A DNA stretch of 64,000 bases, taken from positions 372,001 to 436,000 of the forward strand of contig OZ004596.1 in assembly GCA_963924555.1 (NCBI GenBank), in the 5' to 3' direction. The translations under genes and the position numbers were made by a program. Shown piece by piece: positions 1-64,000 of the stretch. The notes beneath the pieces are model-generated. The model made no database searches, was not told where the DNA came from, and was given only the letters and a program-made list of their open reading frames with translations. This stretch comes from Crambe crambe. Taxonomy: Eukaryota; Porifera; Demospongiae; Poecilosclerida; Crambeidae. The first letter of the stretch is position 1, and the number at the start of each line of letters is the position of its first letter.

Positions 1-2397
1 CCAACAGACAACGATAATCCCATCAGCACTGTCGAGAAGAGGAGCCAAATAAGGAAATTGTTGTGTCAATCTGCATCTTCCTGGACTGCACATGTTCACA
101 TCACAAACAGAATTGCAGGATTGCTGCCAGACGATGTAGACCCCACACTGACAAGCTTGAACACTCACTGCTATAATAGCTTCTGTACAGCTATTCAATT
201 AATGGAGGCTCACCTCAGTATAACCAGCTGTTCTTCTTCCCAACAGTACATCCAAGAGAGTTGTTTTTCCGGAGCCCGAAGGTCCCATGATGGCTACCAA
301 CTCCCCGGAGTTCACATACATGTTTACACGATGGAGGATTGTCTTCTTACTTATGCTCCTTCTCTCCCGTTTCAAGGAACTAGCACTTCTTTTCAACCTC
401 TTGGATTCTCCTTCTTGGTAGGAATTGTTTCCAATGCCAACCAGACTGGATTTGGATCCATCTGCGTCTATATCCAACGAGTCCACGCTCTCCGTATCAA
501 GGGAATTGGGTGTGATGCTCCTCATGCGACTGTTGATGGAGGAGGAGATCCCCGAATCTACTCTGGTTAATTGGACAGTGGCAGTAGTGGAGCTGTTGTA
601 TTGATCGTCCACTGGAACATTCTTCCGTGAAATGCACTTCAAACATGGTTTCTTGCAACATGGGAAAAAGGTCTCAACTGCTGCGTAGAGATTGTAGTTC
701 TGTTCTTCGTGATCAGGAGTCATGTAGGACTCTGCCTTGCGTTCTCTGCCAGAAGTAACAGTATCGATCCTATAATAGAGGTTGACGCATGAAACGTTGA
801 TAGGAACGGTAGCTTTGGGGAAAGTCTTGGGGGAGTGTTTCAACCTGTAGGCATAGACTCTCTGGCAGAATAGAATAACCTTCATTTGTATGTAAAGTCC
901 TGACTTGATGAAGGAAGGAATAGCCGTCATCAAAGCTGCCAAGACCAGGACGATGATTTCGACATAGTGAGGCCATCTGGTGATGGTAGGGTTGAGATTA
1001 ATGGTGCTGGTGCAGTAATTTCCACACACAGGACCTGAACAGTTGTCAGAGTAGAACCGCTGCAATGTGGGATTAGCAAACCACATCTGTAGAGCTTGGT
1101 GGAATGAGCTGAAGTTGAGAGATTGATCATGTGGTTTCACCTTGACCTCATCCCAGTTTCCATTCTTGATTGGATTGGTGAGTTCAAACGGTCCTTCCTT
1201 GACACTGCTGTCCACTGTCTGATTCAAGAGTTTCCCTTCACCCCAAAGATCTGAAGTGGCCAGAAAGACATGTTGGGTGCATGATGGAGCAAAGATGGTG
1301 AGGCTTGGATAACTGCTGTAGCTCTGGATAAAGCTCTCATTCATGATGGAGCCATAACTGTTGAAGATCCGAAGGAGCTCCTGGTCGTCTTCTAGTTCCA
1401 CTCTGTTGATGGTTTCTCGCAGAGTTTCATTGAGAGTGAAGATATCGTAAGTGCTTGAGGCAACAAAAATGGGAGCACTAGTGCCGCTCATGTGTCCTTG
1501 TTTGAAGAGACAAGCTGGAGATGTGCAGCAGGAGAATCCTAGAGTGAAGTCAAGGCACACTGGAGGGAAGTTGAAAAGATTGGCAACATCTTCCTTCCAG
1601 TCAACTACATGACTGCCACTAAATTTCACAAACCATGAAGAATCAATGATGGCCAGAACTTCTGGTGGCATCGAGGAAGATTCATTGAGAAGAGTATCTT
1701 CCACCCACTGAATGTGATTGAGCACTCCAATGCCTCCTGAGCTACTCCCAGCAAGAACCACTGTAGAAGCATCAGCCAGTCCATGATTGTTTATCAGTTT
1801 CCTTATCACAGACTGAAAAATCACCCTGCCTTTATAGATGAAGTTATCTGCACCATCTGTATTGTTGAAGGTTCTGTCATTGACTGTGTAATTTGAAGGA
1901 TCAGGAATGTTAGGATTACTCCGATCAGCAAGAAAGGCATCTTGTGAACAATATGGTACAAGGATGCGAGTGAAATTGTAGAAGAGAGGGTTCTCAGACG
2001 CTTTCCCGGATAACAGATCTTTTCCTATCACAAAGTCGTCGTAGCCTTGAGATGACATGAGGGGATTAGGTGTGCTTCTGTTTTCATATCTTAACCAACG
2101 AACATTGCATTCTTGAAAGGAAGAACATCCACCACCACCTTCAAAGAAAATGATCCATTCATTGTTGTTGTTAATGTCTGATGCATAATAAAATGCTCTA
2201 CTGAAGTCATTGCAAAGTGCATCACTGTTGTCCAAAGGTCTGAAGACAAATACTTCATAAATTTAAAGCTATAAACAAGATTATTATTTCGTAACCTACC
2301 TTTTTCTCAAATAACTTCTGCCAGGTATGGTTGTGTTGCTTTCAGAAATCAATAGAAAAACAGCCACCAGCACTTGGAAAATCATTTTGAATCTCAT
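1..2397 (-). CDS. Notum/pectinacetylesterase-like ectodomain fused to an ABCG-type transporter (5' part; runs off the left edge)
   Basis: Minus-strand gene. Exon 1 (2397-2300) encodes a signal peptide beginning [16 protein letters not shown] and splices with a GTAGGT donor into one long exon (2239-214). The first ~430 residues look like the Notum/plant pectinacetylesterase alpha/beta-hydrolase family: oxyanion motif FFEGGGGC, nucleophile elbow GSSSGG, a candidate Asp in STYDIF and a candidate His in CTQHVF, with paired cysteines. Then comes one membrane segment ([20 protein letters not shown]), a ~170-residue Ser-rich linker, and the start of an ABCG nucleotide-binding domain with Walker [22 protein letters not shown]. 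The exon ends at a GTGAGC donor. Further exons (signature motif, Walker B, transmembrane half) should lie left of the window; I could not assign the frame below 213. A secreted or lumenal carboxylesterase tethered to a half transporter is inferred; substrate unknown. One continuous exon makes a false gene merge unlikely. Confidence 0.85.
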
Positions 2398-3349
2398 CCG
2401 CTAACTCTGGGTGCGAGTTTTATCCGCAATATCCGCTGCAGCTCCAGACAAAGAATGTGCTAGCCGGCCTGGCGCAGCAGCCCCTCCCACGTACGTACCT
2501 ACCTAGTCGTCTATTATTACGTCATTATAAATATTGGCATTCAAACGCGCGTGCAAAGTCAATTGACTTTTTTGTTCATTCTTCTCTTGGGAAATAGTTT
2601 AAGATGCTGAAATTTCTGGCATTGAAGGGAGCTGGGTCACTACATGTTCTGAACGGAATATTTTTTGCCAGTTGTGGGAGGTTTAGAGGGGGAGAGAAGG
2701 GTGGTCGGAAACCAGAGCAATCTCCAAGCATTGGCTATAATTATAAAGAAGGGTCAAGGTTCATGAACTATAACATCCTGCTGTACCAATTAGAATATCT
2801 CAACATTTCCAAGACCCATAACAGTGCCAATACCATAAAGTAAATAGAACCCAAATATTCATACTGCACTGTAAAACATGCTAGGTATTTAAAATCAGGT
2901 ACAAAACCTCATCCAATAGGAATCACAATGCACACACAAGAGAAAGGGTTATGCAACAATTTTGCTCAACCTTACAGGTCATTTATGGCAAGATGTTAGT
3001 GTATTGAATATGTGAGCATGGAAAGTGTGAATTTGTTGAATTTCCCATCACACATTCATTTCAGGTAAAACTAATGCATATTCACTATCAGATCAGGATA
3101 CCAGAAATCATACAGAACAAAAGCTAGGGATGATATCAGCATTACATCACTTTTAAGGGGGATTATTTGATTGGATACTGGTCAGTTCTCATCAACTCAG
3201 CACTTCTCAACGGCTAAACATCAAGTGGGAAAGTCCCAAACAGGTGAGTTATTGCACACCATATTCTACTTTGTTATTATTACTGCATAGACACCACATC
3301 AGGAGATTATTATAGCTCGATCATATTTATAGGAATACTTTCACTTATA
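2398..3349. other. Intergenic stretch, no supported gene
   Basis: Upstream of the Notum-ABCG gene there is a GC-richer promoter-like stretch near 2400-2530. A plus-strand open frame at 2604-2843 (79 codons, mildly mitochondrial-presequence-like start) has no recognisable family or splice partner, so I do not call it. The rest, to 3349, is AT-rich and featureless to my reading. Confidence 0.4.
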
Positions 3350-4240
3350 TTATACTAAGGATACGACTTGAGCAAACTGGAATGGCCTTTCTGCTTCCAC
3401 CTGGTCCAGCAAGGAGCTAGCTCCACATTCCAAGCTTGTTTCACCCTCTTCCGTCTCCGTAGAGACAGAAAGTGGCTGGATGAAAGGCTCCTCTGATCGA
3501 AACTCACCCCCCTTGGAAATGACACTGCCTTGACAACTCAATTCAGGAGGACATAACAGAGTTCCTTTGTGTGAGGACTTGCTTTGGCTCCTCTTGCTGG
3601 TGTTTTTGGGAGATGTGGTCTGGGAAAAGTGAAGTGAGAGATCGTAGTCAGCCAAATCAAGTTGAGGGGTAGTTGGCACTTCCTGAGAATCTCTGCACAA
3701 AAAAAATCATATCAGAGAAGTAACAGGTGCACATTAAAAACTTGCCTTTCCATTTGTGACTTTTGTTTTCTGCGGAGGGTAGCCAAGTGATCAAATACAT
3801 CAGGCACTTCCTCTGATCCCCTTTTTTTCCTCATGGGACTCAAACTCTCCCCAGTCCCAGATTCCCTTCCACTCCTCTTTTTCCCACGCTGGCTACCCCC
3901 ACTCTTCCCACTAACACGACTCCTACAGGGGAATAATTATCAATTTTATTACATAGAGGGAAGGGGAGTGAAAACTTGGGACTCAGGACCATTTTCTTAT
4001 CTCTGAAGGATGAGTGAGATTCTTGAGAGATTTTCTGGCATGGTGAACAGGGAGCTGGATGTCCCTATAGTGCTCTAGGATCCAATCTGAACTGCTTTGA
4101 TCTAAATGTGCATTTGCTGGAGAGACTGGTTTAATGATGTTGGTGGTGTCTCTTCTTTGGTTGGAACTGCAGTGAGAGACAGGACTCTCACTCTCTCCAG
4201 AGAGGACACATTGAACCTTGGATTTATAACTCCTGCTCAT
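3350..4240 (-). CDS. Unrecognised Ser/basic-rich protein, at least three exons
   Basis: I do not recognise the family. Coding exons read right to left. 4240 to about 3995 begins MSRSYKSKVQC and contains DWILEHYRDIQLP. A second exon (about 3926-3747) is very rich in Lys, Arg, Ser and Gly with VFDHLATLRRKQKSQME. The last exon (about 3692-3350) is Ser/Thr/Glu-rich and ends FAQVVSLV. The second and third join in frame across an intron with a GC donor (AG|GCAAGT). The junction between the first two would need a weak TG|GTCCTG donor and is uncertain. The composition suggests a mostly disordered nuclear protein; that is inference. It is head-to-head with ETFA. Confidence 0.55.
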
Positions 4241-4347
4241 AATCCAGTCTCATGCTCAGCGCTGTCACAAGGCAGCTGCTTAGTTAGTATCCTATTTAAA
4301 GCCCACCTCTAGCTCTGTGCTTTATTTAGAATCGACTAATAATTATT
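4241..4347. promoter_or_regulatory. Shared promoter between the unknown minus gene and ETFA
   Basis: Only 107 bp separate the two divergent start codons, so regulatory sequence must be shared or overlap. No classical TATA box is evident. Confidence 0.5.
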
Positions 4348-5777
4348 ATGGCATCAGTTTTTGCAAGAGGATTGTTCGGTGGATCCTTCAGACTGTATGG
4401 CCCTGTGAGTAAATGATTCTAGAAGGTAACATCATCTGATAACATTTTTCACCACATCCAGACTCCAAAACTGCTTCGGAATGCCAGTACCTTAGTCCTG
4501 GCCGACCACAATGGGGAAAGTGTGACTCCAATAACACACAGTACCATCTCTGCAGCCAAGAAACTAGGTGGTGAAATTACAGCATTGGTGTGTGGAGGAG
4601 ACTGCTCCAAAGTGGTCAATGAACTGTCTCAGGCTGAGGGACTCACTAAAATACTAATTGCTCAGGACGACAGTTATAGTGGATTCCTACCAGAATCTGT
4701 ATCTCCACTCATTTTAGCAGCTCAAAAGCAATTCAGTTTCTCTCATATTCTTAGTGGGGCAAGTGCTGTTGGGAAGGTGAGTGATTTTGAGTTAGGTACC
4801 AAGTCCTATACATTCTAATGTGTTACGTGTGAATTTTGACCTCTAGAATGTGTTTCCTCGAGTGGCAGCTAAGTTGAATGTTGCTCCCATCTCTGACATT
4901 GTTGGTGTTAAGTCGGAGGACACTTTTGTGCGGACTATTTATGCTGGGAATGCAATGCAGACAGTCAAATCCAATGACTCGGTAAAGGTCATCACAGTCA
5001 GAGGAACAGCCTTCCCCCCTTCAGAGGCATCAGGAGGTTCAGCACAGAATGAAGAAAGTAAGAAAATATGTTTGAAGTAAAGAAGGGAATGTAGTCGGTT
5101 ATTCTTACTTAACAGTAAAGTCAGAGGGAAGCAATGATTTCTCAGAGTGGCTTGGTCAGGAGCTGAGTAAGAGTGACCGTCCTGATCTTTCATCAGCTAA
5201 TGCAGTGGTGTCTGGAGGTGTGTGATAAGTGATGGAGAATGAGTGTGAGTCTGTCAATTGGTTGTGTGTGTGTGTGTCTTGCAGGACGTGGAATGAAAAA
5301 TGGTGAGAATTTCCAGTTGCTTTATGACCTTGCCGACAAACTTAATGCAGCAGGTACAGTCTGCATTGAATTTCCTTCCACTTGACACTGAATTGAATCA
5401 CACTTTTAGTTGGAGCTTCACGTGCAGCAGTTGATGCAGGGTTTGTACCAAATGACATGCAAGTAGGTCAGACAGGGAAGATAGTAGCTCCAGTAAGTGG
5501 TGTCATAATTACACGAGCAGTCCTTCACTGTCACTCCTTCATCAGGAACTTTACATTGCTGTCGGCATATCTGGAGCCATTCAGCACTTGGCAGGAATGA
5601 AGGACAGTAAAGTTATTGTTGCCATCAACAAAGACCCAGATGCTCCAATCTTCCAAGTTGCAGACTATGGTTTGGTAGAAGATCTCTTCAAGGTATTGTT
5701 TAAACTGACTGTTTAATCCTTTATCAGCTCAATGTTTATCACAGGCCGTTCCAGAATTAACTAAAAAACTGAGTTAA
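4348..5777 (+). CDS. ETFA: Electron transfer flavoprotein subunit alpha, mitochondrial
   Basis: ETF-alpha binds FAD and passes electrons from matrix acyl-CoA dehydrogenases to ETF-ubiquinone oxidoreductase as a heterodimer with ETF-beta. Eight exons join in frame: 4348-4404, 4462-4776, 4847-5057, 5116-5217, 5285-5353, 5410-5492, 5546-5692 and 5745-5777, giving 338 residues, normal for the family. The N-terminus ([18 protein letters not shown]) is a short mitochondrial presequence. The domain I fold is visible ([34 protein letters not shown]). The FAD-binding C-terminal signature runs [42 protein letters not shown] followed by [21 protein letters not shown]. Introns are 50-75 bp. Its 3' end is 95 bp from the stop of the convergent agmatinase gene. 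Confidence 0.97.
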
Positions 5778-5872
5778 CAGAACAAAAATTTTAGTGCATT
5801 TTGTGACTGTAAGTTGCAAGTTTCACCGTATGTTCATTATTGTAAGTGTGGGCGACTTGAAACGATGCATGT

Positions 5873-7142
5873 TCAGATCAGATTGTGGCTGTTCGTGTAT
5901 TTGCTGGCTTCTACATATTTCACTCCAGGAAGAATACACAGCATCTCAAAGAGGAGATTAGCACCCATCAGTGCTGTCATTCCACCATGATCATAAAGGG
6001 GGTTGACCTGCAAAAAAAAAAAAAAAAAAAAGAAGAAGAAAGTGGGGGGAGAATCAATGCACTCCCTTTATTGAGTCAAACTCCCCCCTCATTAAAAAAA
6101 AAGCAAAACAAACCAACTTCGACTAAGTCGCCTCCTACGATATTCAATCCTTTCAGACCTCGAACAATCTCTACAGCTTGTATAGGAGTGAGACCAGCTA
6201 TCTCAGGTGTACCTACAGAACACAAGCAATCAAGTGAACTGCAAGAGGCCTCAGTCAGAGAGTATGGAAAACAGACCTGTTCCAGGACAATTAGTGGGGT
6301 CAATTCCATCGATATCAAAGGTGCAATATGTGGGTATGTCTTTGAAGTAACCCCTTATCCTCTCCATAAGGGGAGTCATGGATTTATGCCAGCACTGGTC
6401 AATAAAAATCTGCTTCACTCCCTACATACACAATCAAAAAGATAACCTGCAATAGTACAACGAGTCACAGCAAATTAATCACCTGCTTTTGCGCCCACTC
6501 CAACTGTTCACTGAAATCATTAGGATACATGCTACTTCTTAGTCCAATCTGGACCATGTGCTTGGGATCAACCAGTTCCTCCTCGATGGCTCGTCGAAAT
6601 GGTGTTCCGTGGGCAATTTTCTCCCCCATCATAGTGTCCTGGAGATCTGTATGTGCATCGATTTGGATCAAACCCACAGAACCATGTTTCTTCTTGATAG
6701 CTCTCAAGATTGGATATGACAGAGTGTGATCACCGCCCATTGTAAGAGGTATGCAGTTTGCATCCATGATCTTGAGGAAATAGTCAGTAATGATGTCAAC
6801 TGTCCTCTTTATATTGTAAGGCACTATAGGAATGTCTCCAATATCAGCAACTTTCAAAGATTCGAAGGGAAGAGCTCCAGTTGTATGTGCATATCGTATC
6901 AAGATAGACTCATTGCGTATGGCTCGTGGACCAAGTCTAGTCCCAGATCTATTACTGCAGCCATTGTCCATTGGGATTCCCAGGAAGCACACATCCAGAC
7001 CTTGAGGCTGGCCTTCTTGGATGGGCAATCTGAAGAGGGAGGTGATGCCACCTGACCTGGGCTGCTCATTGGCATCCACGGGTTTCGAGTGGAAATATCG
7101 GAGTGACTGGACAAGTCCTTTCCCTCTTCTTAGATGAATCAT
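5873..7142 (-). CDS. AGMAT: Agmatinase-family ureohydrolase, mitochondrial
   Basis: Agmatinases hydrolyse agmatine, or related guanidino substrates, to an amine plus urea using two Mn ions. Four exons: 7142-6483, 6421-6277, 6212-6118 and 6007-5873. The start [21 protein letters not shown] looks like a mitochondrial presequence. All metal-binding motifs of the arginase/agmatinase fold are present: [15 protein letters not shown] and [18 protein letters not shown]. The C-terminus ([22 protein letters not shown]) is typical of animal AGMAT. The last intron uses a GTTGGT donor and ends after a run of 20 A/T pairs. True substrate preference cannot be read from sequence; guanidino-acid hydrolase is an alternative. 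Confidence 0.94.
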
Positions 7143-7574
7143 GGTTTACACCATGCAAGTACCGAGATCTGTCATTTAACAAGTAGTCCAGTTTGTTGCA
7201 GGGTAAGAGACATTTGGTACAGGGTTTCTATAGAACAAACTCTACTATTAATTTTGCATTGCAATAATTTATTATAATGTAATGTCGATAATATTGCAGG
7301 AGTTAGTGTCAATTTTTGCTTCCTTCTTCATCACCTGGCCATTCGAAGGAACAGAAACCTGGCTGCAAAGGCTCAGCTGGTATCTGACGACTATAAAGTA
7401 CAGAGAGAAGTCACTACAGCAATTGGACTGGCAACTTTAATAACATTGGGTACTATGAGGCAGCTGAGTGGGGTATTATAACAGTGGGTATAATCCACTT
7501 TCATGTGTCACATAATGGATTTCAAGAACATGTTCCATGCCTTTCCCCTACGGTGACTTTTGAGTCATTCAGGA
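7143..7574. other. Intergenic region with a possible small plus-strand terminal exon at 7300-7481
   Basis: After an acceptor-like ATATTGCAG (ending 7299), a plus-strand frame reads VSVNFCFLLHHLAIRRNRNLAAKAQLVSDDYKVQREVTTAIGLATLITLG to a stop at 7479-7481. It is protein-like: a charged helix, then a hydrophobic stretch. I found no convincing first exon and do not recognise a family, so it may be a real short membrane protein or chance. Confidence 0.3.
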
Positions 7575-9877
7575 CTATCCCCAACTATGGTTGCACCTCA
7601 TCATCCTACACCTCATGTAGTGGAGCCTGGGCTCGGCTGCATTGGAGTCCTTGAAGGAAGCAGGACTCCAGAGTCTCTCGGCCACTGCACTCCCTCGCGG
7701 CCAAAAGCGGGACAGGAAGTTAGTGGCGTCCACATACTCCCCCCACATACAGGTTTCTCCACCAACCACCAACATATTCTGATCTGCAGTTCCTGTCCAG
7801 TAATGGGCAACAGAGTTCACAAGGTAGGTAGCTAAGAAGAACCTCACTATTCTTTACCATTGAACTCTTGAGGGTCACACTCATAGTACTGCATAGTATA
7901 AATATAAGATTAGAATTCCATAAACAGTTCTTTTCTCACTCACTTTAGTCCAGTCCTGCCCGTAGCTGATGTAATTCAAGTACCAGCACGACGACAGAAT
8001 GACCTTCAGACCAGCTTTGGTGATATTGTTCATCTCCTCTTGCCATTTATTCTTCCATACGTGAATGACGGTGTCAGGGAGCACCTGGGTACGACAAGGT
8101 TGAGATAATGAACAATATCCAAAGAAACCAACCTGTAACTTGTTATCAAATATCTCTTGCCATACTATGTACTGTTTCCCCAGTGACGCTATCAACTTCA
8201 ACAGCCTAAAGACAACAATATCATGTGATGTGAGTCATGTGACTTCAACTCACTGTGTCTCATAGTACTGTTCCAGTTTGCTATAGTCAGTGTAATTATT
8301 CATCTGCATCCAAGCCTTGATCTTTGGATTACTTGCCCTAAATCAACAATGTTGAAACACTTAAGAACTCGTGTTGTTGTTGTTAGCCAAATGGGTCACT
8401 TACCAACACACGAAACTGACCTCATCACCTCCAAGGTGAATGTAGTCATCATTAAACACTTGAGTAATCTCAGTGAAGAATTCTCTTAGGAAGGTCCAAG
8501 TGGTATCCAGGATGGGGTTGATGGGACCGTAGGAACTGGTTCGAGCATTTTGATTGTCACATGAGTGGACTGTGAAAATGAACTAACCCTGAAGGCGTAT
8601 CACCAGAGTAGCACTCTGTAAGCAAGTCACGCTGTCCTTTACCCCATGATTGAGTGTGCCCCTGTGATAATTATAACAATATGTACATACACAATTATGG
8701 AATGTTGAATGTGCACGAGTCTTCATGCTTACCGGAGTATCAAACTCTACGATAACCCTGATGCCCCTAAAGTTGGCGAAATCGATCACCTTAGCAATAT
8801 CATCCTGGCTATAAACATGGTTGACATCATATGCTCCCTGTATGCAGTATTTATTCATTATAAGTATCAAATTGTTAGTTCTAAAGTTCCAAAGAAGAGA
8901 ATTAATTTTTAACTTCCTTTTTAAATTTTTTGTACATACACGGCTTTTCCAGGCTAGTCAACTCACAGCTGCAGACATATTGGGGAACTTCATACTGGTG
9001 TAAGGGAAGGACTGGTCATCCACTATATGCCAATGAAGCACATTGAACTTGTTATAACTCATGGCGTCCTGCAGAAATGAAAAAATTGACAGTCATGTGA
9101 CAGTAACACTTACCACCTACCAGATGGTCAAAGATCGTCTGCACAGGCAGGAAATGTCGTGAGGTATCTATCATGGTTCCCCTGTACTTGAAGCGAGGGT
9201 GATCATCTATCTTCACAGCATTGATCAGATACTGAAGGAATGTGGTTTATAACAGTCCTGATTTTTTTTCTGTGGTTGCATGTTATGATAAATTACATAC
9301 TTACCTGCCTCTCAGTATTTGCATAAATGAGCTGGCTAAAGGTTTCCAGTCCTGAAAATAATCAAAAATCCTGTACTTGATGTATTCACGAGACTATATT
9401 TATCATTGATTCTACCTTTGAGAGCACCATAGACTGTTTTTGCTGTCAAAATTCCCTCACCAGTATCAAGTTGATCTATTATGTTTAGTCAGAAATTATG
9501 ATAATATTAAAATTTATTGTCCTGTGCTTACAAGAGTCATCTGTTGCTAGATTAAGTGTTGTATCTCCACTGGTTACAGTCACATTGAGGACTGCAAGTT
9601 CTTCCTTGATATTTAAAGGTGCTCCATCTGGAAAAAAAGGTATTGGGCTCTGAAAAATGATGCCCTTATAGCGTTGAAAAGCTTGGTCCAGCACTGCACT
9701 GTTGATGCTAGTTTCAAAATTGAACTTGTCCTGATCTAGCATCTTCACAGCAGGATTTTCGGCGACTTGGATCTGTGCTGGCATAGGCCAGAGGAGGGCG
9801 GAACTGTCCACAGCACTCCAGGCATCGCGGAAGCCAATAGAAAAGAACACAGCTACTATCAACGAAGAAAAACTCAT
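7575..9877 (-). CDS. Beta-hexosaminidase (glycoside hydrolase family 20), HEXA/HEXB-like
   Basis: Lysosomal or secreted enzyme removing terminal beta-linked GlcNAc/GalNAc from glycoconjugates. It starts with a signal peptide ([22 protein letters not shown]). About a dozen exons join in frame: substrate-fold segments ([24 protein letters not shown], then [16 protein letters not shown]), [53 protein letters not shown], the catalytic Asp-Glu pair in [20 protein letters not shown] and [16 protein letters not shown]. These define GH20 beyond doubt. The start is fixed by the signal peptide at 9877. The terminal exon ends [11 protein letters not shown] plus a few unrelated residues, lacking the usual C-terminal segment that finishes with a Cys. 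Orthology to HEXA versus HEXB is not assignable. Confidence 0.95.
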
Positions 9878-10114
9878 CTTGCTTCGGGGTTATGAAACTA
9901 CGCATGCGCTAAGCTGCTAGCATGACGTAATTTTTATTGGTTGCAATTAATTAATTACAGTAAGCTTACAAAGTGTTTAAAAAGAATGTACAGTGCTCTA
10001 TTCTATATAGGGTTAATTAAAGCACTGAAGGTTTCTAAGGTAATGAAGTTAGTGTAAGTATAGAATAGTATCAAGTGCATGAATGGCAGTCTTGATGAAT
10101 AAAAACATTAACTT
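9878..10114. promoter_or_regulatory. Beta-hexosaminidase promoter with an NRF1-like palindrome
   Basis: The 24 bp upstream of the hexosaminidase start contain ACGCATGCGC (9900-9909), matching the core of the NRF1/alpha-Pal site. The remaining AT-rich stretch to 10114 also holds the 3' UTR of the next minus-strand gene. Confidence 0.4.
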
Positions 10115-11769
10115 CTAGCACAGAAATATCACAAGGAGAGAAGCTAATATAAGTAGTAAAGAAACAGCATGGAGTCTATCTGCACTTCCATTTCCATTAC
10201 CACCATCGTCACCACTACCACCATTACCACCACCACCACCTCCACCACCTCCACCAGACATAGTAGGTCGAGGCTTAGGAGTACCTGCAAGAGGAAAGAG
10301 AGTGGTCACATTCTCTATTTGAACAGGCCGCTACCTGCCTCCTTTCACCCTACCACACCCACCACTGGCTACTACCCCAAATATCCCTTACATAAATAAA
10401 GTATTACCTGTGATGTTGAAGCTCTCCCTAAAAAAGAAGCTCTGATCCATGTGTATCCCAGATACGGTGCAAGAATACTCCCCCACAAGACCTTCAGCCA
10501 CCACAAAGTTAAACTGAGGTGTCTCTGCACCGGCATCCCTCACAATCATAGTATGAAGGATCTCCTCCCCTCTCAAAAGCCTGACAGCCACCTGACTAAT
10601 GCAGGTTTCCACAGGACAAAGGATACTCAAGGGATCTCCAACAGTGAAGCTGGATAGATTATGATGTGAAGGATCAATTGCTGCAGGTGCTGTTCATAAA
10701 ATAAGCAGTGAATCAAATGCTAGAAAATTGAGTTTAGGTGATCATTCTGAAAAAAACAGCACTATATCAGTAACACAACAGTGCTTTTTGATCATCAGTG
10801 TGGTACAGTTCTGCAAGCCTTACATAGATCGACAACAAGTCTTGCTGTTTGTGTACGAGGGTGAATAGTGCAAGTGAAGCCCCCTGTGTCACCGTGGAGG
10901 ACAGGGTTGAAAGTGAGTAGACTTGTGAAGGAGAAGACATCGTCTTCATCCGTGCTGATTCGTGTGGTCTGCATAAGTACAATAGTCAAGACAATCAAAT
11001 TGCTACAGGGAGGGGAGGGGAGAGAGGAAGGGCGAAGACAGCAACTCACGTTAATAGTCAATCGATCTCCAGATGGCTGAAGAGTTCCTCTCAGACCAAA
11101 TCGTCTCCACACTAAAGTATTCCCAACGCCTGCACACACAAATGTCTCCCTACATCCCACCCTGGATTGAATAAATCCATCTCGTATCAGAAGTCCAGTT
11201 TGTTGAAAGGTTGTGCCAACTGTGGATGGATAAAAGATGCATCCACTGCACATTGCATAACAAAAAAAACACACATATAGAGTATTGCATTTGGCCAGTT
11301 GCCTAAACCACCAAGTGAATATTGTTATCCAAGTGATGAGTAAGCACACTTGAGCTCAGCACTTGATAAACTTCACCCAAGTATGCTATAGTGGCTTGCA
11401 GTGTATGTTTGAGAACATGTATAACTCCCCGTGATGTACCCAACAGCTGATCATAGTAGGACAAGCTAGTTTTCATAGCATAGACTAAGGTCCATTAACC
11501 ATTACCATTTTCTACCATCACTATGTCCCTAAAAGGTACAGGTAAGATTGGAAAAGCAAGAGAAGTGGCTGGTTAGAGGCATAGCCAGTGACTTGTTCAA
11601 GGGGGCAAATCACAAAACACACTACTAGTAGTAAACTCACTAGCCTCATTCCCAGAGGAGGGTCTGGGAATGAGGCTATAAACTCACAAGACTGGGCCTC
11701 CACTGTTGGCAACCATGGGTTTATGCAAGTAATGGCCACCAGCAAAAGGATTTTTAAGGTATTCTCCAT
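10115..11769 (-). CDS. Two-Ig-domain surface protein, probably GPI-anchored
   Basis: Exon 1 (from 11769) encodes a signal peptide (MENTLKILLLVAITCINPWL, PTVEAQS). It splices in phase to about 11213-11050 (VGCRETFVCAGVGNTLVWRRFG, an Ig B-C strand), then about 10976-10824 (GDTGGFTCTIHP, the D-x-G-x-Y/F-x-C F-strand), then a second Ig-like exon 10689-10408 (LSILCPVETC and GEYSCTVSG). The last exon (10284-10115) has a ten-Gly run and a Gly/Asn/Asp-rich stalk. It finishes with a hydrophobic tail (LLLILASLLVIFLC) and no cytoplasmic residues, the pattern of a GPI-attachment signal. It is related to the two secreted Ig genes upstream (shared CRE...VC.GVG motif and exon phases). Ligand unknown; adhesion or recognition is inference. 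Confidence 0.75.
11641..11678. repeat. Perfect 16-bp-arm hairpin in an intron
   Basis: TAGCCTCATTCCCAGA and its exact reverse complement flank a 6-nt spacer (GGAGGG). It lies in the first intron of the GPI-type Ig gene. A perfect arm of this length is unlikely by chance and suggests a small foldback element. Confidence 0.7.
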
Positions 11770-12106
11770 ACCCTGTAGTAGGTCAAGACTTCATAGACTG
11801 TCAAGCTAAGAAAGATAAATCAACATAATAAGCTTATCAAAGTGAGATAATGACTAGCTTATATCTAAATAGGTGAAAGAGAAAGTCATTATGGGTAGCT
11901 ATTCTAGTTTCGTAGTACCATATCTACACATATAATCACCTGTTTAGTAGGACACTAATTACCCAGTCGCCCTAATCTTGCCTGATGTTATGTTAGCTGA
12001 CTCAGCTCTTTAGAACTTTTTTGCGAGTTTGCGCATGCTTATTGTTATTAATAATTAATTTAAAAAATTCTAAGGCGTTAGGCACACACATACACAAAGT
12101 GGAGGT

Positions 12107-12922
12107 TAACATGATCTGCTTGGTTGTGGTGAACCTAAAAAATAAGTGAATTCAAGAAAGTAGTTACAGAAGTTATTCAAGCTCACCATAAATGGAGAAA
12201 TTTTGCTGAGAGAATTTATTGTGAAGATGATTCACTGCTTGACAGAGATACTGTCCTACCAGTAAGTCTGAAGCTCTCAGCCGTGCAGTCAGCACAAACC
12301 CATTCCTTGTAACATCTTGAGTTGTTGGTTCTAGCAGCTGGTCCTCATGGAAGAGCTGGATAACTATGTCTGATAGACAAGTGTCGACAATACATTGTAT
12401 GGTAAATAAGTCTCCATTGGCATAGCAAGAAAGGTTAATGTCAGTGGTATTCATTCCAATTGTACCTGTTCAAAATGACAATTAAGTGCAGGCTATTATT
12501 ATTGTGGTAGCTAGGTCAACCTCGTCTACTCACCATTTGCTACTATCAGCGTAATAGGATTCATGGCTTTTCCACTGCTAGGATCACATACATACCTGCC
12601 TGAATCTTTCAGAGTCAGATACTCAAACACATACGTACTTCTCCATGTCCCATTGATACGAATGTCAGTCTGCAAGATTATAGCACTGTTAGATTGAATT
12701 TAAAAAAAAGAAGATTGTATTAAAATATACACTGTTCAACTCTCCAACGCCCGCACCCAGTGTCTTCCTCCATCTTGGGGCAGAATCACCAACTCCAGTA
12801 CAAACCATGACTTCTCTACAGCCTTCTCTAAGATTTAATGAGGCTGAGCCTGGAACAGACACTACTCCTGGACTCCAAAAGATTAGGTAAATCAGCAAGT
12901 TTAGAAAAGATCCCATCTTCAT
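12107..12922 (-). CDS. Secreted two-Ig-domain protein (tandem paralogue A)
   Basis: Signal peptide MKMGSFLNLLIYLIFWSPGVVS, then REGCREVMVCTGVGDSAPRWRK (Ig1 B-C strands). Exon 2 reads YVFEYLTLKDSGRYVCDPSSG (Ig1 F strand). Exon 3 (about 12466-12184) is the second Ig domain (LFTIQCIVDTC and VGQYLCQAVNH). The short last exon adds GSPQPSRSC and a stop at 12107, so there is no membrane anchor. Gene order and exon phases match the paralogue at 13199-14059. The Ig2 exon is nearly identical in DNA between the two copies while the Ig1 exons differ strongly. Function unknown; secreted recognition or decoy roles are speculation. Confidence 0.75.
12185..12466 (-). repeat. Ig2 exon duplicated almost identically at 13271-13552
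   Basis: By eye the ~282-bp block here and the one at 13271-13552 differ at only about 9-10 positions, with roughly the first 200 bp (3' part of the exon) almost unchanged. Flanking introns and the other exons do not align well. This points to recent gene conversion or partial duplication restricted to the Ig2 exon. Confidence 0.85.
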
Positions 12923-13198
12923 CTGACTCTTCTAGCTAGCTAGCAAGCTATGCAACATCTAGCTACCAGTCAACCTATCTCTTCCTTAGAGTTAGTGAGT
13001 GAGAGACCATGAGGCAGTCAGGCTGTCTGTCAGGCCACTGTTAACCACATCCTACTACTAGTTTCTGAATAAGGGGTGTGACAATGACCACATGCTACAA
13101 TAGTAAATACAGAGAATAAAGATAATTAGATAGCTACCCAACAAATCATTGGAACACAGAGGTAATGTTGAGAATTCCTTACAGGAGATTCTTATAGG

Positions 13199-14059
13199 TC
13201 AAGATCTGTGTGATGAACCTAAAGAAAATTGCTACAAGTCAGCTTTAGTGATTTTAAACACTGATTGAGCTCACCATTAATGGAGAAATTTTGCTGAGAG
13301 AATTTATTGTGAAGATGATTCACTGCTTGACAGAGATACTGTCCTACCAGTAAGTCTGAAGCTCTCAGCCGTGCAGTCAGCACAAACCCATTCCTTGTAA
13401 CATCTTGAGTTGTTGGTTCTAGCAGCTGGTCCTCATGGAAGAGCTGGATAACTATGTCTGATAGACAGGTGTCGACAATACATTGTATGGTAAGTAAATC
13501 TCCATTGGTGTAGCGGGAAAGGTTAATGTCAGTGGTCTTCATTCCAATTGCACCTGTTCAATTGATAATCACAACTATTGCCCCTGTTGGCTTCCAGTAG
13601 ACTCACCTTCAGCTACAATGAGTGTGATGCTGTTCATGGTGAATCCACTGATATCACACACATACACGCCTGAATCACTTGGAAGCAAAAACTCAATCAC
13701 ATGTGTACTTCTCCATATCCTGGTAGCACTGGGAATAAGAGTGCTGGTCTGCAGGGATTGGAGCTAATCTTCTGAAATTGAGATACACTGTTCAGAAATA
13801 CTTGAGGACTACTATATGATCCCAAAGTCTTCCTCCACGTTGGGGGATCATTACCGACTCCTGTACAGGCCATGACTTCTCTGCAGCCTTCTCTAACCCT
13901 TAAGGTATTGTCTCGAATAGGCTGCACCTGCAATACTAAAATATTATGCTCACTTTTCTCTTGGTTACAACCAGCCTAGTTACCTGTTTGAGTATGCTCT
14001 GCTCTGGATACTAGTGATGCTAAGACAGTCAGTAATCTTAGCAACGATTCCATCTTCAT
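13199..14059 (-). CDS. Secreted two-Ig-domain protein (tandem paralogue B)
   Basis: Starts at 14059 with signal peptide MKMESLLRLLTVLASLVSRA. Exon 2 reads LRVREGCREVMACTGVGNDPPTWRKTLG (Ig1). Exon 3 reads WRSTHVIEFLLPSDSGVYVCDISGF (Ig1 F strand). Exon 4 (about 13552-13265) is the Ig2 domain (LLTIQCIVDTC and VGQYLCQAVNH), nearly identical to paralogue A. A short terminal exon (GSSHRS, stop at 13199) leaves the product soluble. If the last intron is retained the tail would instead end in LTCSNFL, still without an anchor. Same strand and arrangement as paralogue A; probably a tandem duplication. Confidence 0.75.
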
Positions 14060-15330
14060 CCGAGTTCTGTTTTAGATACACAGTAGCAAACCTTTTTATA
14101 CTGCAGAGAGTGTTCTTTGTCACACCCTAGCTAGCTCCCCACAGTGCATGTTGATGGCAAAAAATGGGCCTGAGTATGAGACCCTTATTAAGGAACAGGC
14201 AGAGATAAAATTATGGGATGTGGTTTAACAGATGGCCTGAGCCAACCTTGCTCACAAATATTTTTTATCGAATAACTAACAAGCATAGATACAGCAACAC
14301 AGGATAGAATAAGATAATAATAAGGAAGTGATAGACTTATTTATTCACCATATAATACAGTGAGTAAAGGACACATTTGGGGACAAGGCATTTTGTTCCT
14401 TATAGGGAGGTTGTCCTTTGGAGGTTGTCCTACCTCTGTTTGCAATTTGGTGCATGCATACAATGGATACATGCGCATGCGTGGCCCATATGTGATGTCA
14501 TTATAATCTTGTACGCGTAAAATGTGGGCGGTACCTCTCTGCACGTGCTCTCTGTGAATAATTAATAGCAGCCTTCCAGAACACAGTGCAGTTACCTCTT
14601 CTAAGTTCGATCTTCTAAGTTCGACCTGCTGATTTAAAACAGCTGAACCATATCTAGAACGGTCGATTTTGCACTCGGGCGAAAGAACATCAGTTCTCGG
14701 GAGGTTTCTTTGCATAAATTAGCTGGTAAGCTTGATAGCTAGCTAATGAAAAAAGGAGTGCCTCACTTAGCAAGCTAATTCGAATCAGGGTGTTACTAAG
14801 TCCCTTTCAGTGTATGTATACTGGGGAGAATAGATCAGCCCAGCCAGGTGTAGTTACTGGAGAGTCTATTAAGCTCTCATAGTGTACTGGTGATTTAACT
14901 AATGCCACCATTTGAAAGGTAGTGATTTTCTGTTGAATATGATAAGTGATTGGTGTTATGACGTGCTTTCTTGGTGACTGTTCTGTTTGTTCCAACTCTC
15001 TGGTGTTCTTTTTCATGTTCTTACTGGATCTCCCTCACTTCCTGACTTGGTGTAAATTTCATGGCTACTGAACTTGGTGCAAATTGTTCTGTGTTTGTCC
15101 ATGGCCCATGTGGATGAGGTCAAAAAGTCTCTCTGATTTTTTTGACACTTATTTTTGTGTTGCTAATTTGGCATATTATTCACGCTCAACTTCCTGTGTC
15201 AAGATCATATTCTCTCAGAAATGACTGTCATTAAATTGAGAGAGCACTAACAAACCTCTGAGCTGTATCTTTTCAAGGTGTCTGGTAACACTTTTTTTTT
15301 TTTGCTTTTGTGTGTGCAGACTACTCTAAG
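14060..15330. other. Intergenic region with a truncated MITE copy and promoter-like CpG/NRF1 motif
   Basis: Contains a partial copy of the TA-flanked element (14358 to about 14436), an NRF1-like TGCGCATGCG (14472-14481) and a small direct repeat TTCTAAGTTCGA at 14599-14622. A GTGTGCAG acceptor-like site just before 15320 suggests a 5' UTR intron for the next plus-strand gene. The minus-strand open frame at 14341-14715 overlaps the repeat and is not called. Confidence 0.5.
14358..14436 (+). mobile_element. Truncated copy of a TA-flanked MITE-like element
   Basis: Begins TA-CAGTGAGTAAAGGACAC and shares the inner blocks (TTTTGT near-match, GGGAGGTTGTCC) with the copies at 39325 and 48548. The far terminal repeat is not recognisable. 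Confidence 0.6.
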
Positions 15331-17793
15331 ATGATAAAGCATCTAGTCTCTTGCTCTCGGACTGTTCTGGAATCAGCTAGGTGCGTTGTTATTTTCCTCA
15401 TCTTGACAACAATTTTGGGAGGATGCCGGGCACAAGACTACAATATTACAGTAGACAGTAAGTAAGATCATCAGTAAGTAAGACTAGTTCCATCATTCAG
15501 TAAGACTAGTTCCAGCATCAGTAAGTAGAATATGGCTGTGTCATGTCTTGTTAGTTTAAGAAAGTAGTTATTTATGGATACAAAAAGACACTACTCATTT
15601 ATCATTCTGCTAGTTAGAATATCGACAATTCAATGGAAACCTCCTCCCCTACTCTCTCCCTTCCCCATCCCCTCTCCTCTCTTCTCTCTTGCCCCTCGCC
15701 TCTGCTCTCTTGTCCATCCCCCTCTACTCTCTTGTCCCTCCCCTCTACTTTCTTGCCCCTCCCTTCTCTCTTGCCCCTCCCCTCTGCTCTATTGTCCATC
15801 CCCTCTACTTTCTTGCCCCTCCCTTCTCTCTTGCCCCTCCCCTCTCTCTTGCCCCTCCCCTCTCTCTTGCCCCTCCCCTCTGCTCTCTTGTCCATCCTGG
15901 CTACTTTCTTGCCCCTCCCCTCTGCTCTCTTGTCCATCCCCCTCTACTTTCTTGCCCCTCCCCTCTGCTCTATTGTCCATCCCCCTCTACCCTCTTGTCC
16001 CTCCCCTCTGCTCTATTGTCCACCCCCCTCTACCCTCTTATCCCTCCCCTCTGCTCTATTGTCCACCCCCCTCTACCCTCTTGTCCCTCCCTTCCATTCC
16101 AGTATACAATAGGAGTGGAAGTGTTATAATCCCTGACAGAGCAGACTACTTGATTGTAACTGCTAAAACTCCCATTAATATTGCTAATGTTACTATCATC
16201 ACTTCAAATGACCCTGATTTTGTCATTAGGGTGGACAATATCACGGTGAGTTCTTACCCAGGGGGTTAGTTTGGTGTCATGTGATTGTCATGTGATTGTA
16301 GTGTGAGGCCGAGGTGTGCTCTCTGAGTTTGGTTGATACGCATGTCGACTTGAATGCTACCATCCGCCTCTTCTTCACCAATGGCACTCATATTCAGATT
16401 TTGAACGTCACCATCAAAGAATACTGTAAGATATCAAACTACTTGGCAAATAGTGATAATGGTAGCTTCTCTCTCCTTCCCCAGTGGATGCTGCTTGTAG
16501 AGACTTCAATATGCCCCAGAAGTTTCAAGCGGACCCGAGGGTGACCACCTACAACTTCAGCTGCATTCCACATATTCCTCCTGAAGTAAATGCAACTGAT
16601 CCAATGATTGTGTGGAGAAAATTTCGGCTGCATGAAGAGGTTGAGAAGTTCCAGCGAAATGGTGTAGGATTTGAAGATAAAATAGTTACTACTAGTGGTT
16701 TGTTCAGTATCACCAGTAATGGTGAAATCTTCAATGTAACCAATGATAGGAACCGAAACCATCTGGCCTTCTACTATGTTCCCAGTTTCAACCTGTCCAA
16801 TTTTGCCAGAGAATTAGTCACAGCAGAGTCAATTATTTATGGTGAGCTTATGAGTGTAGTAAGTGACCTGGTATCTAGTACAGATGTCTAGTAGCTCCTC
16901 CCCCTCCTCCTCGATGTTTAAGAGAGAAGTCGCCATGCTTCAATGTTTTATGTAACATACTTTGGTCTCTATTGAATGCAGTTGAACCCTTCATCACCTC
17001 TCCACATATGGAATTCTCCGTTGAGATCATCTTCTATGATGATAATCCTAGATTGAACATAACCAATTTGCATTGTGAGACGTTTTCCTTCCCTCCGGCT
17101 CGAGTGACGTGGGTGCTCAGTAGTCATGACATCTTCCCCAAGGGGGTGAATCTCTCAGAACTCCCTGCACAGAGAAATGGCGGTCGCTTCAGTACTATGG
17201 ATACAGGCAATATCACGGAAGTCACACTTACTTTCAATGGACAGTTGATCTTGACTAACTTGACATATGATGATGACGGGTTCTTTACATGCTTTGTAAC
17301 AAATGAATTTTTAACAATCAGTTCAGCAGTCCGAGTGCGTGTGAAGAGTGAGTTAGTAACAATGAGCTAAGAACACCATGTAGTCCTGTGACTGTTCTCT
17401 TGTACGTGTTCAGGTCATTTGCGTCCACTGTGGCCAGCCATTGGAATCATGGCAGTCATCCTCTTAATGAGCATCTTCATGCTTAGTCATTTACTGGTTG
17501 ACAAGTTCATTGAAAAGAGAAGGGAGAAGAAGAACTATCCCCTTGGTAGGTCTGCGGTTCCAATTAAAGCATACCATTTATAGCTTTGTACATTCTAGTT
17601 GCAGAAGATACAGATAATGGCCAGCAACTATCTCCAATGTAAGTGCTGGCATGTTTTAATGATTGTACTCGATTGTGCATTATTTAGTGTTCACGCACCC
17701 AATGCACATAACAGTAGCAAAGGAGTGCACCACCATAATCAAGTCAAGAGACTCTCGTCAGCCAAGCCATTGCTAGAAGAATCGACTTTATGA
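15331..17793 (+). CDS. Type I membrane Ig-domain protein, basigin/neuroplastin-like
   Basis: Starts MIKHLVSCSRTVLESARCVVIFLILTTILGG (signal peptide) then AQDYNITVD. Following exons: 16103-16245 (IYNRSGSVIIPDRADYL); about 16301-16424 (CEAEVCSLSLVDTHV); about 16484-16841, a Cys-containing domain with many N-glycosylation sites; and about 16981-17347, an Ig domain with CETFSFPPARVTWVLS and DDDGFFTCFVTNEF. A membrane segment (LRPLWPAIGIMAVILLMSIFMLSHLL) is followed at once by basic EKRREKK and a short tail ending KPLLEESTL. The proline-tryptophan entry to the membrane and the EKRR stop-transfer recall basigin/neuroplastin, but the Glu those have inside the membrane is absent. I therefore call only a basigin-like architecture. 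It lies next to three other Ig genes on the opposite strand. Confidence 0.75.
15645..16102 (+). repeat. Pyrimidine-only minisatellite ending at a 3' splice site
   Basis: About 450 bp of imperfect tandem units built from CTCTTGTCCATCCCC and CTCTTGCCCCTCCC, almost purely C and T on the plus strand. It runs directly into the acceptor ATTCCAG of the Ig receptor's second coding exon, so it forms a greatly extended polypyrimidine tract. It opens long spurious frames in all three plus frames. Confidence 0.9.
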
Positions 17794-18057
17794 TAGATGG
17801 AAAGATAGAAAACATTGGATTTTTTTTTCCTTTTTTTTTTTTCTCTCCAGTACAAATTATTTTGTGTGCGTGTCTTTATGTATATGCCTGCAGGCCGGGA
17901 AGCCTTGCCTAGTGTATCCACATGTCGTATGCTCTAGTCTCAATCTTTTATAATAACTCTTTTTTTTAATGATTTAGTGACTTCTGTGATCATGCTCTTT
18001 TCAACACATATTAGTTGAGCTGGTAAGGGACGTCACCTGGCACGCCCCTCTTTCAAA

Positions 18058-18805
18058 ATGCAGACTTTTGTATGGTTGTTTTTGTTGTGTTTTCTTCCTT
18101 TGCTGCCTTCCCTAAACGCCAAGAAGGGCAAAAAGCTAGAGGAGATAGTAAGATTCGACGTGAAACCAACGGGACAGGTTGCACACCAAACAATAAAATT
18201 AGTGAGTGTGTGATATTAAAAGATAGCTAGCTAGTCCAAGGTTTATCAATATTTCAAATAGGAGAATGGAGTGACTTGTGTGTTTACATACTCAACAGTT
18301 GGTGGGACCAATGAAGTGAGTTGGTGTCTGACTTTTGCTTGTGTATTTCAGTTTTTATATCCACAGGAATGGTCCATTGTCCTTAGGAAATCGCAGAAGA
18401 ATGCTTACACTTGCACTGTTGAGAGGTGTGTGTAAGCAGCCATGTAGATATTTATGTCAATACCGAGGTGTTTTTCTTAGGCCAGAGCAAGCATCATATC
18501 TCTACTTCATGAGCTTTGCTCTGTCAGTATTGGAACACAATGTTTTGAAGGCTGAAGTCTTTGTGAGTTCAACAATTTCATTATTATTATTATAATAATT
18601 GTCATTGGGGGAAAAGGATAACTCTGGAGCACTGCTTCAAGATGAGGAATTTATCATAACCGAGGATTTGAAATCAGGTAAATCAAAGATCTACATAATG
18701 GCCACCACCTCATTCACAATACTACTTTTTTCCTCTGCAGTGCAACACAAAGAGAATGGCTTTAAATCAAACTTGGCAAAAGCAATATTAGTAGCTAAAA
18801 ATTAA
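18058..18805 (+). CDS. MYDGF: Myeloid-derived growth factor homologue
   Basis: MYDGF is a small beta-sandwich protein of the secretory pathway. Signal peptide MQTFVWLFLLCFLPLLPSLNA; then VRFDVKPTGQVAHQ, CVFTYSTVGGTNEEW (matching the family motif CMFTYASQGGTNEQW), YTCTVERP (human FTCTIWRP), SYLYFMSF and EEFIITEDLKSG, with terminal FKSNLAKAILVAKN. Six short exons joined by GT-AG introns; frames checked by hand. The start follows an unspliced leader and is fixed by the signal peptide. Vertebrate MYDGF ends in RTEL, an ER-retention signal; this protein stops at AKN, so retention by that route is not expected. The neighbour SSR2 is convergent, 152 bp away. Confidence 0.93.
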
Positions 18806-18957
18806 TTCCCAAGGATCTCTAGGTGCTCACATTAAATACTTCATACTAATAAAAGTTACAAAAAATGAATTCATGAGACTCCAGATGATGGTGTTTTACA
18901 ATTCATAATAATAGTAGATCAAAAATAAAAGCTACACCTAAAAGGAAGAGGATTAAA

Positions 18958-19947
18958 CTATGCCTTCTTCAGTTTGAGCTTCTCGTATTTTGAATAGCTG
19001 CGGTACCAGAGGAAGAGAGGCAGGAGAATGGTTGGTGCACTCATGGCCACAAATGCAAGCCAGTCAATCTGCCAATTAAAAGTCAAAGGTCAAGGATACC
19101 TTTTGGAGTGTGCTTTTATTGGAGTTCAAAATGGTTCATTGTTGCTAATTCAGCCCACCATGGTTACACATACAAACTACCATGGTTACTTTGTGTACTA
19201 ATTGAGCCTACCAAATGATCCTCGTGTTTGCGTGAGAAGATGTCGTAAGATATGACCTGGACAACACCTGGGGCACTGCTGAATCCCGTCTACACATACA
19301 GACATGAAGACACAAGTAAACACACTTGACTACACAGCCAGGACAAAACATGAAACACTGCCAAATATTTGCTCACAATTTGCTTGTTTTCTGGGGAGTA
19401 GTAGGTGATTCGAGCCCATGATACATTGAAGAAGCCAGCAGCACGAGGCTTCATGATAACTATGTGCGAGACATTAGTACTTCTGTTGACCAAATGTCAA
19501 GGATCAATGACTCCCCACTAATGTTAAATACTCAAGAGGGGGCATTAAAAAGGATACGGGTTTACTCTGTCCCACTTGACTGTTAACAATCCTTGAATAT
19601 TTTCAAACTCTTCTTCAGGGAAAGTTTCATCTTCCAGCATCACTGACTGTGCCACACTGAGACATAGCTATTATGACCTCTTGCAACATACTCCAATTGA
19701 AGCCCACCTTGTGCCAATATTGTAGATAGCATACTGGAGGGTGAGATCCTTCCCTTCTACTATATGCTCATTGAGGATCTTCTTGGATATCAGTAGTTGA
19801 GGACTGGCACAGACGAATGACAGGGTCAGTGCCAGCAATAACAACTACACGGGGAAAAAAAGCTTATTCAGCAACCAGTTAACTCGGAAACTTAAAGATC
19901 ACGCTTAGTTCAGCGGACTAAGGACTCACCCTTAGTGTCTTGGCCAT
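18958..19947 (-). CDS. SSR2: Translocon-associated protein subunit beta (TRAP-beta)
   Basis: Subunit of the TRAP complex beside Sec61 in the ER membrane, assisting protein translocation. Exon 1 is MAKTL plus one split codon (19947-19931), followed by LLLLALTLSFVCA (signal peptide). The lumenal domain reads PQLLISKKILNEHIVEGKDLTLQYAIYNIG, then FENIQGLLTVKWDRV, NVSHIVIMKPRAAGFFNVSWARITYY and APGVVQVISYDIFSRK. One membrane helix (WLAFVAMSAPTILLPLFLWY) and a basic cytosolic tail SKYEKLKLKKA end at 18958. Length and tail match animal TRAP-beta. Confidence 0.95.
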
Positions 19948-20144
19948 AGCGAGCTCAAGTCGATCGCTTGTTGTTGTGAATACACTTTGAGCCTTACCAC
20001 AAAGGCTCGCTGCAATCCACGTGTACTCGCCCAAAGGGTTAAAGTTAAACCTAATTTTAACCCTTTCAGTGATGACGACCATCACCATTTTCATGTAGCT
20101 ATTTATAATACAAGGAGCTGGAGGCACACAGCAGAACTGCAGCA
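19948..20144. promoter_or_regulatory. Shared promoter between SSR2 and the G-beta-5-like gene
   Basis: 197 bp separate the divergent start codons. Two imperfect inverted segments (GGGTTAAAGTTAAACC...TTTTAACCC around 20035-20067) lie in the middle. No TATA box is obvious. Confidence 0.45.
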
Positions 20145-22078
20145 ATGTCACAGGCTAAAGTACAGGGGAGTGAAAGAAGTCAGTCTTCCAACGTTGCTGA
20201 AGATCACTCAGGCTTATTGCGTGAAGTGAGTGAGCTTAAAGAGACCATAAGATTGGATAAGAGCAAGACTCTGGATGATGACAGTGAGTTTGTTCTTTTG
20301 ATGGCTAAACTATTGAGTGTGAAATATTTGTGCATTAGTGAATACTATATGTCAGAAAGAGGAAGAAATTTCTCTTCTTTCTCCAATTATGAACATGAAG
20401 TGCCGGAAGATACTGAAAGGTCATCGAGGAAGAATGTTGCATTTTGATTGGTCTCCAGACAAGAGCCATGTGATCACAGCTGGACAGGTGCATATGTAGA
20501 ATTAATCGCAATGCAAAATTCATTTAAACTCATTTATCTGCAGGACGGATATGCTTTAATATGGAATGCCTTTACGGGTCAAAAGGAGATTATGATTCAG
20601 ACCACATCTCCCTGGGTCTTGGCATGTGCATTTGCTCCCTCTACCACTTTGGTAGCATGTGGGTAAGTATATAGTGATTTTAAGTGATCTCTCTTTAATT
20701 CTTTTTCTTTGATGTAGTGGTTTGGAGAACCAGTGTTCCATCTACAAGGTGGACAAACGTTTCAGCAACAGTGACGATAAGGCAGCACGCATCAGCCTTC
20801 CAACTAAGACTCTGGCTCAGCACTCCAAATACATCTCCCATTGCTTCTTCTTCGGTTCAGACCAGCAGTTGCTCACGTCCAGTGCTGACTCCACATGCGG
20901 TCTCTGGGATTTGGAGAAGAATTCAGAGCCCGTACAGATGTTCACAGGTCATGAAATGGAGGTCCTTGGGTGAGTAATTCACATCAACATTTAGCTGCTT
21001 CACTTGAAAGAGTTTATTCATCTCCTCCCCTCAGACTTTCAGTTCATCCTCGAGATCCATACACTGTTTTTGCATCAGGAGTAAGACCCTTATAATTATG
21101 TACATTATTTGCTTATCAATTTTACTTCCACTGTGTGTATGTTGTGTGTCTGAAGAGCCGTGATCACTCCACTTGCATTTGGGATGTTCGAACTGGACGA
21201 TGTGTGATGAAATTTGACAATCAGGAGTCAGAAGTGAATGCAGTGAAGTTCTTCCCCAGTGGAGAGGCTGTGGCAGCTGCAGGCAATGATGGAATGGTGA
21301 GAAATCAGTACAAAATTGGGAGGATAAGAGTAATATGAATCACTCTGTGTGTTGCACTATCTCTTGACTTGCCAACACCACTCAATCTTAAAAGAACTGG
21401 TGCTAAAGTCTCCCTGTGGGATACCAAAAAACTCCCATGTGAAATAAAAAGTTCCTAACAGCTTGAAGGGACTCTTTCCACATCAACTTTTTTCTCTGTG
21501 GTGACATTTTCTAAGGAATCTTCCACAGAAGAAAGCATTCTTGTGTGTAGGAACCTTTTGCACGCTTCCATTGATCTCAGGATTTTGTGAAGGAGAGGTC
21601 TGGGGTGGATCTTGTAAAGGGAGAGGTCTGGGGTGTATTTATCTCCTTCCTCCTTTAGATTCACTTGTATGACCTTCGAGCTGATCAGGAGCTGAGGCTC
21701 TACTCCAAGCCCAGCATTGTTTTTGGGGCATCAGCTGTTGACTTCTCTATCAGTGGACGTGTCATGTTTGCAGGCTATGATGATTACTGTGTACGAGCTT
21801 GGGATGTCCTTAAGGTCAGCAGCTATTTACCCAATCCACTTATATATAGCTTGATATAGCAATGACGTTTGCATAATTGGATTTCTCTCTCCAGGGCACC
21901 CACCTGACTTACTGGCAACTCCACCAAGACAGGGTGAGTAACTTGCTTGTGTCTCCAGATGGAACTGCTCTGGGAACGTCCAGCTGGGATGGAACACTGC
22001 GTGTAAGTTTCTTGTTGGTTTAATGATGTGTGTCCTTCATTCCTTTGTTTTTGCAGATATTGGCTTAAAAGCATTTCA
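20145..22078 (+). CDS. GNB5: Guanine nucleotide-binding protein subunit beta-5-like (seven WD40 repeats)
   Basis: G-beta-5 pairs with R7-family RGS proteins rather than ordinary G-gamma. An N-terminal helix ([23 protein letters not shown]) splices at 20283|20356 into [51 protein letters not shown]. Then [80 protein letters not shown] and the diagnostic [39 protein letters not shown], closest to G-beta-5 ([29 protein letters not shown]). It ends [11 protein letters not shown]; the last exon has only four codons. The 21300-21660 intron is long for this gene and holds nothing I recognise. Confidence 0.92.
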
Positions 22079-22271
22079 ATCTCAGAGAAATCACAGTAGT
22101 TTTTAAACTTGGTGTATTTGTGTGATTGTGTGACTCATCATTTACTTCACTAACTTTGAAATGATCATAATTATTGTGTGACTCATCCATAAATCATTGC
22201 TTAACTGACTTCGGAAATGATCACTAAAGTTAAAAACCACTTTTGGTACAAATTTTGAACTCCACGTGGCA
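22079..22271. other. Short intergenic region, tandem genes
   Basis: 193 bp between GNB5 and NOL6 with two imperfect copies of TGTGTGACTCATC and AATGATCA-type words. NOL6 promoter by position; no recognised motif. Confidence 0.35.
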
Positions 22272-25200
22272 ATGGATGTGGCAAAGAGAAAGAGGAGGCG
22301 TTCTTTCCCAGCTTTCACTGGCAGGAAAGTAAGTGGAAATGATAGTAATATTGTGAAGATGAATCCTTACACCATATAAAAATGGCTGAAGGTTCGAAAA
22401 AGTAGCTCTCTTAAGGGTAGGAAGAGTTTGGGAGGTGTTTGTGGTGAAATAGTCAGGGAGGAAGGTGAATTTAGCGACCTTGAGACAGAGTTCAATGGAG
22501 GGACAGAGATTGGAAGAGGTGGAGATGACGTAGGGAGTGAGGGTGAAGGAAGGATGGATGAAGGTCAGGAGGAAGAAGACTTGGACAGTGATAGTGTCAA
22601 CATCATCGCTGAAGATGAGGAGGGAGTCGATGTTAACGTCTCTGAGGATGGGGTCACTATCATTGACAGTGAGGAGGTTAGAACTCCCAAGAGGCCAAAA
22701 ATGCCTGGTTTGTACAAACCTCCGACACACGATGAGCTACAAATGCTGAAAGAGACTCAAAACCTGTTCCAGTCGAACCTAATGAGACTTCAGGTGAGTT
22801 ACCAGACTGTTCCAGGTTGTGTATGGAGGTTGCATCATTTGTTGATTGTTGATCAGATCACAGAACTCCTGGGGGAGGTAAAGCCAAAGAAAAAGACTGC
22901 TAGTGTCCGCCAGTTGGAAGATCTTCTTCGAGCACTGAAGGAAGTGCTTTTAGCGGTACCATCTTCTCCACAAATTAATGTAACGAATTATCCACTTCTA
23001 TCCCTTATATACTCATTTTGTATATGCTCACTTGCTCAGTTGTGTGAAGGGTTGAGTGTCCTGCCTGGTAAGGTGAAATACCCACTTCACTTCACTCCGC
23101 TTAACTCCAAGGGGAAGTTCAAATTCGGGCCTCCTTCATGCATCAAAGTGGTGGGGAGTTACCTGCTGGGCACCATGACCAAGCCAGACTTGAATGTGGA
23201 CCTGGAACTCCACCTCCCCATGGTATGAGAGTGTGTATGTGTATGTGGGGGGGAATCACAATTTTGAGCAATTCCTCTTGATGTTAACTTCATTTCATTT
23301 TTGCAGGAATGTTTGCAAGTGAAGGACATTCTTAATTACCGGTACTTCCACAAGAGAGCTCTTTATCTGAGCATTATTGCAGGACATCTCAAGAAAAAGA
23401 AAAAAACTCTCTCTCTTAAAAGCATCAAGTTTGAATCATTTGGTGGGAACCCTCTTCTTCCAATTCTTGTTTTAGTGCCTGAAGGTAAGCAAATTACGAT
23501 CATTCATTTCTCTAACGTATCTCTCATTGTAGGCAAACCTCTTTCAAAGTACACAATTCGACTCCACACCTTAGTACCAGATCCTGCTTTCTTCAAGCTG
23601 AGCAAGTTGGGTCCTGATAGGAACAATGTACGAAGAAACTTCCTCTCCTCCTCACCAATCCAGTCTGACGATGAGTTTGAATGTGACCCCCCTCCCCCCA
23701 CCCCTCATTACAACACCTCTCTCTTGATGGAGTTGGGGGCTAGGGAGAGGGACTTGAAGGAATTGTTTTCAAGCTGTCAGGATTCTCCTGGCTTTGCAGA
23801 TGCTGTGGTCTTGTACAAAGTTTGGGCTCGACAGCGCAACTTGGATAAGGTGAGTAGAGTTTCTTATAGGAGGTATTTGTCCTTGAGGTGGTCCTTTATC
23901 TTGATAGGGTTATGGTGGATTTACTGGTTACCATTTCTCCATGTTGGGATCTGCTCTGATCTCACAGAAGAAGATCAGCCGTCTCATGAGCTGCTATCAA
24001 ATTTTCCGTGTGGCACTCCAACAAATCTCCTCTGGTGATTGGACCAAAGAAGGGTTCACATCAAGTCCTCTGTCAGACTCTTCCTCCCTGGCTGCCTTCC
24101 ACTCTGCTCACCAGGTGGTGTTCCTGGATCCCAGTGGCACACTCAACTTGTGTGCCGACATGAGCAAAGAGAGGTATCAATGGCTGAAACATGAGGTTAC
24201 CCTGGCTCTAGAGCTTCTGGAAGAATCCACCACTACAACTTGTAGCTTTGAGGCTCTCTTCATGAAGCCTCTACGCATCGAGCAGAAATTTGACATTCTC
24301 TACAAGTGAGGGACATTGTATAGAAAAGGTAGTTTGTATAACTAATACTGGTGCTTTTAGTGTTCCTTTGGATTCCCTCTCCCTCTCCACGACGTCTCTG
24401 GACAAAGCTACCAAGGACCAAATACTATTGGACAGTCATGCTTGGCCACTCCCATTGTTGTTATCCCGTCTGATGCCAGTTCTTCGTCGTGGGTTGGATA
24501 AGAGGATCAAGTTAATTGCCCCTGTAATTAAGTCACAGCACATGGTAAGAAGTACAACTCCAGTGATCATGATTTCCTTCATATAATGGTGCTCCTTTTA
24601 TAGGGTTCACAGTGGCTCCTCTCTAAGTCACCTCCAGATCCAAACAAGGGTCATGTGATTCTCGGGTTGCTATTGGATACAGCTCATTGCTTCTCTATCC
24701 TCACTATGGGTCCGACTGCTGATAGCAGTGAAGTAAGGAAAATTTCTCAGGTTCTATTAGTGTCTTTGACTTCTGAAGTGCTAATCTGTTAAACTGTCAC
24801 TATGAAAAGTGAATTTCTACAAAATGATACTTTCCGTGAACTTCCAGGCTACTGATTTTCGGTCCTTTTGGGGAGAGAGGTCAGAGCTGCGGAGGTTTCA
24901 GGATGGGTCCATCAATGAGGCAGTGGTGTGGGCTGGAGAAGACAGTACCACCGGAACATCCATCTGCCTTCAGATCATCAAGCACCTTCTGCACAGGTCA
25001 ATGCAATGCAGGTGTCCGTTTCCATTGACCACTGACTCTCTCATTCCCATAACCACATCAATGTTTAGGGACATTGGTACTATGTACTTCCATTTCAATG
25101 AATTCCATCTAACTAGCTGAATCTTATGCAATGACATGCAATGATGTTGTCATACCTTACAGACATTTCTCTGTTTCCATGGATGCTGCAACCTCCAGTG

Positions 25201-27694
25201 GCAACTTGCTGTATCCCCTTCTTCAGGATAATTCCAGAAAGAAGAATAGGTGGGATGTTGTAGCCCTGGTTTGTTACTTGCTGTTAAGTTTAATAGCTAG
25301 GTTTGCCACAATACAGACTGTGCACTGGTTGCTGATAGAAGCTTGTATTTACGGAGCTGCAATGCAAATTGGATTGCGGAAGTGCTGATTTGGGTGCTGT
25401 ACATTAATGCAAATTGTACTAGTCGCTGCAAATTGTACTAGTCACTTAGCGGATTGTGGAAGTGCTGATTTGGGGCTGAGCTGGTAGATCTAGTACATTA
25501 ATAACGTTAATTCTGTTGTCTGTGGTCTAATAATAATATTATCTGTTCTGAGGCTATTAGCCTTGTTCCAAATAACTACTCTGCATTCTTTATGCAGCAG
25601 CAGTGGCAATGCTATCCAGCAGATCCAGGATGCATTCAGTGAACTATGCAGAGACTTGAGAAGACTGAAGGACTTGCCTCTCTCCATCACTTCTCTACAG
25701 GCTACTTCACCATCATTCCGACATGCAGAAGTTTTCCCTTCACTTCCTTGGAACGGAAGGCTCTCCTCAAAGCTACAGGCCACACCAACTACCGAGGACA
25801 TCCAATCAGGCTGCTATTATCCGTCATGTGATCATGCCACACCTTCACTAATATCTGTCCATCCAGGTCAGTTCAGTATGAGAATAATGAACCATCAACC
25901 AAAGTGATGTGCTTTATTTAGTGGTATGCCAGCTGGAATCGAGTGGAAAGTGGCCAGATGAACTGGAGGCTATTAGGAAAATGAAAGTGGCCTTTTACGT
26001 GTTCTTAACCAAGGCCCTGAAGGAGCAGAAAGGGTTGATAGCCTCACCAACACAAAATCATTTGGATATCCTCAAGGTTTTATGATGTGATGTGATGTGA
26101 GTCTGAAAGGAAATGATGAAGTATCTCACTTTAGAGTGGCCATGTGTTTCGGTTAAAAATCCACCACCATCGTGAATTGACACTTTTGAAGGAGAAGCAG
26201 ACATCTGCTGTCAATTCGTGTGACATTAGAACACTAAAGGAAGATGCAGTTGCTATGCAAAGGGATATGGTATCCCTCCCTGTTCTCTCCTCTACTTTGA
26301 ATGGGTATGTCACCAACTGTTGTCTGATGTACATCATGTCTATGAGGATCAATAAACATAGTTTGCATCAGCAATGTCCTGCATTTGGTGATGGATCCCG
26401 TTTGAGCAAACGTTGGGTGGCGTCTCATCTCCTCTCCAACCATTTCTCAGACGAGTCCATCGAGCTAATGGTGGCCTATTTATTCACAAACCCTGCCCCC
26501 TTCACTCCACCAAGGTACATCAGTGTCTTTAATGACCCTTTACCAATTATTGAACTTCAGTAACTTCCGCCATTGTTTAGTACTGGACTGGTGTGCTTCA
26601 TTCGTTTTCTCTCTCTCCTCTCTACTTATGACTGGGACGTTGAGCCTCTCATAGTCAACTTTAATGATGAATTATCAGGTCAGTATGGAAATTAAATGCT
26701 GCACATTGCTACCTCATTATCAAACTTGTTCCAGAGACCAAGATTTCTGATTTGAAGTCTGAATTTTCAAAGAATCGTCCATCCTTTCCTCCTGTAACCA
26801 TCGGCACTCCTCAGGATCAGCTGACCTCTCCCTGGACCACCAAGAGCCTCCCTTGTGGTCCTGTGTTCCATCGGTCTCAACAGCTGGCCAAGGAAGCACT
26901 CCAATTGGTTTCTGGGTTTGTGTTAAGGAGTAACATCGATGCACAGGATGTTAAAGTATGAACACCGTCTTGAGTATAGGCATTTAATTACCTCTCTTCT
27001 TTTTTGTTTAGCAAGTGTTTCGAACACCACTTCAAGACTTTAATCTTCTTATCCACTTGAATAAGAAACACATTCCACATTCCCATCAAGCTGTGGATGC
27101 CATGGGGACCAGTTCCCTCAAGCACAAGCCTAACTGGTCACATAAGTTTACCCATCTTCCTGTTGTGGACTTTGACCCTATCCAGCTATATCTGAAAGAA
27201 CTAGAGGTGAGCCCCTTCTGAGGTGTGGGCAAGGTAACTGTGTTCCATCTTATTATGATGATGCAGGCATCTTTCTCTGAGTTTGCAGTCTTCTTCTATG
27301 ATAAGTATGGAGGGTCCTTCATTGCTGTGGTGTGGAAACCCCATGCCTTCATACCACAGAGTTTCAAGGTATGACAGAATCAAGGAGCCAGACCGCTTCC
27401 CCCCCCCCCCCCCCCCCCCCCCCAAAACAACAACAACAGCAACAAACAAACAAAATGTTACTGTTTCCTTTATCACCATCTCTCCTGGAAATGCTGTGAT
27501 TTACTGTGTATTATTAGGTGGGGAAGGCTAATTGCAGAGTGCCTGTTGGAAAGAGTAGTGATTTGAGTTCCAGACCACCAAAAAGTCCAGGAAGAAAGAA
27601 TCAGATGGTGCCTGACATGGATGCCATTGTATCTGACTTTCAGATAATGGGTCAAGGATTGGTCAAACATATTGAAATTCTCACTAACAGTTGA
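22272..27694 (+). CDS. NOL6: Nucleolar protein 6 (Nrap/Utp22 family)
   Basis: Component of the small-subunit processome (UTP-C-like module) acting in pre-18S rRNA maturation in the nucleolus. Exon 1 encodes a basic start, MDVAKRKRRRSFPAFTGRK. After an acidic stretch come YKPPTHDELQMLKETQNLFQSNLMRLQ and PPSCIKVVGSYLLGTMTKPDLNVDLELHLPM (Nrap nucleotidyltransferase-like domain), RYFHKRALYLSIIAGHL, GGFTGYHFSMLGSALISQKKIS, VVFLDPSGTLNLCADMSKERY and FWGERSELRRFQDGSINEAVVWAG. Later exons read AFSELCRDLRRLKDLPLS, CPAFGDGSRLSKRWVASHLLSNHFSDESIELMVAYLF and VFRTPLQDFNLLIHLNKKHIPHSHQAVD. The C-terminus is MVPDMDAIVSDFQIMGQGLVKHIE. About twenty exons, domain order as in human NOL6. An intron (25250-25600) carries a degenerate duplication of GGATTGCGGAAGTGCTGATT. 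Confidence 0.96.
27399..27423 (+). repeat. Homopolymer of 25 C in a NOL6 intron
   Basis: Uninterrupted C run followed by an A/C-rich stretch. Length is likely unstable or mis-assembled. Confidence 0.8.
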
Positions 27695-27751
27695 TAATTT
27701 TTTCAGTGCCAGAATGAATTATAAAAATAATTGGTGTGACCAAAAATTGAT

Positions 27752-30074
27752 TCAGAGTATGATGCATACTTTTGAGTGTTGGTTAGCTGAAGTGTTTGTT
27801 AGTTGCTGTCTCTGAGGGACTCGCTGGGAGGCTGGTGTTACTGGTGATGAGGGAATGATCTCACTCTCTGTACGATGTTTGGTCTTCCCCCTTCTCCCCC
27901 TGCTTTCCTCCTCTACAGTCTGTACGGTGAACTTCTCCCGAGCATTGGGGCCAATGGCTAAGCTTCCTTCTCTGATATTAACATGACGGGAGCCTGAAGT
28001 AGAAGAAAGGTGAGCATCAAATGGGGGAAAGCTCTCTGAGAGAAAATTTGCCTGTGGTGAGACACCAGGATGCTTTGGAAGAGAAGAGTTCAACTTTTTC
28101 CTTGGAGCTAGAGATTCTTGAGATGAGTTCAGACTTGTGGATGAATCTCTGTAACTATTCATGTATGCTTGCAGCTGGGAGTTGTAAATGTTCTCATCTT
28201 CATCAAGAGGCAATCTCTTTTTGCCTTTTTTGGAAACGAGAACAGCGTGTTTGTGAGTAGGTGGTGGTTTGGTCTCAGAAATGTGGGCATTCTCCCCAGT
28301 TCCAATAGGAGGCAATGTCCCCACTCCTCTTCTCTCCATGAGTGAGAGTTTTTTGACTCGCTCTTGACTATCAGGGGGTATTGGTGTCTTGGCAAGCTCT
28401 GGGCTTGGTGATCCCATCACTTGAGGATTCCTGTTTTCAACTTCTGTACCAAAGTGGTTCGCAGGAGGAATACCTTCTGATGTGTTTAATCCAGCATCTT
28501 CAGTGATGGATTCTAAATCAGATATCTCATCGTGATTAGTGTCGTTATCCCTCACAATTGCTTGCTTGCTTTTCATCTGCTGAAGAGCTTCTGAAGCCTC
28601 TGATAACTTCTCCATTACTCTCTCCCGAGCTATTCCAGTGTCTTCCTTGATCTGTTCCAGAAGTGCTAGAGCGTGTTCAAAGTAGCTGACTGCTTCGCCA
28701 TACTTTCCTGTCTGGTAACTGATGGAGCCAAGTCCTTCACAGGTTTGGAACTGGAGGTAGTTGTTCTTGGCCTGGTGGGCCTTGGCAAGGGCATTACTGA
28801 AGCTCTTGAATGCTTCTTGCAATTGGTTCAACTGGGTCTGAGCAAACGCAAGATTGCAGAGACACTTTGACTCTGAGTTATGATTTTTCATCTTTCCTGT
28901 GGTGTGAGTGTGAGTGTGATATGGTTATTGTAAGTAAGGTAGTTGCCATGTCTAAAGTGTTCAATGCTTGGGACAATATATAATCTTTCAACCCCCCTAA
29001 TGATATTATCATAAACTAAACCTTTTTGAGTCTAAATATTGATATTTGAGACTGGCTGGTTTTTCTTACAATAAACACACCATGAATATCTGCAGCTTCT
29101 CTGTGATAGACGAGTGCTTCTGAAAACAGGGTTTTCTCATTGTAGGCTGCACCAATATTCTGCAGAATACATGCTTCTGTTTGCAGTGATTGGTCGGTCT
29201 GTGTGGGCGTTCGAACAAGTGGTAGAGCTTGTTCGAAGTTCCAGATCCCCAAGTCCAGTAGTCCGAGTGAGGTATACAGCAGACCAAACTGAGTATACAG
29301 CTTCCCTAGTGAGAAAATTTAAGTCTAGGTCTTAACTTTGGAATTGGGACTATATGCCATTACATTACCTTGTAATCGACGATTGTCAACTCTCAAGCAT
29401 AACATTTTAGCTGTGCTCAACATTTGCTTGCAATCTTCCAGCTTCCCTTCCCCGAAATAAACCTTGCACAGTTCTACACATGCTCCAGCCTCATTGTAAT
29501 TGTCTCCCAGTTGGTGGTAGAGCTCTTGAGCACTGGTGAGACTTGTAACTACTTCCTTTGACTCTTTTCGCATCCTATAACAAGTGGCAAGACTCATAAA
29601 GCTCTCTGCTGCTTGGAGAATTGCTTTAGCCTTGATGTAAAGGTGTATACTGCTTTTAAAGTGGGATGCAGCTTTCTTGTACTCATTCATGCCTTGATAA
29701 GCCACTGCTAAGTTATAATAAACATCTGCTGATATTTCAGTCATAGAAGTACCATCACTGTCTCCTCTACCAATAGTGGTATGCAAGATGCTTATATCAC
29801 TTTGTTCCAGCTGCCGACTCTTTGCCAGTTTCGATGCAAATTGGAGAAACTTGATGCCACGTTTTAGCTGACCCTGTGACACATAACATGCTCCCACATT
29901 GAGGTAGCAAGATATAATTGTGCAGGGGTCCCCTTCTTCCTTGGCTCTTTCTGCTGCACTTTCAAAGTATTCAATTGCTTTGTGGTTGTCACCTTTCTGG
30001 AGCTGAATGTATGCCAGTCGAGTCAATTCCTGGATGGCTGATCTGGTGGACTGCCTCTCTTCTTCAGAACTCAT
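27752..30074 (-). CDS. TPR-repeat protein, TTC24-like, with a C-terminal CaaX box
   Basis: Exon 1 (30074 to about 29369) starts MSSEEERQSTRSAIQELTRLAYIQLQKGDNHKAIEYFESAAERAKEEG and carries several TPR motifs (ADVYYNLAVAYQGMNEYKKAASHFKSSI). The second coding exon (about 29310-29077) has LYTQFGLLYTSLGLLDLGIWNFEQAL and CILQNIGAAYNEKTLFSEALVYHREA. The third (28891-27752) adds CLCNLAFAQTQLNQLQEAFKSFSNAL and GLGSISYQTGKYGEAVSYFEHAL, then a ~230-residue disordered Ser/Pro/Lys-rich tail. The TPR array and disordered tail resemble TTC24; other TPR scaffolds (GPSM-type) are possible, but no GoLoco motif is visible. The protein ends HSKVCIIL: a CaaX motif whose final Leu favours geranylgeranylation, suggesting membrane attachment. 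Confidence 0.75.
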
Positions 30075-30188
30075 CTCCTGCTCAAGTTACTCTATAGATC
30101 TCCTCGATGCCCTACTTTATAGTTTACTGTTACCTTGGTTACTACCTTGGGCACGTGATGATATAGGACCACGTGGTAATCCTGAAGA
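30075..30188. promoter_or_regulatory. Shared promoter between the TPR gene and LSM6
   Basis: 114 bp between divergent start codons. No TATA box; a CACGTG-like pair (GGGCACGTGATG and CCACGTGG) lies at about 30149-30176. Confidence 0.45.
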
Positions 30189-30546
30189 ATGAGCTTTCAA
30201 AGACAATCTCCGAGTGAATTCCTAAAGCAAATCATAGGAAAGCCTGTAGTAGTGAAGCTTAATTCTGGAGTAGACTATAGAGGTAAGCATAGGTGGCGGG
30301 ATTTCCTGCAAGTATTGAGGGAGGCGTTAATTAGAAACTTCTTTTAATATAGGTGTGCTTGCTTGCCTTGATGGTTATATGAACATTGCCTTGGAGCAAA
30401 CTGAAGAGTATGTTAATGGGCAGTTGAAGAACAAGTATGGTGATGCATTTATCAGAGGGAACAATGGTGAGACTTAATCGAGTTTAAAAATTCTACTATT
30501 ATCCCACTTCTACACAGTTCTGTACATCAGCACAAGAAGAAGATAA
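30189..30546 (+). CDS. LSM6: U6 snRNA-associated Sm-like protein LSm6
   Basis: Ring subunit of LSm1-7 (mRNA decay) and LSm2-8 (U6 snRNA). Three exons: MSFQRQSPSEFLKQIIGKPVVVKLNSGVDYR, then GVLACLDGYMNIALEQTEEYVNGQLKNKYGDAFIRGNN, then VLYISTRRR and a stop. The Sm1 (VVVKLNSGVDYRGVLACLDGYMN) and Sm2 (AFIRGNNVLYIST) motifs are complete and nearly identical to human. The stop is 51 bp from the stop of convergent TBCA. Confidence 0.97.
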
Positions 30547-30597
30547 TTTTTCTTATCCTTTTTCCCCCCTTTCTTTTTTTTAAAGCAAGATCATTAT

Positions 30598-31170
30598 CTA
30601 CTCTACATTGACACTGTCTAATTGATTTTTAGCTGCTTTGTATTCCTCTGCTTTGCTGAGGTCTTGTGAGTTGTCCTGTGAAGAGGGGAAATGTCACATG
30701 AACATGCGCGAGCATGCACCAACTGAACAGAATGTTATTCTTACTAATAGCAACTTGAGATCTGCATGTGCTGCCATTAATCTTCTCTTACAGTCTGGAA
30801 TCATTTGCCTAGATTCCTCCAGCACTTCCTCCTGATTCAATTATAATAGTGCTTGTCACACTTGGTATTCCTAGATACCCTTTACCTGCTTTCTAATATC
30901 ATATTGATCCTTTTTTTCACTTTTCATGTTGTCAACTTTGGCCTGCTGATCCACTACCTCTTTCTCATACATCATCTTCTCCTTGTCCAGCCTGAGCAAA
31001 TCACACATATGGCCAGAGATTAGCTAGTTATATCGTGATACCATAACGACAATCAGCTGGTTCATTGTAAACCATGATTTTGCCATAACTCTACTTTCCC
31101 TAGGTCGGGCTTACCTTTTTACGACACCTGTCTTTATCTTGATGTTTCTGATTCTAGGATCTGCAGCCAT
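30598..31170 (-). CDS. TBCA: Tubulin-specific chaperone A
   Basis: Cofactor A captures beta-tubulin folding intermediates. Exon 1 reads MAADPRIRNIKIKTGVVKR, closely matching human MADPRVRQIKIKTGVVKR. Exon 2: LDKEKMMYEKEVVDQQAKVDNMKSEKKDQYDIRKQ. Exon 3: EVLEESRQMIPDCKRRLMAAHADLKLLL. Exon 4: DNSQDLSKAEEYKAAKNQLDSVNVE. The three-helix-bundle length (~110 residues) is conserved. Confidence 0.95.
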
Positions 31171-31299
31171 TTCTAATGATAGTCTAATGCTAGCGCATGC
31201 GCAATATCCGAGGTGCAGGCCGGTGAATTAAAAATATAGGTCACACCCATGTGTGCCTTGAACAATTGAGCATGCACAGAGCATTGATCTTCGTGAGAA
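31171..31299. promoter_or_regulatory. Shared promoter between TBCA and the C2-Trx-PH gene, with an NRF1-like site
   Basis: 129 bp between divergent starts, with the palindrome GCGCATGCGC at 31193-31202, the core of the NRF1/alpha-Pal consensus. Confidence 0.55.
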
Positions 31300-34200
31300 A
31301 TGAGTTTAGCAAAGGTGTCTAGAAAGATAAAGAGAGTGGGGAAGAACGCTGTTCAATTCAGAATCACCTCGACCTTCGAGTTTATCGAGCTGGAATGCAA
31401 AGGAAGCTGGTAAGTTTTAGTTAGCGAGTTGTACAAGTCTCTGCTGCAGACAATTAAGAAGATAAGGCTGCACCACTGAAAACAAGTGTACCACATAAGG
31501 AGAGTTGCCAATATTTATGTCACATGCACAGTAAACACCTGCAACTTGATCATGCACTGTACGCAGCTCTTATTGAAGCAAAGATCACTTTTTCTTGTAG
31601 GAGACCAGATAAACTGAGAGTGATTTGGTTGCGTAGTCACAGGAAAGTCAAGTCTAATGATGTGAGTCTATATAGCCATGGCCTGTGGAAGAACCATATT
31701 TTATTGAGTAGCTTGCTTCTTGCTGGCTGGATGTGTGTCACGTATGTGTGTGTGTTTCAATATGATCTGGCCCTTGGCTGCAACATTATCACTGGCCAGA
31801 TGGAGATGCATGTATATACAAAAAGGTGACTAGTTCTGTATGCAAGGAATGTGTTACTGTATGGGTTTAAGGACACACACTAACTGGTTGACTCTATCAG
31901 TGGCTGGTGGAGATAAACTGTTGCTATGAGCACATTGCAATACTTAAGTGTTCTTATTTGGCTCATGAGTTTGACTAATGCCATATTTACTCAGTGTGGG
32001 TATTAGCACACTCAGTCATTTCTGAGCTCACTCCATTTTTGATAATCTTGGACTTAGTTCCAAGATAAATAATCCATGTGTTATTCAAATGTTATGGGAA
32101 ATAATCTCCAGTTTGTTAATGCTCCATTGTGGTACACATTAATACAATCATGACCCTCTTCTTTCCTCTCCCCCTCTTCCCCTCCCCCTCCCTCTCCCTT
32201 CTCTTCCTCCTCCTCTTCCTCTTTCAGACGGCGTGGGTAGTCAGTGAAGACTTTGGACCCAACGGAGCACGGGGGAAAGCTGTGTTCAATCCTTCGATTT
32301 CAGTCGCATTAGTTGTGACCTTGTACAGGGTATGTTAGATTCCCATCATATCTCCAGCAAGCAGCTGCTGAATGCAAAGCTTTCTCACTTGTTTAGTTTC
32401 AATGTCATGATGTGTTATGAGTCCATAACTCTCAGATGTCCATTTTTGAGGTGGAAACGTTACAACTTTCCTCCTTTCCAGAGCTAGAAATAGTTTCCAG
32501 CTCTGAGACACTCCCCCTAGCACTTGCAGGGGAAAACAGCAATCAGAAGTCATTGATTAAGTTTCTGTGTATCCAATTAAGTGATACTACTAAAGTTTGA
32601 GAGTTGAACTCACTCACTCACTCACTCACTCACTCACTCACTCACTCACTCTAGGATGCAAATCACACAGAATTTGATGAGAAAGAGTACAAATACCACA
32701 TAGAGAACGTGAGTCAACCTTCACTTTGAAATCAATCAAGTCAAATGTTTCTTGTAATTTCAGGAAGGACCGGGAGGAAAGAAGATTCTCGCCACTTTCA
32801 ACTGTAACATAGCTGAGTTCGTAGCCATTCCCTCTGCTAGGTAAGTAGTTAGTGTTGTCTGAGAGATAAATGGACAGGGTATCACATAATGGACAGGTAT
32901 CACATGATGGACAGGGTATCACATAATGGACAGGGTACCACATGATGGACAGGGTATCACATAATGGACAGGGTATCACATAATGGACAGGGTATCACAT
33001 AATGGACAGGGTATCACATAATGGACAGGGTATCACATGATGGGCAGGGTACCACATGATGGACAGGGTATCACATAATGGACAGGGTATCGCACGATGG
33101 GCAGGGTACCACATGATGGACAGGGTATCACATAATGGACAGGGTACCACATGATGGACAGGGTACCACATGATGGACAGGGTATCACATGATGGATAGG
33201 GTATCACATAATGGACAGGGTATCACATAATGGACAGGGTATCACATAATGGACAGGGTATCACATAATGGACAGGGTATCACATAATGGACAGGGTATC
33301 ACATAATGGACAGGGTATCACATAATGGACAGGGTATCACATAATGGACAGGGTATCACATAATGGACAGGGTATCACATAATGGACAGGGTATCACATA
33401 ATGGACAGGGTATCACATAATGGACAGGGTATCACATAATGGACAGGGTATCACATAATGGACAGGGTATCACAAGCACTCAGTGTTTGTTATTCTGTAG
33501 TCCTCATGTTATTTATGTAATCACTTGTACTCATAATTACAGAGATAGCATTCACTTATATACTCATAATTATGAGTTAGCATTGGGATAATTATGTGTG
33601 TATGTGTTGTTTACATTCTGGGTCTGATGGACATATTTTGGGGGTTATTCTGAAATTTTTGCAGTTTATTGGATGACTTGTTCTGCCACTCTTTAGGTAC
33701 GGTCTCGATTTGAATTTCAAGTGTGTCTCCAAGAAAATCAAAGTGGCCAAGCTCGGGATAACACTGGAGTCCCAGTTCATCAAGGAGGGTGGGGCCAAGT
33801 AAGTTAAAGATTTGATATAATGATTGGTAGTTACTTTTGTTTGCCTGTCACACATAGTGAGTGGTGTGATTTGATTAGAGTGATTTTTACATGTTCTTTA
33901 CATGTTACTTGCAGTGATGACGACATGCAGAGTACATTCAGTGCCGTGAGTGCTGGTCAGGACAGTATAACTCCTGAGGATGATGAAGAGGATGATGAGG
34001 AGGATGAGGAGCTTCCTGTCGTCCAGTCCCCTCTCAGCCTCCATGGGTAGGGACAGTGTGTGTGTATGTATGAAGTCCTAAAATCACCACTTTAGCTAAT
34101 AGGAGCTCCACTCAGACCACTTTAAATGGTTGTTTCTTTACAGTGATAGTGTGTTTATGTGTGTAGGAGTCGAGGAAGACTGGACACCTTAAAGGAAGAC

Positions 34201-37200
34201 TCTGAACCCCCTCGTAAGTGCAATTAATCTCTGACCCCCAATCCAACCCCCTGATATGAAAGTTATACGGGGGAGGAATAGACTTATGAGAATGAGGACA
34301 TCCCTTAACTAGAATATCATTGGAGGTGTGTTTGCAGTAGAGCCCCAAATATGTCGGAATAGAGGTTGAAGTTGTGTTGAGGCTGTAGTGTATCTGCACA
34401 TTGCACTTGACTGACCCAGTCTAAAGGTGATTGGTTCTGGAATGGGGGAGTTAGAAGAGGCTGGGAGGAGAATACGTCTAATGACATCACTTACTCACTA
34501 TAAATGACATCACCATTAGCAGTCTTGTGCAGTGTGCATTTTAAAACGTCACCAGTTACTATGGTGATAATAGCAATATTGAAAATAGTGATGTCATAGA
34601 TGATTTCTCCTCCATCCATGTACCTGCTCCTCCCTAACTGGTGCTCCCTCCTCCTCCTTCTTCCTGGCCCCGTGCATGTTCGCCCCCCCCCATCTGTTTA
34701 TCTTCTTCTGGTTCTTGTAAATCTTCTGCGCAACATTGTGCATCTTCCTCACCTGATGCTGCTTATGTGCTTGTGAATGTAAAGAGGATGTTCCAGCAAG
34801 TCCAGACTTTCTTAGCGTGGATGACCCAATGCGATCACTGGAGCTTGGGACAGGAGAACGTATCAAGAAGTTTACCCTATCACGAAATGCTCCCCCTAAA
34901 CCACCACGCAACTTAGAAGATCTGAACGACTCCTTGACTAGTGAGGATCGTAGCATAGCCTCCCAGAGCCTGGTGATCAGCAATGATGAGTGGAAGCAGG
35001 GAGCTGGGGAAGAGGTCAGTGCCTCAGGAGAGAAGCAGGGAAGTAATCCAAATGTCGGTGAGAAGAAGGAAGGGGTAGATGAGAATGGACTAGAGGCTAA
35101 ATATGAAGTCAATGGAGTGAGGAAGATCGATGAGGCAATTAGGAATGCTGAATCAGCAGTTCAAGATGTTGCTCCATCACTTCAAGACGCTGTACCAGCA
35201 GTTGAGAATGCTAATTCAGCTGTTAAAAATGCACCAAACGTTGACTCTGTTATTTCAGTGGGTAGTGGTGGAGGCAATATTGAAGAGACTCCTCAGGCAA
35301 AAGAGCTAGAGGAGGCTACTACAATGGGAGGAAGAGATGCCCCCAATAATGATCAAATAGCCAGTGGAAAAGAGACTGACAAAGTCGTTACATCTTGTAC
35401 TGGTGTTGTCATGAATGGATTTATGGAGTCTGAAAAGAAATTGGAACCGGAATCAAATCTGAAGGATGACAATGGTGTTGGCAGTGGTATCAATAGTGAG
35501 GGTGGGTCGGCTGGATCACTTGGTAAGGGTTATCAATGTTCTTGGTGATATGAGATCCATTACCATAGTAACACTTATTGCCCATCTAAAACCTAGCAGA
35601 GCTACTTCATCTAGTGTAGTCATAGCATTCTAACCTTTGAACCACAGCTGAAGTGACGAATAATGGGGAGATATCGCATTCGTCCACTTTCACTGGTTCT
35701 CATCGTAGGACAGTGGAGTCCAAGGAAGACTATGTCCCGCCTCCTAATCCTTACATCACGGAGGAAGAGCCCCCCTCACCAGAGGTACCCAAACCCCCGT
35801 CCTGTACAGAGGCATGGCTGGACCCAGGGACTGTTCTCATTGACTGCTTTGAGGAAGTAGTGGGCAGAGAAAAGGTTGATCAGGCGGAGATTATAGGGGT
35901 AAAGATGAGTAATGGGGAGCACATCATGAGTGTTATTTACTCGATATTTTCTTCTTGTTGTTCAGCTCTATTTCTCTGCTGGATGGTGCCCTCCCTGCCG
36001 GAGATTTCTTCCCAAGCTAGTGAAGTAAGTTTTTCCCCGGTCACCTGTTGTTGTGATATCCTAGCTGAAGAGTGTCTCCTCTCGTTCTGCAGGTTTTATC
36101 ACCACCTCAAGCAGCATGGAAAGTCCTTTGAGATTATTTACATATCAAGTGATTAGTGAGTATAGGGCTAGTGTAGCTCCCTCCAAGGTGATAACAATAA
36201 TTCTTTTTTCCAGCTCTAAACAAGACATGATGAAGTACATGAAGGAGCAGCAGATGCCTTGGATCGGCATTTCATACGAGGGGGATGTTGCCGAAGAATT
36301 CAGAAAAAAATTCAGGTCTGACTAAATAGCGAGTAATTTAAACATCAATGATTTTTTTCCCTCTCCCCCTGACCCCTCCCACCCTTCCTCCCTCCTTCTG
36401 TATTTCAGTATATCTGCAGTGCCCATCTTGAAAATCCTGGGGAATAGAGGAGAAGTGGTCAGTTGCCAAAGTATTCTTTGCTTGTGCATGTGGAGTAATT
36501 TCCTTGAGAATAATAATAATGTAACAATATTAGCTGTGTTTTTAGCTGAGCATAGCTACCTAGAAATAGCCTTGGCCAGGTAGAAGGTGATATCCAATTA
36601 TAGTGGTTCTGTAATGGTAAGTCAAGGGATTGAATCAGGGAATTCTCATGTACAGGTTGTGTAGAGTTTGAGTCCAAATAAACAATGCTCAAATGATGAT
36701 GAAGCAGGGTTATTACACTTGCCATGCATGCATGCTTGTGACTAGCTGAGCACATGACTTGTGGCTGATGCATTGTCTTGTCTGCTCATGGCTGACATAT
36801 ATAGTTAGGTGATTCTGATGCATGCAGTTGTCTTGTCTGCCCATTACTACAAATGTAGTAACTTGTGGTCAATTTTGGCTGATGGAAGCTGAACTGGTCT
36901 ACGGAAGTTGTGTAGATATAGATCTGTGATTGCAGAATTCTTCCTGTTGACCAAGTGGAAAGGAAAAGAAGTGTAGGAATTTGTTAGCTACTTTGCAGAC
37001 TATAAAAAACAACAACAAAAACTGGCTTCACATATTGGAAGCTTGGCTAGTGACTAACTGTTGAGTGTACTGCTTTGAGATCACTAAAGTTAATTGTCAT
37101 GGAAGGAGGAGATAGCAGCAGCCTGAGTATTGTGGAGGCAGCATTGAACGAAGGGCTGGAGGCCCTAAGGAGATCCTTGTTTGGAGAGCTGCAGAAACTG

Positions 37201-39750
37201 AGGGAGAAGATGGCAGTCATGGAGAAGAAAGTGGACTGTCTGGTTTTGGACAGGCTGGCAGGAGATCATGTTGATGTAGGCTATTGGACCTAATACTGCA
37301 TCTAGAGCTTAATCAGCTTGCTTAGTAGATCTTGAAGAGAAATATATAGACTAGAGTGCTAAACTAGAGTGCAGAGTACAGACAGAGAGACAGACAGATA
37401 AGGTCCTTAAGATCCTACAGTCCTTTGAGGAAGCCATGCATTCTGATGAAGTGATGTATCAAAGTAGAAAGGAAATATCTGGTCTGATGCATGTGGTTAT
37501 GGGAGCATGCAGTTCATCAAGTGCTGCAAATAATTATATTTAATGTCAGCCTGATGTGTAGGTGTGGGGGAGCATGTGTTACAAGTGACCACTAAATGTG
37601 TTGAATAATCATCCTATGCCAGTGTAGGGACTAGCTATTATTGAATAATTCATTTCATACCAGTGCAAGGACTGGTAAGCTGTGCTTGAACATCTGGAGC
37701 CAGCACAGTAAACTTCGAAAATGCACCCTTGCACTGGTAATATTGTTTGAATGAGGTAAAATAGCCGACATGGCTATGCAGTGATTCATTTTTGTTACTG
37801 CAGATTGAAGAGACAGCTAAGAAGTTAGTGGATTCAGCCTCCAACGGTTCAGCCATTCTGAAACTCTACAACAAGTGGCACGAAAAAGTGGAAGTGGAGA
37901 GTAGCAGTGAGGACGGAAAATCCAAGGAGAGAAAAGGAATTCTGAGCAAAGTGAAAGGCTTTCACAGCAAAGACAAAACCAAGGTGAGAAAAAAACATTT
38001 TTGTTATAGTTATGGTTTTCCGACAAGCAGCAGCTGTCAACATTTTCCTGTGTATCTTTATTTCTGCATGCTAGCATACACAGCTTCAATATGATTCCAT
38101 CATCGTGCTTCTACTAAAGTCTGACACAAAGTTTACAATAAGCCTTGCAAATGCTTATTGGTATTAGTGGCACTATGATAACATAACAGTTAGTGGAGAG
38201 ACACTGTGCAGTCTTCAGTGTTTGGTATAATTCACACTGCCAAGGTTTCACTTGTAATGTTTTACTGTGACATTTATAGGATTCAGAGCACACAATGGAG
38301 CACCAGTCGTCAGTAGAGAATGGATCCAATTCTTCATCAGAGGTAGGTCCTTCGACTATAAAACTGGTACTCACTTGCTGTGATTCAACTGACCTCACTT
38401 GACCTTGCTGTATTCTCTATTTGATATCGTGACCTGCAGACAGGAAGGATGGTGGTGGACACCAAAACAGTAAGTAGTTCATAAACAAGCTGTTACAAGA
38501 ACTTGCTTATTGAAAGTTGCCATCAAAAGGAAATGATCTTTGCAGGGGTCCATCTCTTAAATTTTCTTACGTCATATCATTTTTTCTATGTTTAGCTTGC
38601 TAATGAGGATGGGTCCAAGGTTTACAATATTGCTTTCCTTCTGAGAGTTTTGTGGTGTAGTAGACATAAATATCCTGTAGCTGATGGCCAGGGCAGTGTC
38701 CTGTGTTGTGATATATTGGTTGGTTATTGGTGCAATGAACGTCACTTTGTGTCCTCCTGCAGCGCTCCAAGTCCAAAACAAAAATGGCACTGACTCAAGA
38801 GGCCATGGAAGAGAAGGAAGAGAGAATCCACCACTTGGAAGAAGTGAACAGGACTTTGAAGCAGACCAATGATGACCTGTCAGAAGAAGTCAGCGATCTC
38901 CGTCAGAAGTTAGAACAGGTTACGGCCGAGGTCAGTTTGGTGTTAGTGCAAACTAGAGCAAATCTTGTTCATCTGAGAGATGGATGCAAAATATTTTCTT
39001 TTTTCAGCTCGATCAGTTGAAATCAACAAGCAAGACATTGCAAGATGAATCAAAAGAACTGATAGCTAACCTCAATGTAAGTGCATGTCTCTTGCTTATC
39101 CATTTAAAAGTAATGGTTGTTCCCCACAGATGAGAGGGTGGTTGTATAAGCGTGGAGTGCGAGGACCCACTGCCAGCATCTTCAGGCGGAGATATTTCAG
39201 ACTTGACCAAGGATCAAAGCTTTACTACTACAAGAACTCATCAGAAGGCAATCCTCAGGGGTGAGTGTGTGCTTGATTGGGAGCAGTAATAGTAGCCCAT
39301 TTTATTGTCCCAAAGGTGGCATTACAATGAGTAAAGGACACTTTGGGATCAGCCATTTTGTCCTTTGTAGAGAGGTTATCCGTGGAAAGGGGTCCAGGAA
39401 TGGTTGTCTTTTTCTCGGAGGGTCCTTTAGCAGAGGTTGCACTGTAGGTGGCCAATGTGACAGGAATCTACGTTGTTTTTTAGGTACATTGACTTGGATA
39501 AAGTGCTGAGTGTGCAGGAAGTAACAGCATCACAACAGGACAAAAACCATGCCACCTTTACAGTGCAGTGTGATGGAAGAACCTTCCAGTTGCAGGCTCA
39601 CGATGAGACTAACATGAGAAAGTCAGTTCATTTTGCTCTAAGTTGACTCTTTACCATGTCAATGATGATCTTTGCAGATGGATGGAGGCAATTTTGTACA
39701 TGACCAGATGGAGAAAGAAGCACTCCAGCACGTTCTCTGAAGACCCTTAG
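31300..39750 (+). CDS. Multidomain protein: EHBP1-type C2, nucleoredoxin-like thioredoxin, coiled coil, PH
   Basis: Exons join in frame by hand. Residues ~1-195 form an NT-C2 domain like EHBP1: [43 protein letters not shown], then [23 protein letters not shown] and [11 protein letters not shown]. An acidic/disordered region follows (~200-520; PPKPPRN proline motif). A thioredoxin/nucleoredoxin fold (~525-650) contains [39 protein letters not shown] and [16 protein letters not shown]; the active site is WCPPC. A basic linker leads to a coiled coil ([31 protein letters not shown]) and a C-terminal PH domain ([35 protein letters not shown]...[14 protein letters not shown]). Phases match across 34213|34790, 35524|35648 and 36459|37804, so one transcript is plausible, but two adjacent genes cannot be excluded. 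Function unknown; a membrane-binding redox adaptor is inference. Confidence 0.7.
32612..32652 (+). repeat. (ACTC)n microsatellite abutting a 3' splice site
   Basis: About ten ACTC units run directly into the acceptor CTCTAG before the exon starting [12 protein letters not shown] of the C2-Trx-PH gene. Confidence 0.9.
32872..33474 (+). repeat. 19-bp minisatellite, about 31 copies, intronic
   Basis: Unit GGACAGGGTATCACATAAT. Copies in the 3' half (from about 33200) are nearly identical, while the 5' half mixes variants (TACCACATGAT, GGGCAGGG), suggesting recent amplification from one end. It lies in the intron between the fifth and sixth C2 exons. Confidence 0.95.
37099..37275 (+). CDS. Possible alternative first exon (coiled-coil leader) of the C2-Trx-PH gene
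   Basis: In the 1.34-kb intron between the Trx and coiled-coil/PH parts, a frame starts [38 protein letters not shown] and ends LAGDHVD at a GTAGGC donor in phase 0. Spliced to the exon at 37804 ([13 protein letters not shown]) it stays in frame and would give a short isoform lacking C2 and Trx. No independent evidence; a chance frame is possible. Confidence 0.35.
39325..39444 (+). mobile_element. MITE-like element copy 2 (TA-flanked) in the PH-domain intron
   Basis: TA-CAATGAGTAAAGGACAC ... AGAGGTTGCACTG-TA. Shares GGACAC, CAGCC, TTTTGTCCTTTGTAGAGAGG and terminal GAGGTT.CACTG with the copy at 48548. Terminal repeats have decayed. Confidence 0.7.
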
Positions 39751-39890
39751 CAATCAATAGGGTGTGACCAATTAATTAACTTTTTATTACAAAGTATTCG
39801 GTGTGATTATAATTCTCTTTTTATTCCTGGGCGGGGCTAAAGTCGTACTAGCTAGTTTGGTGGGTGGGGCTAATTATCGCATTGCAAAAA

Positions 39891-41130
39891 ATGGATGACT
39901 TTACTTTCTGCCCTGGCCAGCCTCTGCAAGTAACACCTTCTATGAAAGAACAGTTCGAAAAAGATGGCTACATTCTAGTGAGGTGATTAATTTTTTGGAA
40001 CCTTGAAACCTAGGGTCCTTTTTGCCTTGTATCTTAACCTAGTACTTTTGTTTATCACGGATTATGCAAGGGGAGCTGCACAGATAGTTATTAGTTGATA
40101 CGTGTACAATACTGTTCCTTTCAAGGTCACTCTTAACAACTCAAGAACTGTCACGATTGAATGAGGACATTCAGAAAGACGATGGTATTATCCGCTACTC
40201 CTACGCAGTTCCAGATGGCCATGGTCGCAGTAGCAGACTGTGTCTGTGGAACCACCCAGGGAATGACATCACTGGGATGGTGGGTCGTTGTCAGAAGGTG
40301 GCAGGGACCATGGAACAGCTGCTTGGAGGAGAGGTCTACCACTACCATACCAAGCTCATGATGAAGGAGGCACACACTGGAGGCTCCTTTGTCTGGCACC
40401 AGGACTACGGGTGGGACCTAAAGGGATGTTTCTAATTGTTTTCATCATCCTGTATAATTATGTACATGTAGGTACTGGTACAACAATGGCTGCCTATTCC
40501 CAGATATGGGGACTGTGTTCATTGCAATGGATAAGTGTGACACAGAAAATGGTTGTCTAAAGGTGTGCCTTCTGGTCAATTTGGAGTGAGTGAGTGAGTG
40601 ATGTATTTTGCAGGTGTTGAAGGGATCCCACAAGTTGGGGAGGATAGAGCATAAGAGGGTAGGAGGACAAATGGGAGCTGATGTGGAGAGGGTGGAGCAA
40701 GTCATGAAGGTGAGGAGAAGAGAGGATGGGAAAGGCTCTGTTTTTGATTTCTTTCTTTCTTTCTCTGTGAAAGGTACTTCCTCTGGTGGAGGTGGAGATG
40801 GAGCCAGGCGATGCCCTCTTCTTCCACTCCAATGTGCTGCATCGTAGCGACCAAAACAACAGTGATAGGAGGAGGTGGGCCTTCCTCATTGCCTACAACA
40901 GAGCCAGCAATGACCCAGTCAAGAAACACCACCATGCACAATACACAAAACTAGAGATGGTAAGTCTTAATTCTCAACTCCTTATTAATTTTCCCTTATG
41001 AATCAATACTCAGGTTCCAGACTCTGCTATCATTGATCACATTTCAAAACCAGACGATTTCCAAGGGAAGGACTTTATGGATCCTGACAATGATAACACA
41101 GCACGTGGTGTCAAGCAACCACTCAAATGA
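39891..41130 (+). CDS. Phytanoyl-CoA dioxygenase family (PhyH) Fe(II)/2-oxoglutarate oxygenase
   Basis: Exon 1 [30 protein letters not shown] (39891-39982) is followed by [84 protein letters not shown] and [39 protein letters not shown]. Then come [32 protein letters not shown] and [43 protein letters not shown]. The H-x-D of WHQDYG and the distal His/Arg ([11 protein letters not shown] and [12 protein letters not shown]) are the expected iron and 2-oxoglutarate ligands. About 300 residues, with no PTS2 signal that I can see, so a peroxisomal phytanoyl-CoA role is not supported. Substrate unknown. Confidence 0.9.
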
Positions 41131-41230
41131 AGAACAGAAAATATTGATATCCTACCCCTTCTTATTTTATGTTTGTTTTGTTCTTTTGCTTTGAGTTAAT
41201 AAATTTTGAATTGAAATGAGATGTAGTAAT

Positions 41231-42108
41231 TCAGTCAGCTAACTCCATTTCCATGGCTTTTGGTTTTTCAGCTGTTTGTCTCTGCCTTTGTGCTTCCCGC
41301 ACTTTCTTGGCAATACCTGCACACATAACAACACTAAACACTGTACTACAGGTGCAAAACATTGAAGTGCACCTTCAGGATCTTGCAAGAGATGAACACC
41401 TTTCTCCACCTCTCTCTTTTCTGCCTCCTCATGCAATTTCAGACCAGCTTTCAGCCTATAAATAGTAACACCTCAATGAACCACTTGCTTCAAGTCTGGG
41501 AATCCACCCTTAGGGTCATACGTCACCCTTCCACACTGACCTATTCTTGATGAACTGAGACTGTCTCTTCTGTTTGATTTCTTCCACTCTCTTGATGCCC
41601 TCAACTGTACAGAAAAAATTTAGAATGTACCACATCTCACTGTGTGCAACTGGAGAGAGCAACTGTCCACCAGGAACGTTACCAACCTGTTTTCTTCCAG
41701 AGCTCTCTGTTATATTTGACTGGTACACTCTGGCGACTTTCAAACTCAAACGTTGAGTCCTGCATACACACACAACAATAATGCAAATCCAAAGAATTTG
41801 CCACTGACCATAGTGAGCTCCTTTCCATGGGACTTCCTGAAAGCCTTGGTCCAGCGGACCTTCCTGGGGTTCCTCTTTCTCTTGAATGCCTTGTGACACT
41901 TTGAGCGACAGAATCTGAAATTCTACAAGAATTAAAACCATGGCATTAGCTATAGATCTGTTAAAGTTGTTGAACAGGTAAGTGGTCTATGCAAGTTGTT
42001 GAAGAAGTTAGGTAATGCTTCTCTTACTTTGCAATCGTTTCTGACGAACATTATGCCATGTCCAGGGTATATGGGAGAAGAACAAAAGTAGCATTTTTCA
42101 ATCCTCAT
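41231..42108 (-). CDS. RSL24D1: Ribosome biogenesis protein RLP24
   Basis: Assembly factor placed on pre-60S particles before exchange for eL24. Exon 1 [27 protein letters not shown] holds the first zinc Cys pair. Exon 2 [37 protein letters not shown] holds the second pair and the ribosome-binding basic motif. Then [69 protein letters not shown] and the C-terminus [26 protein letters not shown]. Convergent with the PhyH gene, 100 bp apart. Confidence 0.95.
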
Positions 42109-42205
42109 CTTTAGCTTTATATATCTATCTCCGGCTCCTGCCTCACACGCACACGTGGACTATTCTAAAATATTCCAATTGTAGCCCATCATAGCAAAGG
42201 TCAGC
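42109..42205. promoter_or_regulatory. Shared promoter between RSL24D1 and PIGO
   Basis: Only 97 bp separate the divergent start codons, the tightest head-to-head pair here. If PIGO starts at its second in-frame ATG (42215) the spacing is 106 bp. Confidence 0.5.
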
Positions 42206-45200
42206 TTGTGCATCATGAAAAAGGGAGCAGGAGGAAGGATAATTATCATCTTCATCTTCTGTTGTCACCTTGTGGGTGTTCTATTATTCTGCAAGGGCTT
42301 CTTGCTAAAGAGAGTTGTGGTTCCTGAACACAGCAAGTGTAGCAGAGACCAGGGGCCAGGCCACACCCCTTCACCTCTACCACCAGCTCACACCACCCTC
42401 GCAGACCTCCCCTCCTGTAACTCCTATCAAAGACCCTTTAAACGAGTCCTCTGGCTCCTCATTGATGCACTGCGTTACGACTTCATGCTGTATGACGACA
42501 CTTTAGTATCACCTCCAATTTACAGAAACAAAATGCCCTATATCAGAGACCTTCTGCGCACCCAACCAGCAAATGCTCGTCTTTTTAAATTCATCGCCGA
42601 TCCTCCAACAACAACTATGCAGAGACTGAAAGCCTTGACAACAGGGAGTCTACCAACATTCATCGATATTGGCAGTAACTTTAATAGCTATGCCATTTCA
42701 GAAGACAGTCTCGTCTACCAGGCTAAGTTGAATAGGAGGAATGTTACATTCATCGGGGATGACACTTGGCTGGGTCTCTATCCAAACATGATGACAAAGA
42801 CGTACGACTATCCTTCGTTGAATGTCAAGGACTTGGATACAGTAGATAATGGTGTCATGGAGCATTTAGGGTCAGAGTTGTCAGGGAATGATGCTGAGAT
42901 TTTGATTGGTCACATGCTGGGGGTGGATCATGTGGGGCACACGTATGGACCCTCTCATTGGACTATGGGGCAGAAGTTGACACAAATGAACAGTTTTATT
43001 GAGTGAGTCGATAGACATCAGATTGTGTTCATGGTGCTGATGTATTGTCTTGTATAATAAGGGATATATTCACGCACCACCTGGATGAAGGCACAGTGGT
43101 ATTTGTCCTTGGGGATCATGGGATGAATCCAGCAGGGGACCATGGGGGAGAGACTGACCTGGAGACCAACGCTGCTCTTCTTGTCTACTCTCTTCGACCT
43201 TTATTTGACCCCTCAGAGGTGAGAAGCTGTTTTGGTCTATGATGGTTCCTATGGTGATAAGTTTTGCTGCACTGAATCTAGGAAAAGGGACCAAAAATTT
43301 TAAAAAAACTGAGTTGGAATTTTCATTTAGTCAAAAGTGAACAAGCTGAATGCTTAGATTCACATTTGTTTGAAATCTCAAAAAGCCAAATTTTTTATGA
43401 GCCCAAATGTGAATCTAGTGTGATTCACTTTTGATCTTTAAACCCAAATAGGTCACCCTAATGGGAATTTGGTGAAATGGTCCCTCTTCCTAGATCCTAT
43501 CATGTATGTATCATACTCTCTCTCAGTCCCCAATAGGACGAGAGATCTTCCAGATCGACCTCGTACCGACTGTAGCCATGGCATTGGGCCTACCCATTCC
43601 CTTTTCCAACTTGGGGATGATCATACCTGAGGTCTTTCTTCCCTTCAGCAAGACTGGAAACAGAGAAGCTGTTGGTGGGGACAGTGATGGCGATGGCTAC
43701 AGTGGCAGAGTCACTTCTGAATTCTTGATGGCTTTGAGAACAAATGCAGAACAAATTCATAACTATCTCGCCACCTACTCGCAATACTCTGGGGATTTCT
43801 CTACTGATACGCTGCACATGCTGGAAGATGGTTTTGGACTTGCCCTGGGGCTGCACCAAAGATTGCTTGAAACAGAAGGAGGTAGAGAGCCTTCTCAGAG
43901 AGAACTGACGTACATTGCTACCAAATACATCACCTACATGAAAGAGGTGAAAGGAATGTGTCAAAGGATCTGGGCCAAGTTTGATGATGTGCCAATGGTT
44001 CTGGGTTTCAGTCTTCTCTTCCCGGCAGTGGTGACTTCATTGCTCATGCTGGTGGATGTCAATAAGGCTACTCTCTATCTTCGTCATTCTGCAGTGACTG
44101 GACTCAAGGCTGGAATAATCCTCACTTCAATCTCATTAATATTCACAGGAATTGAAACATCTTTTTTTGGATTTTTGATACTGGTGACTAATTACCTTTT
44201 GTTTTCTTTGCTCTCGATAATTTTCGTGTTTATTTGGAATTTTAAAGACGTCCTCATCAAGTTATTAACACATATTCAACTTGGTATTTCATCTTTTATG
44301 CATCAGTTTGACTTCTTGAAACTGTTGGCTCTTGTGGTTATTCTGCTTTATGCCCTTTCTATGCTTTCCAACAGCTTCATCTTATACGAGGCTGATATGC
44401 TGGCTTTCTTCATCCAATCTCTTGTTCTTTTCTTTGCTGTAAGAAATGTTCAAAAGGAATTGCGTGGCAATAAAATCGCTGGAAGAGTTTCTTTACTGAA
44501 GAGTGTAATTCCTCACTTACTTTTAATGGTGTGGATCCGTGTTTCAAAGCTGTTTTATGCGTGCAGAGACCTTCAGTTACAAGATGGGTGCGAGTCCACC
44601 ACTTTCATTCTGCCTTTGGCATCAGCAGCTGAGTTTTTAGGCCCTCTAGCAAAGTGGAGATTGGTGATCTCAAGCCTGGCAGTTGTGTTAACCCCAATAG
44701 CATTGATTGTCTATCTTCAGAGGAGTGACAACTACAGATTCTTGAGCAGTTCTCTCGTGGCAGTGATCAAGTTTGGATTTCCAGTTTCCAGTGTGTGTGT
44801 GGTAATCTATTGGGTGATACAAACCTTCCCTCGTTCAACTCTTCTCTCTCTGGCTCACTGGCAGCATGTCCTGCCACCTCAGATTGTCTATGTCATTACA
44901 GCAACCATAATAGTCTTGTGTGTGGTTTACCCTTTTAAGAGACAACATTTTCCTTCCATTAAGTTCTTGTTGGAAGAAAGGGAAGCTAACAACAGTGCTA
45001 CCCAATTGGCAAAAGCTAGCCATGGTGACACCAATCCTACCTCAAGGTTCAGGAAGTTTGACCATTCTGAATCTCCCATTACCAATTCAAAGCAACAGAC
45101 AGTGACTACCCCATCAATGCTGCCGTCCATAGCAACACTGGTTGCCATGGTGTTCTCCATTCTGATTGTTTCTCTGTGGATCCCAATAGCAATGGTTCTG

Positions 45201-45955
45201 AATGATGGCCTTGCCCTGTCTGCTCTTCTCACAGCTCTGCAGGTGTTCCTTACATTGAAGTTTCTACGGAATTCTGAGAAAGGTACAGCCAAAGTTTTAT
45301 TTGTGTATGAACCATCACCCTCCCTCCCTCCCTCCCTCCCTCCAACTCCTCTAGGTGTGTCATGGGAAGCATGTGTCCTGTGGGGTCTACTGGGTTGCCA
45401 TTCCTTCTTCAGTTTTGGTCACCATGCCACTGTCACTAGTCTGAGATTTGAGGCCGGCTTTGTGGGCATTCAAGAAATTACAAGCTACAATCTTCCACTT
45501 GCCGCTTCACTGGTGGGCCTCAATATGTTAGCCTCTCAGGTTAGCACAGTGTTCTTTAAGTTAAACCCCTTCCCCTGAAAGTAAACACAATCATCCACTT
45601 CAGATTCTGTATGGACTTGGGTTTCCTCTAATGGTGATTCTCTGGACAAGAGCTAATGGCATGCCAAGTGACCAGCTCCTCAAACCTATGCTCTCTTACG
45701 TCACTCTCCATTCCTTCAGGGTATGCATACATTTACAATTTTCCTATTAGCACTTAAACACCAGCAACCATCTTGCAGTTATTAATCACAATGGTGGCTG
45801 CCTCAATGCACCGGAGACACTTGATGGTGTGGTGGGTCTTTACTCCAAGGTTTCTCTATGAGGCAGCTTTCCAAGCCGTCACTGACATCTCTATGATTTT
45901 AGGCTTTACTTTAGTCAAGAGATTAGAACACATTTTATCAGCAGCTTCCAATTAG
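42206..45955 (+). CDS. PIGO: GPI ethanolamine phosphate transferase 3
   Basis: Adds ethanolamine phosphate to the third mannose of the GPI precursor in the ER. Signal anchor KKGAGGRIIIIFIFCCHLVGVLLFCKGF; lumenal alkaline-phosphatase-fold motifs KRVLWLLIDALRYDF, DPPTTTMQRLKALTTGSLPTFIDIGSNF (catalytic Thr region), NVTFIGDDTWLGLYP, HMLGVDHVGHTYGP and GTVVFVLGDHGMNPAGDHGG. Next exon IGREIFQIDLVPTVAMALGLPIPFSNLG, followed by many hydrophobic segments to GFTLVKRLEHILSAASN. Exons: 42206-43003, ~43062-43218, ~43528-45282, ~45356-45538, ~45604-45720 and ~45780-45955. An intron carries a foldback element and another has a (CCCT)n tract at its acceptor. The stop is 12 bp from the convergent neugrin-like stop. 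Confidence 0.95.
43276..43495. mobile_element. 220-bp foldback (palindromic MITE-like) element in a PIGO intron
   Basis: Ends are ATCTAGGAAAAGGGACCA and the near-exact reverse complement TGGTCCCTCTTCCTAGAT. Internal arms also pair: TAGATTCACATTTG (43355) with CAAATGTGAATCTA (43404), and TCAAAAGTGAA with TTCACTTTTGA. The whole element folds into one long hairpin. Confidence 0.8.
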
Positions 45956-45967
45956 TGTAATCAATTT

Positions 45968-46446
45968 TCATTTCTTCTTGTCTTTTGTTAAATTGGCTGA
46001 ATTAGAATCATTGTTACTTGAAGGAACTGTTGTTGGTGATTTTGCTGCTCTTTTTTCCTCTATTTGTTGCTTGGCTCTAGCATCTTGTCTCTTCTTTATC
46101 TCTGGCGTCGGCTCAAACTTGCTCTTCAGAATTCTCATTATGGCTGGGACACTGATTCCAAAGCTTTGTGACAGCTTTTTAACAGTCCATTCCTCCGGTA
46201 GAGTTTGTCTCAGGGTTCGTAGGTGATCAATCTGGTGCCATGTCAGTCTCTTAGAAGGTGCCCATCTTTCATGACCCATCCTTTTCTGCTGACGTAACTC
46301 TTTCCAGTTCTTTCTCTTGGTTCCTACACTTGTCCTGTTCGGTGACCTTCATTATAATTATGGTGCATAATGGGGGGAGTAGACTCACTCTGCTTCAACA
46401 GGTAGTTCTGGAAACTCTGAACCTCTTCTGTATCCATTTGCTGCAT
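45968..46446 (-). CDS. NGRN: Neugrin-like (Rrg9-type) protein
   Basis: Neugrin helps mitochondrial 16S rRNA stability and mitoribosome function in mammals. Exon 1 (46446 to about 46389) MQQMDTEEVQSFQNYLLKQ splices in phase to RTKRKNWKELRQQKRMGHERWAPSKRLTWHQIDHLRTLRQTLPEEWTVKKLSQSFGISVPAIMRILKSKFEPTPEIKKRQDARAKQQ. This matches the neugrin core (human W.. RLA..FDVSTDVIRRVLKSKFLPTLEQK). The tail is Ser/Asn/Lys-rich. No clear mitochondrial presequence at this start; an extra upstream exon is possible. Assignment by the helix-turn-helix-like core only. Confidence 0.75.
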
Positions 46447-46576
46447 ACTTCATTACTTTGACGTGGCATAGCTGTCCTTGAAAGGCAGAAATATTGGTCC
46501 TAAAGAATCTTAGCATGGCACAGAACTGCAGGGAGGCATTATTTAGAAATAAGAATTAATCCGCTACAACACAAAA
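46447..46576. promoter_or_regulatory. Shared promoter between the neugrin-like gene and CCDC124
   Basis: 130 bp between divergent start codons. No TATA box evident. Confidence 0.45.
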
Positions 46577-47318
46577 ATGCCAAAGAAATTTAAAGGGGAG
46601 AACAGTAAGGCAGTGGTAGCTAAAGAGAAGAAAGCTGCTGCCAGAGAACTAGCGGAACAGGAGAAGAAAAAGAAGGAGGAGGACGAGTACTGGAGAGATG
46701 ACGATAAGTATGTAATGAGGAAGCAGGAAAGAAAGGTACTTACTAAGTTACCTATCTATCTAGCTAGTACCGTAGACCAACAACAAACATTTGAGGTTAT
46801 ATCACCTATTTGTACAACGTATTTTATAGGCAGATAAGGAGAAGAAGAAGCAAGAGCAGTTTGAACGAAAGCAGGCAGCAAAGCTTCTGCTGGAAGAGGA
46901 AGAAAAGAAACTCAAAGGGAAAACAAGTGGTGCAGTACCTAAAGTTACACGTGCTCAGATCAATGAAGCAGACGAGAAGCGAAGGAGAGAGGAGAGAGAG
47001 GGTGCAAGTGCCCTTCCCCGAGGGGTTGTTGTGGGACCTGATCTCACACAGAATCCCAACCATTTACTCCAAGAACGAATGGAGAAGGGAGAACTTGATG
47101 CTAGAACTGTAGAAGAAGCTATTGATGTCTTGAGTGTGTCACAGGATCAGTTTGATAAGCATCCTGAGAGAAGATTAAAGGCTGCATTTGCTGCCTTCGA
47201 AGAGAGAGAGATGCCACGACTGAAGGCAGAGAATCCTAATTTGAGACAGTCACAAGTGAAACAGTTGCTAAGAAAGCAATGGATGAAATCACCAGATAAC
47301 CCTATGAATCAGTTGTAA
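46577..47318 (+). CDS. CCDC124: Coiled-coil domain-containing protein 124
   Basis: CCDC124/Lso2 binds ribosomes and supports recovery from hibernation. Exon 1 MPKKFKGENSKAVVAKEKKAAARELAEQEKKKKEEDEYWRDDDKYVMRKQERK is the conserved Lso2-type N-terminus. After a ~95-bp intron: ADKEKKKQEQFERKQAAKLLLEEEEKKLKGK, VTRAQINEADEKRRREER and NPNHLLQERMEKGELDARTVEEAIDVLSV. The C-terminal HMG-like part reads DKHPERRLKAAFAAFEEREMPRLKAENPNLRQSQVKQLLRKQWMKSPDNPMNQL. Complete and of normal length. Confidence 0.96.
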
Positions 47319-47450
47319 AATTTAAAAAAAAAATCATCATTAAGTGGGCGGGCCTGAAGTGGGTGGGGTGGAATTTTTGCCTCGTCGGCACATGTGACTC
47401 AATTTCGACTCTTTTTCAACAACCCAAATCGATAAGGAAAGAAGCACAGA

Positions 47451-47797
47451 ATGGTTTGAGTGAGTTGTATCGCCATTCCCTTGGTTCTCTTTCTCTGGGC
47501 CAGGTACCTTAAGCCACTATTAGCTTGGTGGCGTGGGGAAGGAGTTGTGGAGAAGGCTGTAGAGAAGGGCGATGGTGGTGTAGTCTGGCTTACGCGTGGC
47601 CAGACTAGTGGTGGTGGTGAAACGAAACAAGATAGTGGTAGTACGGAGGACAGTGGTAACAGTATGGTTCCAAGTGGTCCTGACAACAAGGATACTTCGA
47701 TCAGGTGTGTTAGCTGAAGCATTTAGAACTAGCACATGTAATCATTCAGCTCTCTCATTATTTTTTTGTAATCTATCACAGACGACGTATCCAGTGA
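47451..47797 (+). CDS. C18orf32: C18orf32/UPF0729 homologue with in-frame TGA at codon 3: candidate selenoprotein (UxxC)
   Basis: The reading frame is ATG GTT TGA GTG AGT TGT ATC GCC ATT CCC, i.e. M-V-[TGA]-V-S-C-I-A-I-P-L-V-L-F-L-W, then RYLKPLLAWW. Vertebrate C18orf32 begins MVCIPCIVIPVLLW, so TGA falls on the first Cys of the conserved CxxC. The frame then stays open for 81 codons to a donor (AG|GTGTGT at 47704). The short last exon (from 47782) adds RRIQ and a stop at 47795-47797: 89 residues including the presumed Sec. A short membrane-inserted N-terminus and a polar Gly/Ser/Asp tail fit the family, which is reported at ER/lipid droplets; function unknown. Without recoding the product would be two residues long; a start after the TGA would have to be GTG. 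The SECIS-like fold at 47847-47933 supports recoding. Confidence 0.8.
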
Positions 47798-47846
47798 AAG
47801 TGGGTCGAGTTTTTTTAAACCAGCAGGAACATGATTTCTCACTTGC

Positions 47847-47933
47847 GGCTGTATTTGTACCCATGACAGCAGCTATCAAAACTTTGTACTAGCAGAGAGA
47901 TAGTTGACTGGAAAGAATATGTGAAATGTAGCC
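47847..47933 (+). promoter_or_regulatory. Predicted SECIS element (form 2) in the 3' UTR of the C18orf32 homologue
   Basis: Begins 49 nt after the stop codon. Helix I: GGCTGTATTT (47847-47856) pairs with AAATGTAGCC (47924-47933), ten pairs including G-U. The internal loop leads to the quartet: TGA (47864-47866) opposite GAA (47911-47913), giving U-A plus tandem G.A/A.G. Helix II: CAGCAGCTATC (47867-47877) pairs with GATAGTTGACTG (47899-47910), eleven pairs with one bulged A. AAAA (47878-47881) follows, exactly 11 nt after ATGA. A mini-stem CTTTG/CAGAG (47882-47886 with 47893-47897) closes a 6-nt loop, the hallmark of form-2 SECIS. All core features and spacings match the eukaryotic consensus; folded by hand only. 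Confidence 0.85.
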
Positions 47934-48069
47934 TCAGTGTAATCATGTTTCCATCTGAATCATTTTTGTGTTCTGTGTTCGCGTTGACGTTCTTGTGGTC
48001 AAAAAAAAAAAGAAGTTTAATTTATTTTTCATTTGATGATCGATCAGTACCCAACGTCAAGTTTGCAGC

Positions 48070-51000
48070 ATGGCGTTTTTGCAAGTGTGCCTGCTGTGTG
48101 TGTGCCTGTTAAAGCTTGGCACAGGCTTCCAGACAGAAAGATTCCTCAGTGATGTCCAATGGACTGTGAAAGATGGCCTGGGTCATTTGAGTGAAGCAAT
48201 AACTGCTGCTGTCCCAGGACAAGTGCACCTGGATCTCATGTGAGTTGAATTTTATCTGACAAGCATTGAAATGAATCTCCTCTGACTGTAAATAGACGTG
48301 CAGGAATCATCGAGGAACCTTATGGTGAGCATCCACATTGTTAAAAGTTGTGCGAGCAAGTAAAAGGGCTTTCTTCTTCACTTTCTAGTTGGCTGGAATG
48401 ATTGGTTGTACCAGTGGGTTGGTTATAGCAATTGGACATACACTGGAAAAATAGACGTGACTGCTGAGGACTTGCAAAAGAACAGGAAACTGTATCTCAA
48501 GTTTTATGGCCTGGACACAATTGCCACTATATGGTCCTTATGAAGTACAGTGGAACCTCTCTGGATAATGGACACACACTTGGGACTCAGCCTTTTGTCC
48601 TTTGTAGAGAGGTTGTCCTCCTTTGTACTCTTAGATTGTCCTGTATTGAGCGTCCTTCATCGAAGGAGGTTCCACTGTATTAGTAGTGGACAAGGGGAAT
48701 AATTATGACCCCTGTTAATTATCATTTTGCAGGTTCCAAGGCAAAATACTGGGTCATGCTGACAATTACCACAGACGCTATATGTTTGATATCACTGTGA
48801 GTAGCTGCATGGGGAACTAACCTGGTGGAATATGATTCTCTCGTCCTTTTCTTTTCCCATAGGATGTTGCTGTAGTTGGAGTCAATTCAATACAAGTTGA
48901 TTTCAGAGTATGTTTGTCCTTTTCTAAAAGTGGGAAAGAATCACATGAACTGGCTCTAGTCTGCAGCTAACTACAGCTATGAACAGGCAGCTGCTTACCC
49001 CTATGACCTGTACACTGACATTCAAGGTGTCTTCTTCAACAAGTCTCAGAGGGGGTTTGTGCGCAAGACGCAGTGTGACTTTGGGTGGGACTGGGGCCCA
49101 GGATTGGTCCCCTGTGGCATCTGGGGAAATGTGAGGCAAGTCTCTCTTTATTGAAGGCAGTGCTGCTACACTTATCCATAGAACATAAATTAATTTGAGA
49201 ACCAGATCCTTTCTTTACTTGTGCAGGTGTAGCGGGTGTAGATAAGAGTCAGATATGACGAGCATTGTTACTTTACGGGTTTGGTTTTTGATGACATTCT
49301 TGTTGGTTATATATATAGCTTGGTCACATTTGACCAGGTATACATAACTGACGTGGTTCCCAAGGCCTACTTTGACGAAATGGAGAAGATGTACATGGTA
49401 TCGGTGACTGTGTGTGTCATGGTGACAAGTGAGCCTTCCTCAGCAATGTTAGTGAGTGTTTACTCTCAGCTAAAGGGACTGGATAACATGACTGTTGAAG
49501 GGGTGAGTCGTAGTATTAGACAGAGATGTGTGAAATCACAGGGCCTTGGCTTGCAGGAATTTTATGTTTCTGCTGAAGGGGAGACTTGTGCGAGTGTTGT
49601 CAGTAAGCCGATATCGCCTGAGGTGATTGAGCCTGATCATCTGTGGTGGCCCTTGGGAGTACGCTGGCCCCCTACCAAGGGGAGAGCCAATCTCACCGAG
49701 ATCACGTCTAAAGTTGACATCATGATGGGAACTGTTAGTGTTAATGACGGGATCTTTTCTATGTTGGTGATTTTTTAAACTTCCTACGTAGGAGAACAAA
49801 CTAGCATCCATTACAGTCACAAAAAACATAGGATTTCGCAATGTCCAGCTGGTGCAGGTAAGAAATCCTTATTCTTGCATCATGTTACATCCCCAACTTA
49901 ATTGATATTTTAGGATTCAATTGGAATAAACAAGACTGGCCTCACCTTTTACTTCCAGTTGACTACAGCCAGCTCAAAAATATCACGTACGTATGTCACT
50001 TAAAATGTAGTGCAAGAATTTGAATCTCACGAAATTAAGATGTCCCTACTCTGACATCATCTTTTCTTTCTCTTCAGCTCAGTTCTATCCTTTCTACGCT
50101 AAAGGGTCCAATTTCATTCCTATGAATGCATTCATCAATAGAGTAACCATTGACTACGCACGACAGCTGCTTACTTCATTTGTGGATGGAAATCAAAACA
50201 TGTTGAGAGTATGGTAAGGGAGTTCAGGTGCAACATAGTTTTTTGAAGGCCTTTTTTCTCTCTTTTCTTTCCTTCTTCAAAGGGGAGGAGGATTGTACCA
50301 GCCTGACTGGTTTTATGACTTGTGTGATGAGATGGGGATCATGGTTTGGCAGGAATTTATGTTTGCAGATGCTCTTTATCCACGAAATGGGGTTAGAAAA
50401 AAAGACTGATGAATGTTTTCTTATTGAAGTAAATAAACCTTTAAAAAGGAATTTCTGGTAAACGTTGAAGCTGAGATTCGTGATGTGGTGCGTCGTCTTG
50501 GTCACCATCCCAGTATTGTGCTGTGGAGTGGGAACAATGAGAATCAGGTTTGACAGGAAAAGATCGTCAATGAATCCATGCAATGATTCGTTTCATGTTG
50601 ATGCTCCTTGTAGGGAATATTGGGTCTTGATACAGTACGTATAGTGGACTACACTGTCCTTTATGACGAGATCATAAGAACAACACTTTGGGAAGAGGTA
50701 TATAGCTATATTATCATGTTCAAGTTGTCATGGCGCTATTACCACGAGTTGGTGTTCTCATAGGATACCACACGGATTTATTGGCCCTCCAGTCCCTCTA
50801 ATGGAGTCTTGGTCGATGATAAAGAGCGTGAACTCTTTATCCAGCGATGGGGAGATGTATCTAACACTAGTTTTGGAGATGTGCACAGGTACAATGTCGT
50901 ACTAATAGTATTGGTTAGTGACTCGTCTTTATTACTTTTTAGGTACGACTACTTTGACTACTGTATGGATGTGTCCAAGTTCCCCAAGGCGAGATTTGTC

Positions 51001-52641
51001 AGTGAGTTTGGTTTCCAGAGCTATCCATCCTTCTCCTCCCTTAAGAAGGTCTCACAACCTCAAGTGAGCAGGAGATAGAAGAACATGTTATGGTTTCCCT
51101 CTCTCATTCCCCTCATTCTTCATTCTCCTCCATTCTCAGGACTGGAGTAATGATTCTCCCTTCATGGTTCACCGCAATCATCACCCTACGGGTAACAAGC
51201 AGATGGAGAATCTCATTGTTATGACCTTTAACCTGCCTGTCAAGTAAGAATCATTCCCTCAAATGTTTAAATCGGGGCAGGGGCCACTTTACCTTAGCCC
51301 TGAGTCTTCTTCCTTTCTCTGTTCCAGTGATAATTCTCAGTATAAGTTCATGGACTTCATCTATCTCAGTCAAGTGATGCAGGGCTTGTGCATACGAGCT
51401 CAGGCTGAGCACTATCGCTCCATGATCAGTGAGGAAGGTGTCTTGACACGAGGGACCCTCTACTGGCAGTTGGTAAGGGGTCAGTTGTACTGGTAAAGTT
51501 CTGCGCTTTGGCTTGTGTGCTCTATACTTTTTTTCTCATAGAATGATATCTGGCAGGCTCAAACGTGGTCATCGGTCCAGTGGACAGGACAGTGGAAGAT
51601 CCTCCATTACTACATGCGACGTGCCTACGCCCCCATCATGGTCTCAGCCTACCAGACGAGTGATTTCATCGGTGTGTATGTCATCCTAGACGTCATCAAC
51701 CACAAAATCAGCTACACATTACAAATTAACGTTATCTCCTGGAAATCTGTGAGATTGACCCTGTAATTATTATACAGTTATGAATTAATTAAATGTTTTC
51801 TGTGATCTCTTTAGGACGAGTCATTGCATCTTATTAACCAACCATCCACTAATAACGGGTTCAGTGGAGTCGAGGTGTATCATGACACGATTGCCAACAC
51901 CTTAGCAGGAACATCACCAAAAGAATGCTATCTTATACTTGAAGTTCTAACTTCAGAAGATGGCCAGGAAGGTATGCAACACTCTCTGATAAGAATTTTC
52001 ACTTGTTATCTTTTTTGTCTCTCTTTGTTCTCTCTGGTTTCCACTCAACAGAAGAGGAACTTTTGGCCTCCAACTGGCACTTTCCTGCCAATTTTACAGA
52101 AGTGGACTTGCCAGATCCAAACATAACAGCAGCTAATTTTGTATTGAGGACCGAGGCTGGGAAAAACACCATCACAGTCAGTCTAGAAGCTCACCAGTAG
52201 CTTTTCCCATTTCTTTTGGGGGTGTGAGGGATGCACTTGAGTATTGACTGAGGGGAGGATTTCACACATTAATGGTTTGAGAGTGTATAGGATCATATCA
52301 AGCCTGTAGTTTATAGGATAAAAGGATTTCAGATTATTTATCAAGTGTGTTATAATTATGCTCAGTTCCAGCTGACTTCGATTGCTGCAGCTCCATTTGT
52401 ATACATGGACTGCATGAATTACAACGGGGTCTTCAGTGACAATGGGTTTTTGTTGAGACCCAAGAACTTTATGGGCATCTCCTTCACAAGTGATGAAATG
52501 ATGACCCTTGAAAGCTTTGAGAGTGGTCTCACAATAAGGTACATTGTGAACCTTTTGCTAGGATAACCCTCATTTGATATCACTATTCAATCATCTAGGT
52601 CCATCAAAGACACATATACGAACAAACCTTATAAAATCTGA
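48070..52641 (+). CDS. MANBA: Beta-mannosidase (glycoside hydrolase family 2), lysosomal
   Basis: Cleaves terminal beta-mannose from N-glycan-derived oligosaccharides. Signal peptide [20 protein letters not shown]. Then [108 protein letters not shown] and [11 protein letters not shown]. The TIM barrel reads [49 protein letters not shown] and [15 protein letters not shown] (acid/base Glu). Next [31 protein letters not shown] (nucleophile Glu), [19 protein letters not shown] and [21 protein letters not shown]. The end is [24 protein letters not shown], finishing [11 protein letters not shown] at 52641. Many exons with short introns; one intron holds a MITE just after a weak GTCCTT donor. Confidence 0.95.
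48548..48677 (+). mobile_element. 130-bp TA-flanked MITE (mariner-like) in a MANBA intron
   Basis: TA-CAGTGGAACCTC ... GAGGTTCCACTG-TA: perfect 12-bp terminal inverted repeats with TA target duplication at 48546-48547 and 48678-48679. This is the most intact of three related copies in the window. It has no coding capacity. Confidence 0.9.
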
Positions 52642-52716
52642 ATATTTTCTATTTATTGCACACCCAAATACCAACTGAATATATTTTCTATTTATTGCAC
52701 CACCCAAAGATTCCTA

Positions 52717-55498
52717 TTAATGTTTGCTGTAAGAGGCTATTGTGGTTCCTCCTAATACAGTTGTCATGGTGATAATTAGAAGGCCACACTCCATTACAGA
52801 ATGGAGTGACAACGGCAAAAAATCCACAGCGGGTGATGGTCCAAGTTTGTATCCTCCCACTGGCTCCATCACCTCAATGTCCTCCCTGTTCCCCTTGGGG
52901 TGTGTCCTTCGTTGGTGAGTTCTGGAGGGTCTCTTTGGGGAGAGATGCTTCCAGAAGAGGATCTGGCCATCCCACCCAACTGACACCAAGAAATGGTTGT
53001 CAGTAAATTTCAAGTCGGCAATGAATGAGCAGTGACCTTTTAAATGTGAGAAAGAGAACATCTAAATGAAAACCAAAGAAAACTCGAGTACCTTTTAGGG
53101 AGTGGGTGTGAACCAGCTTAGGCCTGATTGCTGTTCTTTTAACTGCAAGTAGTGAAAAAAATCCCATCATACCCTCAGGACACTCGCATAATTATAATTG
53201 ATGACTCACCATAGTTGAGTATGGACATTGAAGATTTCTTTAGTGTCGAGTCTTCCTTTTGAGGTTTCATGCAGTGCAGCACTTGAATGACGTCATCACA
53301 CCCCCCAACTGCCACTAACCTGCAGCAGCAACCAGAGGAAGAAAGGAACAGTGATAGGAAAGGAAAAAGAGAACGGTCTCATTTCAGATGCAAGTTCTAA
53401 AGAAAGGACTCCACTGTGCTCCTGGCACGTTTTACTTTGAGATGGTATCAAAGTTACCTTCCATCTTCAGACCATGTGATGCACTTAACGGGAGCATGAC
53501 AACAAGAAAGAGAAAACCCTCCAGTTCCTGCCACGTGCTCCTCATTGGTGAGGAAACAATACACCACTTCGCCCAACATAGTCCCAGCCATTATAATCCT
53601 AGGGAGATGAAAGGAAGGTTGGCAGTGCATGAGCACTATGTCTTTAAAAACCTCTACAGGATCAAATACACTTGCTTTGCATCTGGTGAGCAGCTCAATG
53701 CAACTAGTTGAGAGCCAGGGTACAATAACTGCATTCTTGAGATACAAACCAGGTCCTGAAGACTGGAGGGAGAGAGAGGGAGAGAGAGAGGGAGAGATGT
53801 TAGGCAGTTATCTTGGAGGTGTGCACATACCTGCCTTTCTCCAGAACAACTTTCCACACACAAACAAATCCTGTGTTAGTGCCAGCAACCAGCAGTGTGT
53901 CCCTTGCTGATTCAGCAGTTTTTGCTAGGAGAAGACTATGGAACAGAATGCTTAATTAATGAGAGAGACGAGGCACAAGAGTTTTAAGTTACCATTCCAC
54001 TCTTCCTTCACCTTCACATCTCGTCTTCCGCCAGTCCAAGGTGACTTGGACTTCACAATGTAAAATCGCCACAAAGATATCCAAGTTCCTCTTTGACCCC
54101 ACAGCCAACAAGATCCTTGATTGGACACTCTCCTGATCAGTATCCCGACTAGTATCCTGACTAGTATCCAAGTCAGCATCTAGGGATACAGTAATCCTCA
54201 GTGCAGCCATAAGAGGAATGATCTCCTTGTCCAAAAGTTCCTACAAGCATGGAACTGTATTCAGGAAGTTGACAATAAGGGACTTCCCAGTATTATAAGG
54301 TTGTCTTACCAGTGGAAGGGTATACTCCTGGTAATTATCACACTTGTCAAGATGTTTGATGAAACCAACTGAACTCTTGTTGAGCTGCTGCTGCATGAAC
54401 TTTATGAATTCATCATCCTTTTCATTAATGTCATTGTCATCATCACTCATTTCCACTTCTCTTTCACTACCTTTCAAACCCTTCAGCTGCTTCTTAATCC
54501 TATCTTCTTCTTTCTTAAACTGAATCTCTGCCAATCTCCTACTCCTCCTCTTTTTCTCTTGACTATGGTCGTGATTTGTTGGTAGTTTTCTCTTCCTACT
54601 TGCAGGATCAGAAATACGTTTAACCTCTTCCACACGTTCCTCATCTACTTCTGAATGGATAGAATCTTCACTGCCTTTAACGGAGTCATTAGACACATCA
54701 TGGCTCACTAAAGCTAACTTCATCTTGTCAGAGTCTTGAAATTTTCCAACTGCCACCAACATAAACTTGTCGGTGAGATCCAGAGGTGTGAGTAACTGGA
54801 GACTTGTAGGAGATGTTGGAGTGAAGGCTAACAAGGATGAGTTTCTAAGTGTTAGTCCCTCATATGCCCCAAGGGCAGGCTTCCTATGGTAAGGTAGGAG
54901 TGAGGTCTTGGGCTCCTTGTTTTCTTTCGGAGGAGAAGAGGCATGGGAGGAGAGGGGGTGTTTGCAGAAGGAGCAGGGTGTGTCTTTAAGTTGCAAAGTG
55001 ACATCACTCAATAGGTGAGTGCGGAATTTCTGACAGAGACGAATCAGATCGGAAGTCTGGAAACCCTTACATGTGCACTGGACACTATTGCCATCCTGCA
55101 GTGTACACAAATCACTCCACGAGTGCAATCTGCATTTCATGCAACTCACCATACTAGGAACCGAATAGCTGTCATGATCTCTTGGAATTGGAATGAGATC
55201 GTATTTGCTGAATACTGGACTGAGAAGGATCTCGCTGCATGGGATTGTGGAGGTACACTTGTTTCTCTTTCCTGTTGTGATCTGGGCCTTGATGAACTGG
55301 TCCACAGCAGTCTGTTTCCTGTGCTCAGAGGCTTGGTGGCCACATTCCTGACAGCTTAATTTAAACTGTAGGAGAGTGCTGGAAGATGTCGAGGAATTAA
55401 GTACAGTGTGCATTAAATAGAATTTTCATCTACCTCTTATGCTGTGCGGGTTCTTTGTACCCAGTGCAGTTGCAAGATGGTTGAATACACTTACTCAT
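52717..55498 (-). CDS. WD40-repeat protein with two PCAF-N-like zinc motifs
   Basis: Starts at 55498: MSKCIQPSCNCTGYKEPAQHKR splices in phase (AG|C) to STLLQFKLSCQECGHQASEHRK. A second set lies ~110 residues on: VQCTCKGFQTSDLIRLCQKF, then DTPCSFCKHPLSSH. Both follow C-x-C-x-G-(Y/F)...C-x2-C-x-H-x3/4-H, the pattern at the start of PCAF/GCN5 (CKCNGWKNP ... CRSCSHALAAH). A basic nuclear-type stretch (RKRKLP ... KKRRSRRLAEIQFKKEE) and an acidic segment follow. Later exons carry WD40-like blades (DTLLVAGTNTGFVCVWKVV, LVALSCSPDAKQ, PVKCITWSEDGR, RLVAVGGCDDVIQVL, CSFIADLKFTDNHFLVSVGWDGQILFW). I do not recognise an orthologue. A chromatin-associated role is inference. Ends 75 bp from the convergent MANBA stop. 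Confidence 0.75.
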
Positions 55499-56007
55499 AT
55501 GGTGTTGCAGTCACAGTGCCAGTGCTATCCTTCATATAAAATACTGAAATGCCGCATTATGCTAAATCACGTGACCCCCATAGAACAGTGTACTTTTTCT
55601 AAAAAGAAACGCAAGGCTTGTTATCAGGTAGGGTTGTACTTTTTGACATTCACTAAAGACAGCTTTGCACGCTCTAGGCTGCATCCATAACGAATCGAAA
55701 AGATAAAGGAGACAAAGCTGAAGTTAGAGAGGACACTGGGAGGTAGGTCTATTTATAGCGATCCGGTAGCTAGAAAATTAAAATATAGCTCTAGGGTTGT
55801 AAAAATAGACATTCTAAAGTACAAAAATAGGTGACCGCGCAGAAGAATTTGCCTTATCATCTTGAGGCTAAAAATAACTATTGTGCACATTGCACTGGAG
55901 GCAACTAGTAATGATTCAGGGATTTTTAGCTCCCAACTACTAAAGATATTATATACCCCTTATTTTATTTTTGTGACCCTTTTCTCTATGTATATCATAT
56001 GGGTTAG
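55499..56007. promoter_or_regulatory. Divergent promoter / MEF2 5' UTR region
   Basis: 509 bp between the WD40 gene and the MEF2 start. It includes AT-rich stretches, CTAAAAATAA (55867-55876), which resembles a MEF2 site (YTAWWWWTAR), and possibly an untranslated MEF2 exon. Autoregulation is speculative. Confidence 0.35.
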
Positions 56008-58513
56008 ATGGGACGGAAGAAGATTGCCATCACCCGGCTGACAGATGAGAGAAACAGACAGGTAAAGATACATTCCCTCAATACTAAAATATGTTATCAG
56101 TCAAGCATCCAGATCACATTCAGCAAACGTAAAGCCGGTCTGCTGAAGAAAGCGTACGAGCTGAGCATCTTGTGTGATGTGGAGATTGCTGTGATCATGA
56201 TCACCAGCAACAGCAAGCTGTACCAGTATGCCAGCTCTAACATGAACTCCATCCTCATTCGCTACACTGATTTTAAGGACCCAGACGAGAGCAAGACCAA
56301 TGCTGATATTTTGGATGTGAGTTGATAGTGTGCATGCATCCATTAATGATGTGCTGAATCTTTCTGCTTCATATGGAGTCAATGACCTCAGTTAATCACC
56401 ATAAATCCATTATTACTATGGATCTGCACTAATTTTGTACATGCACCATGGAATGTATGTATGTATGTGTGTGTTTATAATTAAGGTGTGTATCTTATAG
56501 GATATCACTAAGAGGGAGAGAGGGGGAGCAGATCATGAAGAGTCGGGAGAAGAGGAGTCATCATCCTCTCAGGTGAAATAGCACTTTCACTTTGACCCAA
56601 TCCATTACACGAGATCTTATCAAAACGTTTATCTTTTTTCGTTTTGTAGAGCTTTTTGCTTACTCCTCAGACACAGGAAAACTTTCGGAGGATTGATAAG
56701 GAGTTTGACCACCTCCTACGCACCAATCAGGCACCTGTCTCCACTGCTCCCACCATCTCAGCACTGGTCAGTTGAAAGTTCAGGGTTCAAAATTATTGCT
56801 TCCTCCATTCTTATAATGTAAACCATGTCTGTTGTCATGGTAGTTAAGATTTGGTTATCTTTTCCTTTCCAGGCTCCAATAGGGAGTGCTCCTGCTACTA
56901 TCCCCAGTGTGATGCCAGTGACTGTTCCTGTGGGCTACTCCCCAAACACAGTCCAACAGCAGATCCAACAGCACCTCCAGAACCAGATGGAGACTCAAAA
57001 GTCTTTCAGCAGCTCTGCCAGCCTCAGTTCAGGATCCTTGTCTTCTACTCCTCCTAGTAGCATCATGCTTTCTCCACAAAGGTACTCAAAAAAGCATTTT
57101 TTCTCTTATGTAGTTATTAGCATCTTGTCCCTATAGTGATTTGGAGAGTAGTAGGCGTGGCCACAAATCCCCCACGAACATGCCCCCACCCTTAAACACA
57201 CCCACTCGTCTCCAAACTCTTCGCAACCAGACCCTCAAGCTCCATCTACCTGGGAGTGGTCGCAACTATATCTCCCTGCCCACTGGTAAGCAGCTGTTCG
57301 TAGGGGAGAATAATTTCAAATAAAGCACACCATGTGTTATCTAGGTAGCAGTCCTGGTCAGAATGGTGGGGAGGAAGGAAGTAGTAGCAGGAAAGATGAT
57401 GAGAAGGATGGCAAAGAGGTTGAGGAAAACAGAGATGAATCGGGAGAAGCAAGACCAGGGAGCAAGCCTCATCTCCGTGTCTATATTCCTGGTCAGAAAG
57501 AGTTTGTTCCCAAGACGGTGAGTTCACTGCTTTGTCTTAGTCTATCCTTAGGACTGTGTGTATGTTGTTCGTTTCAGCAAGAAGCTGCTCCAATGCCCCA
57601 AGTGAGTCTCACAACAGGAGCAGGGGGAGGAGCAGGAGGAGGAGGAGGAATTTCGTCCAGTACAGCAGCCTCCTTAGGCATCACCAGCACCACTGACTCA
57701 CTCACCACACCTGTTCTCTCCCTCACCACTCCAACTCCAAACATTTTTTCCAGCTTTCCACCCATCTTGTCCAGCCTCATGGGGGAATTCCCTTTCAATC
57801 AAGCCACTCCCACTCCTCCTGCTGGGGGAGGGGCAGCAGGAGGGACTGGGGGAGGGACAAGTGGTGATAGTTCATCGGCAGCACTGGTTGCATTCCCAGT
57901 CAGCATCCAACCATCAGCTACTGGTGGATCCGGGACTGGGAACCTGATCCTTCAAGCACAGAATATGGGCCAGCCATTTCTCCTCACACCAACTTACGAA
58001 CCCCGTCAAAACCCCTTATTTAACTCACCCTCGGGGTACACCCCTCCTACGAGTGGTCTGGCACCAAGTGGACTGAGTACCAGTATCACTGGACTACAGA
58101 GCATGGAACAGTTGAAGCAGCAGTATGAACGAACTCAGCAACTGATACAGCAGCAACTCCTATACTCCCAGTTACTACAACACCAGCAGAGCAAGGAAGG
58201 TGGAGTGTCAGGAGGTAGGGTGTCGGTGACTACTACTACCACTGCAGTGAGCACTGCCAGCTCTGTTTCTCCTCTCTTAAGGGGACTGGACGCATCGCAT
58301 GACCCTGAGGGGAGATTGGGGTCAGAAGGGTCATCAAATAATCACCTTCCCCATACTCAGTACATCAATGGATCGGACGTCATGATTGGCTCGCACACTC
58401 AGCAGTCTCATAACCACTCAAGGACAAAGCCAAGTAAGGACGATATCACTTCAGGACCTCCTGAGAAGAAGACACGACTGGACTGTTCACCTGCACCTGG
58501 TTCCATCCAGTAA
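56008..58513 (+). CDS. MEF2: MADS-box transcription factor MEF2
   Basis: MADS domain: exon 1 [18 protein letters not shown] (56008-56061); exon 2 [68 protein letters not shown] (from 56113). The MGRKKI.ITR..DERNRQ start and the MEF2 domain (YASSNM..IL..YT....ESKTNADI) separate it from SRF. Later exons: acidic/Ser-rich; [31 protein letters not shown]; then a long low-complexity activation region rich in Gly, Ser, Thr and Gln ([28 protein letters not shown]), ending [19 protein letters not shown] proteins bind CTA(A/T)4TAG-type sites as dimers. Convergent with PINCH, 181 bp apart. Confidence 0.94.
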
Positions 58514-58694
58514 TGTACAATTCCTACATTTTAATTTTGCTTAATTCTGTATGGACTATGTATGTATGTGTAGATCTTTTCTATTGTGAAACAGTTACTG
58601 ATGTAAAACTAGTATATTTCATATCATTCCATTTTGTAAACTGAATACTTTGAGCTAAAAATTTGAAGTATTTCACTAGAGGCACCATAGGAGT

Positions 58695-60682
58695 CTAATC
58701 AGCTTGCTTCTTGAGTCGCCGACGCAATTCTACTGGGATTTTCTCGAAACACTTCTTGCAGAAAGGCCTCTCATCCATGTCTGTATAACGAGCTCCACCT
58801 CTGTAATTAGGCCACTAAATTGCATGAACTGGAACTAAAAGTGGAGCACTTCATACCTTGAAGTTGCCAAGAGAGAGTCACATGCAGTGCAACGAAAGTG
58901 CTCAATACACCAAGTTTTGCTCAGGACACTTACAACTGAAGAGGAGGAGGAGGAATTGCATTATGGTTAATGTAAACACCTCTGTGTGATGATGTTGACT
59001 CACCATCCCCTCTACATGGCTTGCTGCAGCTGAAACACAAGTCTCCAAAGAGCTGAAAGAAAGAAGAAGGCACACCTGATCATTTTAATCACTCTTGGGA
59101 AAGTGGCACTTGTACTGGGAAGGGATACTATGCTGGGGGAGCACTCACAGCTTTGTAATCCCTTTCACAATATGCTTGGCCTTTCTTCTCAAAGTGACGA
59201 CGACCTTCGAATGGCTTCTCACAATGAGCACACACAAAATGCTGCACATTAATTTTTTACAGAGCAGTGAGTACCATAAGTCACATGACCTAAACGCTAT
59301 GCAATAAACATACCTCTGGATGCCATGTCTTGCCCAAACCATGGATGATGCGACCTTCAATTGGACGCCTTGTGGTAGGAGGAGAAGATAACACAGCATG
59401 GAATGGTTAGTTCATCAGTTAGATGCTTACCTGCACGCCGCACAAATGGCAGACTGCATATCGTCATAACAACGCAGGCAATACAACTCGCCATCACTCT
59501 CCTTGCACTTTGCACTCAGTGTTTTCCTGGGAGGGGTGGAGTCACACAGGCTCATCAACTGCCACCAAAAAGAGTTTCTTTCTTACTTGCACTTGGAACA
59601 GTTGAAATGTTCGGGATGAACCACTTGGAACTTGTAGACGATGTGATCCCCTTGGATGGGCAGACTGGACATAATGTACACACACCATGTAATCATGTCA
59701 AAACAACATGTGGACAGATTTACCTGCATTTCTGACAGAACTTCTTTGAGCCACCTTTGACTTCGGCATTGCATGTCTTGCAGAGTGGTCTGAGTGGACA
59801 ACACACACAAGAAAGTAAAGGTTGTGTTTTTTGGCTAGCAGGGTCACACCAGGTTAGGGATGTTTTTGCTCCCGAGTCACAAAATTATACACCATAAGGA
59901 TTATGTTTGTATGTATAATGTTGGCTGTCTGTCTAATGGCATGTGTCTGGCAAGAGGGCATAATGTAACAATACCAAATAAGGCAAAAATGATTACGGAT
60001 CCAGAGACTGCAGGAGAATTTTCTAATCAGTGATCATCTCCCTTCCAATGAGATCTTAAAATGGAGCCCTTACCTTCCCTGATTTTTGACAAAGCCCACG
60101 TCGGCAAGGTGTGTGTGACAAATGACACACTTGAAGCACTTTGGATGCCAACACTGACTCATAGCTCGGATCACTCGACCGATAATGAATTCGCCTGGAG
60201 GGTTAAAATGAGTGTCATCCAAGGTTCAAACAATGACACAAAGACTTGAAATCAGTGCAACAATGTAGGAATGTAAAGTATCGAACTATTATGTTTATTC
60301 ACTGACCACACCCACTGCAGGTTGGAGCAAAGAGCGCTTGAAAGTCACGTTCACAATACTTGCGTCCTTCATGCTGTTTATATCGTTATTGAACAAAATA
60401 AAAACAATGTATAAATATTAACTTCATTTGAATGAAAATAACTAACAGAACTACCTCAAAGAATGTTCCATCAGGAAAAGGTTGAAAACATTGGACACAT
60501 CTGGAGAGCAGTCAAAGTAGCTAGTTAACTGATGCTTCTTTAATAGGCATAGTATTGTGTATTATTGCTAGAGGCACTTACACAAAGCATCCCTCATGCC
60601 AGACTTGGCCTCCAGAGTTGATTATGTTTTCATCTCTCCCGAATGGCTCTTGACAGAGCGTACAAACCATCCCCGGATCCAT
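58695..60682 (-). CDS. LIMS1: PINCH (LIM and senescent cell antigen-like domain) adaptor, five LIM domains
   Basis: PINCH links integrin-linked kinase to the actin cytoskeleton in the ILK-PINCH-parvin complex. Starts [45 protein letters not shown] (LIM1). Then [20 protein letters not shown] and [40 protein letters not shown] (LIM2), [43 protein letters not shown] (LIM3), [50 protein letters not shown] (LIM4), and [35 protein letters not shown] (LIM5). It ends [18 protein letters not shown] like vertebrate LIMS. About ten short exons. An upstream in-frame extension exists, but the Met at 60682 fits the family. Confidence 0.95.
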
Positions 60683-60807
60683 CTTGATAGATCTTTCACT
60701 CAACACCTTGTTTACCGATTGTGCATTATTCCACTTCCGGCTAGTCCGATCAAGCCACGCCCTATACCACGCCCACTCCACTATTGATCATAAAAATAAT
60801 AGTGATT

Positions 60808-62495
60808 CTATATTCTACCTCTGTTCAATTTCAGTTCCAGTTTTTTTCTGCCATCTTCCCATCTTTTCAGGAAGTCAGCTAGTATGATATCATTTTGACA
60901 TTCTTCAGTAAGTTTTTGGTATTCTTGTGTTAATGATGATACATCACTATCAAAATCTTCCATCCTAAGCATCCATTGGATAATGAAAAGAACAATTATA
61001 GCAAATATTTTCTCTCACCTCTTGTATGCTTTTGGACAAGGATTGAGCTTTCTAACAATTTCTCTGTTTTTTTCCTCCAGTAGATCATAACCATTAAGTT
61101 TTAAGTTACGATAGACTCCACTTACTGAAATGGTTGCAGGATTAATCATATGATTCACTATAAATAATACACTCTAACTCACAAGTTTCTATAGCCACTG
61201 GAGGGTGCAATATATTCCAATTGGAAACAGGGAGCTCTGGAACTGAAATAGAATCAGCCAGTCTCAGCAATTCAGTTCCAAAAAGCTCAATCAATGGAGT
61301 CAGAGAACAAGTCTTCCTCCATTCTTCAGGAATAGAATCTATTCCATAATATGCTCCAGCCAATTGTCCATATATTGCCCCCACTGTATCTGCATCATTT
61401 CCTAAGTTCACTGGAGGACATACGCCATAGCTATAGTAATTGTGACACTGCAAAGGTAGCTACTATAATTACCAACTTTCAGGCAGCCATCTTTGAAGTT
61501 TTTTGTATGATAAAATGCCCAGAGAACAGCTTCCAGTGATCGCACCACATAACCAGAAGCCTTAATGTCAGGTGGTTGAAGCTGTTTATATGACCCAGCT
61601 GCTATAGCACTCACTTCTGGGACCTTTAACCCTTTAAAGAGTGAATCGGCACTAAACCTATAAGCATGATTTTTACCATTGGGTTCTTTTCCCAGTAATC
61701 AGACTCTGCAGGACAGTAGTGAGGTGAAAGCAAGGTATTTTTGTCCACTCCTTCTAAACATCCCACAATTAATCCACTGAAATATCTATGTGATAAGCAT
61801 AATACCACCACAATACCATAATTAAACTCTCCACATTAGCTCTATTCTAGTCATACCTGCAAGCATCCAGAGCAGCTTTTGCTCCGTGAGTTGTTCTTGA
61901 AGATTCCTTAGCCATTTCCATTGCAGCCAATGGGTTCTTGTGGAATACGAGTGGTATGGGACAAAGTCTCATTAGAGACCCATTCCCAGCTGCACCATCA
62001 GCTGTGGAACCACAAAATGGGTCTGTCTCTTTAGAGTGCTGAAATTTGTGCAGGGATTTTCTGACAGTCTTTCCAATATCGAAACATTCCCCATTGCTTG
62101 AGAGATGTCCTTCCTGTAATGAAATTTACCTAAATGGCTTCTTAGCTAGCAGCAAGAACCACTGGCACCAACCTGATACCACCTCCAGTATCTCTTTGTT
62201 TGATCAATTGGATTGAAGCCTTGACATTCCACCAAACTTTCAGCCAGACATAAACTCATGCTAGTGTCATCAGTCCACTGCATCGATGAAGTATAGAGCA
62301 TTCAAACTGCATGACCCAGCTAGAATGCTAGCAATTCACAGACCTGTCCTGGTAGGAGGCTGTACTTTCCTCCCCCTTCCATACCCTCCACGGGAGTGAA
62401 AGATCCAGGAGGCATGAATTCTACCGTGGTACCTACTGCATCGCACACAGCTAGTCCCAGAAGAGAGCCTTGCACACGACTGCTTAGGTCAGCCA
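60808..62495 (-). CDS. ADP-ribosylglycohydrolase family (DraG/ADPRH-like) hydrolase
   Basis: Family members remove ADP-ribose from proteins or nucleic acids using two Mg ions. Start [33 protein letters not shown] (G..lG.a.GDa.G motif), then [23 protein letters not shown] (metal-binding TDD), [42 protein letters not shown] and [31 protein letters not shown]. Then [28 protein letters not shown] and [33 protein letters not shown] (second D-x-D-T metal motif). The C-terminal extension ([25 protein letters not shown] ... [11 protein letters not shown]) is not part of the core fold. It is closer to the bacterial-type family than to human ADPRH; substrate not inferable. The ATG at 62495 is preferred over one at 62544 because the latter overlaps an NRF1-like motif. 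Confidence 0.88.
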
Positions 62496-62630
62496 TTTTT
62501 TCGTAGGCGTAGCCGGTATTATCTATACTGCCATCTATGCGCATGCGCCATGTTCACTTGAAACCTTGCAAGCTGAATTTTAGTAAGAATATGGTGTTAC
62601 TATGGTAGACCAGACACTCACTTTTTTATC
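62496..62630. promoter_or_regulatory. Shared promoter with NRF1-like palindrome
   Basis: 135 bp between divergent starts, containing TGCGCATGCGC (62538-62548). Confidence 0.55.
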
Positions 62631-64000
62631 ATGAAAAGAATTAGGTTGGTAGTCGCTTTCCCCTTTGTGCTGGGGATATTCATAGGGACCATGATCACAG
62701 CTTTTCTTATGCTGGCTGTCCGATCCATTGATGAAGAAGCACCAGTCCAAAGTACAGATAAGAACTCCATGAAGCAGAAAGAAGAAGTCAGAGAATTACC
62801 AGAAGAAATTCGAGAAGAAAAACAGACTGTTTCTCCAGCCAAACTGCTATCATATAATGTCCTGAGTTCAAATGGAATGGTTAAGACAAAGTGCTTAAGC
62901 ATTCATCACACATGGGGTGGGGAAAAGGCAATGAAAGAAAGGATTGACTTCTATATATATCCTTCTGCTGATAAAGAAGAATTGGAATTTTCAGAATCTA
63001 GGAAAATGTCTGTGATTTCACTTCAGACTGAAGATGAAGGAATGATGAGGAGGACAAGAGAAGATGACCAAGGTGTGTTTCACGTATGGAAGAACATCTG
63101 CAGTCAAAAACTGCAACATTTCCTCTGGTTTGTTAAGACTCGTGACAATGTTTACTTAAGAAGAAGAAAACTTGAAAGAATACTGTCATCTCTAAATAGC
63201 TCTGAGCCCCTATTCATTGGAAAGGCCATTTTTCCGAATGGAAAGTCAAGAGAAGACCTGGGGCTCAGAGAAGGTGAAAGTTTCTGCCACAATTCTTGCT
63301 ATGCTCTCAGCTGGAAGGCCCTGGAGATGCTTTGTCCCAAGCTGGAGTCTTGTCAGGAGAATGCTAGATCTGCCAATGAAGATGTTGAAGTCGCTCGGTG
63401 CTTGCAAATACATGCTGGAGTGAACTGTACTACTGCAAATGAGGTAGGTAGGTAGCTATACTTTTGATCCTGAAATTTTAATAATTATTTCTATGGATGT
63501 ATAGATGAAGCAGCTGTTTTATAGTGCAGACACTCCCATTGAACAGGACGAATTACAGGCAGGCGAACACATTTTCAATGACAAAGTGAAAGAAGCAATC
63601 ACACTGACTCCACTTACCAAGCCAGAACACTTCTATCACTTACATCACTTCTACACCAAGAGGTTATTACAAGCTACCAGTGAGAGCAATACTAAGGAGA
63701 AGCTTCATATGATTAAAATAGCCGAGCTTGGTGCTCAATCTGATTCTCTTCTCCTTACGAATGAAAATCAATCTCCTTTGTGGACGAAACTGGGCATTAA
63801 CCCTCCTTATAAACCCTTGGAGTCTGGTCATGATGTGGTACACTTTCAAGCACTGGATATGAAATATGTGTACACTGAATCAAAGCACCATCCAAGTTAT
63901 TCAATCAGTGAAATCGAATGGAAAGACGTCAATCAGATATTTACGACTATAGTTGATTATCAGAAAGCTCATGGTCATATAGCCAATGCAAGTGCTGTTG
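62631..64000 (+). CDS. Chondroitin-synthase-like (CHSY/CHPF family) glycosyltransferase, 5' part; runs off the right edge
   Basis: Type II Golgi membrane topology: MKRIRLVVAFPFVLGIFIGTMITAFLMLAV anchor and acidic stem, then a fringe-like beta-1,3-glucuronosyltransferase domain: TKCLSIHHTWGGEKAMKERIDFYIYP, WKNICSQKLQHFLWFVKTRDNVYLRRRKLERILSSLNSSEPLFIGK, GESFCHNSCYALSWKALEMLCPKLESCQENARSANEDVEVARCLQIHAGVNCTTANE. Exon 2 (from 63505) reads MKQLFYSADTPIEQDEL, AITLTPLTKPEHFYHLHHFY and the CHSY-type connector. It aligns with CHSY1 (LNSSEPLF, THEDVEVGRC, QLFY, AITLHP). The CHSY1 DDD metal triplet (ADDDVY) is TRDNVY here. The GalNAc-transferase half lies beyond the window. Confidence 0.82.

Follow-up and report, generated by a model that had tools for sequence, protein, structure and literature searches.

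The locus at 47451 raises the question of what a TGA does at the third codon of a small gene, exactly where its protein family carries a cysteine. It could be a stop, an error or a codon for selenocysteine (Sec). The gene is located in a 64,000-nucleotide stretch of Crambe crambe DNA, called the window below, and belongs by its N-terminus with C18orf32/UPF0729 (DUF4512).

Reading frame and resemblance to C18orf32/UPF0729

The frame begins at ATG 47451 with ATG GTT TGA GTG AGT TGT ATC GCC ATT CCC, as the first-pass annotation had described. The TGA (47457-47459) is followed by VSCIAIPLVLFLWARYLKPLLAWW..., and the frame stays open as far as a second TGA (47715-47717). The start codon has the context AGAATGG, with A at -3 and G at +4, and an in-frame stop is found 5' of it, with five codons between. 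A probable 77-nt intron with GT/AG ends (CAG/GTGTGT ... CACAG/ACG) would modify the end of the protein. Once it is taken out, the frame ends in ...IRRRIQ, at a stop whose last base (47797) is also the end coordinate of the first-pass annotation. After the in-frame TGA, 85 codons are open in the unspliced form and 86 in the spliced one. The 81 codons counted earlier agree with exon 1 alone, counted in whole codons from behind the TGA, but not with this full count. The GTGAGT at 47460-47465 could also permit an alternative splice that removes the coding part. All features are listed in Table 1.

Table 1. Features of the locus and of the neighbouring genes (positions in the window).
Feature	Position	Strand	Basis and remarks
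Neugrin-like gene	45968-46348	-	PF06413, 63.7 bits
CCDC124	46830-47318	+	PF06244, 124.7 bits; directly upstream of the C18orf32 homologue
Coding exon 1 of the C18orf32 homologue, TGA as codon 3	47451-47704	+	Exon end inferred from the CAG/GTGTGT donor
In-frame TGA at the Cys3 of the family, proposed Sec codon; UxxC with Cys6 (47466-47468)	47457-47459	+	Homologue alignment
Probable 77-nt intron	47705-47781	+	Inferred from sequence; unspliced frame stops at 47715-47717
Probable last coding stretch, with its stop TGA at 47795-47797	47782-47797	+	Inferred
SECIS-like element	47847-47934	+	Sequence, folding, Rfam alignment, structural scan
Glycosyl hydrolase 2 gene start	48070-48543	+	PF22666, 42.7 bits; beta-mannosidase-like in our reading

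Further upstream, the exons at 42185-45578 (+) look to us, by eye, like a GPI ethanolamine-phosphate transferase (PIGO). This identity was not confirmed, with a sub-threshold PF01663 match (14.1 bits) and no match in the PDB. If the PIGO reading is right, a gene of GPI synthesis is situated near C18orf32, which is probably a coincidence. A short MITE-like element (48546-48679), with inverted ends TACAGTGGAACCTC and GAGGTTCCACTGTA, is present in a presumed intron of the next gene.

With the TGA read as Cys, the translation matches Pfam DUF4512 (PF14975) over positions 1-27 of 103, with 24 bits and an E-value of 6.2e-5, narrowly short of the gathering score of 27. Taken by itself, the part behind the TGA reaches 16.5 bits. 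The set of homologues contained 240 proteins (of 433 and 349 hits, the best 120 in each case); the names shown are those of vertebrates and insects, and no sponge or cnidarian is found among the named rows. A start pattern was fitted, without requiring Cys, to 241 rows, these 240 and the window's own fragment, and 228 of them fit. The first-pass annotation had proposed to tabulate codon 3 across homologues. Among these best-listed ones, Cys3 and Cys6 are present in all alignable proteins (228/228), which upholds its placing of the TGA at the conserved first Cys. The remaining 13 of the 241 rows consist of nine with a visible Cys pair, three without one in the printed part and the window's own fragment.

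In a profile of the 228 homologues, the locus obtains an E-value of 2.3e-7 with X at codon 3 and of 2.3e-9 with Cys. It is the only significant match to this profile among the 1563 six-frame segments of the window, the next best having an E-value of 0.24. The score rises from 23.4 bits for the part after the TGA only, to 28.2 for MV plus X and 34.6 for MV plus Cys. These values bear out the similarity claimed earlier on both sides of the TGA, and it is the first ~25 residues that match the family. The locus and the family have in common the N-terminal MVx[IVL][PS]C..IP..L hydrophobic segment, Pro10, Pro22 and a similar size. The rarer VSC spelling is common to the locus and to relatives such as P0223 (MVCVSCIVIPL...). 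In contrast, the family has Cys3 where a TGA is found here, the similarity stops near residue 25 and the C-terminal half is not recognisable.

The TGA could be bypassed, if an upstream exon supplied MVC by splicing or if A-to-I editing converted the codon to Trp. The donor-like GTGAGT stands directly after the TGA, which makes splicing there conceivable. However, the ATGGTTTG_ in place already codes for the MV of the family and for a Cys codon off by one base. By eye, the acceptor-like AG lacks a pyrimidine tract, and no good acceptor that bypasses the TGA is found. A Trp at position 3 would lower the profile score to 27.4 bits, compared to 34.6 for Cys, and Trp occurs there in 0/228 relatives. 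Bypass is, in our estimation, the least probable of the alternatives weighed here.

The SECIS-like element and Sec decoding in the genome

The Sec reading predicts a SECIS in the 3' UTR, and a SECIS-like element is present there. The 3' UTR is limited to 272 nt by the start of the glycosyl hydrolase 2 gene (ATG 48070, taken as the start of the next gene), counted from the stop at 47797, and the site is located inside this interval. Its core lies 66 nt after the spliced stop and ~329 nt after the in-frame TGA in the spliced message. The element folds to -25.8 kcal/mol, with a 10-bp outer helix I (47847-47856 with 47924-47933) and an ATGA (47863-47866) facing a GGA (47910-47912). Helix II, 11-bp-long with one bulged base, is followed by the apical AAAA (47878-47881) and a mini-stem, which is the type II arrangement. 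Judged by sequence and folding, the quartet core, the apical AA and the two helices of a SECIS are all present. The lack of a SECIS in related sponges had been named earlier as part of an observation that would speak against Sec; the genome studied here does have a SECIS-like element in the right place and on the right strand.

When a slightly longer stretch is compared with its dinucleotide shuffles, the z-score is -2.45, and 1/200 of the shuffles fold equally well. The structural scan for SECIS, which was written after the site had been spotted by eye, lists 27 SECIS-like sites in the window, the two strands taken together, and this one comes first with a score of -24.7. This score was reached by none of 3000 shuffles of the 343-nt UTR stretch. 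In 20 shuffled windows, both strands included, 11 sites reached it, which converts to ~0.0015 for 343 nt on a single strand.

This figure also bears on the possibility of an assembly error, in which the true codon at 47457-47459 would be TGT or TGC. TGA is one base away from the Cys codons, codon 3 is shown by one assembly only, and P0001 covers just the later part. Yet the SECIS-like element would then be a coincidence of ~0.0015 or less, and we hold such an error to be highly improbable.

Rfam SECIS_1 aligns to the element in register, with 17.2 bits, below the gathering score of 35. The E-value of 2.3 is counted over 4227 families and corresponds, by our own division, to ~5e-4 for SECIS_1 alone. 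Four other families also matched in this 610-base search, of which one had a lower E-value (0.6) and one scored higher (18.1 bits), and we think that they are chance matches. Over the whole window, no Rfam family reached its gathering score. The genome-wide SECIS_1 search gave no match and is uninformative, because known SECIS sites were missed too.

The selenoprotein genes of the same genome served as controls. Both Rfam and the structural scan found the SECIS sites of Sep15 and of two TrxR genes. SECIS_1 gives 36.9 bits for Sep15 and 33.6 and 24.4 bits for the two TrxR sites, with the window site (17.2) below all three. As two of these three control sites miss the gathering score of 35, this score does not define a SECIS here. 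In the structural scan, the window site (-24.7) is better than TrxR C14 (-22.1), Sep15 (-20.0) and TrxR C5 (-17.7). A candidate for SelW looks right by eye, with a scan score of -12.6; this is at chance level (62/200 shuffles), and it was not counted. For GPx and the selD-like gene, the structural scan gave no convincing site.

By its gene content, this genome decodes Sec. A tRNA-Sec with anticodon TCA is present (71.6 bits, cut-off 47), and SepSecS and eEFSec domain 4 match above their cut-offs. The selD-like search returned three weak matches (27.3-33.2 bits, whole-protein cut-off 125), and it also responds in 14/14 control genomes. In-frame TGA codons are found in GPx (ASQ*G), SelW (NA*GY) and two TrxR ends (GC*G*). 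Family searches, exon by exon, identified one Sec GPx, two TrxR, one SelW and one Sep15, the TGA of the latter not being seen itself. These counts match those in the published table of the sponge Amphimedon queenslandica (PMC3473315). SelM and SelT, which are also in that table, were not found here by the same searches (PMC3473315).

Near the SelW and GPx genes, two stretches (L021:3531-3779 and L020:3090-3204) gave sub-gathering Rfam matches to microRNA-precursor families (MIR869, 89.4 of 330 bits; mir-H1, 33 of 97 bits). They are probably foldback repeats.

Search for further copies and relatives

When the 143-Mb assembly was searched in six frames for DUF4512, it gave three matches at E-values up to 10, all below the cut-off: C14 (18.6 bits), the window locus with its TGA (17.7 bits) and C21 (16.1 bits). 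The match on C14 is confined to profile positions 6-32, lacks an MV..C start and overlies DNA whose other frame resembles, in our reading, a leucine-rich repeat. In the profile of the 228 homologues, C14 and C21 reach 16.5 and 12.3 bits, compared to 29.1 for the window locus, and both were rejected as chance. No convincing Cys copy or second DUF4512 locus was found in this six-frame search. A homologue search with the window protein returned only the window's own fragment, and scans of the genome and viral contigs gave no relative.

A pseudogene or null allele, in which a mutation turned the Cys codon into TGA and the remaining frame is decaying, would be the strongest competitor of the Sec reading. 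In its favour, conservation is judgeable only over the first 25 residues. It is nevertheless very improbable. Within the conserved part, the sole lesion hits one of just two positions, both Cys, at which a TGA is meaningful, and 85 codons remain open behind it. Moreover, the search gave no convincing intact second copy, and a SECIS-like element follows downstream.

Proposed product and meaning for the family

We consider the locus to be a functional selenoprotein gene, a Sec form of C18orf32/UPF0729, with a probability of roughly 0.87 on the sequence evidence. The claim of the first-pass annotation that the TGA is read as Sec is thus supported, by the SECIS-like element, the Sec machinery of the genome and the invariant Cys3 of the 228 alignable relatives. 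Apparently, the host makes a C18orf32 homologue with Sec at the near-N-terminal Cys of the family. Ribosomes would start at ATG 47451 and add Val, after which the UGA would be decoded as Sec by tRNA-Sec and eEFSec, recruited via the SECIS. An 89-residue membrane protein, of the kind found in the ER or on lipid droplets, would result. It would carry a selenol on residue 3 and have Cys6 as the resolving residue, where the N-terminal helix begins.

The AlphaFold model of the window protein contains one helix (residues 4-27), which is its only usable part: the block pLDDT is 89, 90 and 74 over residues 1-30, with a mean of 62 and a pTM of 0.29. This predicted helix would put residue 3 and Cys6 at its start. 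With a family member as query, no solved structure was matched. The start of a helix is a usual site of redox CxxC motifs, and an interchange of Sec and Cys within a family usually marks a redox-active residue. Redox motifs of the CxxU or UxxC type occur in eukaryotic selenoproteins, SelW and others. Like these, the locus combines its Sec codon with a Cys at the distance of a redox motif, and its 3' UTR contains a SECIS-like fold of type II. Unlike them, it represents a family for which our searches found no Sec form, and its Sec would be at residue 3, apparently an unusually early place in a selenoprotein. At the membrane surface, the protein would most likely act as a thiol/selenol redox centre of the UxxC type.

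The first-pass annotation knew of no Sec form in this family, and no such form of C18orf32, UPF0729 or DUF4512 is reported in the literature searched, with subscription papers and preprints mostly outside that search. The 2012 survey of A. queenslandica gives 22 selenoproteins, and the C18orf32 family is not among them (PMC3473315). The AphC-like selenoproteins of sponges, described in the same source, also form an extra sponge selenoprotein family, but they have a thioredoxin-like domain and constitute a different family (PMC3473315). Among the three new families reported in an algal survey, none is C18orf32 (PMC7539508).

In vertebrates, C18orf32 is described as a lipid-droplet protein that is regulated through ERAD-linked ligases (PMC9213792). 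A further review counts it among the genes that regulate the biosynthesis of GPI-anchored proteins and carry mutations in neurodevelopmental anomalies (PMC10940682). An assigned chemistry for C18orf32 was not found in the literature searched. The sponge sequence hints that human C18orf32 does sulfur-based redox chemistry as well. Tentatively, at slightly less than an even chance, C18orf32 might belong, so far unrecognised, to the selenol/thiol redox proteins of the ER and lipid-droplet membrane, with Cys3 and Cys6 as its active site across animals. Sec3 would be the catalytically stronger form, shared or lost in other lineages, perhaps early-branching animals, and the human disorder would reflect lost redox activity. 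By singling out one residue, the Sec form leads to the prediction that C18orf32 has a redox function. If true, Sec C18orf32 would be an added family in the animal selenoproteome.
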